In this document: piece by piece, positions 1 to 64,000 of the stretch
How positions within the stretch are numbered: the stretch's first letter is position 1
Layout: every line of letters begins with the position of its first letter
DNA from: a virus
Strand: one strand, 5' to 3'
Length of the DNA: 64,000 nucleotides
Virus record (IMG/VR): IMGVR_UViG_3300024346_006511
Span: 1 to 64,000 of that record
Made by a program: the position numbers and the translations under genes
Notes under the pieces: generated by a model
Seen by the model: the letters and a program-made list of their open reading frames with translations, nothing else
Database searches by the model: none
Told to the model about the DNA's origin: nothing

Positions 1-313
1 CATCGCCATACATAAAGTAAGCATCAGCTTGGTCTAACCATCTTAATGCCGTTTCTTTATCGCCAGCACCTACTGATACCACATCCTCTATAGCTTTATT
101 AACATACTCCTTCTCTTCCTCTACCTGCTTAGAGTTAATCTCCATTAGATCAGTAACGAATTGAGCTAAATCTAGGTAAGACCAGTTTTGAAAGTTATAC
201 CCTCTAGGTCTAAAACCATGAACATCTTTGAATAGATCCGAAACCCACATAAGGGTATCTTCGAATTCTTCGTTAGTGTTAATTGTGTGAATGTTTGAAT
301 TTGAATTTGCCAT
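1..313 (-). CDS. Unknown phage protein, C-terminus beyond the window
   Basis: The reading frame starts at the ATG at 313 and stays open to base 1, giving the first 104 residues of a longer protein. The start is supported by an AAAGGTTATG context and by a promoter 24 bp upstream. The visible part is acidic and probably helical, with the stretches EEFEDTLMWVSDLF and ETALRWLDQADAYF. I do not recognise a family. It heads its own transcription unit, so it is probably expressed independently of the gene before it. Confidence 0.75.
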   Translation of the reverse strand, partial: MANSNSNIHTINTNEEFEDTLMWVSDLFKDVHGFRPRGYNFQNWSYLDLAQFVTDLMEINSKQVEEEKEYVNKAIEDVVSVGAGDKETALRWLDQADAYFMYGD

Positions 314-336
314 AACCTTTATTTTTTTATCTTATA

Positions 337-369
337 CTTAAAGATACGAATAAATAAGTTCCTAGGCAA
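337..369 (-). promoter_or_regulatory. Promoter, CCTAGG subclass, for the gene at 1-313
   Basis: On the minus strand a TTG at 369-367 is separated by exactly 20 bp from TATCTTTAAG at 346-337. The sequence after TTG is CCTAGGAACTTA, shared with the promoters at 6847, 11549 and 16293. The TTG directly abuts the TAG stop codon of the preceding gene. The -7 element fits the Bacteroidota TAnnTTT pattern. Confidence 0.75.
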
Positions 370-807
370 CTATCTTAGTAACTCTTTTTCAATTATTTCA
401 TGAGAAAGTAAGTCTATATAAGTTTTTATTATAGCACACTTTTCATACATCTCCTTAGATTCGAAAAAGTATATAAGATCATTTAGTACGGTCATAACAG
501 TTTTGCTATCATAGGAATCTCCTATAGTATAAACAGTTTCAAATTTAGTAGCATCTATTCTATCTAGATACCCTACTAACTTAGACATATACTTAACTCT
601 GATAACGTCTCTTACTCTTTCATATTGTTCCTTATAAGACCTTTTGTACATTATGTCCATTAGATGCCAATTCTCCATTCCTCTTATTACCATTCCCATA
701 AGTACATACGGATTATTCATAACTCCCGTTATCTTATGTTCTTGGTAGATCTCTTCATCTCCTTGCTCGAAGATAGAGAATAAAGTTTCCTTATCTAGTG
801 GTTGCAT
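370..807 (-). CDS. Unknown helical phage protein
   Basis: A 145-residue, charged, largely helical protein with no signal peptide or membrane segment. The C-terminal part (residues ~115-135, YEKCAIIKTYIDLL) resembles the short UVR helical-hairpin motif seen in UvrB/UvrC-type and clamp-interacting proteins, but that is too short to assign a function. Its TAG stop abuts the -33 box of the next promoter. It starts about 95 bp from the divergent plus-strand block; no convincing promoter of the common type is seen in front of it, only a TATTTATA stretch. Confidence 0.7.
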   Translation of the reverse strand: MQPLDKETLFSIFEQGDEEIYQEHKITGVMNNPYVLMGMVIRGMENWHLMDIMYKRSYKEQYERVRDVIRVKYMSKLVGYLDRIDATKFETVYTIGDSYDSKTVMTVLNDLIYFFESKEMYEKCAIIKTYIDLLSHEIIEKELLR

Positions 808-867
808 ATGTTTATAAATACAAGTTATAACCCGTAGAAAAATAAATAATAAATTTATGGTTTAAAG

Positions 868-897
868 TTGTTTCTTAATACTAAAGTTCTTATATTG
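868..897 (+). promoter_or_regulatory. Plus-strand promoter, TATATTG type
   Basis: TTG at 868-870, a 20 bp spacer, and TATATTG at 891-897. It is the only clear plus-strand member of the promoter family and sits in front of the only plus-strand gene block. The start codon at 902 is 5 bp after the -7 box, which would give a leaderless or nearly leaderless mRNA. Confidence 0.65.
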
Positions 898-901
898 ATA
901 T

Positions 902-1078
902 ATGAGTAGGTTAGAAGATCTTTTATTTGAAGCAGAAAAGTTGGGAGTTCGTAGGGAAGTTCTCGATAAAGTTGGTGAAATAAGGAGAATCAAACCGAAA
1001 ATGAAGATAAACGACGTATATGATAGGGCTTATGCGGAAGTAATGCTTGAAAAACAAAAAAACAGTGAAAAAATTTAA
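902..1078 (+). CDS. Small unknown protein, first gene of plus-strand block
   Basis: A 58-residue charged protein starting at the ATG at 902 directly after a promoter -7 box. It reads as two or three helices (SRLEDLLFEAEKLG, REVLDKVGEIRRI, MKINDVYDRAYAEVML). No family recognised. Its end overlaps the start of the next small gene by 14 bp, as expected for a compact operon. Confidence 0.6.
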   Translation: MSRLEDLLFEAEKLGVRREVLDKVGEIRRIKPKMKINDVYDRAYAEVMLEKQKNSEKI

Positions 1079-1160
1079 CTGGACAGCGTTGATCTCTTAT
1101 ATAGTGATAGGAATAGTCACTTATTATATCTGGTCTGCGATATTTAACTGGTTATTGTGA
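1065..1160 (+). CDS. Single-pass membrane mini-protein
   Basis: A 31-residue open frame starting with GTG: KKFNWTA, then a hydrophobic segment (LISYIVIGIVTYYIWSAIF), then a short tail. It overlaps the preceding gene by 14 bp and shares GTGA with the next gene start at 1157, an arrangement typical of real coupled genes. The function is unknown; the small size keeps confidence moderate. Confidence 0.45.
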   Translation: MKKFNWTALISYIVIGIVTYYIWSAIFNWLL

Positions 1161-1843
1161 ATTTAGAAACATGGCAAAGGTATTGTATAGGGCAAAACCT
1201 TATGGATTGTGAATTTACTGTGTTATACAAGCAATATAACGACGGATGTGGTGCATTATTTTGGGATGCCGTGTATAATCACGAAGATTTCCTTGATCAA
1301 CACCGAGATTGTCGGAGTATTTTAGAGATTTGTTCGGGACCGGGCTTTATAGGTTGGGGAATCGCGCATGCTCTAGGAATAAAAGAGATACATTTTGGAG
1401 ATATCCATGAACCGGTCAATATAGACTTAGCTAAGACTGCTAAATTTAATAATGTTGACTATAATTTCCATCTAAGTGATGGATTTAAGAGTTATAATGG
1501 TCCAAAAGTGGATTTAATAATGGTAAGTCCGCCGTTTTTTACTAAGATTGAAGAGTTTGAACAGTTTCAATTGAATGAAGCAACCTTACTCACACAAGAT
1601 CAAGTAGAAAACCATAAGAGAAGATGGCTAGATTTAGATATGAACTTACATAAAAACGTTCTTAATAACTTTAGTAAGTATCTAACCGAGAAAGGACGTA
1701 TAGTAGTATTAGCTGATAAAAAGCATATAGATAAAGATATGTTAGATGCTGAAGCTAAGAATTATTCCTATTATACACATAAGGAGTTCGATGTTAAAGA
1801 GAAACCACATTGGCAAAGCTATATCAGAACATACTATATATGA
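1157..1843 (+). CDS. SAM-dependent methyltransferase, SPPF type
   Basis: A 228-residue class I methyltransferase. Motif I is visible around residues 56-68 (LEICSGPGFIGWG), an acidic motif II follows (FGDIHEP), and the catalytic motif IV is VSPPFF near residue 121. The [NDS]PP[YF] motif is used by N6-adenine, N5-glutamine (PrmC) and RsmC-type enzymes to methylate a planar nitrogen; PrmC- or RsmC-like is the nearest resemblance. The start is GTG, overlapping the stop of the previous gene. Candidate substrates are nucleic acid or protein; the sequence does not decide. Confidence 0.75.
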   Translation: MNLETWQRYCIGQNLMDCEFTVLYKQYNDGCGALFWDAVYNHEDFLDQHRDCRSILEICSGPGFIGWGIAHALGIKEIHFGDIHEPVNIDLAKTAKFNNVDYNFHLSDGFKSYNGPKVDLIMVSPPFFTKIEEFEQFQLNEATLLTQDQVENHKRRWLDLDMNLHKNVLNNFSKYLTEKGRIVVLADKKHIDKDMLDAEAKNYSYYTHKEFDVKEKPHWQSYIRTYYI

Positions 1844-1974
1844 AAGGTACAGAGATAATAGAGAGGTTAAAAGAGATAAGAGAAGAGACATCTAATGTAA
1901 ACTTACCTAATGCTATACAAAAGATAGATTACCTGATAGATGATATATACATGTACAAGCAACATTCATTATAA
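1840..1974 (+). CDS. Small helical protein
   Basis: A 44-residue frame (start MKGTEIIERLKEI) whose ATG overlaps the methyltransferase stop by 4 bp and whose TAA shares a base with the next ATG at 1974. Both junctions indicate a real gene between the methyltransferase and oxygenase. It appears to be two amphipathic helices; no family recognised. Confidence 0.6.
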   Translation: MKGTEIIERLKEIREETSNVNLPNAIQKIDYLIDDIYMYKQHSL

Positions 1975-2441
1975 TGGAATATAAGGTATATAAGAATTTC
2001 GTACCAAATGATCTATGTGATGAGATTGTATCTAAATATAAGAACGAAGGATATGAAGATATTAGAGGGGAATGGGATACATATCCATATACCTTAAACA
2101 AAGGCCCCCTATATACGAAAATTTTGGAATTTTTTTCTCCCCTAGTTCCCTGGAAATTCAACGAAAGGTGGATGAATATAAATGAATACAATATTGGAGA
2201 AGGATTAGCCCACCATAGAGACGCTAAAGCTAGCAACTATACTATAATCTCAGCACTCAATGATGGTTATACAGGAGGAAGATTCGTTATAGAGAAGAAG
2301 ACATATATAGAGTTAGATAAAGGAGATACTATAGTGTTAAATGGCGGTAAGATATTACACGGTGTAGAGAAAGTCTCTAATGGCTCGCGAATAGCTTTAA
2401 ACCTATGGACAGTACCACAAGGTAATAACTCACTATTATAA
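1974..2441 (+). CDS. 2-oxoglutarate/Fe(II) oxygenase
   Basis: A 155-residue double-stranded beta-helix dioxygenase. The iron triad is HRD (HHRDAKAS, residues ~80-83) and the distal His in LNGGKILHGVEKV (~130), followed by the 2-oxoglutarate-binding Arg in SRIALNLW. Members hydroxylate proteins, nucleic acids or small molecules, and tailed marine phages often carry several; this is one of three in the window. It is the last gene of the plus-strand block, behind a methyltransferase, which may suggest a shared substrate. No terminator is visible after it. Confidence 0.85.
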   Translation: MEYKVYKNFVPNDLCDEIVSKYKNEGYEDIRGEWDTYPYTLNKGPLYTKILEFFSPLVPWKFNERWMNINEYNIGEGLAHHRDAKASNYTIISALNDGYTGGRFVIEKKTYIELDKGDTIVLNGGKILHGVEKVSNGSRIALNLWTVPQGNNSLL

Positions 2442-2579
2442 CAATATATAAATATATATTACCTATACCCATAAAAATCATAAGAAATATGCAACTTAGT
2501 ATGGCGCAGCCATGCCTATAGCGTACCTATAAGGGAACTATACCGTCAGTGTTATGGCAAGGTTAGGGCACCATGCTAT
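2442..2579. other. Convergent intergenic region without a clear terminator
   Basis: About 140 bp between plus- and minus-strand transcription units that run towards each other. It contains a short perfect inverted repeat, ATGGC-GCA-GCCAT, near 2500, but no hairpin with a following T run on either strand. No convincing small gene is present. Confidence 0.5.
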
Positions 2580-2786
2580 CTATCTTCCGGAAGGTTTACC
2601 GTCCCAAGGTATAAACATAAGGAGAGTTAGGACCGAAGTCATAGCAAAGGCCTCTAGTGGGTAGTTGAGCATTAGACCTAAGCCTCTTACTCCTATCCAG
2701 ATAATGCCATGTATGGCTAGTACGCCTAGGCTAAGTACCAATAGGGTCAGTACTGTAGTGCCGGTATATCTAATTAACTTGTCCAT
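2580..2786 (-). CDS. Two-helix membrane protein
   Basis: A 68-residue protein with two hydrophobic helices (residues ~10-32 and ~45-60) and a short polar C-terminus (PWDGKPSGR). It has a promoter of the TATATTG type about 20 bp upstream of the start. Small phage inner-membrane proteins of this shape can be holins, superinfection-exclusion proteins or regulators; nothing distinguishes these here. Confidence 0.65.
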   Translation of the reverse strand: MDKLIRYTGTTVLTLLVLSLGVLAIHGIIWIGVRGLGLMLNYPLEAFAMTSVLTLLMFIPWDGKPSGR

Positions 2787-2804
2787 ATCTATCTCTCTTT
2801 ATAT

Positions 2805-2837
2805 ATACAATATACGAATAATACTTCAGGGTACCAA
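2805..2837 (-). promoter_or_regulatory. Promoter, TATATTG type, for the gene at 2580-2786
   Basis: TTG at 2837-2835, 20 bp, TATATTGTAT at 2814-2805 on the minus strand. The -33 box lies just inside the 3' end of the upstream gene (2839-3141). Confidence 0.7.
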
Positions 2838-2838
2838 C

Positions 2839-3141
2839 TTATTCATTAACTATCTCCATCTTATATAATGGGAAGGTATAGGTAGTCTTCTGAGACATCA
2901 TGTCAAAGGTATAAGTCTTAACCGTAGTAGGGCCGATACTCTCTACATTCATACCACTAAAGCTACTCCAGATGCTATAGGACATCTCTCCTTCTTTACT
3001 GGCATAGGCATGTATTGTATATACATTAGCCTTACCCTGGTATCCTATACCGTAGGTAACCTTCATTCTCTCTTCATCCTTCATGGATGATATAGCCTTC
3101 AATACCTTCTTACTTGCTGATCTCTTCTCTGAATATGTCAT
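2839..3141 (-). CDS. Unknown 100-residue protein
   Basis: A soluble 100-residue protein. The first 30 residues are basic and helical (YSEKRSASKKVLKAISSM); the rest reads as beta strands (KVTYGIGYQGKANVYTIHAYA, written here in part). The start is fixed by the AAAAAGGTTATG context and a strong promoter. No family recognised. Confidence 0.65.
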   Translation of the reverse strand: MTYSEKRSASKKVLKAISSMKDEERMKVTYGIGYQGKANVYTIHAYASKEGEMSYSIWSSFSGMNVESIGPTTVKTYTFDMMSQKTTYTFPLYKMEIVNE

Positions 3142-3158
3142 AACCTTTTTATCTTATA

Positions 3159-3191
3159 CCTTAAGATACGAAATTATATGGTAGGATCCAA
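3159..3191 (-). promoter_or_regulatory. Promoter for the gene at 2839-3141
   Basis: TTG at 3191-3189, 20 bp, TATCTTAAGG at 3168-3159, followed 18 bp later by the start codon in AAAAAGGTTATG. The spacer is unrelated to the CCTAGG and CCCTG subclasses. Confidence 0.7.
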
Positions 3192-3196
3192 CTAAT

Positions 3197-3527
3197 CACC
3201 CAACTATCTCTTCATAAGTACAATATGGCAGAAAGGCAACTAATCTCCATATTATTTGTCTATATAGAGAAAAAAAGAATAGAGGGAGGTACGAGCCTGA
3301 TGTATCATATCTAATTTCCATACACCACCTATGTTTCTTTCTATACAACCTATATGTTTATATACCTATATCTCTATATGAATATATACACTAGCTATTA
3401 TTAATAGGCTTCATTGGATAATAGGTCATTCTACGTAGGATCTACATATCATAGCCTTAGTCTCTCCTTATATCTCTTGATTAGAATATCTATGTATAGC
3501 CTCAGCCGTACACTACCTTAGACACTA
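3197..3527. other. Region of 0.33 kb without a convincing gene
   Basis: AT-rich and full of short CTATA / TATAT stretches on both strands. The longest minus-strand frame with an ATG (3196-3321, 41 residues) has no start context and is not called. A GTTGCC at about 3238 resembles a -33 box but lacks a good -7 box 20 bp away. I see no terminator or tRNA. Confidence 0.5.
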
Positions 3528-3797
3528 TTACTCCATATATGACGAGACACTTCTAAGACCGGAATAACTACAACGGTTGGTAGTTTGGATGGTGGTATCA
3601 TTTGAGACATTCGTCGAAAATGCGCGTGGCGACCTTCGGTCGAGAGAGAGACGACCCCCCTCACTCTCCCTCAAGCGTTCCATATCAAAGCCCCACCCCT
3701 CTAAATCCTCTACTATAGACGCTTCAATGTCTTTTTGTATTCTACAATCTTCTATATGTTCTTCTTCGAACTCATACATTATTCCACTTGTACACAT
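3528..3797 (-). CDS. Doubtful small acidic protein carrying the repeat hairpin
   Basis: An 89-residue frame. Residues 1-47 look like an ordinary acidic phage protein (YEFEEEHIEDCRIQKDIEAS). From residue ~48 the frame runs through the GC-rich hairpin element at 3621-3661 and becomes Ser/Arg-rich and low in complexity. The other copy of that element (54151-54188) lies just after a stop codon, so the real gene may once have ended near residue 48. Start choice: ATG at 3797. Function unknown. Confidence 0.4.
   Translation of the reverse strand: MCTSGIMYEFEEEHIEDCRIQKDIEASIVEDLEGWGFDMERLRESEGGRLSLDRRSPRAFSTNVSNDTTIQTTNRCSYSGLRSVSSYME
3621..3661 (-). repeat. GC-rich hairpin repeat, copy A
   Basis: On the minus strand: G-rich start, TCTCTCTCTC, then CGACC-GAA-GGTCG (5 bp stem), then CCACGCGC. 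It matches copy B at 54151-54188 over about 40 bp. Copy B has a stem shorter by one C-G pair, so the pairing is kept although the sequence differs. The surroundings are AT-rich, which makes the element stand out. Confidence 0.7.
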
Positions 3798-3809
3798 AAC
3801 TTATTTATT

Positions 3810-3950
3810 TTAATTTAGTATTATTTTATTAGTCTCTATTGATGTTCTTCTTATATAGTCCTCTACAAAGCCTTCTTCTACCTTATATGGTCTCCATAGT
3901 CCTATTGTTAAAGGCTTATACTCATATTCTTTAAACTTTGTAAACTCCAT
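3810..3950 (-). CDS. Small unknown protein (46 aa)
   Basis: Open frame from the ATG at 3950 to TAA at 3810, sequence beginning MEFTKFKEYEYKPL and ending ETNKIILN. Codon use resembles its neighbours and it fills the space between two genes on the same strand. No motif recognised. Confidence 0.55.
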   Translation of the reverse strand: MEFTKFKEYEYKPLTIGLWRPYKVEEGFVEDYIRRTSIETNKIILN

Positions 3951-3959
3951 ATTAATCCT

Positions 3960-4148
3960 CTACTTGATTAACTTGATTAAATCTTTAAACACATACTCTT
4001 CCTTTATTTCATCATATGCGAATACATTTGCTTTAAAGTCCTCATACGATAGTCCTCCATAGTCCTTCTGGAATACCTCCCATGCTTTACTATAGTCTAA
4101 CTCCTTAGGCTCATCCATCCAATCCCATTCTCTTCCGCTATTGATCAT
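3960..4148 (-). CDS. Small acidic unknown protein
   Basis: A 62-residue protein rich in Asp, Glu and aromatic residues (GREWDWMDEPKELDYSKAW, YEDFKANVFAYDEI). Its ATG overlaps the stop of the preceding gene by 4 bp. It has no membrane segment or metal-binding motif. Function unknown. Confidence 0.65.
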   Translation of the reverse strand: MINSGREWDWMDEPKELDYSKAWEVFQKDYGGLSYEDFKANVFAYDEIKEEYVFKDLIKLIK

Positions 4149-4348
4149 ATCTTATGCTTCCTCTTATACTTCTCTTCAAAGTCACTACCCTGTCCTATAT
4201 CTACTATCACAGCATTCTCTGGTAGTACTTTACTCTTAGGAGCTATTATCTGATCTACGACCTTAATGTTCTTAAATACCTTTATGTACTTCTTTATACC
4301 TGCTCCTTTAGTATACACTACTGCTATAGGAATTATATTCTGGCTCAT
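4145..4348 (-). CDS. Small beta-rich unknown protein
   Basis: A 67-residue protein with alternating hydrophobic strands (IIPIAVVYTKG, KVVDQIIAP, NAVIVDIGQGSDF) and a basic end (KYKRKHKI). It overlaps the 3' end of the gene before it by 41 bp in a different frame, long for this genome, so the true start could be slightly downstream. No family recognised. Confidence 0.6.
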   Translation of the reverse strand: MSQNIIPIAVVYTKGAGIKKYIKVFKNIKVVDQIIAPKSKVLPENAVIVDIGQGSDFEEKYKRKHKI

Positions 4349-4859
4349 TTCTATAATGTTTATATGATTTATATTGATCGTAGTCTTCTTGATTGACCTT
4401 ATACCCCCAATGCAATAATGATTGTTGAATGCGCGGGCTTGCTTCCCAACTGCCTGTCTCTTCTATTCTAGTATAGATTCTATTACGCCATCTACCTTTC
4501 TCTCCACAGAAGTCCTGCCAGCGTCTTATCTGTCTGTTATCATCCTCACCTCTTATACCCATACTGAACTTACAATACCATTCAAACCATCCATAAGGAT
4601 CTCTCTCATGCATCCATTTCATACGCTTCCAGTACTCATAATCCATTCCAGATCTAATCTTAAACTTATTAAGCCTAGGTTTATATGTCTCTCCTAAGTA
4701 TAAGCTTGTATCTAAGCCATCGAAATGATGATCGAATAACTCTTGATACTCGAAGTTAGTATACTCTTCTATCGGTAGGCCGAAGTAACAGCCTCCAAAT
4801 GCTCCTGCTTCTACTATCTCTCTAGGAGTCAGTATAGGGTAAAATGCTAATGAACTCAT
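4308..4859 (-). CDS. Conserved protein with a DPxGWFxWYC domain
   Basis: A 183-residue soluble protein. The central segment has DPYGWFEWYCKFSMG (residues ~85-100), then an arginine/tryptophan-rich stretch (DDNRQIRRWQDFCGEKGRW) and LHWGYKVN near residue 152. From memory, a similar Trp/Cys-rich pattern occurs in uncharacterised proteins of bacteria, algae, fungi and large viruses, without known activity. The start at 4859 overlaps the stop of the SGNH gene by 4 bp. Function unknown. Confidence 0.65.
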   Translation of the reverse strand: MSSLAFYPILTPREIVEAGAFGGCYFGLPIEEYTNFEYQELFDHHFDGLDTSLYLGETYKPRLNKFKIRSGMDYEYWKRMKWMHERDPYGWFEWYCKFSMGIRGEDDNRQIRRWQDFCGEKGRWRNRIYTRIEETGSWEASPRIQQSLLHWGYKVNQEDYDQYKSYKHYRNEPEYNSYSSSVY

Positions 4860-5779
4860 ATTAATGTCTGATTATAGTTTAATGCCTTCTCAATATCGAA
4901 TGCTTCAACAACGTGACCTTCTTCATATTCATCATAAAGGTCTATAAACATTCTACTTACTCTCTTCATTATGCTTACTGGATAATGAGTTAAATCTCTT
5001 GCAGGTTGATCTCCATACTTAATAAAGTCTACTGCTTGCTTCATAGTCTCTGCTCCATTCCATAGATTATTATACTCCTTTAGAATATAATCAGTATCTG
5101 TCTCTTCTATATTTCTTATGTTAGAGTGGTAATAAGGAATGTTTAACTTACTACATTCATACCTGATAAGGTTTAGATATTTCATATAGTTATATTCTCT
5201 AGCACCTTCTGTGAGGTAGTTATTCCAAACGTAATCTTGACCATAGAAGTCTTTCATCTCTTTCTCAGCATTCCATACTAACCAGGTAGAATGAGTATTA
5301 TGCGTCCTATAGCCATACCTGTAATAAGGAGGTTGTAGATGGAATACGTTTACTACATTTAATCTTCTAACGTACTGAAGTAGTCTCACATATGAAGCTT
5401 CTATATCTCCTCCAGGTATTCCTAGATTAACTTCTATATTACCAGTGTACTTAGACATTTGGTAAGGCCAGGTATTCTCTTTATAATGTCCAGTACCGAA
5501 TGTATGTGAACATCCTAAGTATAGGTCAACAGGTTGATCTCCTATCTCTTCTATATCGTAGTCACATCTTAGCACCTGCTTATTAATCTTATACTCTATT
5601 GGCTTATCTATATACTGCTCAAGATACTTTCTCCTTACATCTGACATAAGGTTCTTCTCAAACGTTTCAGGATCATCTAATCCACACCATTCGTATACTC
5701 CAGGGCTTTTCTCTAAGCTTGGATTGACTGGAATGCCGATCTTTGTTCCGTATATAAATTTCTTTAACTCTTTAACCAA
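4856..5779 (-). CDS. SGNH/GDSL-type hydrolase, first of three
   Basis: A 307-residue protein. The block I motif is degenerate, LYLGCSHTFGTG (residues ~84-95), where the family has GDS; the Ser is kept, and NLGIPGGDIEAS follows as block II. Enzymes of this fold act as esterases, including O-acetylesterases of polysaccharides. The best start is TTG at 5779, inside the 3' end of the gene before it; no ATG gives a better fit. Two other SGNH proteins in the window suggest a role in trimming acyl groups of a surface glycan. Confidence 0.7.
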   Translation of the reverse strand: MVKELKKFIYGTKIGIPVNPSLEKSPGVYEWCGLDDPETFEKNLMSDVRRKYLEQYIDKPIEYKINKQVLRCDYDIEEIGDQPVDLYLGCSHTFGTGHYKENTWPYQMSKYTGNIEVNLGIPGGDIEASYVRLLQYVRRLNVVNVFHLQPPYYRYGYRTHNTHSTWLVWNAEKEMKDFYGQDYVWNNYLTEGAREYNYMKYLNLIRYECSKLNIPYYHSNIRNIEETDTDYILKEYNNLWNGAETMKQAVDFIKYGDQPARDLTHYPVSIMKRVSRMFIDLYDEYEEGHVVEAFDIEKALNYNQTLI

Positions 5780-5922
5780 TTGATTATAATATTTAATGCG
5801 ATTAATATATTCGTTATTACTGCTTGAGCAACTATAATGGTTCTAAACCTAGCTACTGCATCTGCCTCTCTCTTTGTAGAGCCTACCTTCTCTCCTAAAG
5901 CCCTTGCCCAAAGACGCCACAT
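5764..5922 (-). CDS. Small membrane protein (52 aa)
   Basis: Frame from the ATG at 5922 to TAA at 5764. The first half is basic (MWRLWARALGEKVGSTK), with EADAVARFRT linking to a C-terminal hydrophobic helix (IIVAQAVITNILIALNIIIN). I recall a similar pattern in small proteins of marine T4-like phages. It overlaps the gene before it by 28 bp and the next by 16 bp. Function unknown. Confidence 0.6.
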   Translation of the reverse strand: MWRLWARALGEKVGSTKREADAVARFRTIIVAQAVITNILIALNIIINWLKS

Positions 5923-6056
5923 ACAAGTGTAATTATAATTCCTACTACTAAAGCAACAAGTACTATACCCATTACTTTATAGTTACCTTCTGTTTGGCGT
6001 CTAGTCCGTCCTTGATTGATAATCTCCTTACCTTCGTTATACCAGTGATTGTTCAT
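5895..6056 (-). CDS. Small membrane protein (53 aa)
   Basis: The ATG at 6056 overlaps the stop of the preceding gene by one base (TAATG). The N-terminal half is polar (NNHWYNEGKEIINQGRTRR) and the C-terminal half is one helix (VMGIVLVALVVGIIITLVCG). Predicted topology is a single-pass inner-membrane protein. Function unknown. Confidence 0.6.
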   Translation of the reverse strand: MNNHWYNEGKEIINQGRTRRQTEGNYKVMGIVLVALVVGIIITLVCGVFGQGL

Positions 6057-6286
6057 TAGATTTTATCTTTTAGTTCATACTTCTTTAAATACTGTAGTGA
6101 TAATAGTTTAGCATATAACTCCTGCTGTAAACTATCTGCTGAGTAAGTATCTGTAAGTGGATGATACGTACTATTCTGCTTAAACCATAGCGCTGTATAC
6201 TTTTTAGCACTCCGGAATTGCAAGAAGGAATCACATGATGCAATTACCTTCTTTGCTTTCTTATACGTTTGAAATATATTATTCAT
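6056..6286 (-). CDS. Small basic unknown protein
   Basis: A 76-residue soluble protein rich in Lys, Tyr and Gln (FQTYKKAKKVIASCDSF, LSLQYLKKYELKDKI). It starts 1 bp after the stop of the protease-like gene and its own stop overlaps the next start, so it belongs to the same transcript. The central HPLTDTY and repeated aromatic residues do not match a family I know. Confidence 0.6.
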   Translation of the reverse strand: MNNIFQTYKKAKKVIASCDSFLQFRSAKKYTALWFKQNSTYHPLTDTYSADSLQQELYAKLLSLQYLKKYELKDKI

Positions 6287-6287
6287 A

Positions 6288-6791
6288 TTAAAATAAGCTT
6301 AGTTGAGTTACAGCGTTCTTTTCGGTAAACTTATAAGCAGCCATTACCTTACGAGTAGGTTCGAACTTATTATTATTCCAATCGAATAACTCTCCGTCCT
6401 TAACACACAGTGCATGCTTAGCTACCATTACCATATAGGTACCTTTAGGATGAGACTTCATAAAGCTCTTAAGCGTCTTCTGTCTCCAGATCTCTTCTCC
6501 TTTAAGTTTATACAAGTTCTTTACTTCATGCTTCTTAAGTCCATAGACGTCAAAGTCTTTAGTACCTAATTTAAGACCATCGTCTTGAGCTTTTAAGAAT
6601 AAGTTAGTCATTAGAAGGTTATTAGTTCCCTTCTTATTTTCTCTACCCATCTCTTCTTTACAGAAAGTATGAGCAGTTCTATAACTAACACCAGTAGCAG
6701 AAGCTAATGATCGTACAACGCAGTCGTTCTTTTCTGCCTTAGCAAGTGAACAATCTGTCTTTGAATAATTTGAATTTACTGATAAATACAT
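6288..6791 (-). CDS. Papain-like cysteine peptidase homologue
   Basis: A 167-residue protein. The nucleophile region is KNDCVVRSLASATGVSY (Cys at ~24), and the His/Asp region is KHALCVKDGELFDW near residues 125-138, the layout of C39/papain-like phage proteins. This family may cleave host or phage proteins or act as a transglutaminase-type enzyme; the substrate is unknown. The AAAGGTTATG start context shows it heads the transcription unit running to about 5764 or further. Confidence 0.7.
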   Translation of the reverse strand: MYLSVNSNYSKTDCSLAKAEKNDCVVRSLASATGVSYRTAHTFCKEEMGRENKKGTNNLLMTNLFLKAQDDGLKLGTKDFDVYGLKKHEVKNLYKLKGEEIWRQKTLKSFMKSHPKGTYMVMVAKHALCVKDGELFDWNNNKFEPTRKVMAAYKFTEKNAVTQLSLF

Positions 6792-6814
6792 AACCTTTAT
6801 TGTTTTTAATTATA

Positions 6815-6847
6815 CTTAAATATACGAATAATTAAGTTCCTAGGCAA
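6815..6847 (-). promoter_or_regulatory. Promoter, CCTAGG subclass, for the protease-like operon
   Basis: TTG at 6847-6845, 20 bp, TATATTTAAG at 6824-6815. The GTTGCCTAG that forms the -33 region also encodes the last codons of the upstream gene, GTT GCC TAG (Val-Ala-stop), so promoter and coding sequence overlap. Confidence 0.75.
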
Positions 6848-7241
6848 CTATTTGACTAGATACTTCCTTAATATGTTTACACCTTCCATGGCCGATATAC
6901 CCCATACAGTCACAGCTTAAATTACCTTTAGCATTATGTCGTACAGTATACTCCTTATCAGAAGAACCAGACTTGAAAGACCATCTCTTCTCTTCTACAA
7001 ATAACTCTTCGAAAGGATTCTTTTCTACCATAATATCGTTTACTGTTGTTTTAGGATGAACCTCTATCCATGATGGAGTATGATAGGTCTTACCATTAAT
7101 ATTCAAAATACCTCCTTTGCCTACATTGCTATAAGGTACTTTGTACGCATGTCTCTTAACCCATAGGTTACTTGGAGGATTGCTTACTGAAAGTGCTCCT
7201 TCAGAATATACAATCTCTCCGTTTACATTCCATAACGCCAT
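6840..7241 (-). CDS. SWIM zinc-finger protein
   Basis: A 133-residue protein ending in a SWIM domain: CDCMGYIGHGRCKHI (residues ~112-126) gives the CxC...CxH metal ligands. SWIM domains bind DNA or protein and occur in Swi2/Snf2 and recombination-associated proteins. The N-terminal half is beta-rich (ALWNVNGEIVYSEG, GILNINGKTYHTP). It lies 1 bp after the RecA-like ATPase stop, and the two may act together on DNA, as SWIM proteins do with RecA-family proteins elsewhere; that link is inference. Confidence 0.75.
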   Translation of the reverse strand: MALWNVNGEIVYSEGALSVSNPPSNLWVKRHAYKVPYSNVGKGGILNINGKTYHTPSWIEVHPKTTVNDIMVEKNPFEELFVEEKRWSFKSGSSDKEYTVRHNAKGNLSCDCMGYIGHGRCKHIKEVSSQIVA

Positions 7242-7242
7242 A

Positions 7243-7977
7243 TTATTCAGCTACGTAAGTACCCATCCAACCAATTCTATTAGGAGTACTAAGGTTAAAC
7301 ATTCTCATTGACATATCTCCTCCTCTTCGGTTCTTACTGAAGAAGAAAGTTCTATCACCTTCTTTAGTCCATTTCATATGAGCCATTCCAGTCATCATAT
7401 GCTTGAATCTATTACTACCAGCAAACTCTCCGCCTTTAGTAACTTGTTGAATAACTAAGAATGCAGTATTTACTTTATCCTTATTCTCTCCCATATTATG
7501 CTTTTCGAATAAGTTAAGCAATTCAGTCTCAGCTTTCTTAGAAGACATCCATCCTTTCGTAGTATCAACAACAGCATTTTGAATCTCTGCCATTGAATCG
7601 ATAAGTACTGAATCCCATCCTTCTGATAGAATAGACTTAACAACATCTAAAGCATTCTCCTCGCAGTAGTCTCCCATAAACAAAATAGGAAGCTGTCCAA
7701 ACTTAGGGTAACGTTTTACATATCCAACCATATCAATCTGATTCATCTCACCAGAGATAAACAAAACCTTTTGACCTTTAGCTTGTAAGTCAGCAAGCAT
7801 ATCAAGCATTACTGTAGTCTTACCAATACCAGGATCACCTACGATAGCATAGTTAGTACCTTTCATTAGTCCTCCTTCAGAAGAGAAATGAGAGTCAATA
7901 ACTCTACCAGACTTCATAGGACGGAACAATTGTGGATCAAAAGATAGATCCGACATTTTTACTGTTTGTAAATTCAT
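7243..7977 (-). CDS. RecA-superfamily ATPase (RadA/KaiC/RepA-like)
   Basis: A ~244-residue single-domain ATPase. Walker A is GDPGIGKTT (residues ~47-55), Walker B is SVLIDSM (~125-130), and GEMNQ after the second strand is typical of DnaB/RadA-like cores. No helicase N-terminal domain is present. It could be a recombination mediator or a hexameric helicase-like motor for DNA replication. I prefer the ATG at 7977, which has AAAGGTTATG, over the one at 7992; both contexts contain a repeated AAAGGTTAT. Confidence 0.8.
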   Translation of the reverse strand: MNLQTVKMSDLSFDPQLFRPMKSGRVIDSHFSSEGGLMKGTNYAIVGDPGIGKTTVMLDMLADLQAKGQKVLFISGEMNQIDMVGYVKRYPKFGQLPILFMGDYCEENALDVVKSILSEGWDSVLIDSMAEIQNAVVDTTKGWMSSKKAETELLNLFEKHNMGENKDKVNTAFLVIQQVTKGGEFAGSNRFKHMMTGMAHMKWTKEGDRTFFFSKNRRGGDMSMRMFNLSTPNRIGWMGTYVAE

Positions 7978-8015
7978 AACCTTTGTATTCATATATATAA
8001 CCTTTTTATCTTATA

Positions 8016-8048
8016 CCTTAAGATACGAATAATTAAGTTACTAGGCAA
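8016..8048 (-). promoter_or_regulatory. Promoter, CCTAGG-like, for ATPase-SWIM operon
   Basis: TTG at 8048-8046, 20 bp, TATCTTAAGG at 8025-8016. The -33 region is CTTGCCTAGTAAC, a one-base variant of the CCTAGG subclass. Confidence 0.7.
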
Positions 8049-8060
8049 GCTTTTACCTAG

Positions 8061-8297
8061 TTATTTCCGGACCTTATGTAAATTACTTCCCCATCCAGTT
8101 CTTCTATCCATAGCTGATATCTCTTTAGCCACATTAGGATCTTTAATAACCTCTGTCTCACAGTAGGTAGTCTTTCCGGAAATAATATTCCTTACATACC
8201 AAGCACTAGTAGTTGAACACTTTACACACGTCTTAGTATCTGGTAATGCTTTTATCCTTAACGGATTTATCTCCTTGGTACATTTACAACAGTTCAT
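8061..8297 (-). CDS. DksA/TraR-like four-cysteine zinc finger protein
   Basis: The protein has a C4 finger at the N-terminus, CCKCTKEINPLRIKALPD then CVKC, the spacing and the RIxALP stretch seen in DksA/TraR-type fingers. The start at 8297 is chosen because TAATATG directly follows the previous stop; the longer frame would overlap that gene. With 78 residues and no coiled coil it is not a full DksA; it may be a small transcription-related or RNA-binding protein. Confidence 0.65.
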   Translation of the reverse strand: MNCCKCTKEINPLRIKALPDTKTCVKCSTTSAWYVRNIISGKTTYCETEVIKDPNVAKEISAMDRRTGWGSNLHKVRK

Positions 8298-8298
8298 A

Positions 8299-8529
8299 TT
8301 AAAATGGTAAGGGTTCGTCTTTAACTTTAGCAACAGGTTCTGAGATATCTTCTAGCTTTCTATAGCTCATAGAGGCAAAAGGCTGCTCTCCTATCTCAGT
8401 AACATTAGGTCTTCGATCATGTTTATCGAATGCACCTTTAAGTTTATGAGCTCTTTTACGAGCCATATAATCATTCTCTGCATAGACATACATGTCCATC
8501 GTAACTACATAACGTTTTTTATCTTTCAT
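8299..8529 (-). CDS. Small basic unknown protein
   Basis: A 76-residue protein: beta strand (KKRYVVTMDMYVYAE), helix (YMARKRAHKLKGAFDKHD), then a Pro-rich acidic end (KVKDEPLPF). The strand-helix layout and basic helix would suit nucleic-acid binding, but no family is recognised. It starts with AAAGGTTATG after a strong promoter. Confidence 0.65.
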   Translation of the reverse strand: MKDKKRYVVTMDMYVYAENDYMARKRAHKLKGAFDKHDRRPNVTEIGEQPFASMSYRKLEDISEPVAKVKDEPLPF

Positions 8530-8546
8530 AACCTTTATTATTTATA

Positions 8547-8579
8547 CGTAAATATAAGAAAAATAACGCAGGGAGGCAA
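8547..8579 (-). promoter_or_regulatory. Promoter, CCTCCCTG subclass
   Basis: TTG at 8579-8577, 20 bp, TATATTTACG at 8556-8547. The spacer begins CCTCCCTGCGTTATTTTTC, nearly identical to the promoter at 9878 and similar to those at 20697 and 61534. Confidence 0.75.
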
Positions 8580-8604
8580 CTCCTCCCCAAGTTATTAATA
8601 GAAT

Positions 8605-8745
8605 TTATTCTTGGTCGGTTAGGTTTTTATTGTAGACCAAGTTAAAAATATCGTCGGCGAATTCGGGTGTAATCGAATTAGAATCTAATAGACCTTGAGT
8701 AATTTTTTTGATGTTGTCGTCGGTGTGGTAAATTGGTTGATTCAT
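8605..8745 (-). CDS. Small acidic unknown protein (46 aa)
   Basis: Frame from the ATG at 8745 to TAA at 8605, beginning MNQPIYHTDDNIKKI and ending YNKNLTDQE. It stands alone between two transcription units; upstream is a TATCTTTAAG box without a good TTG and a short AGAGAG...CTCTCT inverted repeat in the leader. Codon use is normal. No motif recognised. Confidence 0.55.
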   Translation of the reverse strand: MNQPIYHTDDNIKKITQGLLDSNSITPEFADDIFNLVYNKNLTDQE

Positions 8746-8844
8746 AGAAGAAATAAATTAAGTTAATTAATAAGAGAGCCTATCTCTCTTTCTTTAATAC
8801 TTAAAGATACGAAATTTATTTCAATATACCGGAGAGTAACTAAG

Positions 8845-9369
8845 TTATTTTACGTTAGGTTTCCCCATCATTACCTTACGGTGCTTCTGTCCTCCAATTA
8901 CTCTATCGTATGAACCATCTTCATGCCATACTATCTCTTTACCTTTTAGAGCATTTCTGACTGTTTCCTCATCGTTTACTATTGCTACTCCTTTTGCTTT
9001 TAGAATATCTAGTATCTTTCCGGAAACCTCTATGTAATAACCATTTTTATTTAAAGTGCTAACTGTCTTAGATACTGCTGCTGATCTAGCAGGCTTTGTA
9101 CCATCATGACCCATCCCTACTAACTTAGTTCCTCCTGATCTCTTCTTAGTCATTATAGCTGCATCATCTTCAGGATCGTCATCCAAGTCAATAACCTCAT
9201 ATCCATCTGCTGCGGTATCGATATCATTAGAGCTTTTGACATTTGGATGACCTCCCAAAGGAGCATAAGCATTATCGATCATTTTAAATAGTTCATCTGA
9301 ATTGTCTTGAACTTCAGCTGAGGATAATGGTCTCCAGTCGTTTTCTAATAGTATTCTAGTTAACTTCAT
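8845..9369 (-). CDS. Unknown conserved phage protein
   Basis: A 174-residue protein. The N-terminal half is acidic, with HPNVKSSND and DLDDDPEDDAA, the C-terminal half basic with KGKEIVWHEDGSYDRV and a GGQKHRKVMMGKP ending. The GTKLVGMGHDG segment (~80-90) recalls phage proteins annotated as acetyltransferase-like, but I cannot find the full acetyl-CoA motif. It overlaps the esterase gene by 14 bp and is cotranscribed with it. Confidence 0.6.
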   Translation of the reverse strand: MKLTRILLENDWRPLSSAEVQDNSDELFKMIDNAYAPLGGHPNVKSSNDIDTAADGYEVIDLDDDPEDDAAIMTKKRSGGTKLVGMGHDGTKPARSAAVSKTVSTLNKNGYYIEVSGKILDILKAKGVAIVNDEETVRNALKGKEIVWHEDGSYDRVIGGQKHRKVMMGKPNVK

Positions 9370-9829
9370 CTATTACTAATTTAGTATAAATAGCTTTAAA
9401 AGTATTAAGGTCTGTTCTATGCCCCATACCCTCTACTTCGGTCCAGCTCTTAGCTAGATCCTTGTACACTCTAGTTGCTTTAGGATCAACAACATCATCC
9501 TCAGTACCTACTACAAAGTTTCTTTCCCAATTAGTTTCACCATAAGTAACTCCTTCAGGTTCCATAGATCTACTATGAAGAGCAGGATTAAAGAGAAGTA
9601 CCTCTGTATCTATATGACTACCTAATGCATCGGCAAAATAACCACCCATAGAAGAACCTATAATTAAGTCAGGCTTATCTAACTTAGCTAACTTTAATAA
9701 CGATTCAAACAATGCAAGGTCATTGTAGTTCATATAAGGAGCAAATACTTTATCAGCATTTTCACATAGGAACTCTACCGTCGGACCTCCGACACTAGAC
9801 TCTAAACCGTGTAAATACCAAACATTCAT
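9356..9829 (-). CDS. Alpha/beta-hydrolase esterase, YqiA-like
   Basis: A compact 157-residue serine hydrolase. The oxyanion region is YLHGLESS (residues ~5-12), the nucleophile elbow GSSMGGYFA (~58-66), the acid EDDVVDP (~111) and the His GMGHRTD (~135). This short form matches the YqiA / UPF0227 type of esterases active on small acyl esters. Together with the three SGNH proteins it adds to the phage's acyl-ester hydrolases. The ATG at 9829 follows a GGTTACGAT leader. Confidence 0.85.
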   Translation of the reverse strand: MNVWYLHGLESSVGGPTVEFLCENADKVFAPYMNYNDLALFESLLKLAKLDKPDLIIGSSMGGYFADALGSHIDTEVLLFNPALHSRSMEPEGVTYGETNWERNFVVGTEDDVVDPKATRVYKDLAKSWTEVEGMGHRTDLNTFKAIYTKLVIDEVN

Positions 9830-9845
9830 ATCGTAACCTTTTATA

Positions 9846-9878
9846 CCTAAATATATGAAAAATAACGCAGGGAGGCAA
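9846..9878 (-). promoter_or_regulatory. Promoter, CCTCCCTG subclass, for esterase operon
   Basis: TTG at 9878-9876, 20 bp, TATATTTAGG at 9855-9846. The spacer CCTCCCTGCGTTATTTTTC is the same as in the promoter at 8547-8579. Confidence 0.75.
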
Positions 9879-9880
9879 CT

Positions 9881-10117
9881 TTAGCTACACTTACTCTTAA
9901 TTTCTTTATACAACTCTTCTGCGTAACCCGCTGGGTCTTCGATGTGTGCTTTGGTAGATTCCATTTTACCTATAAGGCAATTTTTAAAATGCTTACCACT
10001 TTTACCTTTTAGTAAAGTTTCTATTGCACATGCTTTCATCCAAGTTCTTGGATCATTACCTTGAACTGAGGACTTTACGTCGTCAATTGCTATCATACAC
10101 TGTATTGCGTCTGCCAT
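9881..10117 (-). CDS. Small cysteine-containing unknown protein
   Basis: A 78-residue soluble protein with four cysteines spread along its length (QCMIAI, KACAIE, KNCLIG, SKCS at the end), helical and basic. It ends just before the -33 box of the esterase promoter and starts 3 bp after the membrane-protein gene. The regular cysteines could bind a metal or form disulfides; there is no signal peptide. Function unknown. Confidence 0.6.
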   Translation of the reverse strand: MADAIQCMIAIDDVKSSVQGNDPRTWMKACAIETLLKGKSGKHFKNCLIGKMESTKAHIEDPAGYAEELYKEIKSKCS

Positions 10118-10120
10118 AAT

Positions 10121-10318
10121 TTATTTGTTTTTGTTTTTCATTCCAAAGTAAGTTCCTAATATTCCTATTATACCTGTAATTGATATTTGTATCAAATGTA
10201 TAATTGATTCATCTACTGGTCTGTTTTCTTTAAGAGAAATAATAAAGTCTCCTATTATTAACATTCCAAGTAAAACGATTATACCTACCGATAAAAGAAA
10301 AACTATCTTATCTTTCAT
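10121..10318 (-). CDS. Two-helix membrane protein
   Basis: A 65-residue protein: helix one VFLLSVGIIVLLGMLIIG, a short acidic loop (KENRPVDES), helix two IQISITGIIGILGTYFGM, and a basic end (KNKNK). The hairpin of two helices with a positive tail is the class II holin shape, but it is far from the lysis block, so any two-helix inner-membrane role is possible. Confidence 0.65.
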   Translation of the reverse strand: MKDKIVFLLSVGIIVLLGMLIIGDFIISLKENRPVDESIIHLIQISITGIIGILGTYFGMKNKNK

Positions 10319-10347
10319 TATAATTAGATTGTATTATAATTAGTTTG

Positions 10348-10421
10348 TGAACCGAGCAGGATTCGAACCTGCGACCGTCTGCTTAGAAGGCAGATGCTCT
10401 ATCCAGCTGAGCTATCGGTCC
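10348..10421 (-). tRNA. tRNA-Arg(UCU)
   Basis: The minus strand folds as a complete cloverleaf: acceptor GGACCGA with TCGGTTC, D-arm GCTC...GAGC, anticodon stem TCTGC/GCAGA around CTTCTAA (anticodon UCU), T-arm GCAGG-TTCGAAT-CCTGC. CCA is not encoded. It would read AGA/AGG, codons very frequent in this AT-rich genome. It sits in a 110 bp gap between two protein genes and is presumably processed from their transcript. Confidence 0.95.
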
Positions 10422-10427
10422 TTACTC

Positions 10428-10700
10428 CTAGAAGTTCTCAGCCAAGATCTTATTAATATCTTCTCTCGACTGCCAACCTCTTACATCATCATCTCCATCA
10501 ACAAGGACCTCAAAGCTTGATGCATCTTCTACTCTTTGACATTCAGCTCTGTTACCAGCTCTAGATGAACTGTACATACCATCACCACATACGATTGATA
10601 TACTCTTACCGCCTTTCTTTTTCGACCCTTTTATTTGAGTCATAATAGCTCCTTTAATATGAGGGTGATCTAAGAATAATAAATTATCAAATGTTATCAT
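10428..10700 (-). CDS. Unknown conserved phage protein (90 aa)
   Basis: A 90-residue soluble protein: DNLLFLDHPHIKGAIMT at the start, a basic turn (KGSKKKGGKSI), then SIVCGDGMYSSSRAG and an acidic end (DGDDDVRGW). Beta-rich. The start has AAAAGTTATG. It lies between a coiled-coil gene and the tRNA in the same orientation. No family recognised. Confidence 0.65.
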   Translation of the reverse strand: MITFDNLLFLDHPHIKGAIMTQIKGSKKKGGKSISIVCGDGMYSSSRAGNRAECQRVEDASSFEVLVDGDDDVRGWQSREDINKILAENF

Positions 10701-10711
10701 AACTTTTATTT

Positions 10712-11491
10712 TTAAGCGTTAACTACGTTATCTCTATATTGCCATATTAATGAATCAACATTACTCATACGAACCTTTTCATATACTACAGGCTCTCTAT
10801 CGTATACTTTAAGCTCTATGTTACAAGACTTACCTGAAGCAGTCTTACTTACTATCCTAGCAGAGTCAATACCTCTTATAGTCCAGTCCCATTTAATATC
10901 CATAGAACCTTTCTTTCCTTCTTCGAATACTAATCCTTTACCTTCAAGCAATTCTGTAGCTTCATCAATTTCAATAGTATTAATCTCATTCTTTAAGTTA
11001 GTAATAGAAGACTCTACTTTATAAACTTCGGTTCTAGCATCGTCTATTTCTTCTTTATTAGTTAACCTAACAGTATTCATTTCAGCTAATAAATCATCTC
11101 CATGATCTAAAAGTACTTTAGCTACTTCTCCGTTAGTAAAGATTCGTTCTAACTCCCATTGAGAATTATCTGAAGTAGAGTAAAGACTAGTTTCAATACT
11201 ATCAAACTCGCTAGTTTTCCAATCTTCATGGAATCTAATAGTCATTAATTCTTTATCGTAATTGTAGTCTTTGTTAGGTCTCTTAATCTCATAAGAACCT
11301 CCTGAGTATCCATAAGTTGGTTTAGAGATATATACATCGTCTAAGGTAAACTCACCTCCGAAGTATTTCTGCATTACGTTAAACATAGCATCAACTCTGC
11401 TATCTTCTAACTTCTTTTTAGTAACGTTTAACTTTTCTAATAATTCTTGCTTCTTAACGATGATCTCGTTGATAATTTCAATTTTTGTCAT
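10712..11491 (-). CDS. Coiled-coil protein of unknown function
   Basis: A 259-residue protein with a heptad-rich N-terminal helix (INEIIVKKQELLEKLNVTKK), a beta-rich middle (TYGYSGGSYEIKRP, TIRFHEDW), a second coiled coil (residues ~145-180, VRLTNKEEIDDARTEVYK), and a beta-rich end. No signal or membrane segment. The architecture suggests a structural or scaffolding role, without a specific assignment. The ATG at 11491 has AAAGGTTATG behind a strong promoter. Confidence 0.7.
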   Translation of the reverse strand: MTKIEIINEIIVKKQELLEKLNVTKKKLEDSRVDAMFNVMQKYFGGEFTLDDVYISKPTYGYSGGSYEIKRPNKDYNYDKELMTIRFHEDWKTSEFDSIETSLYSTSDNSQWELERIFTNGEVAKVLLDHGDDLLAEMNTVRLTNKEEIDDARTEVYKVESSITNLKNEINTIEIDEATELLEGKGLVFEEGKKGSMDIKWDWTIRGIDSARIVSKTASGKSCNIELKVYDREPVVYEKVRMSNVDSLIWQYRDNVVNA

Positions 11492-11516
11492 AACCTTTAT
11501 TTGTCTTATTAATATA

Positions 11517-11549
11517 CCTTAATATACGAAAATTTAAGTTCCTAGGCAA
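11517..11549 (-). promoter_or_regulatory. Promoter, CCTAGG subclass
   Basis: TTG at 11549-11547, 20 bp, TATATTAAGG at 11526-11517. The spacer starts CCTAGGAACTTAA. The TAG stop of the upstream oxygenase gene directly precedes the TTG. Confidence 0.75.
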
Positions 11550-12068
11550 CTAAATCAATGTATTCTTTTCAATTAAGTTACCTTTTTTCGTCCACACAAC
11601 TAAGCAGTTTCTATAACCTTCTTCTACTAGAGTTAGCTCATGAGGAACATTAGAACCGAATATTACAGTTGTACCAACTTCTTTACTTACTACTTTATCT
11701 CTAACGATTAAATCACCTCCTTTATAAACTTCTTCAGGAGTTAATTGAATAATACAAGTCTTATGTCTTTCAGGACCATCTATATGTTTGGTAAAAAACC
11801 CTCCTTTGAAATACCTTACGTAGTTTAAGAATGCTCCATCTAAGTTTTGAAATCCTATAGGTTTTAATTTCTCTAATAGAAAGTCTTTTAATGGACCTTC
11901 TGGTTGACCTAGTTCACATTGCTCTGATATTCTCTCTTTATCGTTCTTTATCCTAGTCAGCTCAGGTGATCTATTCCAATCATAAGAAACAGTACTTTCG
12001 TGGTAATCAGTAGCATGATCTAATAACCAATTACATTCTTCTTCTGTAAATAATAATTGCTCTTCCAT
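11550..12068 (-). CDS. 2-oxoglutarate/Fe(II) oxygenase, second of three
   Basis: A 172-residue dioxygenase-fold protein. The iron ligands appear as KHIDGPERH (HxD, residues ~95-97) and VPHELTLV (distal His ~143), followed by an arginine in YRNCLVVW for 2-oxoglutarate. Prolyl-hydroxylase-like size and order. Its start overlaps the stop of the flavin reductase gene by one base, so the two are translated together, which raises the possibility that the reductase supports the oxygenase by keeping iron reduced. Confidence 0.85.
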   Translation of the reverse strand: MEEQLLFTEEECNWLLDHATDYHESTVSYDWNRSPELTRIKNDKERISEQCELGQPEGPLKDFLLEKLKPIGFQNLDGAFLNYVRYFKGGFFTKHIDGPERHKTCIIQLTPEEVYKGGDLIVRDKVVSKEVGTTVIFGSNVPHELTLVEEGYRNCLVVWTKKGNLIEKNTLI

Positions 12069-12793
12069 TAACCGAATATTTCTACTCTAATATCTTTTTG
12101 CATTTTGAATCCCATTGCATCTAATTTTATCCTTCCCTCAGTAATCATTCGATCCCATCCACAGAAGTAGACTAATGGTTTATCATCAGTATTGATATCA
12201 TTTAGGTAATGTTCGTGAACGTGTCCTTTCCTAAAACCTAGTTTATCTTCTTGTGACAGAGTAGGTATATAGTTAAAGTTAGGTAACTCTTTAGCTATCT
12301 TTTCAAACTCTTGTCGATACAGTAAATCAGATTCTCTTCTAGTACCAAAATATAGATTAATTTTCTTAAAAGGTATCTTCTTATTGTAAATATTATTTAT
12401 CATTGAACGAAAAGGACTAACTCCTGAACCTGTTGATACAAAATAGATATCTCTCTCTAGTAGATTATCAGGAAGAGTAAATACTCCCATAGGACCTCTG
12501 TAGATAATTTCGTCTCCAATCTTTGCTTCATTAAATAAATAATCTGACATTTTACCTCCTGGAAGATATGTTACTATAAGTTCAAACTTATTAGTATTGT
12601 CTGGGTATGAAGCAACAGAATAGTTTCTAGTAAGCCAATCACCTCCAGAACCCCATTTGTCATTCCAGGGTATACCTATCTGTACTAGTTGACCAGGGAT
12701 GAAGGTAATATTATCGTATAGAGGAGATTCAAATATAAACCTCCAGTTCATTTTTGTCTCTTTAATTATGTCTACTAAAACTGCTACGTTCAT
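12068..12793 (-). CDS. Ferredoxin-NADP reductase-like flavoprotein
   Basis: A 241-residue protein of the FNR superfamily. The FAD motif RNYSVAS (RxYS, residues ~56-62), the GKMSDYL stretch (~80), the NAD(P)-binding GSGVSPFRS (~121-129) and the YFCGW segment (~210) are in the family order. No iron-sulfur domain is attached, so electrons would go to a separate carrier or directly to flavin. Its two flanking genes overlap it. Known relatives reduce ferredoxin or act as flavin reductases. Confidence 0.85.
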   Translation of the reverse strand: MNVAVLVDIIKETKMNWRFIFESPLYDNITFIPGQLVQIGIPWNDKWGSGGDWLTRNYSVASYPDNTNKFELIVTYLPGGKMSDYLFNEAKIGDEIIYRGPMGVFTLPDNLLERDIYFVSTGSGVSPFRSMINNIYNKKIPFKKINLYFGTRRESDLLYRQEFEKIAKELPNFNYIPTLSQEDKLGFRKGHVHEHYLNDINTDDKPLVYFCGWDRMITEGRIKLDAMGFKMQKDIRVEIFG

Positions 12794-12993
12794 TATAAAA
12801 TGTTTCTTATGAATTCTGTTATGAATATTAATACAAATACCGGCCAGAGTAAAACTTGTGATGCAGCTTCACGGAATGTAAACCTCTCACCCATCCTACC
12901 TTCAAAATGTTTAATGGTATAGTACTCTAACCAGTCTTTCCATACCATTCCAATCAGAATGTATATTAGTAATTTAGATATTATATAAATCAT
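12793..12993 (-). CDS. Small membrane protein
   Basis: A 66-residue protein with hydrophobic segments at residues ~2-18 and ~47-64 around a charged centre (EYYTIKHFEGRMGERFTF). It overlaps both neighbours by one to four bases. A membrane partner for the reductase encoded next is conceivable but not shown by the sequence. Confidence 0.65.
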   Translation of the reverse strand: MIYIISKLLIYILIGMVWKDWLEYYTIKHFEGRMGERFTFREAASQVLLWPVFVLIFITEFIRNIL

Positions 12994-13742
12994 AAGCTTT
13001 TTATTTTTTTAGTTAGGTAATTAGCAAATAAGTGATTTCCTTCCCAACTCCAATGAAAATCACCTATTTTACCTTTTGTTGCAGTATTAATTGTCTCAAA
13101 TTTGCCAGCGATATCGGGTAAGTCCCACAGATAACACTTCACTCCTTTTGTTGCTAGGTACTCCGTTACTAACTTAACTCTAAAAGTATGTTCACTTCTA
13201 ATATGAAGATTGTTAGGAGATTTATAATTAGCATTGTAGTTGTATACAGCACTCAACATATCCTCTGGTGTTCTTGTATGTATAGCAATTTCTTTACGGT
13301 ACTGTTCGAATTTTTGAGTACTAGGAAATATGTTGTAGTATCGCGGTGAGTAATGCCCACCAGCCGTTGGAATGCTAGTAGTAGTACAGTATGTAGGTTT
13401 ACCTTTGCAACCAGTTTCTTCTTCAGTTGAAGTTAAAGTTTTTCTAGAAGCGATGCCATGAACAAAGTCCGTACGTTCAATAAAGCCTATAGAGACAATA
13501 ACCATATCTCCTTTCTTAAACTTACCTAAATCTGCTAGAAGCTTATAAAAGACTGTATCATTAGATAATCCTCCGACTCCTTGATTAACTACTTTATCAG
13601 CTTTAAAATTATCTCCTAAAGTATCTAACCAGAACTTATATCCATTAGGGTTAGGTATGTTAACCTTCTTATCATCTCTTATTAAAGGTATTCTAGTTCC
13701 ATCTCCTGCTGTAAAGCTATCTCCGTATCCGTATAGAGTCAT
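12990..13742 (-). CDS. SGNH/GDSL-type hydrolase, second of three
   Basis: A 250-residue protein. Block I is YGYGDSFTAGDG (GDS with Ser at ~9), the Gly block is VNQGVGGLSND (~60), and block V is HWSWEGNHLFANYL near the C-terminus, where an Asp/His dyad is expected (DFHW...GNH). No signal peptide, so it acts inside the cell or as part of a virion. Esterase or O-acetylesterase activity on a glycan fits the many glycosyltransferases. Confidence 0.75.
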   Translation of the reverse strand: MTLYGYGDSFTAGDGTRIPLIRDDKKVNIPNPNGYKFWLDTLGDNFKADKVVNQGVGGLSNDTVFYKLLADLGKFKKGDMVIVSIGFIERTDFVHGIASRKTLTSTEEETGCKGKPTYCTTTSIPTAGGHYSPRYYNIFPSTQKFEQYRKEIAIHTRTPEDMLSAVYNYNANYKSPNNLHIRSEHTFRVKLVTEYLATKGVKCYLWDLPDIAGKFETINTATKGKIGDFHWSWEGNHLFANYLTKKIKSL

Positions 13743-13745
13743 ATA

Positions 13746-14111
13746 TTATGTTGTTGTAGTTTTCCAAAATACTTGTATGCAAATCAATACCATACATAGA
13801 GCTAAACTAACCCATGTCTTAGAGTTCATTCCTTCAGCAAAGTGATAATTAATCATTAATGCATATAGAAACATACCAATGCTAAATCCTATAAATCTAG
13901 CTGGCCATAGTAGACCATTCATTCCGGAAACTGTATACTTAGTTCCATAAATGTAGAAGTAAGATAGTATAATACCAGCTGCTGCTACCCAAAACTCGTT
14001 CTTTCTAAACCAATCAGTCTTAAGAAATTGACCATTTAGTTGATAGAAAGTTAGCAGGTGGGCACCTAAGAACGCTAGGCACCCAATAGCCAAATCAGTA
14101 AATTTAAGCAT
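13746..14111 (-). CDS. Multi-pass membrane protein
   Basis: A 121-residue protein with about four hydrophobic helices (residues ~5-25, 42-57, 68-88 and 100-116). The loop GLLWPARFIGFSIG between helices is distinctive. Inner-membrane location is expected. It stands between an SGNH hydrolase and a small unknown gene. The function is unknown; transport or anchoring of a glycan enzyme is only a guess. Confidence 0.65.
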   Translation of the reverse strand: MLKFTDLAIGCLAFLGAHLLTFYQLNGQFLKTDWFRKNEFWVAAAGIILSYFYIYGTKYTVSGMNGLLWPARFIGFSIGMFLYALMINYHFAEGMNSKTWVSLALCMVLICIQVFWKTTTT

Positions 14112-14292
14112 AGATTGTAAATCGTTCGGTGTTAGTCTTATTAATTAATTTTCTAAAGATCGTTCGGCCTTTTGGTTTCCGTGATAGTTGCTCGTAAGTA
14201 TATCCGTCGATGTTTATGTGTTCACCGGGGATTACTAATTCGGAAGTTTTTGCGTTGATCTTCAATCGGGATAAGAAATACTTTTCAATCAT
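14104..14292 (-). CDS. Small basic unknown protein
   Basis: A 62-residue beta-rich, basic protein (LKINAKTSELVIPGEHINI, KPKGRTIFRKLINKT). It overlaps the membrane protein gene by 8 bp. It is less AT-rich at third positions than its neighbours (TCG, TCC, CGG codons). A possible promoter with a 19 bp spacer lies upstream, inside the next gene's end. No family recognised. Confidence 0.55.
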   Translation of the reverse strand: MIEKYFLSRLKINAKTSELVIPGEHINIDGYTYEQLSRKPKGRTIFRKLINKTNTERFTIYA

Positions 14293-14320
14293 ATAACATT
14301 TGTTTAATTATTAATAATAT

Positions 14321-14351
14321 GTAAAGATAAGAAATATTAAGCAGGATTCAA
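14321..14351 (-). promoter_or_regulatory. Possible promoter, 19 bp spacer
   Basis: TTG at 14351-14349, 19 bp, TATCTTTAC at 14329-14321, in front of the gene starting at 14292. The -33 box lies within the 3' end of the cytidylyltransferase gene. It is one base shorter than the usual spacer, so confidence is lower. Confidence 0.45.
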
Positions 14352-14744
14352 ACTGTCTGCTATTAATCTTTTAAATTTAGTTGTTGACCAACCATGGTCT
14401 CTATTCATATAGTGAATAGGTATTTTTAAATTGTCTCCAGTGAATGGTTTGTTAATATAATCATCACCTAAGAATCTTATATCAAACTCACCCATCTTAA
14501 GCAAATCTAATAACTGTTCTTCATATGTATACCTAATAACATCGTCTACATATTTAAGACTCTCTAACATTTCTTTTCTTTCGCTTGATGAAAGAATAGG
14601 TCTCAATTTATGAGGTCTTTCTATCGAAGGGTCAGTATGTAAGAGTACGATTAGACAATCACAATTCTCTTTCATCTCTTTAAACATCGCAATGTACCCT
14701 GGATGTAGAACGTCGAAGTTCCCTGCTATTACTCCCTTAGACAT
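14337..14744 (-). CDS. Cytidylyltransferase-like nucleotidyltransferase (TagD/RfaE type)
   Basis: A 135-residue Rossmann nucleotidyltransferase. The nucleotide motif is AGNFDVLHPGYIA (residues ~7-19), with HPGY where most relatives have HxGH, and the C-terminal motif is HGWSTTKFK (STT, ~118-126). The family makes CDP-glycerol, CDP-ethanolamine or ADP-heptose. Here it could supply an activated sugar or alcohol for the phage glycan. The substrate cannot be read from the sequence. Confidence 0.8.
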   Translation of the reverse strand: MSKGVIAGNFDVLHPGYIAMFKEMKENCDCLIVLLHTDPSIERPHKLRPILSSSERKEMLESLKYVDDVIRYTYEEQLLDLLKMGEFDIRFLGDDYINKPFTGDNLKIPIHYMNRDHGWSTTKFKRLIADSLNPA

Positions 14745-15006
14745 TAGAAAAGAAATGTATTGTCCATGCGATTAATCCGTTAAGCTGAAGAACTACTAAG
14801 TTCCATTGTCTTCTAACTGATACTTGAATAAGCACACAGCAGAAACCTAGCATATACATCATAGGCTCTAATGTCCATTGACCTGCTATTAAAAATCCTA
14901 CTCCCATATAACCAATTCGAGTACCTAACCTTTGGGTGGGTGATAACCTCTTATCCCTTACCATCTGGCGTAGTATTGATCTCCACCAGCTCTTAAAATT
15001 ATTCAT
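14737..15006 (-). CDS. Small membrane protein
   Basis: I start this at the ATG at 15006 (MNNFKSWWRSIL), 8 bp inside the preceding gene's end; the longer frame to 15045 would bury itself in that gene. About 89 residues: basic N-terminus (MVRDKRLSPTQRLGTR), then hydrophobic helices (YMGVGFLIAGQWTLEPMMYM, LNLVV region). Function unknown. Confidence 0.6.
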   Translation of the reverse strand: MNNFKSWWRSILRQMVRDKRLSPTQRLGTRIGYMGVGFLIAGQWTLEPMMYMLGFCCVLIQVSVRRQWNLVVLQLNGLIAWTIHFFSNV

Positions 15007-15166
15007 GCTTACAGTTTTTATCATGCTTATTAAACCAGCCACCACATTTACATTTAATCCAGTAGGCGGTTGTTGCTATAAATGGCGATCCTGCCATTGC
15101 TGTCCATATATTAGGATGCCAGTGTTCTCCACAGAATCCAAGTGTGTGTCTAATTACTTCAATCAT
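14999..15166 (-). CDS. Small His/Cys-rich protein
   Basis: A 55-residue frame from the ATG at 15166 to TAA at 14999. It begins with MIEVIRHTLGFCGEHWHPN and ends with KCKCGGWFNKHDKNCKHE. The cluster of Cys and His at both ends (FCGEHWH, KCKCGGW, NCKH) suggests metal binding. It overlaps the next gene start by 8 bp. No named family. Confidence 0.6.
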   Translation of the reverse strand: MIEVIRHTLGFCGEHWHPNIWTAMAGSPFIATTAYWIKCKCGGWFNKHDKNCKHE

Positions 15167-15179
15167 AGAATAATAAATA

Positions 15180-15377
15180 TCATTCGATTATCTCAACATC
15201 AGTCCAAGCAGCTAAATGAACTACTTCTCCATTATCTCTAGTACAGTAACTATACATTCCGTCTATATTTCTAAAGTTAAGAATCTCTCCTCCCTCTACC
15301 ATAGGTGAAGCAGGAGGGATTTTTATATCCCCCACTACTTTAATCCTACTATTTCTAGGTACGTTATAAAGCTCCAT
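15180..15377 (-). CDS. Small beta-rich unknown protein
   Basis: A 65-residue protein reading as a small beta barrel (RIKVVGDIKIPPASP, GEILNFRNIDGMYSY, NGEVVHLAAWTDVEII), possibly SH3-like. It shares a base with the stop of the DUF932 gene, so it is translated from the same message. Many phages carry such small SH3-like proteins with unknown roles. Confidence 0.65.
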   Translation of the reverse strand: MELYNVPRNSRIKVVGDIKIPPASPMVEGGEILNFRNIDGMYSYCTRDNGEVVHLAAWTDVEIIE

Positions 15378-16219
15378 TATACTAAAGCAGTTGCTAGTTT
15401 AAATAACTCTTTATTGACCTTAAGATCTTTTTCAAAAGACTTAATCTTTCTAACCTTTCTAACTTTAGCTCCAGTTAAAGCAGCATGAAAGTCTCCTTGA
15501 GTAATCTTCTCTTGGATAACGTTAAAGACTTTCCATAGATCACTTCCTTCATCTTCTTTCCTTTTAGGATCTAAGATGTCGATAATAGTCTCATCATCGT
15601 AGTTAAACTTCTTAGCTTTTTCTGAACCTGGAGTTATACCAGCTCTTACTAACATAGCATCTAAAGCTAACTTGTTCTTCTCTTCTTGAGTTAAGATTCT
15701 ATTCTTCATTTGATTAAGAACCTCTACTTTATTCGGAAGATCTTCAACAGCTTGATTAACAACTCCTCTAAGCTCTTCAAAAGTATAACCTTTATGTTTG
15801 ATCTTAAAATCAGAAAACTGTTCATCAGCAACTACAAGTCCATTAGAACAAACTAATCTAAAGATACCAACACTAAACTTAAATGCTTGCATACCGTCAT
15901 GAGAGTTAGTCATGATAATTCTAGGAAAAGAATCATCTCCATCTTTACCTTTAATCTTTAACTCAGGGTTCTGGAAAGCAATCATATGCTTACTAAAGAT
16001 AGTAGAGCCTCCTCTACCTTTTCTTTGAGCTGCTTGAACTGGTTTCCAACCTAATTTATCTAAATCATCTATAATCGTTTCTGTATTAACGAATAGATAT
16101 TTTTTACTAACCTCTGGGTTAGTAGGTGCTTGAGCGAATGCTAACGGACATGATTCCATTAGTTGCTCCTTAGTCATATAAGACTGCTTTTCATTGAAAC
16201 TTAACATTACATCTGCCAT
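15377..16219 (-). CDS. DUF932 family protein
   Basis: A 280-residue protein of the phage/plasmid DUF932 family. The diagnostic central stretch is NSHDGMQAFKFSVGIFRLVC followed by SNGLVV (residues ~105-130). Family members are common on phages and plasmids and are made early, but their biochemical role is not established. It starts after AAAAAAGGTTATT with its own promoter and is followed by one small gene. Confidence 0.8.
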   Translation of the reverse strand: MADVMLSFNEKQSYMTKEQLMESCPLAFAQAPTNPEVSKKYLFVNTETIIDDLDKLGWKPVQAAQRKGRGGSTIFSKHMIAFQNPELKIKGKDGDDSFPRIIMTNSHDGMQAFKFSVGIFRLVCSNGLVVADEQFSDFKIKHKGYTFEELRGVVNQAVEDLPNKVEVLNQMKNRILTQEEKNKLALDAMLVRAGITPGSEKAKKFNYDDETIIDILDPKRKEDEGSDLWKVFNVIQEKITQGDFHAALTGAKVRKVRKIKSFEKDLKVNKELFKLATALV

Positions 16220-16260
16220 AATAATAACCTTTTTTAATTTATATTAGTAACTTATTTATA

Positions 16261-16293
16261 CTTAAATATAAGAAAAATTAAGTTCCTAGGCAA
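16261..16293 (-). promoter_or_regulatory. Promoter, CCTAGG subclass, for DUF932 gene
   Basis: TTG at 16293-16291, 20 bp, TATATTTAAG at 16270-16261, spacer beginning CCTAGGAACTTAA. The upstream gene ends in TAG directly before the TTG. The leader to the start codon is longer than usual, about 40 bp. Confidence 0.75.
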
Positions 16294-17493
16294 CTAAAGT
16301 AACAGTTTTTTCCTAGTAAATCCATAATAATCTGTAAATAAGTAATCACCTGTTAGCCTCTCATATTCTGCTTCACCAAGTGTAAGTTTAGTTCTCTTAC
16401 TCTTACCTAAATAAGCTTTAGTAACATCCAAAACAGCATCTTCTCCAAAGTACTTCTTTAAAGTATAGATTGTCATTGCCTGATACATTAGTACGTCTTT
16501 GTTGAACCCTCCTATATGAGCTAATTTATGCTTAGTTAGGTCAAGTATGTTACATAAGTCTTCATCAGATGTAATATTGTACTTTCTCTTATGAAAGTCG
16601 TAACATTCATTACAGGAGTAATGATTAACAAAAGTAAAAGGATACTTCATAGGTTCCTCACAGTACACTTTCTCTTCGAAGTTTATTGTATCTATTTCAG
16701 GTACTTCGATTAGTTCATGCCTAGCTAATAGAAATGAATCTTTTCCGTTCTTATCCTTATGAGCTAATTGTGCTGCTCTATATTCAGGACTGTATTCAGA
16801 TAAGTACAAAGGAACTACTAGCTGCTCTATAAAGCATGCTGAGTTCCAATCAGTAAGTATCTCTCTATTGTTGTTAGCTATCCATATTGCTTTCTCTACA
16901 GCTAATTTAAATGTCTCTGTATCCTTTACTCCTACTATATTCATATTAGGAATCAGTTCTGGAAATATAAGGTCAGTAGGGAACCTTGTTGGAAGTTTTA
17001 ATGTGTATAAGTATTTTAAGTAGGTAGAAAATATATCGTGAAACCATCTATCTTGTAAGAACCTATGAAGAGCTTTATGCTTCTTTCCTCCTTTAATATA
17101 CCCATCCTTTCTAAATCCTATTCTATTTTTATCTGGATGAGAGAATAAGAAAGGAGATGTTTTATCATAAATGTCTAGCTTAGTACCGACTATCGTATCT
17201 AAATCAAAATGTATAAATGGATCGTCCTGAGCTAGAAATGCTTGAAGTTTTACCTCTGAAAATATTTGTGCTTTTTCCTCTGCTAATACCTCTACGTCAT
17301 ATTCATAAGGAAACTTCATAAGTTCAAAAGCTGCTTTATGATGCTTATTAGTATACAGAGTAACTTTACCGTAGTGTTTTTTTAAGAGGAGTGAACTAAG
17401 CTTAGCTATGTACGCGTAACTTTTATTTATAGGCATAGCTATTTTAGGATCTCTATAGTTAATAAAGCTCTGTATAATATTAACTTTCTTCAT
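16294..17493 (-). CDS. DUF6734-like glycosyltransferase
   Basis: A 399-residue protein with a GT-A-like N-terminal half: KVNIIQSFINYRDP, YGKVTLYTNKHHK, and the acidic FIHFDLDTIVG (residues ~92-102) that would bind the metal and nucleotide sugar. A C-terminal segment has CNECYDFHKRKYN. The pattern resembles the DUF6734 group of Bacteroidota glycosyltransferases. It is the first glycosyltransferase met from the left and lies outside the main island, in an operon with two small unknown proteins. Confidence 0.7.
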   Translation of the reverse strand: MKKVNIIQSFINYRDPKIAMPINKSYAYIAKLSSLLLKKHYGKVTLYTNKHHKAAFELMKFPYEYDVEVLAEEKAQIFSEVKLQAFLAQDDPFIHFDLDTIVGTKLDIYDKTSPFLFSHPDKNRIGFRKDGYIKGGKKHKALHRFLQDRWFHDIFSTYLKYLYTLKLPTRFPTDLIFPELIPNMNIVGVKDTETFKLAVEKAIWIANNNREILTDWNSACFIEQLVVPLYLSEYSPEYRAAQLAHKDKNGKDSFLLARHELIEVPEIDTINFEEKVYCEEPMKYPFTFVNHYSCNECYDFHKRKYNITSDEDLCNILDLTKHKLAHIGGFNKDVLMYQAMTIYTLKKYFGEDAVLDVTKAYLGKSKRTKLTLGEAEYERLTGDYLFTDYYGFTRKKLLL

Positions 17494-17494
17494 C

Positions 17495-17794
17495 CTAGTA
17501 GAGTTTAACTGCTTCTAAAAGCTTCCAAGTATCAATAGCTTTATCTGGATCACTTGAGTTTTCATGGTAGTGCTGTAAGCAAGAGGTAAGAGCTGTTTCC
17601 CATTCTACACTATTCAGAGATATTACGTAAGCATTCTCAACATTAACAAAACTTACTTCAAATAGATCAGCTACCTTCTTACGTTTCATCATAGCATCTT
17701 GTATACATTCTACTATAACATCAGTAATTGCTTCTGTTTTAGTTCTAAATAGAGTATCAAATTCTTCCGGGTTTTCGAATTGTATTTTTTTCAT
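17495..17794 (-). CDS. Small acidic unknown protein
   Basis: A 99-residue soluble protein: IQFENPEEFDTLFRTKTEAI, then AMMKRKKVADLFEVSFVN and an acidic C-terminus (HENSSDPDKAIDTWKLLEAV). Mainly helical with a short strand (AYVISLNSVEW). It shares a base with the start of the preceding gene's stop and lies 1 bp before the DUF6734 gene. No family recognised. Confidence 0.65.
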   Translation of the reverse strand: MKKIQFENPEEFDTLFRTKTEAITDVIVECIQDAMMKRKKVADLFEVSFVNVENAYVISLNSVEWETALTSCLQHYHENSSDPDKAIDTWKLLEAVKLY

Positions 17795-18123
17795 TATCCT
17801 CTGCTTCCTGATACCTTATTAGCATTTTCGTAATAAGGACTATTAACTATCTTTTCATTCCATTCTCTTTCTACTTCGATATTAGTACCGAACATATACA
17901 AAGGTAAATGATTACAGTCTACAGTAATGAACTTGATATCTTTCATATCTTTCATACCTAAACCTGGTTGACGTTCTGGTTTAGAATAACGTCTATTACC
18001 GTCAAATGATCTAAACTCTCTAGAAGTAACTCTATACCAGTTCTCTTTTATCTTAACCTCCAGTACTGCTTCGGTAGGAAAGTCATATCTCATCTTCTCA
18101 AGATGACCTCTTTTTTCTGCCAT
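17794..18123 (-). CDS. Unknown protein (109 aa), operon leader
   Basis: A 109-residue basic protein (HLEKMRYDFPTEAVLEVKIK, SREFRSFDGNRRYSKPERQ) ending NANKVSGSRG. The middle looks beta-rich (DIKFITVDCNHLPLYMFG). AAAGGTTATG precedes the ATG at 18123, behind a promoter of the common type. No family recognised. Confidence 0.65.
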   Translation of the reverse strand: MAEKRGHLEKMRYDFPTEAVLEVKIKENWYRVTSREFRSFDGNRRYSKPERQPGLGMKDMKDIKFITVDCNHLPLYMFGTNIEVEREWNEKIVNSPYYENANKVSGSRG

Positions 18124-18144
18124 AACCTTTATTTATTTATTATA

Positions 18145-18177
18145 CCTTAAGATAAGAAAATTAATGCATATCTGCAA
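18145..18177 (-). promoter_or_regulatory. Promoter for the gene at 17794-18123
   Basis: TTG at 18177-18175, 20 bp, TATCTTAAGG at 18154-18145. It lies entirely within the 3' end of the SGNH hydrolase gene, whose last codons contain the -33 and spacer. Confidence 0.7.
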
Positions 18178-18898
18178 CTAAATTAAATATATTTTGCCCT
18201 AATACTTTTTGTACTCCTGCATCATAATGTCTTCCATCAAATCGTCTCCAATATAAAGAAGTACCTAGCATCGATTCAAAGTTACCTTCATGAAGTAATA
18301 GAGGTCTTAAATCTATCCAATAGGGGTTAAGCTCTGCATCATATAAACTTTCCGGAAACTCTTCAGGGTGAAGTATAACTAATCTACCTCCTCTATTTTC
18401 TACAAACTCTTTAATTAACATAATAGACTGAGCTATATGTGTTATGCTTATGTTTTTTAGTTTAGTGCCATTCTGTCTGAATGTTATATTAGCATTAGAA
18501 TTGCCAACGCCTAAAATAACTATAGAATCCCTTAGGTCCATATCCTCACAGTTACTAGCAAAGAAAGGAAGTACTCCTTCTATGTCAGAATCTTTAGTAC
18601 TGTAGTTTTCTAATGTACAATTAGGAATAAGTTTAACTAGATGTGCTCCCCAAGATTGTGTTTTACGTAATTTAATTACTTCCTCACTATTTTTTAATAG
18701 CTTTTCATACATTGCACCATAGAACTCTTGATGCAGCTTAGGAAACTCGTTTGGTTTAGCAGTCTTTATTTTTAATTTCCAATTGTTAGCTCTGTACTCA
18801 TTAGGAATAGGACCTAAATGACCGTAAATACCTGGCCATTCAGCTCCATCTCCTCTAGCGTGTGAGTCTCCAATAATTATTAATCTCTTATACTCCAT
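18161..18898 (-). CDS. SGNH/GDSL-type hydrolase, third of three
   Basis: A 245-residue protein. Block I is IIIGDSHARGDG (residues ~7-18, Ser at ~11); VILGVGNSNANI (~125) serves as the GxxN block; the C-terminal RRFDGRHYDAGVQ gives the Asp/His pair (DxxH). Length and order fit a single-domain SGNH esterase. It overlaps the lytic transglycosylase gene by 11 bp, so cell-wall or capsule de-acetylation during lysis or entry is a reasonable idea, not proven. Confidence 0.75.
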   Translation of the reverse strand: MEYKRLIIIGDSHARGDGAEWPGIYGHLGPIPNEYRANNWKLKIKTAKPNEFPKLHQEFYGAMYEKLLKNSEEVIKLRKTQSWGAHLVKLIPNCTLENYSTKDSDIEGVLPFFASNCEDMDLRDSIVILGVGNSNANITFRQNGTKLKNISITHIAQSIMLIKEFVENRGGRLVILHPEEFPESLYDAELNPYWIDLRPLLLHEGNFESMLGTSLYWRRFDGRHYDAGVQKVLGQNIFNLVADMH

Positions 18899-19484
18899 TT
18901 AAATTTAATTTATAACCGTTGAACTGAATCATATACGAAGTAATTTTAGTTCCGAATCCGTCTTTTCTTACCTTGCCAGTTCTAAACCATTTTCTAACAC
19001 TACCTGCTCCTCCTAAATGAGCTGCTGCAAGTAATCCTGATTCTGTAATATATACTCCATGTACTACAGTTCCACTGTGTTCTTCTATTAATTTACGAAG
19101 TCTTTTTTTATTATACAACAAAAGTTTTTGCATTGCCTTTTCCTGTATGTATGGGCTATTTAAGAATTCATCCTTCGTTACTTTGAATCCTAATCCTTTC
19201 AAAGTAGACTTACCAAATTGGTACCTACCCATGTAACCGTATTTGTTAACAATTTGATATCTGTTTCCAGACTCTCTATGTCCGATAGCATCTAAGAACT
19301 GTAAATGTCCTTTGATTACTACATTAACTTCTAACTCTGGGATTGTTTCTGCTTCAATTATTACAGCAGGTTTTGTTTCTATTTCTATTGGTGCTATTAT
19401 AGCATATCGCTTCTTTACTGTTGTGAATGCCATTACTGTAAACATAATAATAGCGCACAAAATAATTGTTCGAAATTTATTCAT
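18888..19484 (-). CDS. Exported lytic transglycosylase-like protein
   Basis: A 198-residue protein with an N-terminal signal or anchor (RTIILCAIIMFTVMAFTTV, residues 4-22), a linker, and a lysozyme-like domain: FLDAIGHRESGNRY (catalytic Glu in HRESGN, ~72), KYGYMGRYQFGKSTL (YMGxYQF), and LLAAAHLGGAGSVRKW (~155-170). This SLT-like set cleaves the peptidoglycan sugar backbone. Location away from the endolysin suggests a second wall-degrading activity, perhaps for entry or virion release. Confidence 0.85.
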   Translation of the reverse strand: MNKFRTIILCAIIMFTVMAFTTVKKRYAIIAPIEIETKPAVIIEAETIPELEVNVVIKGHLQFLDAIGHRESGNRYQIVNKYGYMGRYQFGKSTLKGLGFKVTKDEFLNSPYIQEKAMQKLLLYNKKRLRKLIEEHSGTVVHGVYITESGLLAAAHLGGAGSVRKWFRTGKVRKDGFGTKITSYMIQFNGYKLNLNGV

Positions 19485-19493
19485 AAAATAGTT

Positions 19494-19646
19494 TTAGTTA
19501 AACATATCAAGGAAGCCTGTTCCTATCCTTTTTTCTCGTAACTTTTCATTACGTTCATGTTGCTTTACTAGGTCGTCAGCAACTTTTCTCTCGAGTGGTT
19601 TCTTCTTCTTCCAAGTAGAAAATTTATTATTTTTCTTCTTTTCCAT
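19494..19646 (-). CDS. Small very basic protein (50 aa)
   Basis: Frame from the ATG at 19646 to TAA at 19494. Nearly half of residues are charged (EKKKNNKFSTWKKKKPLERK, ERNEKLREKRIG) and it ends FLDMFN. It is probably disordered or one long helix. It fits neatly between the transglycosylase and HNH-like genes. Nucleic-acid binding is possible from the charge only. Confidence 0.55.
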   Translation of the reverse strand: MEKKKNNKFSTWKKKKPLERKVADDLVKQHERNEKLREKRIGTGFLDMFN

Positions 19647-19658
19647 ACTAATAAATAG

Positions 19659-20288
19659 TTAAAGCCTTGAGATATATTCACTTCCATCTTCTTCCTCATC
19701 ATATAACCCTAGTTCTCTTAAGTGTTCTATATGAGCTTGATTCATCTCCCAATCGGGCTCATCAACTTTAGTTTTGACGTAATCTTCCATTGCCTCTGCT
19801 TGTTTCTCTTCGATTGGTGACTCGCCATATAGAAAGGAGCAATTGTAACAGAGAAACTCAATGTTATCAAGGTTCCAATTTTTTTTATTTTTATCTTTAA
19901 AATTGAGAATAATAGGTACTTTTAGGTCTGTAACTCTTCTTTCTGAGAATCCACATCTATTACATTTCTCTTCTATCAGGCCTTCAAATAAAAGTCTCTG
20001 TTTTATCTTTCTAGCATCAAAATGTTCTATAGGTACTCTACCTTCCAATAAGTCCATAAGAGGAATTTTATCAGTACCAGCCAAAGCAAACTTAGGTATG
20101 CCTTCACCAGCTTGATTCTTATGAGCTTCCAGAAGAGTAACTCCTTCTTCATCTTTGTACATCTTAGCGTACTTCTTATAATGATTATAAGACACATGAA
20201 GGTACCTGGCTGCTGCCATATTAGATCGAGTCATCTTCTGGGCTCTAAGGATATCTTCCTTTGTAATTATCTTAGAAGGTCTAGCCAT
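19659..20288 (-). CDS. HTH plus degenerate HNH-type zinc protein
   Basis: A 209-residue protein. Residues ~8-42 look like a helix-turn-helix (ITKEDILRAQKMTRSNMAAA, RYLHVSYNHYKKYA). Residues ~108-155 have HNH-endonuclease zinc pairs CNRCGFSE and CYNCSF and the IILNF / NLDNIEFLC framework, but the catalytic His positions read Asn/Lys (LNFKDKNKK). It would therefore bind DNA without cutting. A transcription factor of HNH ancestry is the simplest reading. The C-terminus is acidic (DEEEDGSEY). Confidence 0.7.
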   Translation of the reverse strand: MARPSKIITKEDILRAQKMTRSNMAAARYLHVSYNHYKKYAKMYKDEEGVTLLEAHKNQAGEGIPKFALAGTDKIPLMDLLEGRVPIEHFDARKIKQRLLFEGLIEEKCNRCGFSERRVTDLKVPIILNFKDKNKKNWNLDNIEFLCYNCSFLYGESPIEEKQAEAMEDYVKTKVDEPDWEMNQAHIEHLRELGLYDEEEDGSEYISRL

Positions 20289-20645
20289 TTAGTAGTTATC
20301 GCCTAGGTCAGGGTCTTGACTTGTGGCTACATTATCTTTTATGGATTGTGAAACTGCATTCTCATCTCTATCTACTTCATCATAGTCTAGGATTTCAAGC
20401 AAGCCTTTCTTATCACCTTTCATTTCTGCTTCTGCTGCAGCTATACTTCTAGCTCTAGATGCATCCATGATGATAATATCATTGTAAGTATGGTCTCCTG
20501 ATCCTTCTACTGTGGTAATACCTACAACAGATTCTACTGTCGAACAGTCAACACAGAAGTTGTATCCGTATTTAGTTTTTCTAAGTTCAGGGTAAGGTTC
20601 GCCGCATTTCGGGCAAGGGATCATAACTAGGTCTTTTACATTCAT
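20289..20645 (-). CDS. Zinc-ribbon protein
   Basis: A 118-residue protein with one zinc ribbon at the N-terminus: IPCPKCGEPY and NFCVDCSTV (residues ~9-37). The rest is acidic and partly helical (ARSIAAAEAEMKGDKK, LLEILDYDEVDRDENAV). It starts 14 bp from a promoter box and ends 1 bp before the HNH-like gene, so the two zinc proteins are cotranscribed. Likely nucleic-acid or transcription related; not specific. Confidence 0.7.
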   Translation of the reverse strand: MNVKDLVMIPCPKCGEPYPELRKTKYGYNFCVDCSTVESVVGITTVEGSGDHTYNDIIIMDASRARSIAAAEAEMKGDKKGLLEILDYDEVDRDENAVSQSIKDNVATSQDPDLGDNY

Positions 20646-20665
20646 ATAACGATTATTTATTTATA

Positions 20666-20697
20666 CTAAATATAAGAAAAAATACGCAGGGGAGCAA
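20666..20697 (-). promoter_or_regulatory. Promoter, CCCTGCG variant, for zinc-ribbon operon
   Basis: TTG at 20697-20695, 20 bp, TATATTTAG at 20674-20666. The spacer CTCCCCTGCGTATTTTTTC is a variant of the CCTCCCTG subclass. Confidence 0.7.
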
Positions 20698-20701
20698 CTT
20701 A

Positions 20702-21106
20702 TTAGTTAGTTATTTCACTAATTACGTTCCATACTTCTTCAGCTGTCTTAAACTTAACAACCTCTTCTTTTTTTCCTCTTTGTATAGTAATAGTACCGTC
20801 CCAGTCCTTATCAGGATGTAATTGGAATAGGTACATTTGAATTAAACCAAGTTGTTCTTTATTAAATACTAATTTTAAAAGGTCCTCTATGACTGCAAAG
20901 AACTTATCTTCGTAAGTAGTCATATCAACTCCTATCTCGCTACTCATGAAATCTCTTCTATCTTCGATTTCTTTCATATGCCTCATTATTCGTATAAATG
21001 CCAATTTCGTCATAGTCACTTTGTCTGGGGATATAGTTTTTATTCTGTATCCTAGTTTATGTACGGAGTATAAAGCTGCTCTTAATACCTTCTTAGGTTC
21101 TTTCAT
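20702..21106 (-). CDS. Unknown helical protein (134 aa)
   Basis: A 134-residue protein, mostly helical: VLRAALYSVHKLGYRIKTIS, IRIMRHMKEIEDRRDFMSSE, then FAVIEDLLKLVFNKEQLGL and a short strand pair (GTITIQRGKKEEVVKF). No metal or nucleotide motif. Its start overlaps the stop of the next upstream small gene by 4 bp (ATGA). Confidence 0.65.
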   Translation of the reverse strand: MKEPKKVLRAALYSVHKLGYRIKTISPDKVTMTKLAFIRIMRHMKEIEDRRDFMSSEIGVDMTTYEDKFFAVIEDLLKLVFNKEQLGLIQMYLFQLHPDKDWDGTITIQRGKKEEVVKFKTAEEVWNVISEITN

Positions 21107-21261
21107 ATCTTTTCGACTTCAAATATTTTCGTAAAACTTTCAACAGTCATATTTTTCATCCTAGCAAAATTAGATATTGCTGCATTTAAATTACTAGCAG
21201 GCCAAGTATTAATTGCCTCTTTCTTCTTATCGTTCTTGATGTAAAATTTATAACCTGCCAT
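21103..21261 (-). CDS. Small basic protein (52 aa)
   Basis: Frame from the ATG at 21261 to TGA at 21103: strand (GYKFYIKNDKKKEAINTW), then helix (LNAAISNFARMKNM) and SFTKIFEVEKI. The strand-helix-strand size is similar to small ferredoxin-like or arm-type DNA-binding proteins, but this is only shape. ATGA overlap with the next gene supports reality. Confidence 0.55.
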   Translation of the reverse strand: MAGYKFYIKNDKKKEAINTWPASNLNAAISNFARMKNMTVESFTKIFEVEKI

Positions 21262-21269
21262 AATGTTTT

Positions 21270-21641
21270 CTATATTTCTGTTCCTGGTTCTTCTTCTGAT
21301 CGTGGATTCTGTCCTGAGAGTGCTTTACGAATTATCTTATCAAAGTATTCAATGTAGATAAAAAAGCCTATAATAGTTTTGTCTTTTAAGTTTCTATCTC
21401 TTTCAACTCTTAGCTCATACTCAGCTAAACCTTGCTCTAATCTTTTTTCAAGTTCAATAGCAATATCATTCTGTTCAGTTGTAGTGATAGAACCAAACTT
21501 AGTAGGTAGGAATTGAACCTTAACTCCTTTCTTCTGAGGATCTTCGTTAGTATCAATTTTAAGAACAAAAGTATGTCCTGCAAAATTAATCTTTGCTGCT
21601 TCTGAGAGAACAGACTTAATATACGTTTCTAATTTTTTCAT
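21270..21641 (-). CDS. Unknown phage protein (123 aa)
   Basis: A 123-residue protein opening MKKLETYIKSVLSEAAK, an N-terminus that, as I recall it, is typical of phage proteins beginning with a short helix that may be a processing or scaffold signal. The centre is beta-rich (HTFVLKIDTNED, KVQFLPTKFGSI), then helix (ELEKRLEQGLAEYELRVERD), and a Pro/Glu end. A GATATTTATATAA stretch lies just upstream. No family recognised. Confidence 0.6.
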   Translation of the reverse strand: MKKLETYIKSVLSEAAKINFAGHTFVLKIDTNEDPQKKGVKVQFLPTKFGSITTTEQNDIAIELEKRLEQGLAEYELRVERDRNLKDKTIIGFFIYIEYFDKIIRKALSGQNPRSEEEPGTEI

Positions 21642-21664
21642 TGTTATAGTCTTTTATATAAATA

Positions 21665-21841
21665 TCAACCGAATAGCATTTGTTTACCATTACTAGCACC
21701 TTCATTAATAATTTTATGGCTGCTTACAGCTCTATTTCTACAGAATTGAGTAATTGACCACTCTATATTATCTGTTATTAGTTCTATTTTGTCCTTTTCG
21801 CCTGAAGCGTAAGTGAACTCAACTAAGTATTTCTTCTTCAT
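21665..21841 (-). CDS. Small basic protein (58 aa)
   Basis: Frame from the ATG at 21841 to TGA at 21665. A strand pair (KKYLVEFTYASGEKDKIEL) and a helix (WSITQFCRNRAVS) end in GKQMLFG. It overlaps the end of the first island glycosyltransferase by 23 bp, long for this genome, so it is slightly less certain. Function unknown. Confidence 0.5.
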   Translation of the reverse strand: MKKKYLVEFTYASGEKDKIELITDNIEWSITQFCRNRAVSSHKIINEGASNGKQMLFG

Positions 21842-22952
21842 ATTTGATAATGTTAATTGATAGATTGCCTAGAGGTACTCTACCAGGGTTAGGTTTATTT
21901 TGTTTCAGAATAGCACTCATCTGTCTTATATAAATATAATCTTGCTGTGTAAAGTTATTACCGTCTACTTCTATCAGTATATGGTTTTGCTTTTCATTGT
22001 CATAAGGTTTAATTCTATCGTATAAGTCTGTGACTGTGCGTGTTTGCTCTGTTTGTATGTAAGGTTTATAATCTATATCAACATATAAATTATCCGCCCA
22101 AGGTTCTAACTGACCTATCTGTTCTGGTTTACAGTTTTTTATAATAATACCTTTATCGTATTTAGGATAAATTATAGGGTATTGAAAGTTATCATTCTGT
22201 ATCCAATCACCCCATTTACGTTGGTACTCTCTTTCACAACGAGTCATTATCTCTCTATAGTCAGGATTCTCTATTCCTACTCCTGCGTTCCATTTATGTC
22301 CTCTACAGGTCATATGATAAACTAAAGAGTCTCTAGACTGAATCATTTCATATCCGTTATTAATCCACCTATTAAATATATCTGAGTCTTCATATCCAAA
22401 TGGAGCAAACCTTTGATCATGTCCTCCTATTGATAAATGATCTTCTTTATATAGCATCCAAGGAGCAAATATACCTTTAGTAGTATCATTAGTACTATCA
22501 GCTTTTTCCTGAGTGACAAACTTCTCAAAAGCATCCCACATAAAGTTATGAGCTTCATCACCAAAGTTCCTTACTATCTTTTCTCTTCCAGCAGGATGAA
22601 TAGGAGGTTCAATTCTAGTAGCACATACTACTTTTCCTCTCTCTAAATGCTTTAACATATTTTCAAAGTACCCAGGTCCTATAATCATATCTGAATGTAG
22701 AATAGAGACTATATCTGTCTCAGCTATTCTCATACCTTCGTCATACCAATACGTATGACCTTTACGTTCAGTAGCTAATACTCTGTTAAGTCTTTCATCA
22801 CTTAAACTAATTAACCATTCAGCTGTTCCATCTTCTGATGCATCATCTATGATGATAATATCTACATCGCCTCCGTACCTTTTAATACTTTCGTAAGTAT
22901 TTTTAAGATGAGGTAATGTATTGTATGTAGGTATAATTACTGTATGCCGCAT
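21819..22952 (-). CDS. Family 2 glycosyltransferase
   Basis: A 377-residue protein. GT-A fold with VIIPTYNTLPHLKNTYESI (residues ~4-22), IIIDDASEDGTAEWL (~34-48) and the metal-binding VSILHSDMIIGPGYF (~84-98). GGHDQRFAPFGYEDSD near 190 is the GT2 acceptor-site ED motif. A 100-residue C-terminal extension is of unknown role. It is the 3'-most gene of the glycan island and overlaps the next glycosyltransferase by 16 bp. Confidence 0.85.
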   Translation of the reverse strand: MRHTVIIPTYNTLPHLKNTYESIKRYGGDVDIIIIDDASEDGTAEWLISLSDERLNRVLATERKGHTYWYDEGMRIAETDIVSILHSDMIIGPGYFENMLKHLERGKVVCATRIEPPIHPAGREKIVRNFGDEAHNFMWDAFEKFVTQEKADSTNDTTKGIFAPWMLYKEDHLSIGGHDQRFAPFGYEDSDIFNRWINNGYEMIQSRDSLVYHMTCRGHKWNAGVGIENPDYREIMTRCEREYQRKWGDWIQNDNFQYPIIYPKYDKGIIIKNCKPEQIGQLEPWADNLYVDIDYKPYIQTEQTRTVTDLYDRIKPYDNEKQNHILIEVDGNNFTQQDYIYIRQMSAILKQNKPNPGRVPLGNLSINIIKYEEEILS

Positions 22953-23770
22953 ATCATTCCGTTTATATCTTTTTTAGGCATTCCACCCCACTTCTTGTAG
23001 AACTTATTAGCATTAGCTGCCTCAGCTTTCTGCTGCCTATCAGATGATTTATTATCATTCTCTTCTAACCTATGTGAACCTCTAGCACCGAAGTGCCATA
23101 CTATAGATTTGGTTGGCATTAAGAACTTTCCTCCTTCATTTAACATCCTGAGGAACAAATCATAGTCATCCCATGAAGTAGGAGCAAATAGAGGATCGTT
23201 GCCACCAATATAATCCCACCAAGACTTTCGAACAAGGCCGGAAACACCTTCGCCTTTAGGTATTTCAAAGTCATTAACATCTGCAATTTGTTTAGCATAC
23301 TCTATTAGTTCTTTATCTTTAAACTCATCATGGTAAGCTCCGAATGCTTCTTTAGGTACAAAATGCGTACCAGGTCTATCCGAGTCGTTAAACATATTAG
23401 GTTCTATTCTAAAAGAGTTTACCCAGAGCTTTTCATCATCATACTTTTCATGAACTTTCATTAGTTCTAAATCCCAATTAGGAGTAACATAGAAGTCTGA
23501 GTGTAAGAACATAATGTATTTTGTCTTTACTTTCTCAGCACAGAAGTTCATTCCTCCTCCTATACCTTTTGGCTTATCGTTTTGATCGACATAGTAAGTC
23601 ACATTATAACTTTCAGCAAATCCTTTCAACCATTCATTAGTACCGTCTGTACAATTCTCTGCATGTACTATAAACGGAGCATCTTTATAATATGAATGCT
23701 GTCTAACTGATCTAATTGCTAGTTTTAGATAAGGTAAATTATTATATGTACTAATACAAAATGTTATCAT
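22937..23770 (-). CDS. Family 2 glycosyltransferase
   Basis: A 277-residue GT-A enzyme: ITFCISTYNNLPYLKLAIRS (residues ~2-21), AENCTDGTNEWL (~40), KYIMFLHSDFYVTPNWD (~88-104) and GGNDPLFAPTSWDDYDL (~192-208) with the acidic acceptor-site pair. VSGLVRKSWWDYI precedes it as in GT2. The substrate sugar is unknown. It overlaps both flanking glycosyltransferase genes. Confidence 0.85.
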   Translation of the reverse strand: MITFCISTYNNLPYLKLAIRSVRQHSYYKDAPFIVHAENCTDGTNEWLKGFAESYNVTYYVDQNDKPKGIGGGMNFCAEKVKTKYIMFLHSDFYVTPNWDLELMKVHEKYDDEKLWVNSFRIEPNMFNDSDRPGTHFVPKEAFGAYHDEFKDKELIEYAKQIADVNDFEIPKGEGVSGLVRKSWWDYIGGNDPLFAPTSWDDYDLFLRMLNEGGKFLMPTKSIVWHFGARGSHRLEENDNKSSDRQQKAEAANANKFYKKWGGMPKKDINGMICGIQ

Positions 23771-24651
23771 AGGTCTCTTAAAAATTTATTCATAGCATTA
23801 ACTGACTCCTGAGCATACTTTTTAAACACTTCATCATTTCTAGTAGCATTTGTACCTACTCTCTTATTTGGATGCTTGTAGTTATGCCCTTTTAACCTTG
23901 TTGTTATGCATACTTGAGGTATACCTTTAGCTCTTAAGAAATATTCTAAACAAGTATCTTCTCTAACAAAATGCATACCTGGAGCTATAAAAGGAGTTTC
24001 TATTCCTCCTGATAAGCATACAGTACTCCCGTCTAACTTATGAGGTACTTGTTCTATCTTTATATCACCAGATTCATCATTAAATTTATCTAGCTCTTTT
24101 TGAGTAATATAGTCTTTATACTTCCAAGGTGACTCTAGTAACTCTATACAGTCATCTTTATGTGGATTACATTTACAAGGCTTACTGTATCCTCTTAACT
24201 TTTCATGAGTAACTACATCCCAACTGTTATCCCACATTGGTCTTCCTGCAAATGTAAGTGCATGTGGTTGATCTATATTAACTGAGTTTAGTATAGCGAA
24301 AATGTCTCTAGGTAAAATCGTATCTGTTTCACCCCATACTGTATACTTTGCATCAGTATCGTAAATTTCTCTCCTCCAATCAGCTATATTATAAAATGGA
24401 TCATCATTAGTCTTTATAGTTACTTCCGGATTAAAGTCTCTAAATAGAGGATGAGTTGTATGTTTCTTAAGCATATACTCAAAGTTATCTATTTCTGGTT
24501 GTTCTATATATGTCTGAAAGTTAAAGCATATCTTTACTTTTACTTCTACATCAGGAGCAGCTCTCAATGCATTTAGTACTGAGTGCCAGCATTCATCTAT
24601 CATATTAGATTCATACCACATATGGTGTACTTGGTATACTATCATAGCCAA
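23767..24651 (-). CDS. Glycosyltransferase-like protein
   Basis: A 294-residue protein in the glycosyltransferase run. It begins IVYQVHHMWYESNMIDECW and has YTVWGETDTILPRDIF (~103-118), where ETD may be the DxD-like metal site, and a His/Cys-rich segment (KPCKCNPHKDDC, ~158). FLRAKGIPQVCITTRLKG is near 245. The start may be the second Met. Its family is not sure; the GT-A layout and neighbours are the evidence. Confidence 0.65.
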   Translation of the reverse strand: MAMIVYQVHHMWYESNMIDECWHSVLNALRAAPDVEVKVKICFNFQTYIEQPEIDNFEYMLKKHTTHPLFRDFNPEVTIKTNDDPFYNIADWRREIYDTDAKYTVWGETDTILPRDIFAILNSVNIDQPHALTFAGRPMWDNSWDVVTHEKLRGYSKPCKCNPHKDDCIELLESPWKYKDYITQKELDKFNDESGDIKIEQVPHKLDGSTVCLSGGIETPFIAPGMHFVREDTCLEYFLRAKGIPQVCITTRLKGHNYKHPNKRVGTNATRNDEVFKKYAQESVNAMNKFLRDL

Positions 24652-25457
24652 TTGCTTTGTAAGATTATTCCCATATAAGTATCTTTGATCTTATCTCTAA
24701 CTGCCCATCCATTCTTTATTTCAAAGTCATAAAGCTCTTTCCAATGGTAAACTTTAAATAAAGGTCCACATGGAACTATATCGATAGGTCTAGCCGCTAG
24801 TAAGTACTCTCCGTAAGTTAAAGTCTCTCTAAAATGGATTCCAAACTGTTGCTTCATTGCCATTTGAAAGTCTTCCATCCCAATCTTATGTTTAGCAAGA
24901 TAGTTCTCTTCAAAATGCTCCAATACTACCCTATTCCATAAATGAGGATTAGGTCCGTAATCGTAAATCCTATTAGACTTACCTCCAAATATTGATCTGT
25001 ATGCCTGAACAGCTTTAGCATATCCAGTCTCACTATACACTCCGTTCTTTAAATATGATTCATACTCTGACTGTTGTACATTCTCATGAATAATAGTATA
25101 GGGAATATTATCATAAGCTATAAAATCAGCTTTGTAAAAATCTCTGATAAAGAAACTATCTGAGTCTAGTATTAGTATGTTGTCTGCAGGTATTGCTTTG
25201 AATGCATGTAGCTTAATTAACATTTGATTCTCCCATCCTGCTAATACATTATAAGGAATATAAATCTCTTCATCAGTAATAACAGTACAATCAAAACCAT
25301 CTAATGTTTCCTTTAAAGCATCTACGTCAGATGCAGGGCAAGAAAAGTAAACAGGTAGTGAATCTTTATTATGTTCTGTTAACGAATCTACTAGCTTAAC
25401 AATTCTAGAGAAGTCATTTACATATGTCTTACAGTATAGTGCTAAATTATAATTCAT
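24642..25457 (-). CDS. Glycosyltransferase-like protein (DUF6492 type)
   Basis: A 271-residue protein: LALYCKTYVNDFSRIVKLV at the start, SLPVYFSCPASDVDALKE (~32), GWENQMLIKLHAF, then the DxD motif NILILDSDSFFIRDF (~93-107). This is the order of DUF6492 / GT-A enzymes that move sugars onto cell-surface glycans. It overlaps both neighbours by 10-11 bp. The substrate is unknown. Confidence 0.7.
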   Translation of the reverse strand: MNYNLALYCKTYVNDFSRIVKLVDSLTEHNKDSLPVYFSCPASDVDALKETLDGFDCTVITDEEIYIPYNVLAGWENQMLIKLHAFKAIPADNILILDSDSFFIRDFYKADFIAYDNIPYTIIHENVQQSEYESYLKNGVYSETGYAKAVQAYRSIFGGKSNRIYDYGPNPHLWNRVVLEHFEENYLAKHKIGMEDFQMAMKQQFGIHFRETLTYGEYLLAARPIDIVPCGPLFKVYHWKELYDFEIKNGWAVRDKIKDTYMGIILQSNWL

Positions 25458-26238
25458 CTAATGTTATTCGTTCAAATCGTTTATCTGCTGGGCTATTATT
25501 AGACAATATACGAACTTTAATGTTCTTATCCAAGAAATAATCATACATTTCTTTTGTAGAGTCGATTGTCTCTTTTAACTCTTCATAGTCAGGACCTGCT
25601 CCTGCATTTGTTTTATAGAGTGATTCAGCATGCTCCTTAACCCAATCCTCATCTCCTAACTTATACCCTTTTTGTTTCTCGAACTTAGACAGGTCTCCTA
25701 TATCCCATCCTATTGTAACGATCTCTTTTGCTCCTAAATGCATAGCTAAAGGAAATCCTGATTCATACATAATACCAGGTCCCCAAATAACTCTCCCTTC
25801 TCCATAGGTTTCAAATTGATTGAACCTTCTACTGTATGCAGTAGTGTTGTTCATATCGACCCAAGGTGTAGAGTAACAAGGTATCAGAATATCTGCTGGA
25901 GATTTCCATTCTTCTTTTATACGATTAATCTCATAAGGCATATTCATTGCTGTTAGTTGCCAATGAACTATTGTATCCTCAGAGTAATATTCGTACGGTT
26001 GATAAGAGTAAGCAGACATTAAATGAAATGTAGCTACTTCCTTAACATAGTCATAAGATTGCTTGCATGCTAGAACTGTTTTACCTTTTAGTTTACTTAA
26101 TAGTTTTTCTCTATTGTGCTCTGTTAAGGATGGTCCGCAACTGATTAAGTATATAGTCTCATCTTTACAAGCATCTTTAAGTAACTTAATTCGTTCGTAA
26201 CTATCGTTTGTTTTGCTTATTAGCTTTTTTAACTCCAT
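25447..26238 (-). CDS. DUF115/MAF-like glycan transferase
   Basis: About 263 residues. The N-terminal domain has ETIYLISCGPSLTEHNREKL (GPSL motif, ~28-47), and VIWGPGIMYESGFPLAMHLGA followed by EIVTIGWDIGD in the middle. That pairing is typical of DUF115 proteins, which include motility-associated nonulosonic acid transferases (Maf) and related enzymes. With NeuB and a NeuA-like protein in the same operon, a nonulosonate transferase is a good guess. I start at the Met at 26238, which overlaps the DUF2061 gene by 38 bp. Confidence 0.7.
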   Translation of the reverse strand: MELKKLISKTNDSYERIKLLKDACKDETIYLISCGPSLTEHNREKLLSKLKGKTVLACKQSYDYVKEVATFHLMSAYSYQPYEYYSEDTIVHWQLTAMNMPYEINRIKEEWKSPADILIPCYSTPWVDMNNTTAYSRRFNQFETYGEGRVIWGPGIMYESGFPLAMHLGAKEIVTIGWDIGDLSKFEKQKGYKLGDEDWVKEHAESLYKTNAGAGPDYEELKETIDSTKEMYDYFLDKNIKVRILSNNSPADKRFERITLDEL

Positions 26239-26428
26239 ATTTACTAAATCTATACCATGCTCTTTCATGAAAATAATAAAGAACCATTTTTGTTATAACT
26301 TCTACTGCTCCTATAGTAAGGCCTGCTTGCCATGAGCCAGTAATAAGACCTGAAAGAATAATAGTATCTAATGTTCCTATTAATCTCCAGCTTATAGTTT
26401 TGAGTACGTGTCTTTTTCTGCTTACCAT
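26201..26428 (-). CDS. DUF2061 membrane protein
   Basis: A 75-residue protein with two membrane helices and the DUF2061 signature: RHVLKTISWRLIGTLDT at the start and ITGSWQAGLTIGAVEVI, then VLYYFHERAWYR. Family members often accompany sulfate-activation or polysaccharide genes, which fits the sulfotransferase, adenylyltransferase and APS-kinase-like genes next door. Role in the membrane unknown. Confidence 0.85.
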   Translation of the reverse strand: MVSRKRHVLKTISWRLIGTLDTIILSGLITGSWQAGLTIGAVEVITKMVLYYFHERAWYRFSKYGVKKANKQNKR

Positions 26429-27028
26429 TTATAATATTCTATCTTCTTTATTTCTTCTGTACCTATCTTTGCCATTAGGGTTAAAGTAATCTTCGTAATA
26501 TGTCAACGGCACTGATAGTTGTTTTGATAACATCTGTAGCATAGTTTCGTAATGCATTAAATCTCTTACCGCTCTATGTGTACAATCTATTGGAATGTCA
26601 TCTGGATCGTAAATGTATTGTTTGGTCGAATTATATGCAGATCTATCTCCTTTAATTGCTTTACCCCATTGGTCTGGTGTGTTGTACAGAAGCATATGAG
26701 CATAGCTTTCTATATGTGCAATAGTATCTTTTCTAGATAGAAGTATAACCTCATCAAACTTTGCTGCTAAGTTCTTATGCCAATTTACCTGCTGTTGTTG
26801 AAAAAGATAATGTTGTACTTTATCTGGGTTATGAGCAGTAGGGGTATATAGTATGCCGTTTTTAACTACGAAAGATTTTAATGACCAAGCTATCTCACCT
26901 GGTGTTGGATTACTTGAATCACTACCATCCCATGGGTTAAAGTAACCTTTAACTTTTCTTTCTTTTACTAGCTTTTTAAATAGACTAGTAGATCCAGTTC
27001 TAGGAGAGTTAATAATTAATGTCTTCAT
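26429..27028 (-). CDS. Sulfotransferase-like protein
   Basis: A 199-residue P-loop-related protein. The N-terminal 5'-phosphosulfate loop is INSPRTGSTSLFKKL (residues ~6-20); ILLSRKDTIAHIESYAH (~94-110) is the second PAPS-contact region; VPLTYYEDYF (~173) is the usual C-terminal segment. PAPS-dependent sulfation of a glycan is expected. An APS-kinase-like gene four genes upstream could make the donor. A second related protein is at 58110-58640. Confidence 0.75.
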   Translation of the reverse strand: MKTLIINSPRTGSTSLFKKLVKERKVKGYFNPWDGSDSSNPTPGEIAWSLKSFVVKNGILYTPTAHNPDKVQHYLFQQQQVNWHKNLAAKFDEVILLSRKDTIAHIESYAHMLLYNTPDQWGKAIKGDRSAYNSTKQYIYDPDDIPIDCTHRAVRDLMHYETMLQMLSKQLSVPLTYYEDYFNPNGKDRYRRNKEDRIL

Positions 27029-27426
27029 TATATCTTACCATCTTTTTTCATCTGTTCCCTTATCTTAGTTGCTGAGATATTCTTAACATCGTCCGGAGGG
27101 CAATGCTCTATTACATCGTAACCTACTCCTCTACCTATATTAATTGATTCAATATCAGGTACGATAGTGCATTTTACTCTACCCTGCTCTATCAGATCTT
27201 TTAACTCATGACCTAAATTAACTAATACCTCTTGGGCAGTCCAAGGGTTCTTTTCATCTGGTGGAATATCTCTAATTGCAATCCATACGTTCTTACCTTC
27301 CTCTAACCTTTGATCAATAAGCCATCTATGACCTGCATGCCAAGGTTGCCATCTTCCAATATACATTGAGTATTTATTCTCATTATATGAAGACTGAAAT
27401 GCTGCTTGTGCTAAATACTTTTTCAT
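27028..27426 (-). CDS. HxGH adenylyltransferase-like protein
   Basis: A 132-residue nucleotidyltransferase. The first motif is YIGRWQPWHAGHRWLI (HAGH, residues ~22-37), and the C-terminal ISATKIREQ (~120-128) is the phosphate-binding ISxTxIR. Related proteins are NMN adenylyltransferases and ATP-sulfurylase-like enzymes. In this operon, between an APS-kinase-like protein and a sulfotransferase, ATP-sulfurylase-like adenylation of sulfate or a sugar phosphate is as likely as NAD synthesis. Confidence 0.75.
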   Translation of the reverse strand: MKKYLAQAAFQSSYNENKYSMYIGRWQPWHAGHRWLIDQRLEEGKNVWIAIRDIPPDEKNPWTAQEVLVNLGHELKDLIEQGRVKCTIVPDIESINIGRGVGYDVIEHCPPDDVKNISATKIREQMKKDGKI

Positions 27427-27761
27427 ATTCCTTGATCTCTTACTAAGTTTATTGCTATAGCTCTATCACCTGGTTCTTTAGGAGATAAATCATTAATTAG
27501 GTATCTAGGTCCTCTCTCTATTCCCATTATAAGTCTATGGTAGGGAATATTATTCATCTCTAATTCTAATTCTGTATGTCTTCTCAGCTCTTCAGGTCTT
27601 GCTGTTGTTAATAGAATCATATGTCCATCGTTAAACTGATCTGTTATGTACTCTATTGTACTCTCTATAGGTAATGCAGGGTTAGTTTCGTAAGTTACAA
27701 ACTCACGGTACTTTATTAGCGTACCATCTATGTCACAAAAAAATGTTTTATTCTTTATCAT
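27423..27761 (-). CDS. HAD-family phosphatase
   Basis: A 112-residue short HAD hydrolase. Motif I is FFCDIDGTLIKY (DxDGT, residues ~7-18), motif II LLTTARPEE (~50-58), and ending LINDLSPKEPGDRAIAI with the acidic pair. Small HADs of this type act as sugar-phosphate phosphatases in capsule and nonulosonic acid pathways. It overlaps the genes on both sides by 4 bp. Confidence 0.8.
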   Translation of the reverse strand: MIKNKTFFCDIDGTLIKYREFVTYETNPALPIESTIEYITDQFNDGHMILLTTARPEELRRHTELELEMNNIPYHRLIMGIERGPRYLINDLSPKEPGDRAIAINLVRDQGI

Positions 27762-28195
27762 ATTCCAAATACTATGTGTTCAATTATATTATATGTCCCT
27801 GATGGACTTTCGTAAGTTGTATCGACATTGACGAAATTCTCTTTAGGAGCAACATATGCATCAGTTTTAAAATGATCTCTTTCTCTCTCTTGAGTAGTGT
27901 TAACATAAAACTCTGTAATGTTATCTCCTAATAGTTTTTTAAATTCCTCTCTTTGATCAATATAAGGAGCAACAACTGATACTATTACATCTCTACCTTG
28001 GTTGTGTAAGTAGTGAGCGATCTTCTGTGCTGTATTGACGTTATTAACTCTACCGTTAATAGAGTAATCTTTATTTGTAGTTAACTCTCTTAAGTCGTCT
28101 CCATCTATATGGTACGAATGAGGTAACGCATTCTTTAGCATTTTAGCTAATGTAGTTTTGCCTGCTCCTGGCTGACCTGTAAACCAATATATCAT
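27758..28195 (-). CDS. Adenylylsulfate-kinase-like P-loop kinase (CysC type)
   Basis: A 145-residue kinase. Walker A is FTGQPGAGKTTLAKML (residues ~5-20), HIDGDDLRELT (~32-42) matches the DGDNxR substrate site of APS kinase, and VSVVAPYIDQREEFK (~77) follows. APS kinase makes PAPS, the donor for the sulfotransferase encoded 0.7 kb downstream. It could also be a related sugar or nucleoside kinase. No fused sulfurylase domain. Confidence 0.75.
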   Translation of the reverse strand: MIYWFTGQPGAGKTTLAKMLKNALPHSYHIDGDDLRELTTNKDYSINGRVNNVNTAQKIAHYLHNQGRDVIVSVVAPYIDQREEFKKLLGDNITEFYVNTTQERERDHFKTDAYVAPKENFVNVDTTYESPSGTYNIIEHIVFGI

Positions 28196-28878
28196 AATGT
28201 TTCGTATAATTTTTCACCAATATTAAATTGCCATTCGTAATCAATATCGAATGCTTCTAGCTCAGGCATTTGGAATAACTTTATTCCGCCTGGTGCTTCA
28301 AAGTCGCCCATAAACTTATCCTGTTTAATGAGGTCTAATCTTGAAGCATATAGCACATGAGCTGCTTCATAGGTAGGCTCAACTGCTTTAGTATTCATAA
28401 TAGTTTGACCATCAGGCCAAGGTGTTACTAAAGAACCTTCTTTGTTCCAATAGTACTGTTTCTTCTCCATAACCGCAAATAGGTTCTCTTCCTCTTGCAT
28501 GTTAAACTTATTATAAAAGTCTCTTATTGTTTTTACTTCCAGCAATGGATTACATCCAGAAACTAACATTACGTACTTATAATTCGAAGGCAACTTATCA
28601 TGCCATTCGTAGATAGCTTGTAAGGAATTATCATTATTAGCTGATACTCTGCTTCTATTAAATACGTTGATTGATTTACTCTTAGCTATATCAACAAGCT
28701 CAGGTTCATAGACTGAAGCCCATATGTTATCTTGTTTGCTAGGTAATGCTTCTTTGACTTTGTCTAATACTATATCAAAAAGCGTAGTACCAGCAAAAGG
28801 TCTTATCATCTTCTGTGGCACTCTTTGACTATTAAGTCTAGCTTGTACTATAATTGCTATACTATCTAATGGCTTCAT
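28192..28878 (-). CDS. Acylneuraminate cytidylyltransferase-like protein
   Basis: A 228-residue protein of the NeuA/SpsF/KdsB group. The nucleotide-binding motif IIVQARLNSQRVPQKMI (residues ~8-24) is near the N-terminus, and VMLVSGCNPLLEVKTI (~103-118) covers the LDATSP-like middle. It would activate the nonulosonic acid made by NeuB to its CMP form. SpsF-type sugars are possible. It overlaps both neighbouring genes. Confidence 0.8.
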   Translation of the reverse strand: MKPLDSIAIIVQARLNSQRVPQKMIRPFAGTTLFDIVLDKVKEALPSKQDNIWASVYEPELVDIAKSKSINVFNRSRVSANNDNSLQAIYEWHDKLPSNYKYVMLVSGCNPLLEVKTIRDFYNKFNMQEEENLFAVMEKKQYYWNKEGSLVTPWPDGQTIMNTKAVEPTYEAAHVLYASRLDLIKQDKFMGDFEAPGGIKLFQMPELEAFDIDYEWQFNIGEKLYETL

Positions 28879-29608
28879 ATGTTTCTTCTGTTAGTTTAAA
28901 GTACTCTTTACTCAACCTAGTACCTAAGTTATATTCCTGTCCTTCTCCTAGATTTTGAAGCCGTTTATTATCTTCTCTACTTGCTAAAAGTCTATATGCA
29001 TCTTCAAATACACTTACATACGACATAGGAGTCTTATCCCAATCTCGTCTTTGATCTGTATCTTTTAATCCTGCATGACCAGTAAATGCATGTTTGTTAG
29101 AAAAGTCTTTATTGAATCCGTCAAACCCTACAAAGTACACTCTACGTGCTCTTGTAGATAAAGCAAGTATAATCAATCTAAGAATAGCTCCAGACTTTTG
29201 TGCTGGTCTATAATTATATTTGTATCCATCGATAGTGTACCTACTTTCTTTATCAAATAAATCACCATACTCAATATGCATATTAAAGACTTCATGCTCT
29301 ATATCTTTAACAAACTTTTTAAACTCTTGTGAATTCTCTTTACCTCTATAATGCTCAGGTTCAAAGTAAGCAAATGGTTTATTAGTTCTTAGTTTATCTT
29401 TTAATATTATATTAGATAGGTCAGTCTGAAAGCCTAATTGATATAGATCTATATTCTGTGACCTTACTCTTTCATTTTTATAAAAATCATTACAAGTCCA
29501 TATGTAAGTATCAGGTGTAATTATACCTTCCCATTTAACATCCAAGGTAGATGTTCCTCCTCCTATAATTAATATATCCTTATTGTTATACTTTTTCTGA
29601 AAGTCCAT
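28862..29608 (-). CDS. GT42/DUF115-like transferase, possible sialyltransferase
   Basis: A 248-residue protein. The start DILIIGGGTSTLDVKW (residues ~11-26) and TYIWTCNDFYKN (~34-45) resemble the nucleotide-sugar site of GT42 sialyltransferases (GNGPS..., CNQFYFE), and RRVYFVGFDGFNKDF (~152-166) recalls the later GT42/DUF115 block. It overlaps the NeuA-like and pyruvyl transferase genes, fitting transfer of a CMP-nonulosonate. A plain DUF115 protein is the alternative. Confidence 0.6.
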   Translation of the reverse strand: MDFQKKYNNKDILIIGGGTSTLDVKWEGIITPDTYIWTCNDFYKNERVRSQNIDLYQLGFQTDLSNIILKDKLRTNKPFAYFEPEHYRGKENSQEFKKFVKDIEHEVFNMHIEYGDLFDKESRYTIDGYKYNYRPAQKSGAILRLIILALSTRARRVYFVGFDGFNKDFSNKHAFTGHAGLKDTDQRRDWDKTPMSYVSVFEDAYRLLASREDNKRLQNLGEGQEYNLGTRLSKEYFKLTEETYEAIR

Positions 29609-30683
29609 ATTTGTTTAAGTCTATATAGCTTAACTCTTGTACACATCTACTGATATATTCAGGAGTAAGTATTCCTCTTTCTATTACGTCTTTTACATCT
29701 TCTTTAGTACATCTTATATGAGCATCAAACATTGGAGCTAGTTCCTCATATCTCTTTTCTAAAAAAGCTGCTTGTTTATTATAATTAATATAAGAACTTT
29801 TAAGGTAGTCGACAAGCTCTCCAGTGTTTAATTGTCTAAAATTAAAATAATCATAAGGACCATATAGTATCTGGTCTCCTTCTGTTTTCCACATATTAGC
29901 ATTGAAACTAAAAAATGGAGTCTTACCTAAGAATGACATTATAGCTCCATGGTGCCTACCTGTAAGATTAATTTTAGCTTTCTTAACTGAATGATAATAC
30001 TGTTCGAAGGTTCCTTCTTCAATTACTATATCATCTAGTCTTCCAGAAGCTAGTTCTCCATCGCTAAAAGGATTGCCAGGGAAGCCTAAATACTTTGCTG
30101 AGTAACCTTCTTCTTTTATTGTATTAATTGCTTTAAAGTAAGCATTTATTTGAGGACCTATTGTTTCATGTTCTTTAGCTAATGCTCCAAAGCCGAAACA
30201 GAAATCTAAATCCTTTTCTACTTTTTCATCTTCAAAGTAATTAGTACCTAAATCAGGATAAAGTTTAATATTAGTAAGTGAAGTATTCTTTAAGAGAAAC
30301 AAATATGATATCGGCTCTCGTAATGCTACTACCTTACATCTAGATAAAAACTCTTCATGAACTTTTAACATATCTAAGTTACATTGGATAGATAAGTTAA
30401 CTAAGTGTACATCTACTCCTCGATCCATATACCATCTCATTATTGGACCATTGTTTGCAAAACCGCCAGGCATTTGATAATGATGACCAAAGCTTCCTTC
30501 TCCATTTACAATTACCAAGTCATATACTAATTCAGGTCTGAATTCTTTATTGTTTACTCCAACGTAAGTTACATTACTATCCGGATAAACTTCATTTAAA
30601 GTCTTTCTAAGAGAATGGCTTACTAGTTGACAACCAAAGTTCTTACTGCTTATTGTATCATTTAGTACTAATATGTTTTTCAT
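29586..30683 (-). CDS. Polysaccharide pyruvyl transferase family protein
   Basis: A 365-residue protein. The first conserved block is DLVIVNGEGSFGHHY (residues ~56-70) and the signature TGRHHGAIMSFLGKTPF is near 240-256, as in CsaB / WcaK-type pyruvyl transferases. These add ketal-linked pyruvate from phosphoenolpyruvate to a sugar. PEP is also NeuB's substrate. It shares one base with the NeuB gene upstream. Some members act on other donors, so the exact reaction is inferred. Confidence 0.8.
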   Translation of the reverse strand: MKNILVLNDTISSKNFGCQLVSHSLRKTLNEVYPDSNVTYVGVNNKEFRPELVYDLVIVNGEGSFGHHYQMPGGFANNGPIMRWYMDRGVDVHLVNLSIQCNLDMLKVHEEFLSRCKVVALREPISYLFLLKNTSLTNIKLYPDLGTNYFEDEKVEKDLDFCFGFGALAKEHETIGPQINAYFKAINTIKEEGYSAKYLGFPGNPFSDGELASGRLDDIVIEEGTFEQYYHSVKKAKINLTGRHHGAIMSFLGKTPFFSFNANMWKTEGDQILYGPYDYFNFRQLNTGELVDYLKSSYINYNKQAAFLEKRYEELAPMFDAHIRCTKEDVKDVIERGILTPEYISRCVQELSYIDLNKYGLSEKV

Positions 30684-31534
30684 TAACCTCTTAGCTTTTC
30701 TCTTACAGGTTTTTCTGATTCAGTTACTTGTATAATTCCATCTCCATATGCATCTTCTAATTCTCTAATACCTGAAACTAGTTTAAATAGTCCATGAGGT
30801 GTTACTGAAGCGCTATGATCAGAGCCTTCCATTGTTCTATCTAATGTAATATGTCTCTCTATAATAGAAGCTCCTAATAGTACTGAAGCTACTGTTGTTC
30901 CAAGAAGCATTTCATGACCTGAATATCCTATTTCGAAGTCAGGATATTTCTCAGTTAATGTCTTAATAGCAGACAAATTTAATTCCTTAACAGGTGCTGG
31001 GTATGTAGAATTACAGTGTAGTAATCCTATCTTATCTGTCTTATTATAGTATGCCTTAGCTATTCTCAGAGTGTCTACTGCATGATCTATCTCTTCTTCG
31101 GTCGACATACCAGTTGAAAATATAATCTTTGGAAATCTCTCTACACAAGCAGTAAGTAATTCATCATCAGTCAGTGAAGCAGAAGGTAACTTAATAAATG
31201 GTAAGTTATATTGCTCTAAAAACTTTACAGAATCCATATCCCAGGGAGAAGCTGACCAGGCAATTCCTTGCTGTTTACAGTAACGATCAATCTCATCATA
31301 CTCCTCTTTGCCAAACTCGACTTTATATTTGTATTCGAGATATGTCATATCTGTACCTTGCCAGCTTCTCGGCTTGTTCTTCTGTGCCTCAGGTACACAC
31401 ACGTCTGGGTTTCTTTTCTGGAACTTGACTGCATCACAACCTGCTGCGGCAGCAATATCAATTAATCTTTTAGCAATAGCTAAATCTCCTTGATGATTTA
31501 TTCCAATTTCTCCAATAATGTAAGTCTTCTTCAT
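30683..31534 (-). CDS. neuB: N-acetylneuraminate synthase family (NeuB) without SAF domain
   Basis: A 283-residue TIM-barrel enzyme that condenses PEP with an N-acetylated sugar to give a nonulosonic acid (sialic, legionaminic or pseudaminic type). Seen: IIGEIGINHQGD (residues ~5-16), AVKFQKRNPD (~35), IKLPSASLTDDEL (~115), FSTGMSTEEEI (~140), LLHCNSTYPAP (~167), GYSGHEMLLGT (~198), ERHITLDRTMEGSDH (~222). The frame stops right after EKPVREKLRG, where the linker begins, so the C-terminal antifreeze-like SAF domain of about 60 residues is absent. Confidence 0.9.
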   Translation of the reverse strand: MKKTYIIGEIGINHQGDLAIAKRLIDIAAAAGCDAVKFQKRNPDVCVPEAQKNKPRSWQGTDMTYLEYKYKVEFGKEEYDEIDRYCKQQGIAWSASPWDMDSVKFLEQYNLPFIKLPSASLTDDELLTACVERFPKIIFSTGMSTEEEIDHAVDTLRIAKAYYNKTDKIGLLHCNSTYPAPVKELNLSAIKTLTEKYPDFEIGYSGHEMLLGTTVASVLLGASIIERHITLDRTMEGSDHSASVTPHGLFKLVSGIRELEDAYGDGIIQVTESEKPVREKLRG

Positions 31535-31536
31535 AA

Positions 31537-31860
31537 CTATATTTCTTCTATTCGTTTAGTTTTATCGCATATCATTAGATCATAAGCTGGTTTATGTCCA
31601 CATATCAAATGATGATATCTAGCACCTGCACTATCTAATTGCGTTTGAGTTAATGGGAACCAGTCTATTTTAGATACTGAACCTCTGGCTGTATAATAAG
31701 TGATTGTATGTCCTTCGTCATATAACTTATTAATCTTCTCTATGTTAATATCAATAGGTGTTGCTAAGGTATAATCAGTTCTATCATCACTAGGTTGATA
31801 GTCCATAACAGTTTCATCAATATCAACATAAATATTTAATTTCTTTTCGCTTGTAACCAT
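31537..31860 (-). CDS. HAD-family phosphatase, operon leader
   Basis: A 107-residue short HAD protein. Motif I is IYVDIDETVMDY (DxDET, residues ~10-21), motif II TYYTARGSVS (~54-63), and DLMICDKTKRI ends the protein. It resembles BcbF-type capsule HAD proteins. It is the first gene of the 10 kb nonulosonate operon; the ATG lies 2 bp after the -7 box, so its mRNA would be leaderless. Dephosphorylation of the sugar product of NeuB is a possible role. Confidence 0.8.
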   Translation of the reverse strand: MVTSEKKLNIYVDIDETVMDYQPSDDRTDYTLATPIDINIEKINKLYDEGHTITYYTARGSVSKIDWFPLTQTQLDSAGARYHHLICGHKPAYDLMICDKTKRIEEI

Positions 31861-31861
31861 A

Positions 31862-31894
31862 ATTTAATATAAGAAAAATAACTTATTAAAGCAA
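31862..31894 (-). promoter_or_regulatory. Promoter of the nonulosonate operon
   Basis: TTG at 31894-31892, 20 bp, TATATTAAAT at 31871-31862. The start codon of the HAD gene at 31860 follows almost directly, so translation would begin at or near the 5' end of the RNA. It splits the glycan island into two transcripts. Confidence 0.7.
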
Positions 31895-32356
31895 CTTATT
31901 TTCAGTTTTTAAAATCCTTTCTATAGACTTTCCTTTACCTAGTTCTATATTATTTTTTAAGAACCATTCACTCTCTATTCTCGCTATACCTTTTTTACTT
32001 TCTAAGGTATGATGAGTGATTACCATATCTTTATATCTAGTAGTCATAAACTCATGAGGGTATGTTGAACTCTCAATATAATGTATGTCTACATCTTTGA
32101 ACTTATACAAGTGAGAAACATCTCCTATGAGAGCTGCTCTCTTTTTATTCTTAACTACTTCTAATGGTTCTCCGTAATACTCCAAGAGTCTCTCAAGGTC
32201 TTTATGGTCATATGTAAATACATCTACATCGTTAATTACATTATCAGAGGAACCTAAAAGGAAATAATCTTCTATACTTCCTCCTATGTAAGCATCTTCC
32301 GTGTAATAAAGAATAGTCTTGAGATGATATTCTAAATGAGCTGGAATATTATGCAT
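31886..32356 (-). CDS. Nucleotidyltransferase-fold protein
   Basis: A 156-residue protein with a polymerase-beta-like core: AYIGGSIEDYFLLG (GGS, residues ~22-35), INDVDVFTYDHKD (DxD ~41-47) and VDIHYIES (third acid, ~90). That trio is the minimal nucleotidyltransferase pattern, which transfers nucleotides to sugars, RNA or proteins. Its 3' end contains the -33 box of the nonulosonate promoter. Substrate unknown. Confidence 0.7.
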   Translation of the reverse strand: MHNIPAHLEYHLKTILYYTEDAYIGGSIEDYFLLGSSDNVINDVDVFTYDHKDLERLLEYYGEPLEVVKNKKRAALIGDVSHLYKFKDVDIHYIESSTYPHEFMTTRYKDMVITHHTLESKKGIARIESEWFLKNNIELGKGKSIERILKTENKLL

Positions 32357-32359
32357 TAA

Positions 32360-32947
32360 CTAAAATTCTGATCTACTTCTAGTAACTTTATTAGTAAGTG
32401 TTTGAACCTTTTGTGTTTGTATTACTATGAATGTATCGTTAACTTCTATTGTCTTATATTTAGGAGAGTGTTTAATTAGAAACTCGTCTACTGCCTGTTT
32501 AGTTCCATCGAATGTTTGATAGTCTGTAACTATAATTACGCTTCCTGGAGGCATATACTTTTCAAAGTTTTCTAATCCATGAAGTGTGCTTGAGTAACTA
32601 ATCAAATGTGAATGCACAATAGAGACAGGAGTCTTATCATACCTTGTAGGTAACGTCTCTTCTATATAACCTTTAACTAACTCAACTTTGGTATTGATAG
32701 TATTCTTAATATCATAAGCTGGTTGTGGAGGTCTTTTAAAGTCTCCTTTTTTAAACGCTTGATTATCTTCAGAGGTTGGTTCATTATATCCATCAAAGGA
32801 TTCATAAATCCAAATGTTCCTTTTATTTATTTCTATATTATTCATGTAGGAAATAAATTCTTTCAAACTATTACCTCTACCGAATCCTAATTCAATCAGA
32901 GACCCAGGTACTGCGTCTGCTAATTTAAGTGCGTCTTTATATTCCAT
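32360..32947 (-). CDS. Class I methyltransferase-like protein
   Basis: A 195-residue protein. Motif I is SLIELGFGRGNSLKEF (residues ~15-30), an acidic second strand ends IYESFDGYNEP (~48), and VSIVHSHLISYSSTLHGL and VIIVTDYQTF (~138) give the later strands. The layout resembles TylF/MycF sugar O-methyltransferases. Methylation of a sugar in the phage glycan is a reasonable role. It ends 3 bp before the nucleotidyltransferase gene. Confidence 0.7.
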   Translation of the reverse strand: MEYKDALKLADAVPGSLIELGFGRGNSLKEFISYMNNIEINKRNIWIYESFDGYNEPTSEDNQAFKKGDFKRPPQPAYDIKNTINTKVELVKGYIEETLPTRYDKTPVSIVHSHLISYSSTLHGLENFEKYMPPGSVIIVTDYQTFDGTKQAVDEFLIKHSPKYKTIEVNDTFIVIQTQKVQTLTNKVTRSRSEF

Positions 32948-32961
32948 ATTTATAAATAGGT

Positions 32962-33120
32962 TTATCTTGGATTAGGTACCAATCTAAAATTACAGCCAGG
33001 CTTTCCATTTATCATCGGCATTCCAAATTCATCATACTCTATAGTCTTAACCTTAACTCTTTTATTTTTAAATCTACCAACCATGATAGTATCTCCTACT
33101 TTGACATCTATCTTAATCAT
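32962..33120 (-). CDS. Small SH3-like protein (52 aa)
   Basis: Frame from the ATG at 33120 to TAA at 32962. All strand-like: KIDVKVGDTIMVGRFKNKR, KVKTIEYDEFGMPMINGKP, and NFRLVPNPR. Small beta-barrel proteins of this kind recur in marine phages without known function. It overlaps the glycosyltransferase gene by 4 bp. Confidence 0.65.
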   Translation of the reverse strand: MIKIDVKVGDTIMVGRFKNKRVKVKTIEYDEFGMPMINGKPGCNFRLVPNPR

Positions 33121-33740
33121 AATGTATCGTAATATTCGTTTTGCTTTTCTTGCCTCTCTATGTCTTTAGGGTGGTAAAGTGCCATAGATTCTATTTGAGG
33201 CAATGGAGCATACGTCTTGAACCCTTCAAGCTTTTCATGCACCTTATTAACCCAGTTTATATCATCTGAGTTTTTATATATTCTCCATTGGTAATCAGGC
33301 CAGTTAACCCATCCTGAATCATTTACATTCCAACCCCATTTACTAATATGTTCATCTGTTAATCCATCAACAGTGTTAACTCTAGGAACTAAGTAAACTT
33401 CATTATCAGGATTAGATTCTAGTATGCCTGGAAGATTAGCTATCAAAGCTTCGTTAGGTATTTCATCTGCATCTATCTGAAAGATATAATCTCCACCGCA
33501 TAAGGAGGTAAGTTTATTTTTCCAATCAGCAAAGTGACCTTTAAACGTTTCTGGGAATGCTAGTACTAGTTGTTGGCTCTGTAGACCTACTAGGTAGTCC
33601 CATACTTCTGCTGTACCGTTACGCTTATCGAATAGAATTATAACTTCATCCTCTTCTCTAATATTAGACATTAGGGTAGATACGAGTTTTTGAATCTCTT
33701 TGTATTCGTTACAAACTGTTATGGCATAGCTTATTATCAT
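33117..33740 (-). CDS. Family 2 glycosyltransferase
   Basis: A 207-residue GT2: ISYAITVCNEYKEIQKLVS (residues ~3-21), VIILFDKRNGTAEVW (~34-48), YIFQIDADEIPNEAL (DxD, ~89-103), and a Trp-rich acceptor region (KWGWNVNDSGWVNWPDYQ). It ends in VHEKLEGFKT and HPKDIERQEKQ, as in glycan-extending GT2s. Overlaps the neighbour genes by 4 bp. Confidence 0.85.
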   Translation of the reverse strand: MIISYAITVCNEYKEIQKLVSTLMSNIREEDEVIILFDKRNGTAEVWDYLVGLQSQQLVLAFPETFKGHFADWKNKLTSLCGGDYIFQIDADEIPNEALIANLPGILESNPDNEVYLVPRVNTVDGLTDEHISKWGWNVNDSGWVNWPDYQWRIYKNSDDINWVNKVHEKLEGFKTYAPLPQIESMALYHPKDIERQEKQNEYYDTL

Positions 33741-34207
33741 GCTTGTGGTGCTAAAGCAAAGAACCCTATATGATCCATAGCGTCCATAAAGTCATCTTTA
33801 CCGAATACTTTCTTCGCTGACATTTCCATCTTATAATCATTTCCTTCCGGAAACTTACCAGATGCTCTATCCTCTTTGGTTAACTTAACAGCTTTTACAG
33901 CAGTCCAGCTCCAGTTGTCTTTATCTGAACCGTCTAAGAAAACCATTCCTTTAGCAGGTAATGTAATCGTAGCAGGAAGCCATACTTTTTTATCCTTATC
34001 TGTATGTAATAAATCCTTATACAGTGAAGGAGCTGTTTCTAGCAAATTATTGACTGTTGTTGATCCTTCAGTCATTATTGTTGAAGTAGTAAAGCCACTA
34101 CCGAAACATAGCCACGTTGTTATTGTTTTTCCTTCTTGTTCAAATGATGTTTCATAACATGCATCACTTCCGAAAGGACCTTCTACTAATGAATCTTTAT
34201 CTATCAT
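33737..34207 (-). CDS. Unknown conserved phage protein (156 aa)
   Basis: A 156-residue soluble beta-rich protein: VEGPFGSDACYETSFEQEGK, TITTWLCFGSGFTTST (~28), VWLPATITLPAKGMVFLDG, and WSWTAVKAVKLTKEDR. I recall no named family. It overlaps the preceding glycosyltransferase by 4 bp, yet it has no transferase motifs; it may be a structural protein placed in the glycan operon. Confidence 0.65.
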   Translation of the reverse strand: MIDKDSLVEGPFGSDACYETSFEQEGKTITTWLCFGSGFTTSTIMTEGSTTVNNLLETAPSLYKDLLHTDKDKKVWLPATITLPAKGMVFLDGSDKDNWSWTAVKAVKLTKEDRASGKFPEGNDYKMEMSAKKVFGKDDFMDAMDHIGFFALAPQA

Positions 34208-34210
34208 AAC

Positions 34211-35491
34211 TTATAATTTTGGTAAATCTAATTTAGGTAATGTTAATTGTATTTGTTTAGGAAATTCTGGAAGATTACTATCTAATAGTTCGACTATCCT
34301 TTCACTCATTTTCTCAAATGTAAACTCTTCTAAGATTACTCTTCTTTGCTTTCTAGCTCCTACTATGCAATCTTTATAATGTTTAAATGTTTTCTTATAT
34401 GCCTTAGATACATCTGAATCGCTAGGTGTAAACCAAGCAGCTTCTGTAATAATCATATCCTTAAGCACAGAAGAAGGATGTACTTTCTCAATTGTACCTC
34501 CGATCAGTATTGATAAATCTTTATCTAAGAAATCTGTTTGACCTGACCATCCTGAGGCAATAATAGGTTTGCCTGTAGTAGCAAATTCAGCTAACGGTCT
34601 ACCGTATCCTTCCCCTTTAGTATGGCTAACCATGACTTTAACTTTAGGGTGATTATATAGATCGTTCATTTCACCATCTGTTAATTCTCCATGTAGTAAG
34701 TATATGTTAGCTAACCTTCCTCCTTTTACTGTTTTTCTAATAGAGTCTATCTTGCTAAGTATCTTTTCTCTGTCTATAATAGAGGTAGAAGAGGTACTAC
34801 ATTTTAATATTAAAGCAGGTTGCTTCTGTTTTGTTTTAAACGTTTCTAAGAACGTCTTTACAGTGTAGCCTATATTCTTTCTATCGTGTCCAAAGTCTCC
34901 TTGCATCCAATGTCCTACACTAAGATAACAAAATGATTCTGGTATAGTATTAATATCTGAGGTAAACTCTGTCTTTGCTGATGTTTTAGTTTGAAAGTAT
35001 TTAGTAGTATCTACTCCTTCAAATAGAACCTCAATAGGCTTTTCTAATTTTAGTTCCTTAATCTTCTGATTTGTATTTTTATCTATTGCATCTACTACTG
35101 TATTAACAAATACATTCTTCGAGTGCTCAGAAGATGTTAGTATAAGATCCATCTTATTACATCCCTCTAACCAACCTCCATGGCATTGGTCAGTCTCAAT
35201 ACCAGCAGTAACGCCAATACTATACTTACCAACGTTTTGAAATTCATTCGGTACAGTAATCTGAATCCATATGTCAGGTTGAGTTTGAAGACCAGGTATA
35301 ATTAGAGACGATAATTCATCTTCTTTATGATCTTCTAGGTAACCAAATTTAGTATTACCCCAGCGTTGACTTATTATATTAACGTTGTATGTACCTGTAT
35401 TGACTATAGCTTTAACAAAGTCTCTTGACCTAGCTCCATATCCAGAGTAAGTATCTATAGGGCAACTTATAACTAGTGTTGATTTACTCAT
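34211..35491 (-). CDS. Family 4 glycosyltransferase
   Basis: A 426-residue GT-B enzyme. N-terminal SCPIDTYSGYGARSRDFVKA (residues ~9-28), middle VLFEGVDTTKYF (~152), SVGHWMQGDFGHDRKNIGY (~190), and the donor site HTKGEGYGRPLAEFATTGKP (~288-307), the GT4 EGxGxPxxE pattern. It uses a nucleotide sugar to extend a glycan. Followed 1 bp later by a second GT4, both transcribed together. Confidence 0.9.
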   Translation of the reverse strand: MSKSTLVISCPIDTYSGYGARSRDFVKAIVNTGTYNVNIISQRWGNTKFGYLEDHKEDELSSLIIPGLQTQPDIWIQITVPNEFQNVGKYSIGVTAGIETDQCHGGWLEGCNKMDLILTSSEHSKNVFVNTVVDAIDKNTNQKIKELKLEKPIEVLFEGVDTTKYFQTKTSAKTEFTSDINTIPESFCYLSVGHWMQGDFGHDRKNIGYTVKTFLETFKTKQKQPALILKCSTSSTSIIDREKILSKIDSIRKTVKGGRLANIYLLHGELTDGEMNDLYNHPKVKVMVSHTKGEGYGRPLAEFATTGKPIIASGWSGQTDFLDKDLSILIGGTIEKVHPSSVLKDMIITEAAWFTPSDSDVSKAYKKTFKHYKDCIVGARKQRRVILEEFTFEKMSERIVELLDSNLPEFPKQIQLTLPKLDLPKL

Positions 35492-35492
35492 A

Positions 35493-36929
35493 TTAATAAC
35501 CTGTTAATTTATGTTTAATTAATTTACTTGGTTGATTTTCAACCTTAATAAGATCGTATCTAGGTCTAGGAACATAAGTCTCAAATGTTTCTTCTATAGC
35601 TTCTGCTATCCTATCACTCATTACTTTAGCTGTAAAGCCAGCTTCTTCTGACATAGCCCATTCTCTACCTTTAAGTCCTCTAGCATCTCTTTCTTCCTTA
35701 GGTAAGTTAAATACTTCTTCTAATCTATCTGCTACTGCTTCTGGAGAGCATCTATCGTCAAATATATACGGAGTAGGTACTGAACCTGCAAGAGAAATAT
35801 TATCTGGAAAGACTGGTAAGTTCCATTCTCCATGTTCTTTATACGTCCCTCTATGGTTAGAAGGTATATCAGCAGAAGGAGTATACCATTCTCCGTTCTC
35901 ATCTACGAATCTACTTTGATCTTGCATTCCACCGGTAACATTTGATATTGTCATCGTACCAGCAAGCATCGATTCAGTTAGAGATAATCCCCATCCTTCG
36001 TTTGATGATATCAACATTGTAACGTCTGCTAAGTTATACATACCGTTCATCTGGATAGGATTGATCTTAGTCGTAGAGAAGAATACATTAACGTACTCTG
36101 GATCACAGAGTGCATTCTTAACGGCGTTTAAGTCTGTACCGTGTTGGTCAACAGGAGCTGTATGCATTACTAACGCACACTTTTTAGCTTTTTCTTTTCC
36201 TATCTTATCACAGAATAGTTTAAAAGCTAGTATTACATCTGCTGGTCTCTTTCTCTGAATGTTTCTAGAGTTAAAGAAAGCAACAAATTCATACTCTTTA
36301 CCGTTGAATACGCCTTTTTTAAAGTTTAAAAACTCTTCATTCTCTTTTGCATTTTCAATAGGTCTAAAGATATCAGTATCTATTCCATGAGGAATATATT
36401 TTAATAGCTTATCATCTGCTTTGTTTCCTAATACTAATTGATTAATTAATTTAGTCTGCTTAGAAATACTAAGAAGAGTATCTACTGAATCGTAGTAGTT
36501 TTCATTGTACTTAGGTGCAGGAAACTCATCCCAGATGTTTAACCAGATGATAGGAATTTGGCTTCTAACTTCTCTTTCAATTTCAAATAACCAAATCCAA
36601 TATCTAGGATCAGTAAAGATAAAAATAGCATCAGGCTTTTCTCTCTTTAGAAGATCTCTAACTAATTGGGCATTACCGTATCCACTGTAAGGAAGTATCC
36701 TAACATCTGCATCCTCTATTTTAAGTTGCTTATTAATGTCAGCTGATAGGTCTAATACCTTTCCTTTATCAGCATGATCTACTGCTGCTCCTACGTTTAA
36801 CCAATTGTAACGGTGACCGTTATTGACTACAAACTCTCTAGCCATAGTAGCTATTCCTGAATGCATTCTGATATCATCACAGAGTAGTAGTATCTTCTTT
36901 CTATCTTCTTTTTTAATATAACCTTCCAT
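35493..36929 (-). CDS. Family 4 glycosyltransferase
   Basis: A 478-residue GT-B protein, the largest of the island. It has ILLLCDDIRMHSGIATMAR (residues ~13-31), IPHGIDTDIFRPI (~180-192), FNSRNIQRKRPADVILAF (~213-230) and the donor site SSNEGWGLSLTESMLAGT (~305-322). The acceptor is unknown. It is the first gene of this transcription segment after the small CopG-like gene and no promoter is evident between them. Confidence 0.9.
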   Translation of the reverse strand: MEGYIKKEDRKKILLLCDDIRMHSGIATMAREFVVNNGHRYNWLNVGAAVDHADKGKVLDLSADINKQLKIEDADVRILPYSGYGNAQLVRDLLKREKPDAIFIFTDPRYWIWLFEIEREVRSQIPIIWLNIWDEFPAPKYNENYYDSVDTLLSISKQTKLINQLVLGNKADDKLLKYIPHGIDTDIFRPIENAKENEEFLNFKKGVFNGKEYEFVAFFNSRNIQRKRPADVILAFKLFCDKIGKEKAKKCALVMHTAPVDQHGTDLNAVKNALCDPEYVNVFFSTTKINPIQMNGMYNLADVTMLISSNEGWGLSLTESMLAGTMTISNVTGGMQDQSRFVDENGEWYTPSADIPSNHRGTYKEHGEWNLPVFPDNISLAGSVPTPYIFDDRCSPEAVADRLEEVFNLPKEERDARGLKGREWAMSEEAGFTAKVMSDRIAEAIEETFETYVPRPRYDLIKVENQPSKLIKHKLTGY

Positions 36930-36934
36930 TAACC

Positions 36935-37120
36935 TTATTTTATTTTTATGTTGTTAATCTTATGTATTTTCTCTCGAAACTCATTATTAGTAAGATAGAG
37001 AAATATTGCCCGATCTGCAAGCTTTTTAAAAGAAAATTTATCTTCTAAACATGCATGCTTAAATTTATCGAATAAGGGTTTTGTAATTTTTACCGAAGTA
37101 AGGTGTTCATCGTGTTTCAT
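36935..37120 (-). CDS. Small ribbon-helix-helix-like protein
   Basis: A 61-residue protein: strand-like HLTSVKITKPLFDKFKHAC, then helix KLADRAIFLYLTNNEFREKI. The strand followed by two helices has the size and order of CopG/Arc-type regulators, which bind DNA as dimers. It could control the glycan genes behind it. A possible promoter (37143-37173) precedes it. Confidence 0.55.
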   Translation of the reverse strand: MKHDEHLTSVKITKPLFDKFKHACLEDKFSFKKLADRAIFLYLTNNEFREKIHKINNIKIK

Positions 37121-37142
37121 AACTTTAATATATCTTTATATA

Positions 37143-37173
37143 AATATATACTTTTTAGACAAAAGGCGAACAA
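37143..37173 (-). promoter_or_regulatory. Possible promoter for the CopG-like gene and GT4 genes
   Basis: TTG at 37173-37171, 20 bp, TATATATT at 37150-37143, lying in the 3' end of the nuclease gene. The -7 box is less like TAnnTTTG than in other members, and the surrounding AT-richness makes chance matches more likely. Confidence 0.4.
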
Positions 37174-38066
37174 TGTTCACATTTTCCGAAAGGATTAGTA
37201 CATTTGTAGTCTTTATCTACATATTGACCTTTGTCATCTAGTACATCTTCTATAAACTTATCTACTGTTGCAATTACTTGTTTAGTTTTTCTAGGACCTG
37301 CATTAGGGCTAAACTCTTGAACTCGTCTTTGCATACTAGCAAACTCTGCTTCTGCTGGTACTCTACGTTTAACGATAAAGTACTGAACATCAATCTTTTC
37401 TTTAGGTATGTTAAACTGCTTAGAAAAGTATTCTTTATACATTACAACTTGAGCTGTAAGGTTAGGGTTCTTTTTTTGATAATCTCTCCAACCGGATGTA
37501 GAAGTTTTAATGTCCATAATCGTCCAAGTGTCTGAGTTAGGATGATAAAAGACTAAGTCTACTAACCCTTTAAACATTACTCCAGGTTTAATTTGTTGAT
37601 ATAGTAGAGTTTCTACTCCAGCTAACATCATAGTTTTGGTACTGAAGTAAGACGCTCTTTTCTTAGTAAGGTACTCTAATATATGTTTACCGTCAAGCCA
37701 GAACTCAGTCATTTGATCCATATTGGAATAATGCTCTCCGTTCATTTGTGCTCTACCTCTCTTATATGATTTCACCATATTAGCGTAAAGTAGCTTACCT
37801 AAGTCTATATCGTTAGCAGTCTTTACCTTATCGTGATACATAATTGTTAACCACTCTTGCATAGTTTCATGCATAGCAGTACCAAAGCATGTATAGATAT
37901 TTTGAACAAAAGGAATATCCTTTCTAAGGTATTGCATCTCCCATAACTTAGGGCACTTATTATAAGTACTTACTGAGCTATATGAGATATGCTTATTCTT
38001 AGAAGGGGACTGTTTAATCTTACTGTTCCAAACTTCTTTTACTAAACCTTTTAGCTTCTTAGCCAT
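37155..38066 (-). CDS. RecB/Cas4-family PD-(D/E)XK nuclease
   Basis: A 303-residue nuclease. The first Cys and Tyr motif is SYSSVSTYNKCPKLWEMQYL (residues ~30-49); GTAMHETMQEW (~60-70) gives the His; FKGLVDLVFYHPNSDTW (~162) and IMDIKTSTSG (~180) are the catalytic D...DxK; the C-terminus CTNPFGKCEHC gives three more Cys for an iron-sulfur cluster as in Cas4/AddB. Roles include end processing during phage recombination or host DNA destruction. Confidence 0.85.
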   Translation of the reverse strand: MAKKLKGLVKEVWNSKIKQSPSKNKHISYSSVSTYNKCPKLWEMQYLRKDIPFVQNIYTCFGTAMHETMQEWLTIMYHDKVKTANDIDLGKLLYANMVKSYKRGRAQMNGEHYSNMDQMTEFWLDGKHILEYLTKKRASYFSTKTMMLAGVETLLYQQIKPGVMFKGLVDLVFYHPNSDTWTIMDIKTSTSGWRDYQKKNPNLTAQVVMYKEYFSKQFNIPKEKIDVQYFIVKRRVPAEAEFASMQRRVQEFSPNAGPRKTKQVIATVDKFIEDVLDDKGQYVDKDYKCTNPFGKCEHCSPFV

Positions 38067-38438
38067 TTAATCATTTTTCCACATACCTCTAGATACTAAC
38101 TGAGCAATAATACCGTAGTTAGTTACATCTTGAAAAGTATCAATTAGTGTTTCGTTCTGTGCTTTACGACCTGATATAATCATATTCTTCCATCTATTAA
38201 TCTTATCTGAAAGTCTATACCATAATCCAGTCATAGCAAACTCTGTCTCATCTTGAGTATCAAGATTAGTACCTGCACTTACATTATGCATACCATAGTC
38301 TAAATGCTTCTTAGCAAATAGTTCGAACTGTTCGTCCATAATTTCTTGATATCCATTGTAGATAGTTGGGTACTCATCTTTCAAAATATCTCTTGCCGAA
38401 GGAGGTCTCTTAGCATTCATAATTTCTCTATCACTCAT
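38067..38438 (-). CDS. Nmad1-type protein (DUF1599)
   Basis: A ~123-residue protein matching the nucleotide-modification-associated domain 1 pattern: FELFAKKHLDYGMHNVS (residues ~38-54) and MTGLWYRLSDKINRWKN (~72-88), followed by ETLIDTFQDVTNYGIIA. The family is linked by genome context to modified nucleotides in phages. QueF in the same phage agrees with a base-modification theme. Start at 38438, overlapping the previous gene by 8 bp; a longer start at 38477 is less likely. Confidence 0.8.
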   Translation of the reverse strand: MSDREIMNAKRPPSARDILKDEYPTIYNGYQEIMDEQFELFAKKHLDYGMHNVSAGTNLDTQDETEFAMTGLWYRLSDKINRWKNMIISGRKAQNETLIDTFQDVTNYGIIAQLVSRGMWKND

Positions 38439-38649
38439 TGTCGCCAAAATATGTTTGAAGGGTTTGTAATACATCATCAGCTTCAGCTAGTGCTTTAGCT
38501 GCATCTTCTGCATTGTTGTAAAAATCTGTGGTGGAATGATCTCCTATACCAACGGGGTGGTGCATTAGTAGATCGAATGTCATTAGTGCCTTTTCTTTCT
38601 GTGCTTCAAAGGTCTTTCGAAGCATCTTAATAACTCTGTATTGTGCCAT
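38431..38649 (-). CDS. Small unknown helical protein
   Basis: A 72-residue protein: RVIKMLRKTFEAQKEKALMT, then MHHPVGIGDHSTTDFYNNAE and a helix (DAAKALAEADDVLQTLQTYF). Histidine-rich in the middle (HHPVGIGDH). The start ATG at 38649 lies behind a TATCTTTATA box that lacks a good TTG. No family recognised. Confidence 0.6.
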   Translation of the reverse strand: MAQYRVIKMLRKTFEAQKEKALMTFDLLMHHPVGIGDHSTTDFYNNAEDAAKALAEADDVLQTLQTYFGDNE

Positions 38650-38704
38650 AACGTGATTTTAATAATAACTTATATATAAAGATACGATAATTTATTTAGA
38701 CTAC

Positions 38705-39811
38705 CTACATATATCTAATAATATTATCATCTTTACTCATTTTTTTTTCAGTACCATCACTGTAGAGAACTCTATGGATGGATGGTCCTTTTTGAAGTAT
38801 TTTAACCGGATAAGGTTCTTCATCGTAATGTTCTCCTTCATTGCCGTTCTGACCAATAATGTTCATTCTCCTTTCTTCATCTTCGTCGTAGTCGTCTAAA
38901 GGATCTTTATCCTCTTCTGTTGGCGGATAGTCCTCTTCTTCTAATTCATCCCAAGGATCATCTTCAAATAACTCATCTTCAAATTCATTATATAAGTTCT
39001 TTCTATTAGCTTGATCGAATGCAAAATTAGCTGCTACTACGAGTGAAATTGCTAATGGATCGAATACAAAGATGATTATAAGTAATAAAATGTTAATTAT
39101 CTTATCCATAGGAGTACCGGTAAGTCCGGAAAGGTACTGTAAGGGACCTAATTCTCCTGCTGTATCAGCATTGTTTTCTAATTGAAGTATTTCTAATTGA
39201 AACTTCTGTAGGCTATCAGCAGCCACCACTCTCTGTGTATTAACAGCTTTCCGATTATCTTCTTCGACTTTAATCCTAGTCTGTGCCAAGCGTAGTTCAG
39301 CAGTGGAAACTGTGGATCTAACACCGCCCACAGCCGATGTGTCCCGTACTTGGATTGAGGTTGCCTTAGCACCACTGAGAGTACTAATGTTGTTAGAAAT
39401 TCTTTGAAGTTCTTCATCATATCTTAAAACATCGTCTTTATAAAATTTAGCTTTACTTTCTAAGAAAGATATCTCATTTTCCTGTACTTTAAGTTTTTGA
39501 TAAGTTTCTTGGTATGCTGCACTTAAGAATCCATAAATACCCATACTAGTGATAATAACTAGAATTGTGGCAGCAATCGTTAGATAGGTTCTAAGGTACT
39601 TATTAATAGTAGACCAGTATTGATATAGAAGTGAAGCTATAACTAGCTTAGAGACTTCTAAAGAACCAGCCATAATAATCACTTCAAAGCTTGCCCCAGC
39701 AAATAACTTGCTTAACCCACTCACCGAATAAAATGCGGCAGATGCAGATACGGACAATGCTGAAAGAGCAATTATCGATGGAAAGAAATTACGTTTGATT
39801 CTGTTTATCAT
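38705..39811 (-). CDS. Large membrane protein with coiled coil
   Basis: A 368-residue protein: hydrophobic segments at ~10-30, ~40-62, ~70-97 and ~235-260, with a periplasmic or cytoplasmic coiled coil between (QKLKVQENEISFLESKAKF, residues ~105-215) and a long acidic tail (FEDELFEDDPWDELEEEDYP). It resembles no enzyme. It is in the same cluster as the spanin-like and endolysin genes, so envelope or lysis control is possible; a late-made membrane scaffold is another option. Confidence 0.7.
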   Translation of the reverse strand: MINRIKRNFFPSIIALSALSVSASAAFYSVSGLSKLFAGASFEVIIMAGSLEVSKLVIASLLYQYWSTINKYLRTYLTIAATILVIITSMGIYGFLSAAYQETYQKLKVQENEISFLESKAKFYKDDVLRYDEELQRISNNISTLSGAKATSIQVRDTSAVGGVRSTVSTAELRLAQTRIKVEEDNRKAVNTQRVVAADSLQKFQLEILQLENNADTAGELGPLQYLSGLTGTPMDKIINILLLIIIFVFDPLAISLVVAANFAFDQANRKNLYNEFEDELFEDDPWDELEEEDYPPTEEDKDPLDDYDEDEERRMNIIGQNGNEGEHYDEEPYPVKILQKGPSIHRVLYSDGTEKKMSKDDNIIRYM

Positions 39812-40236
39812 TGTACTAGCAATAAAAGAGTTGCTACTGCTCCCACAGTAGTTCCTATCTTATAAATAGTTGATTGTCTCTTTTGTCGTTTAAGAGCCAC
39901 TTCAAAATCTTTAGTTAATGAAGATTGAGTTTCGTATTTTTTATTTAATTCCCTAATTACAGACTCTAAATTAGTGTTTTGTAGTTTAATATTAGTAACT
40001 AATTGGTTCTGAATTAGAAGTTTACTATTAGTTTCTGATAGAATAGATTGCATGGTCTGCATTTCAGTAGATAGACCATCGAATTGTATTAAGTCTTTTA
40101 TAACTAACTTAGCTATAGGCTTAGTTAATTGAATCTTTGTACTGTCTATAGCGTTCTGTGAAAAAGTGTTGAAGCTCATCATCGACAAGATTGTCAACAG
40201 CATCAAGTTTTTGTTTAGTCTCTCTTTTAATAACAT
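39808..40236 (-). CDS. Exported coiled-coil protein with C-terminal helix (spanin-like)
   Basis: A 142-residue protein. A signal peptide (LMLLTILSMMSFNTFSQ, residues ~11-27) is followed by a coiled coil (STEMQTMQSILSETNSKLL, ~55-110) and a C-terminal hydrophobic helix (IYKIGTTVGAVATLLLLV). That is the topology of a unimolecular spanin except that no lipobox Cys is present. The first 116 bp overlap the end of the next spanin-like gene in another frame. Membrane fusion during lysis is inferred from position. Confidence 0.65.
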   Translation of the reverse strand: MLLKERLNKNLMLLTILSMMSFNTFSQNAIDSTKIQLTKPIAKLVIKDLIQFDGLSTEMQTMQSILSETNSKLLIQNQLVTNIKLQNTNLESVIRELNKKYETQSSLTKDFEVALKRQKRQSTIYKIGTTVGAVATLLLLVQ

Positions 40237-40492
40237 AAATTCTTGAATTTAATTTTTTAATTTTACTATCGTATTCACCTATCTTAAGATTAAGAGAGTC
40301 AGCTTCTAATTTTAATCCTGAGTTCTCTACTCTGATAGAGTCTATTTTTCTCTCTAAGAGCTCAATTTTAAGCTCATAGGATTTAACGTCTACTTCTATT
40401 TTAGGTTGTCCCCATACCATCCATGCTACAAATCCTCCTAGGATAGCAAACAATAGGTAACCTTGTAAACCTTGTGGTCGTTGTACATTCAT
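40121..40492 (-). CDS. i-spanin-like protein (Rz type)
   Basis: A 123-residue protein with one N-terminal membrane helix (YLLFAILGGFVAWMVWG, ~12-28) and a long coiled coil (DVKSYELKIELLERKIDS to the end, through YVIKRETKQKLDAVDN). This is the inner-membrane spanin shape. It precedes the endolysin-holin genes, fitting a lysis set. The start codon is 3 bp after a -7 box, so the mRNA is leaderless. Confidence 0.7.
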   Translation of the reverse strand: MNVQRPQGLQGYLLFAILGGFVAWMVWGQPKIEVDVKSYELKIELLERKIDSIRVENSGLKLEADSLNLKIGEYDSKIKKLNSRIYVIKRETKQKLDAVDNLVDDELQHFFTERYRQYKDSIN

Positions 40493-40494
40493 AA

Positions 40495-40527
40495 CTACAA
40501 TATATGAAATTTAATTTAAACTAGCAA
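40495..40527 (-). promoter_or_regulatory. Promoter, TATATTGTAG type, for the spanin genes
   Basis: TTG at 40527-40525, 20 bp, TATATTGTAG at 40504-40495. The same TATATTGTAG box is used at 53866 and 54058. The gene start at 40492 is adjacent. Confidence 0.75.
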
Positions 40528-40530
40528 CTA

Positions 40531-41139
40531 TTAGACGATATCTTTCGATTCTAATAAGGTATAAGTAAATGAGTTTCCCCATATGTTCTTAGCTTCATGA
40601 CAGATTTCCATAAATTCTTTGAAATCAGAATTAGCTGCGATTACTTGACACCCTGCAGACCATTTGTCTACTCTAATAGATTTACCGCCTTCTTTGGCAG
40701 TAGCTCTATGAATGTTAATTCCGTAGATACCTTCCTTAACATTCTCTTCAATTAGGTCGTACTCATTATCTTTGTCACCATCTCTATATACTTTCAATGG
40801 TTTCTTCTGACCTAATGCTTCATACTTACCTGCGTGTAATCTAATCTTATGTGAACCTCTATACTGTCCAGGTTTAAGAATAGCTACTCCATCAGGGTTA
40901 AGTAAGTTTTCTGCCCAATGTGTTCCTGGGTCAGTAGTTGCTTCGTAGCATTTAAATTGCCAGTTGCCGTCAAAATCAACAAACGATAAAGTTACATGAT
41001 CGTCAAATCTATTTGTAATTCTATTATTAGTTGAAGAGTTTCTTACTCCTACGATATTTACATCGTACCCTTTTGCAGATTCAAACCAAACGTATCCTTT
41101 TGATCTAACTGCGTGTTTTATTTGTTCTAATGTATACAT
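40531..41139 (-). CDS. Endolysin-like, YkuD-type peptidoglycan enzyme
   Basis: A 202-residue protein. The active region is GINIHRATAKEGGKSIRVD followed by KWSAGCQVIA (residues ~142-172), the HxxxxxxxxxxxSxGC pattern of YkuD/L,D-transpeptidase-type domains that in phages degrade peptidoglycan; Cys ~170 would be the nucleophile. The N-terminal part (YTLEQIKHAVRSKGYVWFES) may bind the wall. No signal peptide, so it needs a holin, and a membrane-protein gene follows 2 bp upstream. Confidence 0.75.
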   Translation of the reverse strand: MYTLEQIKHAVRSKGYVWFESAKGYDVNIVGVRNSSTNNRITNRFDDHVTLSFVDFDGNWQFKCYEATTDPGTHWAENLLNPDGVAILKPGQYRGSHKIRLHAGKYEALGQKKPLKVYRDGDKDNEYDLIEENVKEGIYGINIHRATAKEGGKSIRVDKWSAGCQVIAANSDFKEFMEICHEAKNIWGNSFTYTLLESKDIV

Positions 41140-41141
41140 AC

Positions 41142-41399
41142 TTATTTGTTTCTTTGCCCGAATGCTTTACCAGCTTCAGCAATACCGAAAGCACCTAATA
41201 CTACCCATACAAAGGAGTTATAGATAAATTCGTTTATTACTAGGTCTTTGCCTAGGTAACCAGTTAATAAATCAGCACATGCGAATAATACCATTATTAC
41301 GAATGCTGCGAAACCAACTACTGATTTCTCGTTGATGTCATTTTCATCTTTGAATATGTCTTTAAAAGCCATCCATTTACGTTTTAAATTTTTAAACAT
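41142..41399 (-). CDS. Holin-like membrane protein
   Basis: About 85 residues from the ATG at 41399 (MFKNLKRKWMAFKD); the frame extends upstream but the extra residues are not start-like. A basic/acidic N-terminus (DIFKDENDINEKSVVG) is followed by two hydrophobic helices (GFAAFVIMVLFACADLLTGYL and NSFVWVVLGAFGIAEAG). Its position directly before the endolysin gene supports a holin role; the sequence alone does not prove it. Confidence 0.65.
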   Translation of the reverse strand: MFKNLKRKWMAFKDIFKDENDINEKSVVGFAAFVIMVLFACADLLTGYLGKDLVINEFIYNSFVWVVLGAFGIAEAGKAFGQRNK

Positions 41400-41442
41400 A
41401 AAATAACAATTTAAGTGAAACGTTCTTTGATATAAATAGTAG

Positions 41443-42966
41443 TTAGAATTGGAATCGTGATCCAACAGTTATAGCATAAGATAGCGGAATACCTGGTCTA
41501 GTGTTACCAATTACTGTTCCTCCTATGTTTGCATTAAATCTCTGAGATAGTTTGAAGTCAAAATTACTACCTATAATATATGTACCGTATTCGGTCCAAG
41601 TTACTGATTTAGCTTTAACAGAATAAGTCATTGGAGAATGAGAATAAGCTAACATAGGTGAGATTACTACTCTATTCTTTACATTGAATGGCTTAGTAGC
41701 AAATCCAGTAAGAGACATAGTAGCTATTTTTTCTCCTCCATCTAAAAATACTCCCATGCTAGTAAGAGCAAATCCTCCTACGAATCCTTTCCAACGGTTT
41801 TCTTTTTGTCCTAAATAGACATTACTTATACCTGCTGTAACGACATGAGTAGAGTACATTTTCATATATCCAGCTGAAATCGATTGGACCATCATTATAG
41901 ATCCTTTATCCATGTAGCTTCCTAGTTTGTCTTGACCTCCTGTAAAAGGATTATTTATCATAACATCTACTTCTTTATCATAATTGAAGTATACGGTGCT
42001 CTGTGATAAGTTTAAACTAAATTGTTTAAGGTTAGACCATACCATTGCGTTAGCTGAGTATGTTTCTACTCCAGTTAAAGAAGATTGTGAGTATCCAAAT
42101 GAAGCTGCTTGTTGTAGCACACCATCCATCATTTGCATAGTAACTAAATTAGCAGTAACGATTGGCGGAGCTAGAGTCTGTTCTTCTTCCTTCTCTTCTT
42201 CTTCCTCTTTTTCTTTTTTCTTTTCTTCTTCTACTTCTTCTTCTTCTTTATCTTTCTCTTCAGATTTTTCATCAGACTTTTCATCCTTGCTTTCTTCATT
42301 TTTTGAATCGTCTTTATTTTCTTCGCTTTCACCACCCGTATCACTTCCTTCTTCTCCTGACGAATCACCATCGCTGCTATCTCCATTCCCAGAAGAGCTA
42401 TCCGAATCTGATGAACCACTGTCATCACCCGAGCTACTAGACCCACCTGAATCGTCACTCCCTCCTGAGCCGCTATTGCCTGAAGAGTCTCCTCCTCCAG
42501 AGTTATTTCCGCTGGAATTGCTTCCACTACTTCCTGAATTGCTTGATCCAGAAGAACTTCCTGTTCCTCCAGTTGATCCTGTATTTCCTGTGCTTCCATT
42601 TCCTGTGTTAGTATTATTAGTTGCTCCAGATGTGGCATTGTTAGCTGCATTTGTAGCATTACTGGTTGCCTGATTTGTTGTTTGTTGAGTTGTTTGAGAA
42701 TTAGCATTTCCAGAGGAACATGGTGACAATGCTTGATACCATGAATATGTTTCTTCTAGCCATGCTTGTAAAGTACCGTTAGTAAATTCAGTAGAAGTAA
42801 ATACTCTAGATTTATTATAATAAGCTACTACTGTTTGTCCTCCTATTTGAACAGAAAACACTTTTACCTCTCCGGTACATCTATCAGTATAGGTTTGAAC
42901 GAGGGCCTGACTATGACCCTCGAACATTCCCATCGCAGCAATTACTATGAATAGTAACCTTCTCAT
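41443..42966 (-). CDS. Outer-membrane beta-barrel protein with long low-complexity arm
   Basis: A 507-residue exported protein. Signal peptide to about residue 19 (FIVIAAMGMFEGHSQA); a globular part with two Cys (TDRCTGEV, SPCSSGN, ~30 and ~80); a low-complexity arm of Gly/Ser/Asn then Asp/Glu/Lys (residues ~85-265); and a ~230-residue strand-rich C-terminal region ending GSRFQF, the aromatic-ended beta-signal for outer-membrane insertion. A surface receptor-blocking or adhesion role is possible. Codon periodicity and the antisense frames here come from the repetitive arm. Confidence 0.75.
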   Translation of the reverse strand: MRRLLFIVIAAMGMFEGHSQALVQTYTDRCTGEVKVFSVQIGGQTVVAYYNKSRVFTSTEFTNGTLQAWLEETYSWYQALSPCSSGNANSQTTQQTTNQATSNATNAANNATSGATNNTNTGNGSTGNTGSTGGTGSSSGSSNSGSSGSNSSGNNSGGGDSSGNSGSGGSDDSGGSSSSGDDSGSSDSDSSSGNGDSSDGDSSGEEGSDTGGESEENKDDSKNEESKDEKSDEKSEEKDKEEEEVEEEKKKEKEEEEEKEEEQTLAPPIVTANLVTMQMMDGVLQQAASFGYSQSSLTGVETYSANAMVWSNLKQFSLNLSQSTVYFNYDKEVDVMINNPFTGGQDKLGSYMDKGSIMMVQSISAGYMKMYSTHVVTAGISNVYLGQKENRWKGFVGGFALTSMGVFLDGGEKIATMSLTGFATKPFNVKNRVVISPMLAYSHSPMTYSVKAKSVTWTEYGTYIIGSNFDFKLSQRFNANIGGTVIGNTRPGIPLSYAITVGSRFQF

Positions 42967-42971
42967 AACCC

Positions 42972-43688
42972 TTAGTGATCAAATATTTTCTTGCGTATCA
43001 TACGCTTCACTATTTTAGCAACTGCGGTCTCTAATGCTTTTCGAGTACTAATTCCAATTGATGAGGAATTAAACTGAACTTCATCTAAGTTTTGATCATT
43101 AAGGAGAGTTACCTCTCTAGTAGTTGTTGCGATTCCTAATCCGGAGCCTGTCATATATAGTCCGGTTTGTGCATCGACCATTTTGACTTGAAGTCCAAGT
43201 CTGGTCACAAGAGTATTTTTTACTCCATCTTTGAGATTAATAGTTTCATCTTCAGATATAGAAAAATCATATACCTCTACATAAGCAAAATATGCTGCAA
43301 GAGTTATCTTTCCTCTAATCTCAATCTCATTAGCAGTAAACCCTTTCTGGGAAGCTTTGAATTGTACTATCATTCTTTCTTTGATAGCATCTTTAGTTTC
43401 AACAAATTCAAATCTGAATGTTTCATCTAAGAAAGCAACAGTTATATTTGTTAAACCTAGTCCAACTCTATAGTCTCCTAGTTCAGGATACTGTATTAAT
43501 ATGTCATCTGTAATACCTACGTTGAGTAGAGCTACTGGTACTGGATCACCAAAGTATTCTGGTATCGAAAATAACGAGGCTTGTCTTTCGAATTCCGCCT
43601 GATAATCCTCAGTAGTTGTCTTTCCTACGACTTGTCCATTTATAAATCCTGTACTTAGTAATAGTACAAGAAATATCTTTTTAACCAA
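42972..43688 (-). CDS. CsgG-like outer-membrane secretion component
   Basis: A 238-residue exported protein. Signal peptide (KIFLVLLLSTGFINGQ, ~3-18), then an alpha/beta region resembling CsgG: GDYRVGLGLTNITVAFLDET (~70), KDAIKERMIVQFKAS, and the late ISTRKALETAVAKIVKRM (~212-229). CsgG forms the curli export pore, and CsgG-like genes have been found on marine phages. No lipobox Cys at the usual place, so it may not be anchored as a lipoprotein. Confidence 0.65.
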   Translation of the reverse strand: MVKKIFLVLLLSTGFINGQVVGKTTTEDYQAEFERQASLFSIPEYFGDPVPVALLNVGITDDILIQYPELGDYRVGLGLTNITVAFLDETFRFEFVETKDAIKERMIVQFKASQKGFTANEIEIRGKITLAAYFAYVEVYDFSISEDETINLKDGVKNTLVTRLGLQVKMVDAQTGLYMTGSGLGIATTTREVTLLNDQNLDEVQFNSSSIGISTRKALETAVAKIVKRMIRKKIFDH

Positions 43689-43905
43689 GTGTATCGAAGA
43701 CCCCGAACGTAGCGTTTTCGAATGAACTAGGATTGGTTATTAAGTTAAATACCAAAAAAGTCCATCCTACAACGAATAGTAGAAATAAGCTACTTACCCA
43801 TAGTAGCAAAAAAGTTTGCCAAATTTTCCATAATAAAGTTGGCTGCTCAAAGATTTCTTCATATATTGTAATGAAGGGATGTGCGAAAAAGTTAATTACA
43901 TTCAT
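43681..43905 (-). CDS. Small membrane protein
   Basis: A 74-residue protein with one or two hydrophobic segments (ITIYEEIFEQPTLLWKIWQT, then FLLLWVSSLFLLFVVGWTFLV). It overlaps the start of the CsgG-like gene by 8 bp and so belongs to the export operon. It could be an inner-membrane partner. No family recognised. Confidence 0.6.
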   Translation of the reverse strand: MNVINFFAHPFITIYEEIFEQPTLLWKIWQTFLLLWVSSLFLLFVVGWTFLVFNLITNPSSFENATFGVFDTLG

Positions 43906-43924
43906 AGTTTTTAATTTTTAAAGG

Positions 43925-44185
43925 TTACCACTCGTACTTTTCTTGTTTTACGGGAGCCTGAGGTTTTGCGACAATCTCAGGTTCCTTTTTTTGTATAACT
44001 ACGATAGTATCTTTGCTGCTTAATTTTATTGGTTCAGATACTACCTCTTGTTTTACATCGTCGTCTCCTCCGATGAATTTTTCCATATTAGCAATAAAAA
44101 GTCCACCTGCAGTAGTAATAGCTAAGGTTACGACCCCTATTATTGCTTTTTTTATTTCTCCAAATGTGCTGCTTTTATCTGCCAT
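43925..44185 (-). CDS. Small anchored protein
   Basis: An 86-residue protein: acidic/basic start (ADKSSTFGEIKKAI), one membrane helix (IGVVTLAITTAGGLFIANM, ~15-33), and a periplasmic Lys/Glu/Pro-rich tail (KKEPEIVAKPQAPVKQEKYE). Its end is disordered. A single-pass inner-membrane protein of unknown role in the export cassette. Confidence 0.6.
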   Translation of the reverse strand: MADKSSTFGEIKKAIIGVVTLAITTAGGLFIANMEKFIGGDDDVKQEVVSEPIKLSSKDTIVVIQKKEPEIVAKPQAPVKQEKYEW

Positions 44186-44187
44186 AG

Positions 44188-44562
44188 TTAGTTTATCATT
44201 GAAAAGGATTCTATTCCTAATACATTATTATATTCATCTGTAATATGAACTTGATATGAACTTGTTTCAAGTGCTGTAGTATAGATGTTAAGTAAGTTAT
44301 CACCAGCTTCAGCAGTAATCTTATCTTGAGATACTACTCTTCCTGCTATATTGATAATCTTTATTTTATAGGTTCCGTCTACATCAAACTTAGCATTGAT
44401 TGCAACTTTGTTAGTTACAATAGCGCTTTCTAGTTTTAGTCCAATTGGATCTAATATTTGTAATGCTTCCGGAATTTCAGCAAATGGTGCTTCAAATTCT
44501 AATTCGTCTTTAGCACATCCTAATAGGACAAGTAATGCTAGTAATGTTGTTATTTTTTTCAT
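44188..44562 (-). CDS. Lipoprotein with a type IX sorting-domain-like fold
   Basis: A 124-residue protein. The lipobox is LLVLLGCAKDE (Cys at ~16). The rest (residues ~38-124) follows the strand order of the type IX secretion C-terminal domain: LDPIGLKLESAIVTN, GTYKIKIINIAGRVVSQDK (compare the usual IYNxxGxxV), NIYTTALETSSYQVHI, and ITDEYNNVLGIE. That domain is specific to Bacteroidota. Whether this lipoprotein is exported by, blocks or just resembles the system is unknown. Confidence 0.65.
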   Translation of the reverse strand: MKKITTLLALLVLLGCAKDELEFEAPFAEIPEALQILDPIGLKLESAIVTNKVAINAKFDVDGTYKIKIINIAGRVVSQDKITAEAGDNLLNIYTTALETSSYQVHITDEYNNVLGIESFSMIN

Positions 44563-44567
44563 ATTAT

Positions 44568-46253
44568 TTAGTATTGGAATTTAACTTTAGTTCCGTCTGC
44601 TTTAACTCCTTCTATGATTTTAAAGCTTATCAGTCCTGCTGTGTTTGTTATATTTTCGTTTGGTGTAAAGACTAACCTATAAGGTCTTCCTGTATTTACA
44701 GATATACCACCTGCATAATCTAATGAACCAAATGATACTACGTTACCTTTTACTGTACCGAAATTAGTCATATTAGATCCTGTATCAAATACTATATCAT
44801 CTAATGTTAGAATATTATTGTCGAATACAATTTTAAACTGAGATCCTACTAATCCAGCAGTATCTAAATTTACATCTACAATTACTTTACCGTCTACTAA
44901 AGATGAAGATAAATCGATAGTTTCTGTTTCTACTGATCTATTAGCAATAATAGAATAAGCTTGTGCATTTCTAGCTGAAGATGATTGAGCGTCAGATGAG
45001 TTAAAAGTAGGAACTGTTGAGTGAGAGAAATCTAAATCTCCTCGTAATCCATGTCCTATAGTAAATGTCTTATTATTATCTGTAGCAGTAAAAGTACGAG
45101 CACTCATAAATTCAGATATATCTCCGTACTTATCCATCAGTGATGAAAAGTTAAATGCTCCATTAGCTTTAGAACTAACATTAGCACTAGTTTCTACTCC
45201 ATTTACATGAGCAAGTAATTCATAAGAATCATCAAAGTTTACTACATTATCGTTAGTTACTTCTCCTAATATACCTTGTACTTCATGCTCCCAGTTAGCA
45301 GCTCCTCCTCCAGGTCCGTCAGTAGAACCTAATGAGAATTGAAATGCTTTATAAACATCTGTTACTGTCACTACATCATCTAACCAATCTGGTGTTCCGT
45401 TTACATAAGTATGTACCCATACTTCCTCGTCTAATGTTAATGTAGCAAGAGAAGTAGTTCCATTGGCATTGAAGTTACCTACAGCAAAAGGCTGCTCTCC
45501 TTCTTTAGGCTCTAATCCATCGTTAGTTCCATCACCATCATAATCTGCTTCCTCTACTTGACTTGCAAGATATATATTGTATGTGTAATCTGCCTTATAC
45601 TCTGTAGGTATATTTAGATTTAAAGTAATATCTCCTGCTCCAACTCCTCCAGGATCTAATCCTATTTGAGCGTTACTAGATTGTACTTCGTATGTTGTAT
45701 CTGTTCTATTATCTTTAAATTGAGTCCAGTTAATCTGAAAAGCTCCGCTATAATTCTGATAGTTAGTTCCTTGTCTATCTAGTATTTTAAACTTCATATG
45801 TAATACAGCATCATATAAATTGATATCTTCTGATGCTTGAATAGTATATCTATCAACTGAGAAGTCAGTATTTGAAGGGTACGAAGATGAACCAGCAGCT
45901 TCTGCTCCTCCGTTCCACCAAAGGAACTGCTCATATAGTTTAGATTGACTGTAGTCCATATCCTGGTTAAATTTATATCCATCCCAGTGAATTCTTGCTG
46001 ATTGTTCGTTTGTTAGCTTATTTAAAGGGTCTAATGTATGGCTAACATATTCAATTAGCTTATTGTTCCATTGAACATCAAACTGTAAAAATGTACCAGT
46101 TACTGATTGATCAGCAGCAGGAAATATTTCAAATTTAAGTTCAATTTCTTCACCGACATTTGCGTCAGCTCCGGAGTTCATACCAACTTTAAAGTCCTGT
46201 GCAAAGGAAATCATTGGTATTGTTAATAATAAAAATAATAGTTTTTTCATCAT
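44568..46253 (-). CDS. Secreted cohesin-like/dockerin-like protein
   Basis: A 561-residue exported protein. Signal peptide (KLLFLLLTIPMISFAQ, ~4-19). N-terminal region (~25-190) and C-terminal region (~440-560, GSQFKIVFDNNILTLDD, AGLISFKIIEG) look like cohesin-type beta sandwiches. Between them DYDGDGTNDGLEPKEG (Ca-binding) and GEVTNDNVVNFDDSYELLAH (~335) resemble dockerin repeats. If correct, the protein could self-assemble in chains. It overlaps the 46250 gene start by 4 bp. Function not known. Confidence 0.65.
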   Translation of the reverse strand: MMKKLLFLLLTIPMISFAQDFKVGMNSGADANVGEEIELKFEIFPAADQSVTGTFLQFDVQWNNKLIEYVSHTLDPLNKLTNEQSARIHWDGYKFNQDMDYSQSKLYEQFLWWNGGAEAAGSSSYPSNTDFSVDRYTIQASEDINLYDAVLHMKFKILDRQGTNYQNYSGAFQINWTQFKDNRTDTTYEVQSSNAQIGLDPGGVGAGDITLNLNIPTEYKADYTYNIYLASQVEEADYDGDGTNDGLEPKEGEQPFAVGNFNANGTTSLATLTLDEEVWVHTYVNGTPDWLDDVVTVTDVYKAFQFSLGSTDGPGGGAANWEHEVQGILGEVTNDNVVNFDDSYELLAHVNGVETSANVSSKANGAFNFSSLMDKYGDISEFMSARTFTATDNNKTFTIGHGLRGDLDFSHSTVPTFNSSDAQSSSARNAQAYSIIANRSVETETIDLSSSLVDGKVIVDVNLDTAGLVGSQFKIVFDNNILTLDDIVFDTGSNMTNFGTVKGNVVSFGSLDYAGGISVNTGRPYRLVFTPNENITNTAGLISFKIIEGVKADGTKVKFQY

Positions 46254-46720
46254 AATTTTAGTTTACGTATTAAATCTTCACAGAGTTTTTTTATTGCTGT
46301 CGAGACGTTAGCCTGTGAAAACTTACCTCCCTTATCAATTATTAATGTAGCTGTAGAAATAGATTTCGCTGTTCCTTTAGCCACTGCTTTTTTCTTCTTT
46401 TTACCGTCTATATAATATACGCCTCTGGCGATTATCTGATAGACATCGATATTTTTTCCGTAGGCTCCTAATTGTAAGCTGCTCTGCTGAACATCAAAGT
46501 ATAGTAGCTCTACTTCCAGTAAATTATTTGAGTTTGGGTTTAGGTCATACCCGTAGTCTTGGATGACTTCTTCTAGTACATTCTTGACACCAAATGCCAA
46601 GTCTCTGTTACCAGATAGGTTACCTAATTGGATATTATTACGTACATCACCTATTTTTATCTCTTGTCCAAAGATGGAGAAACTGAATAGGAGACCTAAT
46701 AAAAATAATAGTAGTCTCAT
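46250..46720 (-). CDS. Exported CsgG-accessory/YajG-like protein
   Basis: About 156 residues from the ATG at 46720, whose signal peptide is LLLFLLGLLFSFSIFGQ. The frame continues upstream but without a credible start. The mature part (GVKNVLEEVIQDYGYDLNP, GYYIDGKKKK-like loop, and GKFSQANVSTAIKKLCEDLI at the end) is shaped like YajG/LptE-type or CsgG-family proteins that assist outer-membrane export. It heads the envelope cassette. Confidence 0.6.
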   Translation of the reverse strand: MRLLLFLLGLLFSFSIFGQEIKIGDVRNNIQLGNLSGNRDLAFGVKNVLEEVIQDYGYDLNPNSNNLLEVELLYFDVQQSSLQLGAYGKNIDVYQIIARGVYYIDGKKKKKAVAKGTAKSISTATLIIDKGGKFSQANVSTAIKKLCEDLIRKLKL

Positions 46721-46902
46721 ATAATTACTGCTTTGCGACTGCAACAATTATAAAACGATTAACGCTAGAAAATTTGTGTAGAACGGTTACTATAACGATG
46801 AAATGGATACGTCGACTTATTAGTCACCTTAATCGAGTATTCTGCACTTCTAATAATAAATATACAACTTTGACTAAAAGCTATATAAAAGTGGTGAGAA
46901 AA
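46721..46902. other. Leader region before the envelope cassette
   Basis: About 180 bp between a terminator and the ATG at 46720. It contains the possible promoter at 46876-46908 and a TATATTTATTATT stretch around 46850. No open frame of useful size on the minus strand. Confidence 0.5.
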
Positions 46903-46908
46903 GAACAA
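46876..46908 (-). promoter_or_regulatory. Possible promoter of the envelope cassette
   Basis: TTG at 46908-46906, formed by the end of the terminator's T run, 20 bp, then TATAGCTTTT at 46885-46876; TAGCTTTT fits TAnnTTTG with a 22 bp spacer. Weaker than the main family. The leader to the start at 46720 would be long, ~150 bases. Confidence 0.35.
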
Positions 46909-46935
46909 AAAAAAAGGACCCTTATTTGGGCCCTT
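46903..46935 (-). terminator. Rho-independent terminator
   Basis: On the minus strand an 8 bp stem AAGGGCCC/GGGTCCTT with loop AAATAA (stem halves at 46935-46928 and 46921-46914, including one G-T pair), then a run of nine Ts. It ends the transcript of the genes at 46974 and upstream. Confidence 0.9.
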
Positions 46936-46973
46936 CTGTATCATAGATCTCTTCTTGTAATCCTGAGTATTGT

Positions 46974-47195
46974 CTACTCCAAACGTTTTTCTTCTTTAGG
47001 TTTAAAGGCTTCGTTGACGTGTCCACACTTTGTGCAGGCGAAGACGGGTATCGGGATATATGAGGCTTCTCGCTGTCCAGTGAGTAATCCGGGGACTTTT
47101 CTGATAACGAGGTTCTGGACGAAGTGAGGGTTCCCACACTCATCACAAGTGACTGGAGTAGTTTGATTAAAGTCGACATTCGGTTGATGCTGCAT
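46974..47195 (-). CDS. Zinc-ribbon protein
   Basis: A 73-residue protein with paired CxxC motifs: VTCDECGNPHF (residues ~16-26) and FACTKCGHVNE (~52-62), and IRKVPGLLTGQREASYIPIP between. From memory, the same layout is found in small zinc proteins of T4-like marine phages. Nucleic-acid or protein binding; the exact role is not known. A terminator follows 40 bp downstream. Confidence 0.8.
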   Translation of the reverse strand: MQHQPNVDFNQTTPVTCDECGNPHFVQNLVIRKVPGLLTGQREASYIPIPVFACTKCGHVNEAFKPKEEKRLE

Positions 47196-47198
47196 AGC

Positions 47199-47480
47199 TT
47201 ATTTTTTAGCTTTAGGCTTTCTACCTCTACGAGGCTTACCTTTGATAGCTCCTTTAACATCCTTAACTTGTTCCACTACATCTGCAGCCGCTTCTTTAAC
47301 GTCTTTAAGCTCTTCCTTAACTCTCTTAGCTCTACGTTTTACGACTTTTACAGTATCCTCTACTTTGTCAGGAATACCGTCTTTGTCTTCATCTTTGGTG
47401 AGTCCGAAATATTTCGTTCCTACCCATACTACTGCTCCAGCAACTGCTAAAACTAGTACGATAATTAAAATTGTTTTCAT
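47199..47480 (-). CDS. Anchored helical protein with basic tail
   Basis: A 93-residue protein: membrane helix (ILIIVLVLAVAGAVVWVG, ~4-21), a short acidic DEDKDGIPD like a calcium-binding thrombospondin repeat, an amphipathic helix (RRAKRVKEELKDVKEAAADV, ~48-68), and a very basic end (KPRRGRKPKAKK) with an AT-hook-like RGRK. It might tether nucleic acid to the membrane; that is speculation. Confidence 0.6.
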   Translation of the reverse strand: MKTILIIVLVLAVAGAVVWVGTKYFGLTKDEDKDGIPDKVEDTVKVVKRRAKRVKEELKDVKEAAADVVEQVKDVKGAIKGKPRRGRKPKAKK

Positions 47481-47521
47481 TTGTTTTTAGATTTGATTAA
47501 CACTCTGTTTATATAAATATA

Positions 47522-48037
47522 CTAGGATTTCTTCTTCGGGTACTTAAGAGGTTTCCAATACGTACCGTACTTTGCTTCCATCTTATCATAGAAACTAAGA
47601 AGGTTAACAGCCCTAGTGTTTACTACTTCTTTTTCGTATTGCTCTTTAGTCATTTTTAGCTTGAGTATGAAAGCTTTTTTGAGTTCTGTTAAACGTCTAG
47701 CCTCTTCTTTCTCATAGTCTTCTAATAGTCTTTTACGTCTAGCTTTATCTACTTGAGTCTTTTCTCTGTAAGTATCTTCATATCCTCTACACTCTACAAA
47801 TACTTCGTTCATTCTATGCTCTACTAACTGTGCTTCAAATGCATAAGGAGCAACATCGAAGTCCCCATTGAGAATACGTTCTCTTAGGTCATGACGATTA
47901 GTTAAAGGTTTCTGTTTAGGTGTATAGCTTCTCCACCACATGAATCTATCATAAGGTTTCTTGTAGTAGTCTTTCTTAAAGAAGTTAATTAACCACTTTT
48001 GCTCGAGGCTTGGATTGTAGGGTAATGATGTAACCAT
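47522..48037 (-). CDS. Unknown charged phage protein
   Basis: A 171-residue protein, aromatic at the N-terminus (WLINFFKKDYYKKPYDRFM, then WWRSYTPKQKPLTNRHD), with a long charged helix (RRKRLLEDYEKEEARRLTE, ~98-150) and a basic end (KPLKYPKKKS). No motif of a known enzyme. It may be a structural component; the gene for a large probable structural protein lies just upstream. The start follows the -7 box by 2 bp. Confidence 0.65.
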   Translation of the reverse strand: MVTSLPYNPSLEQKWLINFFKKDYYKKPYDRFMWWRSYTPKQKPLTNRHDLRERILNGDFDVAPYAFEAQLVEHRMNEVFVECRGYEDTYREKTQVDKARRKRLLEDYEKEEARRLTELKKAFILKLKMTKEQYEKEVVNTRAVNLLSFYDKMEAKYGTYWKPLKYPKKKS

Positions 48038-48039
48038 AT

Positions 48040-48071
48040 CTTAATATAAGAAAATAATCTTATATACGCAA
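48040..48071 (-). promoter_or_regulatory. Promoter, leaderless type, for the gene at 47522
   Basis: TTG at 48071-48069, 20 bp, TATATTAAG at 48048-48040, 2 bp before the start codon. Confidence 0.7.
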
Positions 48072-48088
48072 CTAATTAGTAATATATT

Positions 48089-48256
48089 TTAAGAATGTTT
48101 TGCAACAATCAACTCTAGTATCTTAGATGATATTGCATTCATTTCTTGAGTTTGTTCAAAAGTGACAACAGAGTGTCCAGTTTCCTGAGCACCTGTTGAT
48201 TCAGTTTGTGTTTGTTTACTTCTATAAATTAATGAAGCATCTAATGGCTTATTCAT
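48089..48256 (-). CDS. Small Gln/Thr/Ser-rich protein (55 aa)
   Basis: Frame from the ATG at 48256 to TAA at 48089. Opens MNKPLDASLIYRSKQTQT, a low-complexity middle (TESTGAQETGHSVVTFEQ), then a helix (EMNAISSKILELIVAKHS). It ends just before the -33 box of the next promoter. Unknown; perhaps a virion or adaptor piece following the large structural gene. Confidence 0.5.
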   Translation of the reverse strand: MNKPLDASLIYRSKQTQTESTGAQETGHSVVTFEQTQEMNAISSKILELIVAKHS

Positions 48257-48265
48257 AATCTTCTA

Positions 48266-49675
48266 TTATTTAGGTGGTTCAAGTTTTTGTGGTGGGTTGT
48301 GAAATGAAATTACTACTTCATTATTAGCATCTTCCGTATCAACAACAAGGTTATCATTTGTTTCAATATCCACTGTAAAGAAACTTCCTGTTGGTGAATG
48401 TAAAATTATATGTCTTGAATCTAGTATTGGTACTAATTCATTATCAGTATTGAATACGTAATCTAGATCTTTGTTGATTTGATGTGGCTGCCTGTAAGCC
48501 CATGTATTAGACCCTGAGTTATAAGTAATAACAGCAGAATCTACGCCCAAGTAAACTGGTGTGGTAGACCCTGAAGGGTGAATCATAAATACATCGTTAT
48601 GTAAATTGTTATGTACTGCTGCATTTGATACGGCAATAGAAGAAGTTACTCCAGAATTAGCAGGTAATGCCTTTCCTACATGTCTCCATGCTGAATAGTC
48701 AGCTATGTTTTCTGTATCTGGTGCTCCTTCTATATGGAAACCTTTCATTGCTTGTCCAGTGTTTATTTCACTAGCCTGTAAAGCTCCGTTATCTGCGGCT
48801 AAAAGTCTTTCTGTTACAAATACACCATTGTAGGTCATCTTACTCTTTATAGTACTAGTTGAATACTCATAGTAGTGTTTGTTATCTAGTACTTTATTCA
48901 TTCCATCATCAGCAAGATCAAGAACCTCTGGAATAGAGAATTGACTATATTGCTGGAAAGAACCTACGTTACACATATTTAGTCCACCACCATAAGCAAT
49001 TGCATATTGTCTAAATGAACTAACAGCTTGTTGTGTATCTTCACTTGAAGAGTGAATCAGGTAATTAGTAAGGTAGTAATCTCCTTTTAATTCACCTTTT
49101 ACTGTACTCCAGTCTCTTACTTTAACAAACTTTAATGCATCCCAAGTATCTCTTTTAGTTTTAGCTGCAAGGTCGGGGATGTTAGAGCTGTTTGAACTAG
49201 ATGTTAAATTGTCTATTTCTCCTTCACTACCACTGTAGTAAAAAGGAACTGCTAAGCTAGAGGAATTATACTCGTTTAATAATCTTAACGGTGAGTGTCC
49301 AGTAGCACAGTATGTATTGTCTAATATAGCGTTATCATCATAAGCTAACCTTAGTATAAATTTATCTGCTTCGTCTGTTACTGCTGCAGGAAATATACTG
49401 TGGTAATCTTCTTTATGATGAGTGAAATCTGTAATAAAAGATTCTCCTTGTGCAGATGCAGATAATGCATTTACAATCTCTTGGTGAATCTGTGGTTTAT
49501 AGATAACGTCAAGTTTAGTTGCGTTTACTTCTTGCATAACTGTGAACAGTGAAGACCATTCCAGGGCAGTGTTTACCTCTGAGGCAGGGATCGTAGTGTC
49601 GGTGTTCATTTCAACAAACTTTAAATCTCCTTCTGGGGACTTAACGTAATCGAATGATAGTAGTGTTCCTTTCAT
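48266..49675 (-). CDS. Probable virion structural protein
   Basis: A 469-residue protein that begins KGTLLSFDYVKSPEGDLKF then VEMNTDTTIP, an N-terminus found on large marine phage proteins whose function is not established (the start recalls an ATP-grasp-like beta hairpin, but I see no ATP site). The body is strand-rich with Asn/Ser/Tyr-rich loops (GSEGEIDNLTSSSNSSN, SSTIKSKMTYNG). No signal peptide. Size and composition suit a virion or host-contact protein. Confidence 0.55.
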   Translation of the reverse strand: MKGTLLSFDYVKSPEGDLKFVEMNTDTTIPASEVNTALEWSSLFTVMQEVNATKLDVIYKPQIHQEIVNALSASAQGESFITDFTHHKEDYHSIFPAAVTDEADKFILRLAYDDNAILDNTYCATGHSPLRLLNEYNSSSLAVPFYYSGSEGEIDNLTSSSNSSNIPDLAAKTKRDTWDALKFVKVRDWSTVKGELKGDYYLTNYLIHSSSEDTQQAVSSFRQYAIAYGGGLNMCNVGSFQQYSQFSIPEVLDLADDGMNKVLDNKHYYEYSTSTIKSKMTYNGVFVTERLLAADNGALQASEINTGQAMKGFHIEGAPDTENIADYSAWRHVGKALPANSGVTSSIAVSNAAVHNNLHNDVFMIHPSGSTTPVYLGVDSAVITYNSGSNTWAYRQPHQINKDLDYVFNTDNELVPILDSRHIILHSPTGSFFTVDIETNDNLVVDTEDANNEVVISFHNPPQKLEPPK

Positions 49676-49728
49676 AATGTTAGATAATTATTCTCTTATG
49701 TTTATAAATATCGGTGATTTAGCATTTA

Positions 49729-50460
49729 CTAGATTAAGGTCCTATTTCCTTTTCTAGAAAGCCATCCTTTATTTGAATAGTGTTTTATTAATTTATTTCT
49801 GATGTTCTTATGTTGTGATTGTCTCCATTGGGCTTGATCGTCAGCGCCTCTTTCTCCTAGAGTAAGATCTTGCCATGTCTGTGGGTCTTCCTTATCCTTG
49901 TCTATAATATAAATAGGTATATTGTTCTTGAATAAACAGTAAGAAAAATGTAAATCTTCTCCTGAGCCTTCTTCTTTTAATTTATCGTAGAGAAAATGTT
50001 GTAAAAGTTCAGTTTTCATAAACCATCCTTGACCGCCCATATCTACTTTTGTTGGTTCTGTTAGAAAATGTTTTGGACCAATTCTCTCTTTTACATCATA
50101 CAGAGTAGAGTTTGATTTAAAATTAACTCCGTATGTAGCTACTACAACTTTATCATTGTGCTCCTTACTAAAGTTAATACATCTCTCTATGTACTTCTCA
50201 CCAGGTAGTATATCATCATCTACTATAAAAGTATATGGTGTCTTTATATGTAAGGAATTATAGAATCTACCGTAGAGAGAATTAAAATGTTCTGAGTCAT
50301 TTTGATAAATTATTGCTGGGTAATTTAAATTGTATCTCCAATTAGATCTCCATATAATCATAATGTCAGAATCTACGGTTTGGTTTTCAATAGATTCTAT
50401 CTGTGAAGGTAGGTAGTCTAGTCTATTTACAACTGATAATACTGTTGTTACTTCTTTCAT
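49729..50460 (-). CDS. Family 2 glycosyltransferase-like protein
   Basis: A 243-residue protein: VTTVLSVVNRLDYLPSQIES (residues ~4-23), ESIENQTVDSDIMIIWRSN, and the DxD region TPYTFIVDDDILPGEKYI (~73-90). GGQGWFMKTELLQHFLYDK (~137) and EGSGEDLHFSYCLF (~160) are acceptor-side motifs. It lies outside the main island next to a structural gene, so it may decorate the virion. It overlaps the next upstream gene by 4 bp. Confidence 0.75.
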   Translation of the reverse strand: MKEVTTVLSVVNRLDYLPSQIESIENQTVDSDIMIIWRSNWRYNLNYPAIIYQNDSEHFNSLYGRFYNSLHIKTPYTFIVDDDILPGEKYIERCINFSKEHNDKVVVATYGVNFKSNSTLYDVKERIGPKHFLTEPTKVDMGGQGWFMKTELLQHFLYDKLKEEGSGEDLHFSYCLFKNNIPIYIIDKDKEDPQTWQDLTLGERGADDQAQWRQSQHKNIRNKLIKHYSNKGWLSRKGNRTLI

Positions 50461-51185
50461 ATTAGTTTACCTGGTTTGTACATTCTTAATATATAGTCTC
50501 CTTCCCAATTTGGTATCGTATCCCAAGGTGAGTCTTCTAAATGGTAACCTGTTTTATTAAGTTCAGTATAATGCTCTTTTCTCTCTTTTGTTTTTTCTAA
50601 CCTACCTTTTATCCATCTATAGTGATCAATCTCTATTATATCTTTTTTATTATTAGTATTAACTTTTAAATGGTGAGGACTAGTCAATCTATCATGAGAA
50701 GGGAATATACATGGTTTATATAAATCGGTCCAAACTGTCCTGTTAGTAACTAAAGGAAATTGTTCCAAGAGTGGCTTGTCAGTTATTTCAATAAGCTCTT
50801 TCTTAGCAGATTCTCTATCTTGAAGTTTACCCCATCTGAAGTTATTATCTTTTAGGTACTCTCTAATTGGACTGTCCCATACCTGATGTTCATCTACATC
50901 AGCCATCATAATGTAATCCTCTAGTGAGCTTTCTATAATTTTATTAAGTTTATGAGTTTTAGTTACACCGTCAAATAATCCAACCCATTTTACCAAAGTG
51001 AGATTTGTATCTCCTATTATCTCTTTAATCTCATTATAAACCTCTTTACATTTAAAGTCTGTTTTCTTGTGTATAATAAGGTGTATATGATCTATATGTA
51101 ATGCTCTATAATGCTTAAGAAAGTGGGACAGTAACGGTCTATCGTAGTCTAACCCAATGCAACTAATCAGTTTAATACTTATCAT
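50457..51185 (-). CDS. Glycosyltransferase-like protein (GT92/GT2 type)
   Basis: A 242-residue protein: IKLISCIGLDYDRPLLSHFL, then HYRALHIDHIHLIIH, as in GT92-like enzymes, and EDYIMMADVDEHQVWDSP (~92-109, the DxD-like DVD). IDHYRWIKGRLEKTKERKEH ends the core. It overlaps both the oxygenase and next glycosyltransferase genes, which suggests that these act in one pathway. Confidence 0.7.
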   Translation of the reverse strand: MISIKLISCIGLDYDRPLLSHFLKHYRALHIDHIHLIIHKKTDFKCKEVYNEIKEIIGDTNLTLVKWVGLFDGVTKTHKLNKIIESSLEDYIMMADVDEHQVWDSPIREYLKDNNFRWGKLQDRESAKKELIEITDKPLLEQFPLVTNRTVWTDLYKPCIFPSHDRLTSPHHLKVNTNNKKDIIEIDHYRWIKGRLEKTKERKEHYTELNKTGYHLEDSPWDTIPNWEGDYILRMYKPGKLI

Positions 51186-51673
51186 TTTTTATCTGCGTAC
51201 CATACTACCAGTACTTTTCTTGAACCTTTCAAAATCTTAGTGACTCTATGTGGAGCATCCATTCCCATATAGTATGCAACTTGACCTCTCTTCTTAAAAT
51301 TGGTAAGTTCTCCTCTAAGGTAAAAATCTCCGCCTTCGAAATCATCCTCTAACATAATAACATAAGTATGAAGAGAATTTTCATCTTTATGCTCTAATGC
51401 CTGTCCTCCTATATTGTAATTTACTCTATGAATAGTAATAGGGTCGTGCCTGTTTATTTGTAATGCTGCTGATAATGCTACATTTAATGATTCATTCTCT
51501 ACTGAGTAGAAATCTATATTGGTTTCATTAGATGCTTCTGTAAACCTATCAAAATGTACTAAGCCAGGAGCTAATCTCTCTAGTCTTTCCATCTGTTTTG
51601 GTTCAGCTTTAGGAACTATATCTAGAAACTCTTCTAATAAGGTTACAATGTCTTGTTCTATCTCAAATATCAT
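51182..51673 (-). CDS. 2-oxoglutarate/Fe(II) oxygenase, third of three
   Basis: A 163-residue prolyl-4-hydroxylase-like protein. EHKDENSLHTYVIML gives the HxD (His ~102, Asp ~104), FEGGDFYLRGEL follows, GMDAPHRVTKI gives the distal His (~143) and GSRKVLVVWY the 2-oxoglutarate Arg. Placed between two glycosyltransferase genes and a GNAT-like unknown protein; hydroxylation of a protein that is then glycosylated is a possible reading. Confidence 0.85.
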   Translation of the reverse strand: MIFEIEQDIVTLLEEFLDIVPKAEPKQMERLERLAPGLVHFDRFTEASNETNIDFYSVENESLNVALSAALQINRHDPITIHRVNYNIGGQALEHKDENSLHTYVIMLEDDFEGGDFYLRGELTNFKKRGQVAYYMGMDAPHRVTKILKGSRKVLVVWYADKK

Positions 51674-52188
51674 TTTATAAACTTAAATTCACGTCCTCCT
51701 ATTTTGTGACATATTTTTATAGGTGCTTTATTCCATCCGTCCATGTACCCGTACATATAGTCACTATAACTTAGAAATAACTTAAACCCATGGTTGTACA
51801 TCTGTAAGCCTGTATTCTTAGGAATATCCAGGTCCTTACGTATATATGTACCTCCCCAGTATGTTGAGTTTTCAGTTGGTAGTGGATGTACTTCATTTAT
51901 CCAGTCATATGTAAAGACGTTAGAGAACCATCCCCAACCTATAGCCTCTTTTACGTCCTCGTGGAAAAACAAAGTACATTTAGACACTCCTTGTAATCTT
52001 AATTCGACATTAGTTATTGTTGGTCTTCCATCCCAATCACTTAAGTTAGTATCTATCGAACTAACAAATGCTTTAAAATGTTCTTCACCATCTTCAAACT
52101 TATCGATGACTTTGATAGAAAATGAATTATCGATTCTTAGAGGTTTAAACTCACTCTTATGAATCTGCATTTCATACCTACTACTCAT
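51670..52188 (-). CDS. Unknown phage protein (172 aa)
   Basis: A 172-residue soluble protein, strand-rich, with AIGWGWFSNVFTYDWINEVH (~84-103) and WGGTYIRKDLDIPKNTGLQM (~112-131). The strand-turn-helix order has some acyltransferase (GNAT) flavour, but the acetyl-CoA loop is not seen. It shares 4 bp with the oxygenase gene and 8 bp with the next gene upstream. Function unknown. Confidence 0.6.
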   Translation of the reverse strand: MSSRYEMQIHKSEFKPLRIDNSFSIKVIDKFEDGEEHFKAFVSSIDTNLSDWDGRPTITNVELRLQGVSKCTLFFHEDVKEAIGWGWFSNVFTYDWINEVHPLPTENSTYWGGTYIRKDLDIPKNTGLQMYNHGFKLFLSYSDYMYGYMDGWNKAPIKICHKIGGREFKFIK

Positions 52189-52420
52189 CTTTAACTAACT
52201 CATCAACTGCTATCTCTAATCCGAGTAACAGACTTGTTGTACCAAACTCTTTTCTAACTTCTTCCGCTCGCATCTCTACCTGTGCTAATACATTTGCTTT
52301 AGTAGCCTTAGCAAGTAAAGCCATAATTTTATATTCTCTAGATTGCTCTGGAGACATATAGTCTGTTTGGATTATTCCATCCTCTACTAACTCGTTGTAT
52401 TTTTTAATTGAATCGCTCAT
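52181..52420 (-). CDS. Small helical protein
   Basis: A 79-residue helical acidic protein (KKYNELVEDGIIQTDYMSPE, LLAKATKANVLAQVEMRAEE). It overlaps its upstream neighbour, the nucleosidase gene, by 17 bp. No metal or DNA-binding motif. Function unknown. Confidence 0.6.
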   Translation of the reverse strand: MSDSIKKYNELVEDGIIQTDYMSPEQSREYKIMALLAKATKANVLAQVEMRAEEVRKEFGTTSLLLGLEIAVDELVKDE

Positions 52421-52937
52421 TGAAAACCTTTTTAAAGTTATTATATCCTATTGAAGCATTAGCTCTCCAATCTGTACTGTCTCCAGAGTCGCTAATCCAT
52501 TTAAATAAAGATAAGGAAATATTTTCAGACAAGCAAACTTTTGCTATAGAATATCCCTCCATATCTACTAAATCACATTTTCGAAGATTCTCAACATACG
52601 AATTACTATAAGTTGCTGTAGAGTCATAAAATGTATCTGTGGTAAATAATTTAACTTTAGTATCACTTACTTTAATACTCGAATGTTCTGGAACTACACA
52701 TCCATAAAAGTCGTCGTATACTTCTCCTACTTCAATAACATCTCCTATTCTAGCAGAACAAAGACTGCCACATGAACCAAAATTTACTACATGGTCAGGT
52801 TTATACTTCTGTATAAGTTTATAAGTATTAAGAGCTGCTTCTACTTTTCCTATACCAATTATATGTATAGGTACTCCATTTATTTCTGTATCGTGATGTT
52901 CAAGCTTTGTAGCTGATACTAATAAGATATTAGGCAT
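52404..52937 (-). CDS. Nucleoside phosphorylase/nucleosidase, MTAN-like
   Basis: A 177-residue protein of the purine nucleoside phosphorylase superfamily. ILLVSATKLEHHDTEI opens the first strand, VNFGSCGSLCSARIGDVIEV (~71-90) is the substrate loop, and VDMEGYSIAKVC (~138-149) is the VDMEx(A/S) signature of MTA/SAH nucleosidases. It is shorter than bacterial MTAN (about 230 residues). Cleaves adenine from a nucleoside; the next gene upstream, an adenine phosphoribosyltransferase, would recover that adenine. Confidence 0.75.
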   Translation of the reverse strand: MPNILLVSATKLEHHDTEINGVPIHIIGIGKVEAALNTYKLIQKYKPDHVVNFGSCGSLCSARIGDVIEVGEVYDDFYGCVVPEHSSIKVSDTKVKLFTTDTFYDSTATYSNSYVENLRKCDLVDMEGYSIAKVCLSENISLSLFKWISDSGDSTDWRANASIGYNNFKKVFNERFN

Positions 52938-53407
52938 TTTGTATTATGTGTTTTGTTAATTCCTATATCGAGTAAGCAAACAGTATCTGCTACTTCATAA
53001 CCCGCAAGTTCACAAAGTAGTTTTGCTGCTGCCATTGTTCCACCGGTCGCGAATACATCATCAACAATTATAACCGTACCAGAACCTTTTTGCATTTCTA
53101 CCGTATCTCTTCCATACTCCAATCCATACTCTAATGATACTAAGTCATTATTAGGTAGCTTGCCAGCTTTTCTAATCAACTTAAGACCAGCATGACAGTG
53201 ATCTGCCATAGCGGCCGCGAATATAAATCCTCTTGATTCTATACCTACCCAGTAATCAACACCTACTACATCAAAATTAGTAATGCGCTTCATCTCTGCT
53301 ACTGCTTGATGGAACGCGAATGGATCTGCAAGCAACGGTTGAATGTCTTTGTAATTTATCCCTTTTTTTGGAAAGTCGGGCACTTCAGTTATATAGTCTT
53401 TTAACAT
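52919..53407 (-). CDS. apt: Adenine phosphoribosyltransferase
   Basis: A 162-residue enzyme making AMP from adenine and PRPP. The start DYITEVPDFPKKGINYKDI (residues ~4-22) and VGIESRGFIFAAAMA (~53-67) are APRT-specific, and the PRPP motif is GTVIIVDDVFATGGTMAAA (~109-127). Length is close to bacterial Apt. It overlaps the nucleosidase by 19 bp, so the two are translationally coupled. Confidence 0.9.
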   Translation of the reverse strand: MLKDYITEVPDFPKKGINYKDIQPLLADPFAFHQAVAEMKRITNFDVVGVDYWVGIESRGFIFAAAMADHCHAGLKLIRKAGKLPNNDLVSLEYGLEYGRDTVEMQKGSGTVIIVDDVFATGGTMAAAKLLCELAGYEVADTVCLLDIGINKTHNTKCLISY

Positions 53408-53703
53408 AATTCACATTCAGGCATAAACCACCATATTACCAATATCACTATTACAGCAACTACTGTCACTATGAGTTGAATTGGTTTATTTTGTTTTTCT
53501 TTCCAAGCTTTGAGTTTTAATCCCCATCTATATCCAATTCCTGCAGACCAGTCCATTGCTCTACCTATCCAATCAAATGGCGGCACCTTTAACAACGTTA
53601 CTAATCCTATAAGAAATCCTGTAAAGTATTCTCCTCCAAGCATAAGAATAATCGATGCTGCGATGAAGTAATACCCTATATACTTTTTAAGGTGTTCTCT
53701 CAT
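53401..53703 (-). CDS. Membrane protein (100 aa)
   Basis: A 100-residue protein with hydrophobic segments at ~9-40 (YYFIAASIILMLGGEYF) and ~75-95 (LIVTVVAVIVILVIWWFM) around a loop (FDWIGRAMDWSAGIGYRWG). It overlaps the apt gene by 7 bp. An inner-membrane protein of unknown role in the purine gene group. Confidence 0.6.
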   Translation of the reverse strand: MREHLKKYIGYYFIAASIILMLGGEYFTGFLIGLVTLLKVPPFDWIGRAMDWSAGIGYRWGLKLKAWKEKQNKPIQLIVTVVAVIVILVIWWFMPECELC

Positions 53704-53864
53704 TTCTGTGTTTTGTTTTTCTGGTATATTTCTTCTTGTTCTTCACTGGCGATGGCATGCGCAGAGCATGGACCCACTCTTGGTAGGTCAACACCACTTC
53801 CTCCAACTTTACCTCTTTTTTCTCTCTTTTCGTTCCACTCATCACTAAAGTAAATAAATTCCAT
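53700..53864 (-). CDS. Small charged protein (54 aa)
   Basis: I start at the ATG at 53864 (MEFIYFSDEWNEKREKRG), placed 2 bp after a -7 box; the longer frame to 53924 runs into the terminator of the small RNA gene. Contains GSGVDLPRVGPCSAHAIAS, and a charged end (EEIYQKNKTQK). The mRNA is probably leaderless. Function unknown. Confidence 0.55.
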   Translation of the reverse strand: MEFIYFSDEWNEKREKRGKVGGSGVDLPRVGPCSAHAIASEEQEEIYQKNKTQK

Positions 53865-53865
53865 A

Positions 53866-53898
53866 CTACAATATACGATTTTTATTATAAATATCCAA
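53866..53898 (-). promoter_or_regulatory. Promoter, TATATTGTAG type, before the gene at 53700
   Basis: TTG at 53898-53896, 20 bp, TATATTGTAG at 53875-53866, 12 bp after the end of the terminator of the small RNA gene. Confidence 0.75.
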
Positions 53899-53909
53899 AG
53901 AATAAACAA

Positions 53910-53934
53910 TAAAAAACCCGGCACGTCTGCCGGG
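53910..53934 (-). terminator. Rho-independent terminator of the small RNA gene
   Basis: On the minus strand CCCGGCA-GACG-TGCCGGG, a perfect 7 bp GC-rich stem (53934-53917), then six Ts. It is the strongest hairpin in the window. Confidence 0.95.
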
Positions 53935-54052
53935 CTATTGATGTTAAGAAGTGTACTGCAACCGGATGCAATTAAGATTACCGGAAATTTCTTTTACGCT
54001 CACGGGGTACTTGACGCCGGACTACTCCATACCGACTTTCTTACCTTAACTA
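53910..54052 (-). ncRNA. Probable independent small RNA, ~145 nt
   Basis: A promoter at 54058-54090 and a terminator at 53910-53934 delimit a transcript without a useful open frame (longest start-to-stop is about 19 codons). It contains a hairpin GUCGG-UAUGGAGUAGU-CCGGC near the 5' end, whose loop carries GGAG, and a UGCA-UCCGGU-UGCA hairpin in the 3' half. It could be a regulatory RNA, a decoy or a packaging-type RNA. I do not recognise an RNA family. The 5' end is inferred from the -7 box. Confidence 0.65.
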
Positions 54053-54057
54053 ACTTA

Positions 54058-54090
54058 CTACAATATATGAATAATAAAGTTCATATGCAA
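54058..54090 (-). promoter_or_regulatory. Promoter of the small RNA gene
   Basis: TTG at 54090-54088, 20 bp, TATATTGTAG at 54067-54058; the -7 box is identical to those at 40495 and 53866. It sits just after the terminator of the histone-like gene. Confidence 0.75.
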
Positions 54091-54110
54091 CTATATCACC
54101 ATATATTTCC

Positions 54111-54139
54111 CAAAAAAAACCCCTCCGTTTCCGGAAGGG
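54111..54139 (-). terminator. Rho-independent terminator after the histone-like gene
   Basis: On the minus strand CCCTTCC-GGAAAC-GGAGGGG (54139-54120; one U-G pair) followed by eight Ts. The matching plus-strand hairpin has a C-A mismatch, so it is built for the minus strand. Confidence 0.9.
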
Positions 54140-54150
54140 CTTGTCAAATT

Positions 54151-54188
54151 CGCGCGTGGCGACTTCGTCGGAGAGAGAAACGCCCCCT
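54151..54188 (-). repeat. GC-rich hairpin repeat, copy B
   Basis: On the minus strand it follows the stop codon of the histone-like gene: GGGGG, TCTCTCTC, CGAC-GAA-GTCG hairpin, CCACGCGC, then the terminator. Matches copy A (3621-3661) with one base pair fewer in the stem. Confidence 0.7.
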
Positions 54189-54357
54189 ACCCCTTCGTTG
54201 CCTCCATATTCGCTTTCTTGTAAGGTGTAATTAATTTTTTAATCTCACCTGCTGCTTTACGAGCTCTTGCTTGTGAAGTCTTTGTACTTCCGCTATTATT
54301 TTCAGCTAGTACATTAAATTGCTCTGCAATTTGTTCGAATAATTCTTCTTTGTTCAT
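54187..54357 (-). CDS. Histone H1-like basic protein (Hc1 type)
   Basis: A 56-residue protein missed by length filters. It starts at the ATG at 54357 and ends at TAG at 54187. NKEELFEQIAEQFNVL is followed by TSQARARKAAGEIKKLI, matching the RARKA-EIKKL core of Bacteroidota Hc1-type histone-like proteins, then PYKKANMEATKG. It would bind DNA, host or phage. The ATG overlaps the next upstream gene stop by 4 bp, and the GC-rich hairpin and a terminator follow. Confidence 0.7.
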   Translation of the reverse strand: MNKEELFEQIAEQFNVLAENNSGSTKTSQARARKAAGEIKKLITPYKKANMEATKG

Positions 54358-54839
54358 AATTGTTTAATTAATTTATATTTAGTGAATGAATAACTATACT
54401 TTAAGATATAGCTGAAAAATAAATCTCCTGCTATTGCATTAATAAAGAAAGGAATTGCTAAAGTATAACAAAGTACAAATCCTTCTATAGTTTTTGGATA
54501 ACCAGTCAACCATACTCCAAAGTTAGTAACAATGAAGAATATTAAACTGCTCATCAGTATATTTTTAGTTTTAACGGTCTTCCAATAGTGACCAAGTAAA
54601 CTGATAGCTAAGAAGGAACCGTAAACCCAAATCGATATTGAGTAAAACCCTAAGTAGATATCTGATATCGCCATAGCTATTAATGGAAGAAGAGTTCCTA
54701 ACACTCTATTACTAAAAGTAGTTGCTCCAAATAATGCTAAGGCAACTATAGGAGTAAAGTTAGGAGGATGAGGTGCTAATCTTACAAAGACAGCCAACAC
54801 TACAAACATTAACGTTATAAGTTCTTTATGTTTAAGCAT
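54354..54839 (-). CDS. DUF6580-like membrane protein
   Basis: A 161-residue protein with about five hydrophobic segments. RLAPHPPNFTPIVALALFG (residues ~20-38) and FFINAIAGDLFFSYIL (~130-145) are the conserved ends of the DUF6580 group, related in shape to substrate-binding S components of ECF transporters. Uptake of a vitamin such as nicotinate would fit the next gene, NAD synthetase, but is inference. It overlaps nadE by 8 bp. Confidence 0.75.
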   Translation of the reverse strand: MLKHKELITLMFVVLAVFVRLAPHPPNFTPIVALALFGATTFSNRVLGTLLPLIAMAISDIYLGFYSISIWVYGSFLAISLLGHYWKTVKTKNILMSSLIFFIVTNFGVWLTGYPKTIEGFVLCYTLAIPFFINAIAGDLFFSYILKYSYSFTKYKLIKQL

Positions 54840-55581
54840 CTTTAGTATTTGGACAAATTGGTATAGGTACCATCTTATGATTATTTCTATACTGGAAGCT
54901 ATAAAAGATTTTTAGTACTTCTTTTTGCCTTTTAGTAAGTTTTCTCTTATCACCTCCAAAAGTCATAGCCCATTCGAGTTCATCGTATGTACATCCTATT
55001 TGATCTTCATCTGTGCGATCGTCTCCCCAAAGTCCATCTGTTGGGGCAGCGTCAATAATCTCTAAGAGAATTCCTAATTCACAAGCAGCTTCTTTTACTT
55101 CAGATTTCATTAAATCTGCTATTGGACTAATATCAACTCCTCCGTCTCCATATTTAGTATAGAACCCAATTCCGAAGTCTTCTACTTTATTACCAGTTCC
55201 TACTACTAATCCGTTGACCATTGCAGCAGCGTGATATAAAGTAGTCATTCTTAGTCTTGATCTAGAATTAGCTAATGCTAACTTATCCTCTTTCTCAAAT
55301 ACGTTCTTGAAAGCCCAAAAAACCTCGTCTAAATTAAACTGTAAAGGAATTACATTCTCATACTTATTACAAAGCCATTCAATGTGAGATTCTGCTCTGC
55401 TGAGCTCTTCTTTGTTTTGTTCAATTGGAAGAGAGACTACATAAGTCAGTGCCCCAGTTTCTGCACATAAGGTAGAAGTAACGGCGGAGTCTATTCCGCC
55501 GCTTACTCCAATAACAAAGGTTTTATCATTTGCCTCCTTACTGTAATCACGTAACCAATTTGTAATAAAAGTATATTTCAT
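54832..55581 (-). CDS. nadE: NAD synthetase (ammonia-dependent)
   Basis: A 249-residue enzyme converting nicotinate adenine dinucleotide to NAD with ATP and ammonia. The P-loop is VIGVSGGIDSAVTS (residues ~22-35), GTGNKVEDFGIGFYTKYGD (~129-147) and GGVDISPIADLMKSEV (~148-163) are the specific motifs. No glutaminase domain, as in NH3-dependent forms. It shares a base with the groEL stop, so it is expressed with the chaperonin genes. Confidence 0.9.
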   Translation of the reverse strand: MKYTFITNWLRDYSKEANDKTFVIGVSGGIDSAVTSTLCAETGALTYVVSLPIEQNKEELSRAESHIEWLCNKYENVIPLQFNLDEVFWAFKNVFEKEDKLALANSRSRLRMTTLYHAAAMVNGLVVGTGNKVEDFGIGFYTKYGDGGVDISPIADLMKSEVKEAACELGILLEIIDAAPTDGLWGDDRTDEDQIGCTYDELEWAMTFGGDKRKLTKRQKEVLKIFYSFQYRNNHKMVPIPICPNTKDA

Positions 55582-57236
55582 TATCCTAATAACATTTGTT
55601 GAGCTGGATCTACTGGTGTTTTAGAATCTACAGTCTTATCTATCGATACTACTGCTTCAGTAATTAACATCGTTCCGGCTACAGATACTGCATTCTCTAA
55701 TGCTAGTCTAGTAACTTTAGTTGGATCGATAATACCTTCTTTAAACATATTAGCAAAGTCCTCTGCTCTTGAATTATAACCGTACCATTGATCTTTCTTT
55801 TTAAGGTCAATTTTCGTTTTGATATCCTCTATTTCTTTTTCTGAATAACCAGCATTGTAGAGTATCTGATAGAAAGGTCTTTCAATTGATTCAAGTAATA
55901 TTTGAATACCTACTTGTTCACTTGAAGATAGCTTTTTAAACTTACCTTTATCTTTATATTCTCTAAGTAGAGTTGCTGCATTAAGTAGTGCTACTCCTCC
56001 TCCAGGTAGAATTCCTTCCTCTAGAGCTGCCTTAGTGGCGTGAAGAGCATCATCTACTCGATCTTTCTTCTCTTTCATTTCTATTTCTGTATGTCCACCT
56101 ACATGAACTATAGCAACTCCTCCTATAAGTTTACCTAATCTATCTTGAAGGTTTTCTTTCTCAAAAGGTGAATTCGATTCATCGATTTGAGTTCTAATCT
56201 CTTGAACTCTCTCTTCGATTCTATCTTCAGCTCCTTTCGCATCAATAATAGTACAAGTATCTTTAGATACAGTAGCCTTAACTGCTTTACCTAGCCATTC
56301 AGGTTTAAATTTATCTAATCTCATACCTTTCTCTGATGAAATTACTGTACCTCCGGTTAAGATAGCGATATCTTCTAGAGTTGCTTTTTTCCTATCTCCA
56401 AAGTCTGGTGCTTTTACAGCTGCTACGGGAAGGATACCTCTCATCTTATTAACTACCATAGTAGATAACGCCTCTCCATCGATATCGTCAGCTATTACTA
56501 ATAGCGACTTATTTTGTTGAGAGACTGCTTCTAAGACAGGAAGTAACTCCTTGACTTGATTTAGTCTTTTATCGGTAATAAGTATAAACGGATCACGAAG
56601 GACAGCAGTCATGGTATTGTTGTCTGTAACGAAGTATGGAGACTTATAACCTCTGTTGAATTGCATTCCTTCAACTGTTTCTAAATATGTTTCCCCAGTC
56701 TTTGACTCTTCGATTGCAACTACACCATCCTGTCCTACTTTTTCCATAGCAGTAGAAATTAATTCACCAACTTCTGTATCGTTATTGGCAGAGATAGTAG
56801 CGACTTGCTTTAGCTGTCCTTCGTCCGTTATATCTTTACTTACTGATTCTAAATACTCTACAGCTACTTTAGTAGCTTGTTCAATTCCTTTCTTTACCTG
56901 CACTGCAGTATGATCACCAATGGTACCTAAACCTTTTTGGAATATTTCTCTTGCTAGTAACGTAGACGTAGTAGTTCCATCACCAGCTTCTTCTGCTGTT
57001 TTAATTGATGCTTGTTTAACTAACTGTGCACCTACATTTTGTAACGGGTCTTTAAGTTCAATAGACTTAGCTACTGTTACACCGTCTTTGGTTGATATAG
57101 GGTTACCCTGTTGTTGTTCTATAATAACATTTCTACCTGCTGGTCCTAATGTACACACAACGGTCTTTGCTAATTTTTCGATACCTTCTGAAAGTCCTAC
57201 TCTAGCTTTGTGGTTAAATTCTAATTCTTTGCTCAT
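55581..57236 (-). CDS. groL: GroEL-type chaperonin
   Basis: A 551-residue 60 kDa chaperonin. Seen: [14 protein letters not shown] (residues ~28-41), [16 protein letters not shown] (~83-98, ATP site Asp), [20 protein letters not shown] (~165), and [17 protein letters not shown] (~396-412). The C-terminus reads DPAQQMLLG, without the GGM-repeat tail. With groS encoded 2 bp upstream, a full folding machine is present, where most phages encode only one of the two. Identity to host GroEL cannot be measured here. Confidence 0.95.
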
Positions 57237-57238
57237 GC

Positions 57239-57547
57239 TTATGCTTCTTTAATAACTGCTAAAATTTCTCTATCTTGCGCTACGTAGTACTCATCTCCTT
57301 CGAAATCAATACGTAATGTACCGATTTTAGGAACTAGTACAACATCTCCTACTTTGCAGGATCTAACACTAATAATTTTACTTGGATCTAATTCGGACTG
57401 TCTTCCAGGACCGACGGCAAGTACTTCACCCATTTCAGGCTTCTCTTTACCCATATCGGGGATAACTATATTTCCGTAAGTTTGTTCTCCTTCGTCTATT
57501 GGTTTGAGGAGAATCCTATCATTTGTTGGTAATAACTGTTTTGACAT
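57239..57547 (-). CDS. groS: GroES-type co-chaperonin
   Basis: A 102-residue GroES. TNDRILLKPIDEGEQTYGNI (~8-27) includes the mobile-loop region, GEVLAVGPGRQSELD (~36-50) is the core signature, and VGDVVLVPKIGTLRI and YVAQDREILAVI end the domain. Normal length for a bacterial GroES. It starts 2 bp before groL's stop-start region and about 20 bp after its promoter. Phage GroES proteins usually fit large capsid proteins; here a GroEL partner is encoded too. Confidence 0.95.
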   Translation of the reverse strand: MSKQLLPTNDRILLKPIDEGEQTYGNIVIPDMGKEKPEMGEVLAVGPGRQSELDPSKIISVRSCKVGDVVLVPKIGTLRIDFEGDEYYVAQDREILAVIKEA

Positions 57548-57567
57548 ATGTAACTTTGTTTATTTAT

Positions 57568-57598
57568 ATTAATATAAGAATAAAAATTGGAAGAACAA
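57568..57598 (-). promoter_or_regulatory. Promoter of the groS-groL-nadE operon, 19 bp spacer
   Basis: TTG at 57598-57596, 19 bp, TATATTAAT at 57576-57568, about 20 bp before the groS start. Confidence 0.6.
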
Positions 57599-57615
57599 AC
57601 CCAGAGCTGGTTTAT

Positions 57616-58035
57616 TTAGCTAATTTTCAAAGTTCTTGGCTCTGATCCTTTAGCAAAAGGGATAATAACTTGCAATAGTCCATTTTTAAACTCAGCTGTT
57701 GCTTTGCCTAAATTAAACTGACTATCTATTTTCCAACCTAAGTTAAATGATCTTTTAGCAATACCTCTATGGATATATTCGCCTAAGTCATCTTCTTTTG
57801 GTTTATCGTAATTTACTCTGATTATATTACCCTCAACGAGAATTTGGATATCATCCTTAGAAATTCCGGTACAAGCAATGTCTAGTCCTAGACCGTTGTC
57901 TCTTTCGTAAATATCTACTGGGTGGGGTAATTTGGAATCTGCTAAAGGTTGATACCTGTTAGCTGTTTGCAGGAAGTTCCTGACTAAGATGTCGAACGGA
58001 TTACGCTCATATATTACATTTCTTAATGTACTCAT
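57616..58035 (-). CDS. Hsp20 small heat-shock protein
   Basis: A 139-residue alpha-crystallin protein. DIYERDNGLGLDIACTGISK (~42-61) starts the domain, YIHRGIAKRSFNLGW (~86-100) is the A-xRSF region, LGKATAEFKNGLLQVIIP (~108-125) is the signature, and the end LKIS carries an IxI-like motif. It holds unfolded proteins for the GroEL pair. It stands alone between two promoters or leaders and is separated from groS by 69 bp. Confidence 0.9.
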   Translation of the reverse strand: MSTLRNVIYERNPFDILVRNFLQTANRYQPLADSKLPHPVDIYERDNGLGLDIACTGISKDDIQILVEGNIIRVNYDKPKEDDLGEYIHRGIAKRSFNLGWKIDSQFNLGKATAEFKNGLLQVIIPFAKGSEPRTLKIS

Positions 58036-58109
58036 ATCATTTGTATTTGTGATGCCCTAAGGTCATCGGTTAATTAAAATTTAAAGCGCTCTGGGCTGCC
58101 TTCCATTTG

Positions 58110-58640
58110 TTATAAATATCGTTGTTTTTTCTTTTTCTGTTCTTGTCTAAGTCTCTTGCTTAGATCTGGTTTAAAAATTAAATCGTAAGGTACTTTACCT
58201 TCATAGTATATATCCTCATAAAATGAGATTGGTATATTTAATTTTTTTGATAGCCATTCTATTTTTTCATCTAAGTACTTTATTTTATCAACATAAAACT
58301 CTAAAGGGTATTTAGGTTCTATAGTTCCTGCTTGCCATTTCAAATGATCTCCTTGTTTTAGGTATTTCATTCCGTGTAGCGCTTGCCAAGATTCTGCTTG
58401 AGCAATTTTATCTTTACGTTGTAGTAAAATAATATTACTAAACCGCTTACTAAAATCTACTATATCATCTAACGTATAATCAACAGTTTTGAAAGGTATT
58501 AATTTAATACATTTAGCCTTCTTTAAATGTTTTATCTCTCTTGGTTCACTAATGAACTTAAAGTCATAATTTTTACTTAATTCGTTACCGAGATAAGTAC
58601 TGCCAGTTCTAGGACCTGATATGATAAGTATACCTTCCAT
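58110..58640 (-). CDS. Sulfotransferase-like protein, second copy
   Basis: A 176-residue protein: IISGPRTGSTYLGNEL (PAPS loop, residues ~5-20), IILLQRKDKIAQAESWQALH (~70-89) and ISFYEDIYYEG (~143-153), the same three marks as the protein at 26429-27028, with about 25-30 percent similarity by eye. Far from the glycan island, next to DNA polymerase, which is unexpected for a glycan enzyme. It shares a base with the polymerase stop-start junction. Confidence 0.7.
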   Translation of the reverse strand: MEGILIISGPRTGSTYLGNELSKNYDFKFISEPREIKHLKKAKCIKLIPFKTVDYTLDDIVDFSKRFSNIILLQRKDKIAQAESWQALHGMKYLKQGDHLKWQAGTIEPKYPLEFYVDKIKYLDEKIEWLSKKLNIPISFYEDIYYEGKVPYDLIFKPDLSKRLRQEQKKKKQRYL

Positions 58641-61027
58641 TAATGTCCTTCTGACCAGTTATTAGCTATCTCTGGAGGTGCTTTTAAAGTTACTCCAGGT
58701 AGTTTAGTCGTATTCTCCATAATCTCTTGAACGTAAGGAGCAAACATTGCAGCATCTTTCTCAGCTACGTTAATTATCAATTGATCATGAACCTGTGCTT
58801 GACATACAGCATCGATACCTAGCTCTTTAGCTTTACGGTTGATAACAAGAGCAGCTCTATTTACTACTGCTGCTGCTAATGACTGCAATTGAAAGTTTAA
58901 ACAGTTGTTAAGTCCGTTACGGTAATCTCTATAGGCTTGAGTAACTTGATCTCTAGCAGATATCATTTTACCAGTCTTTGGATTAGTCTTAGTAGGTATC
59001 TGAGTTTCTAGTTGCTTTCTATATCTCCAGTCCATCATACGGTCCCCAACTTGCTCATAGATACGTTTAACTTTAGGTAAGTGACGTACACGTCCTACAT
59101 AGTTTTCTATCTTACCGTAAGCCTTAACCATTTCTCTTGATCTTTCTCTCCATGCTGCTAGTTCAGGAAAACCATCTAAGTAACCTTTTATAAGTCCTTC
59201 AGCAGTCTTTTGATCTACATCTAAAGTCATCTTAAGAGCATATGCTTCCATACCGTATGCAATACCTAATGAGTATGCTTTAGCTTTATTACGAGCAACT
59301 GGTTCTAACTTCTTAAGGTAGTTATCAGCTTTTTTATCAGCTGAGACTCCGTTAGGGAATCTATCTCTTTGATCGTTTAGCTTCTCAGTTTTTATAGCTA
59401 CAGTAGAATAGAAGTCCCATCCTTTATTAAAGATCTCTTGAAGAGCTTTATCTCCTGTAACACTAGCAAAGCAGTGAGGTTCTAGAGATTCGTAATCCGC
59501 ATCAATAACCTTTCTACCAGGTCCGGCAATTAAGAACTCTCTAACTATATTTACATACTTCATGATTACAGGAGCATCTTCTCCTTCTTCTAGGGGCTTC
59601 GGTAACTGTTGAGCATCAGAACCATATCGACCAGATACAGTACCATTTTGTTTAAAGTAGAAATAATATCTACCGTCTTCCTGACGGTCTCTAAACCTGT
59701 CTACGTAAGTAGATTTGATCTTAAGTAACTTATTATATATACGTAAATTCTCAGCCCAAGGGTACGTCTTTGCTAGCTCTTCTACCATAGACATATCAAA
59801 TTTATCTCTACCAGATTTAGTATTCGCTCCTGATACTTTAGGTTTAATACCCATGTATTTAAACACAATCTCACCTAAGTGTTTCTTAGACTGTATATTA
59901 AGGTATTCACCATCATTAGACTCTTTCCATAGCGACATAGATATTCTAGCTCTTTCTACTTCGTCGATTAACTCTAGATCACCGGTAAGTAAGAACTCCT
60001 TAATCTTAGAGTCTTCTAGTTCCTCTATATTCTTTTGAGTAAGAGAGTATTTACCAGTTTTCTCGCTTTTAGGTAAAGGAAGAGAGTAACGTTGTACTAG
60101 TCTCTGAGCGAAGTTACCTTTATGAGAAGGAGGGTAAGCATCTGTAGCAGTATCTACTATCCATGCTTTTACTTCTGATACTTCTAATAAAGATTTCATA
60201 ACAATCTCTTTATTCTTTGCTTGATCTTCTGTAATCTCTTTATGAATTCTATCAATCAGTTCTACATCTAAGTCTACTCCTTTCGCTTCCATAGGAACTG
60301 TTACCTCCCTATAGATTGGCATTACTTCGTCTTCGAAGAAGAACTTCTCCAAGCCTTCCTTTCGTAACTTATCCAAATATAAATTGCAAATACGAAGGGT
60401 GAGATCAGTATCAGCACTAGCATATCTGCTAAGAATGTCAAGATCTGCTTTATATATTTCGTATAACTCTTTTGTAACTGATCCTCCATTTTTTTTAATG
60501 CTTTCTTTTAGTATTACTTGTTCTTCGTTAGCAGCTTTTTCTACATCAAGCCCTAACTCCTTTTGGTTCATAATTGCAATAGACTTAAGCCCAAAGGGAT
60601 TACCAAAACCAAATGCACCTTCTTCGTACACAGTATGTACTAGAAGTCCTGTATCGACCCAAACATCGGGAAGTAAATCTACACCAAAGTAGTTCTTTAT
60701 AAACTGAACATCAAAGGAAGCATTGTGAAATACTAGTTTCTTACCTTTAAGAAGTTTAAGTAAATTTTTACTAATAACTTCAGTAGATTGATCGTTAATA
60801 GTCTGAAGTACTAATTCGTTTTTCTCATAGTCAAATACTAATGTAGGTAAGTAGAAACCTATACCTTCGTCACCAGATACTGACCAACCAATAATCTTAT
60901 TCTTACGAGGATTAAGACCGGTAGTTTCCGTATCGACTGCGATAACGTCTGAGTCTATAATATGTTGATGTAATAGTTTAAGAGTCTTTTCATCTTGGAC
61001 CGTGTAATACTTTTTTTCTAATTGCAT
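58640..61027 (-). CDS. Family A DNA polymerase with 3'-5' exonuclease
   Basis: A 795-residue replicative polymerase. Exonuclease: AVDTETTGLNP (~35), VFHNASFDVQF (~99), RYASADTDLTL (~200). Polymerase: motif A VIDADYESLEPHCFA (~508), motif B RNKAKAYSLGIAYGMEAYAL (~582), motif C VCQAQVHDQLIINV (~747). The position equal to E. coli Phe762 is Leu (AYSLG). Motif C has Gln where HDE is usual. No 5'-nuclease domain. The start is the ATG in AAAAGGTTATATATG. Confidence 0.95.
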   Translation of the reverse strand: MQLEKKYYTVQDEKTLKLLHQHIIDSDVIAVDTETTGLNPRKNKIIGWSVSGDEGIGFYLPTLVFDYEKNELVLQTINDQSTEVISKNLLKLLKGKKLVFHNASFDVQFIKNYFGVDLLPDVWVDTGLLVHTVYEEGAFGFGNPFGLKSIAIMNQKELGLDVEKAANEEQVILKESIKKNGGSVTKELYEIYKADLDILSRYASADTDLTLRICNLYLDKLRKEGLEKFFFEDEVMPIYREVTVPMEAKGVDLDVELIDRIHKEITEDQAKNKEIVMKSLLEVSEVKAWIVDTATDAYPPSHKGNFAQRLVQRYSLPLPKSEKTGKYSLTQKNIEELEDSKIKEFLLTGDLELIDEVERARISMSLWKESNDGEYLNIQSKKHLGEIVFKYMGIKPKVSGANTKSGRDKFDMSMVEELAKTYPWAENLRIYNKLLKIKSTYVDRFRDRQEDGRYYFYFKQNGTVSGRYGSDAQQLPKPLEEGEDAPVIMKYVNIVREFLIAGPGRKVIDADYESLEPHCFASVTGDKALQEIFNKGWDFYSTVAIKTEKLNDQRDRFPNGVSADKKADNYLKKLEPVARNKAKAYSLGIAYGMEAYALKMTLDVDQKTAEGLIKGYLDGFPELAAWRERSREMVKAYGKIENYVGRVRHLPKVKRIYEQVGDRMMDWRYRKQLETQIPTKTNPKTGKMISARDQVTQAYRDYRNGLNNCLNFQLQSLAAAVVNRAALVINRKAKELGIDAVCQAQVHDQLIINVAEKDAAMFAPYVQEIMENTTKLPGVTLKAPPEIANNWSEGH

Positions 61028-61040
61028 ATATAACCTTTTA

Positions 61041-61475
61041 TTAATTTCGTTGTAAGTTAAGAACAGGAGTATCTCCTATCTGTTTATAGTAATCTTGAAG
61101 CATAGCTTCTTCTAAGCCTTTCTGATAATTAATATAGAAAGAATAATCCAATAAAGTATACTGTTGCTTAGGAGTTTTTAAAACATAGAAGAAGACCTTC
61201 TTATATTTCCTTTTAATCTCATCTCTAATTCTATCATTCCCTGAATTAGATATACATTTATACTGTGTATTGATTCGATGAAAAACATTAGCTGATTGAC
61301 CAATTTTAAGAATCTCACCTTCTTCAGAGACTACTAAATATACACCAGGTTGTTTTTTATAATCGTCTTTATCTAAATTAAAGCTGACATCTACACCCTG
61401 CTTTAATCTATCGCTAACAAATAAGTCAGCAACTTTAACAAATCCTTTTTTACCCCAATATTTAATATTGTTCAT
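61041..61475 (-). CDS. GIY-YIG nuclease-like protein
   Basis: A 144-residue protein. GVYLVVSEEGEILKIGQS (residues ~44-61) is the GIY...YIG pattern (here GVY and KIG), NVFHRINTQYKC (~64) supplies the Arg, and the C-terminal half has EEAMLQDYYKQIGDTP with the Glu, ending PVLNLQRN as GIY-YIG proteins often do. Could be a homing-type or repair nuclease. It is first of the polymerase operon with its own promoter. Confidence 0.75.
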   Translation of the reverse strand: MNNIKYWGKKGFVKVADLFVSDRLKQGVDVSFNLDKDDYKKQPGVYLVVSEEGEILKIGQSANVFHRINTQYKCISNSGNDRIRDEIKRKYKKVFFYVLKTPKQQYTLLDYSFYINYQKGLEEAMLQDYYKQIGDTPVLNLQRN

Positions 61476-61501
61476 AACCTTTATTTTACTAATTATTTAT
61501 A

Positions 61502-61534
61502 CATAAATATAAGAAAAATTATACAGGGAGGCAA
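61502..61534 (-). promoter_or_regulatory. Promoter, CCTCCCTG subclass, for GIY-YIG/polymerase
   Basis: TTG at 61534-61532, 20 bp, TATATTTATG at 61511-61502. Spacer starts CCTCCCTGTATAATTTTTC. AATAAAGGTTATG gives the start of the gene. Confidence 0.75.
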
Positions 61535-61535
61535 C

Positions 61536-62114
61536 TTATTTACTAGAAAGTTCCTTAAGAATTTTTTCTGAATCTATCTTGATTTTATGTTCTATTTCTA
61601 ATTGAGCTATTACTCTAGTTTTCATTTGAACATCACCATTGAAGAAATTCCAAATTAAAGAAGTACGAAGTTTTCTTATATCTCCTTGAACTGATTTACA
61701 GCTCAATTCAAACAATTGCTCATCTTCTTCTTCTACCTCGAAAGGAATATCTTTTTCAGAAGCATAAGAAATAAGTCCTATTAAGTCATTACTTTCATAG
61801 CAACTTTTTAAATTATTAAACTCCTCTTCAGTTCCACCTCTATCTGGATGAGCAATTTTAGAAGCCGAACGATATAGTTTCTTTACTTTAGATGCTTTCT
61901 CTTTCGACTTCTTTTTTTCTTCTTCACCGGGAGGTTTATCTCGCATCTCTCCAGTTTCTTGATTAACCCACATTTCAGTTTTAATGTTATTGAAGTACTT
62001 TCCGAATATCTCTTTCCACTCTACTTCTTGTGAGTCATACTCTTCTTGAGTATCCTCTAATTCAAGTTGTAAGTATTGGTATTTAAGTGAGTACTTCTTT
62101 AACAGTCTGGACAT
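61536..62114 (-). CDS. J-domain-like protein
   Basis: A 192-residue protein. Residues ~78-125 have RSASKIAHPDRGGTEEEFNN then LKSCYESNDL, the HPD loop and helices of a J-domain, which stimulates DnaK ATPase. N-terminal coiled coil (YLQLELEDTQEEYDSQEV) and a C-terminal helical domain (LRTSLIWNFFNGDVQMKTR) flank it. With GroEL/ES and Hsp20 it forms a broad chaperone set. It overlaps the 62114 gene by a base. Confidence 0.8.
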   Translation of the reverse strand: MSRLLKKYSLKYQYLQLELEDTQEEYDSQEVEWKEIFGKYFNNIKTEMWVNQETGEMRDKPPGEEEKKKSKEKASKVKKLYRSASKIAHPDRGGTEEEFNNLKSCYESNDLIGLISYASEKDIPFEVEEEDEQLFELSCKSVQGDIRKLRTSLIWNFFNGDVQMKTRVIAQLEIEHKIKIDSEKILKELSSK

Positions 62115-62374
62115 TAGTATTCCCCGTATAGGTCAAATTTCATTGGTTCTTTTTCTTCGATCTCAACTTCATGTGTTTTGATAGCATAGAGTTTACCCTC
62201 TAATGGAGCTAATCTATACTCACCTTTGAACTTAGTTGCTCTCATATACATCGTCAGTGCCATAACCAATCCTTCAACAACAGTTGATTGATCTCTTTCC
62301 AGAATCCAATTATCTCCGGGAGCTTTTCTCTTAGCAATTAGCTCTCTTTCTTCTTCGATTATAATATCAGCCAT
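62114..62374 (-). CDS. Small unknown protein
   Basis: An 86-residue acidic protein: DIIIEEERELIAKRKAPG, a helix (VEGLVMALTMYMRAT, ~31-45), then strand-rich KGEYRLAPLEGKLYAIKTH and EIEEKEPMKFDLYGE. It starts 1 bp before the queF stop and ends at the J-domain start. No family recognised. Confidence 0.65.
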   Translation of the reverse strand: MADIIIEEERELIAKRKAPGDNWILERDQSTVVEGLVMALTMYMRATKFKGEYRLAPLEGKLYAIKTHEVEIEEKEPMKFDLYGEY

Positions 62375-62375
62375 A

Positions 62376-63287
62376 TTACTGTCTTAAAGTTTTTTCTATT
62401 CTGTAATCAGTATTAGTGAAAAAATCAGGAATAAACCTTGAATGAGTAGCTCTAATAGGGTTAATATCTAATCCTCCTCTTCTAGTATATAAACAAGATA
62501 CCATTAAATCTTCTGGTTGATATGCATCTGTTAAATGTTTAAATACCATTTCACAAATCTCTTCATGGAAGTGACTTACAGTTCTATGAGATACAATATA
62601 CTTCGCTACTGATTCAGGAGAAGGAATATTCTTTCCTTTCATTCTAATAAAGACATCTCCCCAGTCTGGTTGATTAGTTACTCTACAATTAGATCTTAAT
62701 AGGTTAGATCTTAACTTTACTTCTTTAGCCTCTTCTGATACAGTTTCTATTTCTAATTGAGAAGCATCTGAAGAGAAAGCAGTGAAGTCTATTTGATCTA
62801 AATCTGCAATCTCAGCTAAATCTTGATAACCTTCAAAAGATAATGCTTTACCGTCTTCTGAATCTGTGTAAAAACTTACTGTTGTATCTGTTTCAAGTAA
62901 CTTATCTAAATCACTTTTTACCTTCTCTTCAATCTGTATAATACAATCCACAGAAGTAGCTCCTAATCTAGTCATATTAAAAGAATTTAAGTATAACTTA
63001 ATAGATTTAGATTCTACGTGATATTGAGAGTTTGAAGGACATACAATTTTTAACATTCCTGCAACAGGTAAGCCTTTATCTGTAATTGCTGATACTTCAT
63101 AACAGTTCCAAGTATCTACTCCTACAAAGTCCTTATCAGTTAATCCATAGCCTTCTCTATTCAAATAGCGAGGTACTTTAACTAATAGCTCTGGTGCGTA
63201 GGTATCTTTATACCCGTCTCCACCTACTTTTCCTAAATGTTTAGACGCAATGTCTACTACTTCTTGATAATTTTTAACTTCTGCCAT
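62376..63287 (-). CDS. queF: QueF-type preQ0 reductase
   Basis: About 303 residues from the ATG at 63287, which directly follows the nuclease stop; the longer frame is not preferred. It matches the long (E. coli-type) QueF that reduces preQ0 to preQ1 with NADPH. Substrate motif ESKSIKLYLNSFNMTR (~92-107), catalytic LRSNCRVTNQPDWGDV (Cys ~206, Asp ~213), and SHFHEEICEMVFKHL (~244) with the conserved Glu are present. In phages this family serves deazaguanine DNA modification. Confidence 0.9.
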   Translation of the reverse strand: MAEVKNYQEVVDIASKHLGKVGGDGYKDTYAPELLVKVPRYLNREGYGLTDKDFVGVDTWNCYEVSAITDKGLPVAGMLKIVCPSNSQYHVESKSIKLYLNSFNMTRLGATSVDCIIQIEEKVKSDLDKLLETDTTVSFYTDSEDGKALSFEGYQDLAEIADLDQIDFTAFSSDASQLEIETVSEEAKEVKLRSNLLRSNCRVTNQPDWGDVFIRMKGKNIPSPESVAKYIVSHRTVSHFHEEICEMVFKHLTDAYQPEDLMVSCLYTRRGGLDINPIRATHSRFIPDFFTNTDYRIEKTLRQ

Positions 63288-63288
63288 A

Positions 63289-63654
63289 TTAACCTTTAAA
63301 TAATTGTTTTTTACCACCCTCATAAACATAAGCGTGTCCGTTTTCTATTAATAAATCATTAAGAGATTTTTCTTCTCCTTTGATGAATATTTCTGCAAGT
63401 ACTCTACCGTACTTACCTTTACCGTAAGATTGTATTTCAAACTTACCATCATTCATCTCTAAATATTTTTTCGTAAAATCAGAAGCAAGAAGACCTTTAG
63501 CTTTTTCTTCTAAGTTTCTTGTTCTCTTTTCCCAGGTATCTACACCTTTAAATCTAAGTCTTGCTTTAACCCAAGTACTGAATCCTAAGTCGATCATAAC
63601 ATCTGCTGTGTCACCATCAACTACTCTTAATAATTTTGCTCCGTATCTAAACAT
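63289..63654 (-). CDS. Thermonuclease-like (SNase) nuclease
   Basis: A 121-residue SNase-fold nuclease. VVDGDTADVMIDLG (~11-24) has the Asp, ARLRFKGVDTWEKRTRNLEE (~32-51) the Arg/Glu, and GKYGRVLAEIFI (~80-91) the second Arg. LLIENGHAYVYEGGKK ends the domain. It is without an evident signal peptide, so it may work in the cytoplasm on host nucleic acid. It overlaps the next upstream gene by 8 bp. Confidence 0.85.
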   Translation of the reverse strand: MFRYGAKLLRVVDGDTADVMIDLGFSTWVKARLRFKGVDTWEKRTRNLEEKAKGLLASDFTKKYLEMNDGKFEIQSYGKGKYGRVLAEIFIKGEEKSLNDLLIENGHAYVYEGGKKQLFKG

Positions 63655-64000
63655 TTATAAAATCTAAAATTTGTTCTACCCTTTGCATAGGGGAACCAGT
63701 TATCGTCAAATAAGGTTGACGTACACCTTCAAGAACAGCTTTAAACTCACTATCTATTTCCTTTCTCCATTGTTCATCTACACTTCTAACTCCATCGTCT
63801 ACTGAATCGAATTCAATAGGGAAATAAACATAATGAGTATATTCGCTCTTTATTCTATTCCAAGTATCTTCTATATAATCGTTCGTATATGTAGTTACTC
63901 CTTTCATAAATCTAGAGTAAACTAAAACATCCATATAACATCTATCTAATACTAAGTTATAAGGTTGAAGTAAAGCTTCCAAATGAAAACTACTAATAGC
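63647..64000 (-). CDS. NadR/AAA_28-like P-loop kinase, start beyond the window
   Basis: The frame remains open to base 64000, so the N-terminus with the Walker A loop is not seen. The visible 117 residues hold YNLVLDRCYMDVLVYSRFMK (~15-34 of the visible part; DR and D near the second acid), DGVRSVDEQWRKEIDSEF (~70-87) and PYLTITGSPMQRVEQIL at the end. This order fits NadR-type ribosylnicotinamide or related nucleotide kinases. Its role in NAD metabolism is inferred with nadE. Confidence 0.65.
   Translation of the reverse strand, partial: AISSFHLEALLQPYNLVLDRCYMDVLVYSRFMKGVTTYTNDYIEDTWNRIKSEYTHYVYFPIEFDSVDDGVRSVDEQWRKEIDSEFKAVLEGVRQPYLTITGSPMQRVEQILDFINV

Follow-up and report, generated by a model that had tools for sequence, protein, structure and literature searches.

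A recurrent hairpin element of Immutovirus-like phages, a candidate cis-acting RNA at cistron boundaries

Two copies in one genome and a family of relatives

Two GC-rich hairpins with a compensated stem, lying 50 kb apart in an AT-rich phage genome, raise the question of what kind of element they are and whether it would act as RNA or as DNA. They had been pointed out in a first-pass annotation of the window, by which we mean the whole 64,000-nt stretch analysed here (positions 1 to 64,000 of IMG/VR record IMGVR_UViG_3300024346_006511, which is 156,126 bp long). Both copies were borne out on the minus strand, copy A at 3661-3621 (GGGGGGTCGTCTCTCTCTCGACCGAAGGTCGCCACGCGC) and copy B at 54188-54151 (AGGGGGCGTTTCTCTCTCCGACGAAGTCGCCACGCGC), as was the additional C-G pair that copy A carries on both sides of its stem (CGACC/GGTCG, vs CGAC/GTCG in copy B, with the GAA loop common to the two). 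Copy B had been placed after a stop codon and before a terminator, and it does start at the stop of an ORF (54357-54187) and precede an intrinsic terminator (54140-54112). Copy A is not intergenic: it lies in frame within an 89-aa ORF (3797-3528), which the annotation had missed. The features of the two loci are as follows.

3528-3797, minus strand: small ORF of 89 aa, in frame through copy A
3655-3674, minus strand: copy A purine arm (TTGAGGGAGAGTGAGGGGGG), the 5' arm of predicted helix P1, coding for LRESEG of this ORF
3643-3654, minus strand: copy A linker and pyrimidine tract (CU repeats), the central segment
3630-3642, minus strand: copy A helix P2, CGACC-GAA-GGTCG, a C(GNA)G triloop on 5 bp
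3622-3628, minus strand: copy A invariant CACGCGC
54187-54357, minus strand: H1-like ORF, a 56-aa basic protein
54178-54199, minus strand: copy B purine tract and linker, overlapping the UAG stop (54189-54187) of the H1-like ORF
54171-54177, minus strand: copy B pyrimidine tract
54160-54170, minus strand: copy B helix P2, CGAC-GAA-GTCG, 4 bp
54152-54158, minus strand: copy B invariant CACGCGC, then a purine and AATTT (54151-54146)
54112-54140, minus strand: intrinsic terminator (CCCUUCCGGAAACGGAGGGG-U8) directly 3' of copy B, in the same order in many relatives

Within the 156,126-bp record, the 12-mer GTCGCCACGCGC occurs twice with no further match at up to 2 mismatches, and CACGCGC is found in copies A and B only. 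Two such GC-rich islands in an AT-rich genome had been judged not to be expected by chance, and this was upheld: a covariance model built without any row with a 5-bp stem recovered copy A at E=1e-8, and dozens of other contigs carry the element. The same model gave copy B E=2e-12, but copy B is one of its training rows. Neither window copy had a better folding energy than shuffled sequences (z of -0.83 and -0.01), and this comparison had a mixed outcome in relatives.

The structured element with its compensated stem proved to be a family across IMG/VR contigs, with ~89 distinct versions after filtering, pooled from a shared-pattern scan, two relaxed scans and retrieval through the neighbouring H1-like protein. 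The shared-pattern scan returned 41 stretches, genuine by inspection except for three GC-rich ones (L007, L011, L039). Retrieval through the H1-like protein, which is independent of the motif (142 IMG/VR relatives, 80 kept, 79 with enough downstream sequence), led back to this element and added new stems (CAC/GTG, CACC/GGTG, GCACC/GGTGC, GTCGAC/GTCGAC); CACGCGC lay within 130 nt of the H1-like stop in 40/79 readable loci. When only the 5' half was used as a probe (GGGGCGTTTCTCTCTC), with no 3' constraint, a capped hairpin and CACGCGC followed downstream in 28/28 AT-rich matches, and all 6 misses came from contigs with a GC content of at least 0.60. Each record holds 1-3 copies, commonly in two groups 35-55 kb apart.

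The record encodes a T4-like terminase, portal and sheath, as well as PolA, a DnaB-like helicase, ribonucleotide reductase and GroEL. By terminase, its closest cultured relative is Flavobacterium phage vB_FspM_immuto_2-6A (74% identity), in which the covariance model located a strong copy (42447-42500, E 6e-14) immediately behind gp196, the H1-like gene, and a weak, degenerate one upstream of the TPRE-type gene gp154 (64756-64800, E 0.005), both unannotated in the stretches read. A BLASTN search of cultured phages with the window copies had given no match, which reflects a limit of sensitivity, since the covariance model did detect the element in this isolate. Three more distant phages gave background only with the model (best 14.6 bits). 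The carriers are Immutovirus-like myoviruses of flavobacteria, a lineage known here almost only from metagenomes. In the bacterial genomes of the species searched, the exact pattern matched 17 times, each time without tract and hairpin, and yielded no genuine copy. Neither window copy matches any family of Rfam release 15 at the gathering cut-off (sub-threshold matches up to an E of 5 were unrelated), and literature searches on the sequence itself, the immuto phages, put RNA, virion RNA polymerase promoters and GNA triloops turned up nothing on the element. It most likely represents a previously undescribed family of short cis-acting phage RNA elements, of a kind that is itself known.

Hairpin P2 and the predicted helix P1

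Read in the 5' to 3' direction of the coding strand, the element consists of a purine tract, a short linker (usually CGUUU or CGCUUU), a pyrimidine tract, hairpin P2, an invariant and unpaired CACGCGC, a purine and AWTTT. The triloop of P2 is GNA closed by C-G (76 GAA and 3 GCA among the clear cases), and its stem ranges from 3 to 6 bp across copies. Given 48 aligned sequences and no structure, RNAalifold returned exactly P2 (rows with the 5-bp CGACC stem, which misalign, were left out): 48/48 sequences pair, with 40 two-sided changes and 0 one-sided. The covariation score was 0.432, vs 0.114 in shuffled alignments (0/500 as good) and at most 0.147 in slid controls. Three copies (L063, L064, L144) have no hairpin and keep the flanks, including CACGCGC. 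P2 does not have the layout of an intrinsic terminator, being followed by CACGCGC-RAWTTT instead of a U tract, with the true terminator further downstream. The aligned copies contain no internal G-U pair in P2. This would be expected of an RNA under tight constraint, but equally of a DNA hairpin, so that the capped stem may instead form in single-stranded DNA.

A second helix, P1, is predicted between the purine and pyrimidine tracts. On average, duplexes of the purine tract are stronger with the pyrimidine tract of the same copy (mean -10.8 kcal/mol) than with swapped partners (-9.9; 0/5000 permutations as good), and extending P1 by the real 5' arm of P2 strengthens it more than extending it by the arms of other copies (-12.07 with the own arm vs -11.61 with swapped arms; 0/2000). 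As the pairing of P1 often reaches this arm, P1 and P2 would compete for the central segment, as two mutually exclusive helices. Both P1 and the competition are moderately supported, because the permutation tests ignore common descent. About 18% of the predicted P1 pairs are G-U, a content that fits RNA.

Other pairings were considered and rejected. By eye, most copies would allow a pseudoknot in which the P1 loop (GCGU/GCGC) pairs with CACGCGC, but the loops of L004, L043, L146, L175, L181 and L176 cannot pair. The purine arm as an antiterminator against the downstream terminator paired no better than swapped partners did (358/3000), and other downstream sequence gave no pairing signal with this arm.

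Position relative to genes

Action at 3' ends had been one of the possibilities proposed for the element. Many copies do follow a stop codon, so this part held, but the copies are not always behind stops: others stand 15-24 nt before a start codon, or are read in frame as part of a small ORF, near its 3' end. Automatic and overlapping classes assigned 33 of the 89 versions to a position after an H1-like gene, 24 to a covering ORF and 18 to a position with an ORF start 15-24 nt downstream; the spacing to the start was 15-20 nt in 16/18 of the latter. The terminator test of the classifier was too strict, and by eye a terminator frequently follows the H1-side copies. The element comes after the terminator in L050 and L134. 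Almost all larger genes of the window's genome lie on one strand, so the orientation of the element relative to genes is uninformative there.

One recurring site is behind the H1-like gene. Its 56-aa product is H1/Hc1-like by inspection only and matched no Pfam or PHROG entry. Readthrough or frameshifting across its stop was rejected, as the frames that continue behind the element vary from one relative to another and lead into the terminator. In L045 (3166-3230, after the H1-like stop), an apparent 3' half of a tRNA (GGTTAGGGGTTCGATTCCCC) replaces the element. The other recurring site is the end of an operon with a gene for a TPRE..GAFGG-type protein (window 4308-4859, minus strand; also L034, L209, L212 and L214). 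The element flanks this gene on both sides in several contigs (L209, L212, L214, L231). Several different small ORFs have a C-terminal tail, WC-Y-G-PSP-AY, in common, and in L034 one open frame spans both.

The covering ORFs of the copy A type are probably translated, because variation downstream of the element falls mostly on third codon positions (codon positions 1/2/3 vary in 7/6/12 of 18 columns among eight related sequences) and includes AGC/TCC serine swaps among the ORF tails.

Behind the copy-A-type element lies a conserved non-coding region of ~290-400 nt, closed by a U tract immediately ahead of the next promoter (window 3240-3530, minus strand; also downstream of the element in L001, L003, L005, L014, L027, L034, L129, L134 and L189, with a similar stretch in immuto_2-6A at L276:5560-5870, ~66.4-66.7 kb). 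It contains a variable small hairpin ahead of a CTGAG core and is a candidate large non-coding RNA; RNAalifold returned no convincing consensus fold for it. On both sides of the immuto_2-6A stretch (L276:5455-6040) there are many closely spaced ACCCGTT/ACCCGTC repeats. GC skew switches sign near 2-4 kb (window 1-4000), adjoining the conserved region, and a replication origin there is conceivable. A GTTGC-N17-20-TTCKTATATTTA-type motif (repeat families D1-D5), probably a Bacteroidota-type promoter, recurs upstream of genes at these sites.

311, 3140, 6796, 7997, 8528, 9827, 11491, 14303, 16242, 18128, 20646 and 61483, minus strand: GTTGC-N17-20 motif

Possible function and its alternatives

Our tentative reading is that the element is a cis-acting structured RNA of ~50 nt that may mark cistron boundaries in Immutovirus-like myoviruses. 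Its active form is probably RNA and not DNA, considering the compensatory evolution, the G-U-rich P1, the optional P2 and the tight placement at stop and start codons. More tentatively still, a host or phage ribonuclease or an RNA-binding protein might recognise the element and cut or hold the transcript at CACGCGC-RAWUUU, a processing or protein-binding role that we adopted because the cistron boundary is the commonest feature of the copies; a protein-binding site, among the proposals of the first-pass annotation, is possible. A cut would yield an upstream mRNA with a hairpin-protected 3' end and a downstream mRNA with a short leader. The purine arm and the end of the upstream ORF share sequence, so that P1 would be melted by a ribosome translating or terminating there, whereupon P2 would form and couple the event to translation. 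It counts against processing that cleavage at copy-A-type elements would cut coding sequence. We consider it decidedly unlikely that the element is a small, bistable and possibly catalytic phage RNA switch of a new class, in which the passage of the ribosome would pick the helix and hence the cut or hold at CACGCGC; such a switch would also work while being translated inside small ORFs.

Action at the DNA level, with the C(GNA)G minihairpin extruded from single-stranded DNA and bound by a protein of replication, recombination, packaging or transcription, is unlikely but deserves consideration: in DNA, C(GAA)G triloops have exceptional stability, P2 is free of internal G-U pairs, and most genomes have two sites at the long spacing given above. 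It accounts poorly for the G-U pairs of P1 and for a hairpin that is sometimes missing and varies in length without compensating spacing, and the tight stop- and start-codon placement fits mRNA better. Quite unlikely, too, is processive antitermination of the put or nut type, by which hairpins in the nascent RNA would modify RNA polymerase for readthrough of a terminator just downstream. The many H1-side copies directly ahead of an intrinsic terminator recall lambda nutR, which is located between cro and tR1, and the succession of pyrimidine tract and GNRA-like hairpin is reminiscent of boxA-boxB. The start-codon-side copies, however, have no terminator directly behind them, the order is reversed in L050 and L134, and purine arm and terminator pair at chance level, so antitermination would explain the H1 side and not the other copies.

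A late hairpin promoter like those of the N4 virion RNA polymerase, with the purine after CACGCGC as the start, is very improbable. Its appeal lies in the C(GNA)G hairpin and in an invariant sequence with a purine behind it and 15-24 nt of leader before the ATG, but the distance from loop to start is not fixed (CACGCGC-R is constant and the stem is not, being absent from some copies), terminators come directly behind the H1-side copies, and the large proteins covered by the scans are structural, metabolic or of no recognised function. PF00940 (single-subunit RNA polymerase) had no match in the record, yet the control set was likewise without a match. The suggestion of a mobile element remnant found no support, and we give hardly any credence to the idea that the element is left over from, or targeted by, a mobile element or gene cassette of the attC, REP or MITE type. 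In favour of it, the TPRE-type gene is flanked by direct copies in the four contigs named and different genes are joined to the element, but instead of the many dispersed copies per genome of a MITE or REP there are 1-3, at recurring, comparable positions and with compensatory change.

Parallels with known systems are partial. Attenuators also use mutually exclusive helices, as proposed here for P1 and P2. Lambda nut (boxA-boxB) and HK022 put are likewise short cis-acting phage RNAs with a pyrimidine tract and a small GNRA-like hairpin, and some copies of the element similarly have a stop codon on one side and an intrinsic terminator on the other; unlike these, many copies have no downstream terminator or lie behind one, and the element has the invariant CACGCGC 3' of the hairpin and a predicted competing purine-pyrimidine helix. 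Phage mRNA processing sites, such as the RNase E site upstream of T4 gene 32, combine an intercistronic stem-loop, a purine- or A-U-rich single strand and a short leader, whereas the element is far more conserved in primary sequence, is predicted to be bistable and is sometimes inside an ORF. With N4 promoters it shares the C(GNA)G triloop hairpin and a variable, covarying stem, but its hairpin is optional and the distance to the putative start varies. As a short covarying motif that was found by comparison and is tied to particular genes, it resembles published candidate structured RNAs and those in Rfam (Weinberg et al, 2010, PMC2864571), except that no Rfam family matches it.

Since the element is present in the isolate immuto_2-6A, whose host is Flavobacterium sp. 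LMO8, transcript mapping and mutation are feasible. To our knowledge, post-transcriptional control in phages of Bacteroidota is poorly explored, and a strongly covarying, sharply defined and so far unannotated element offers a concrete entry point to it.
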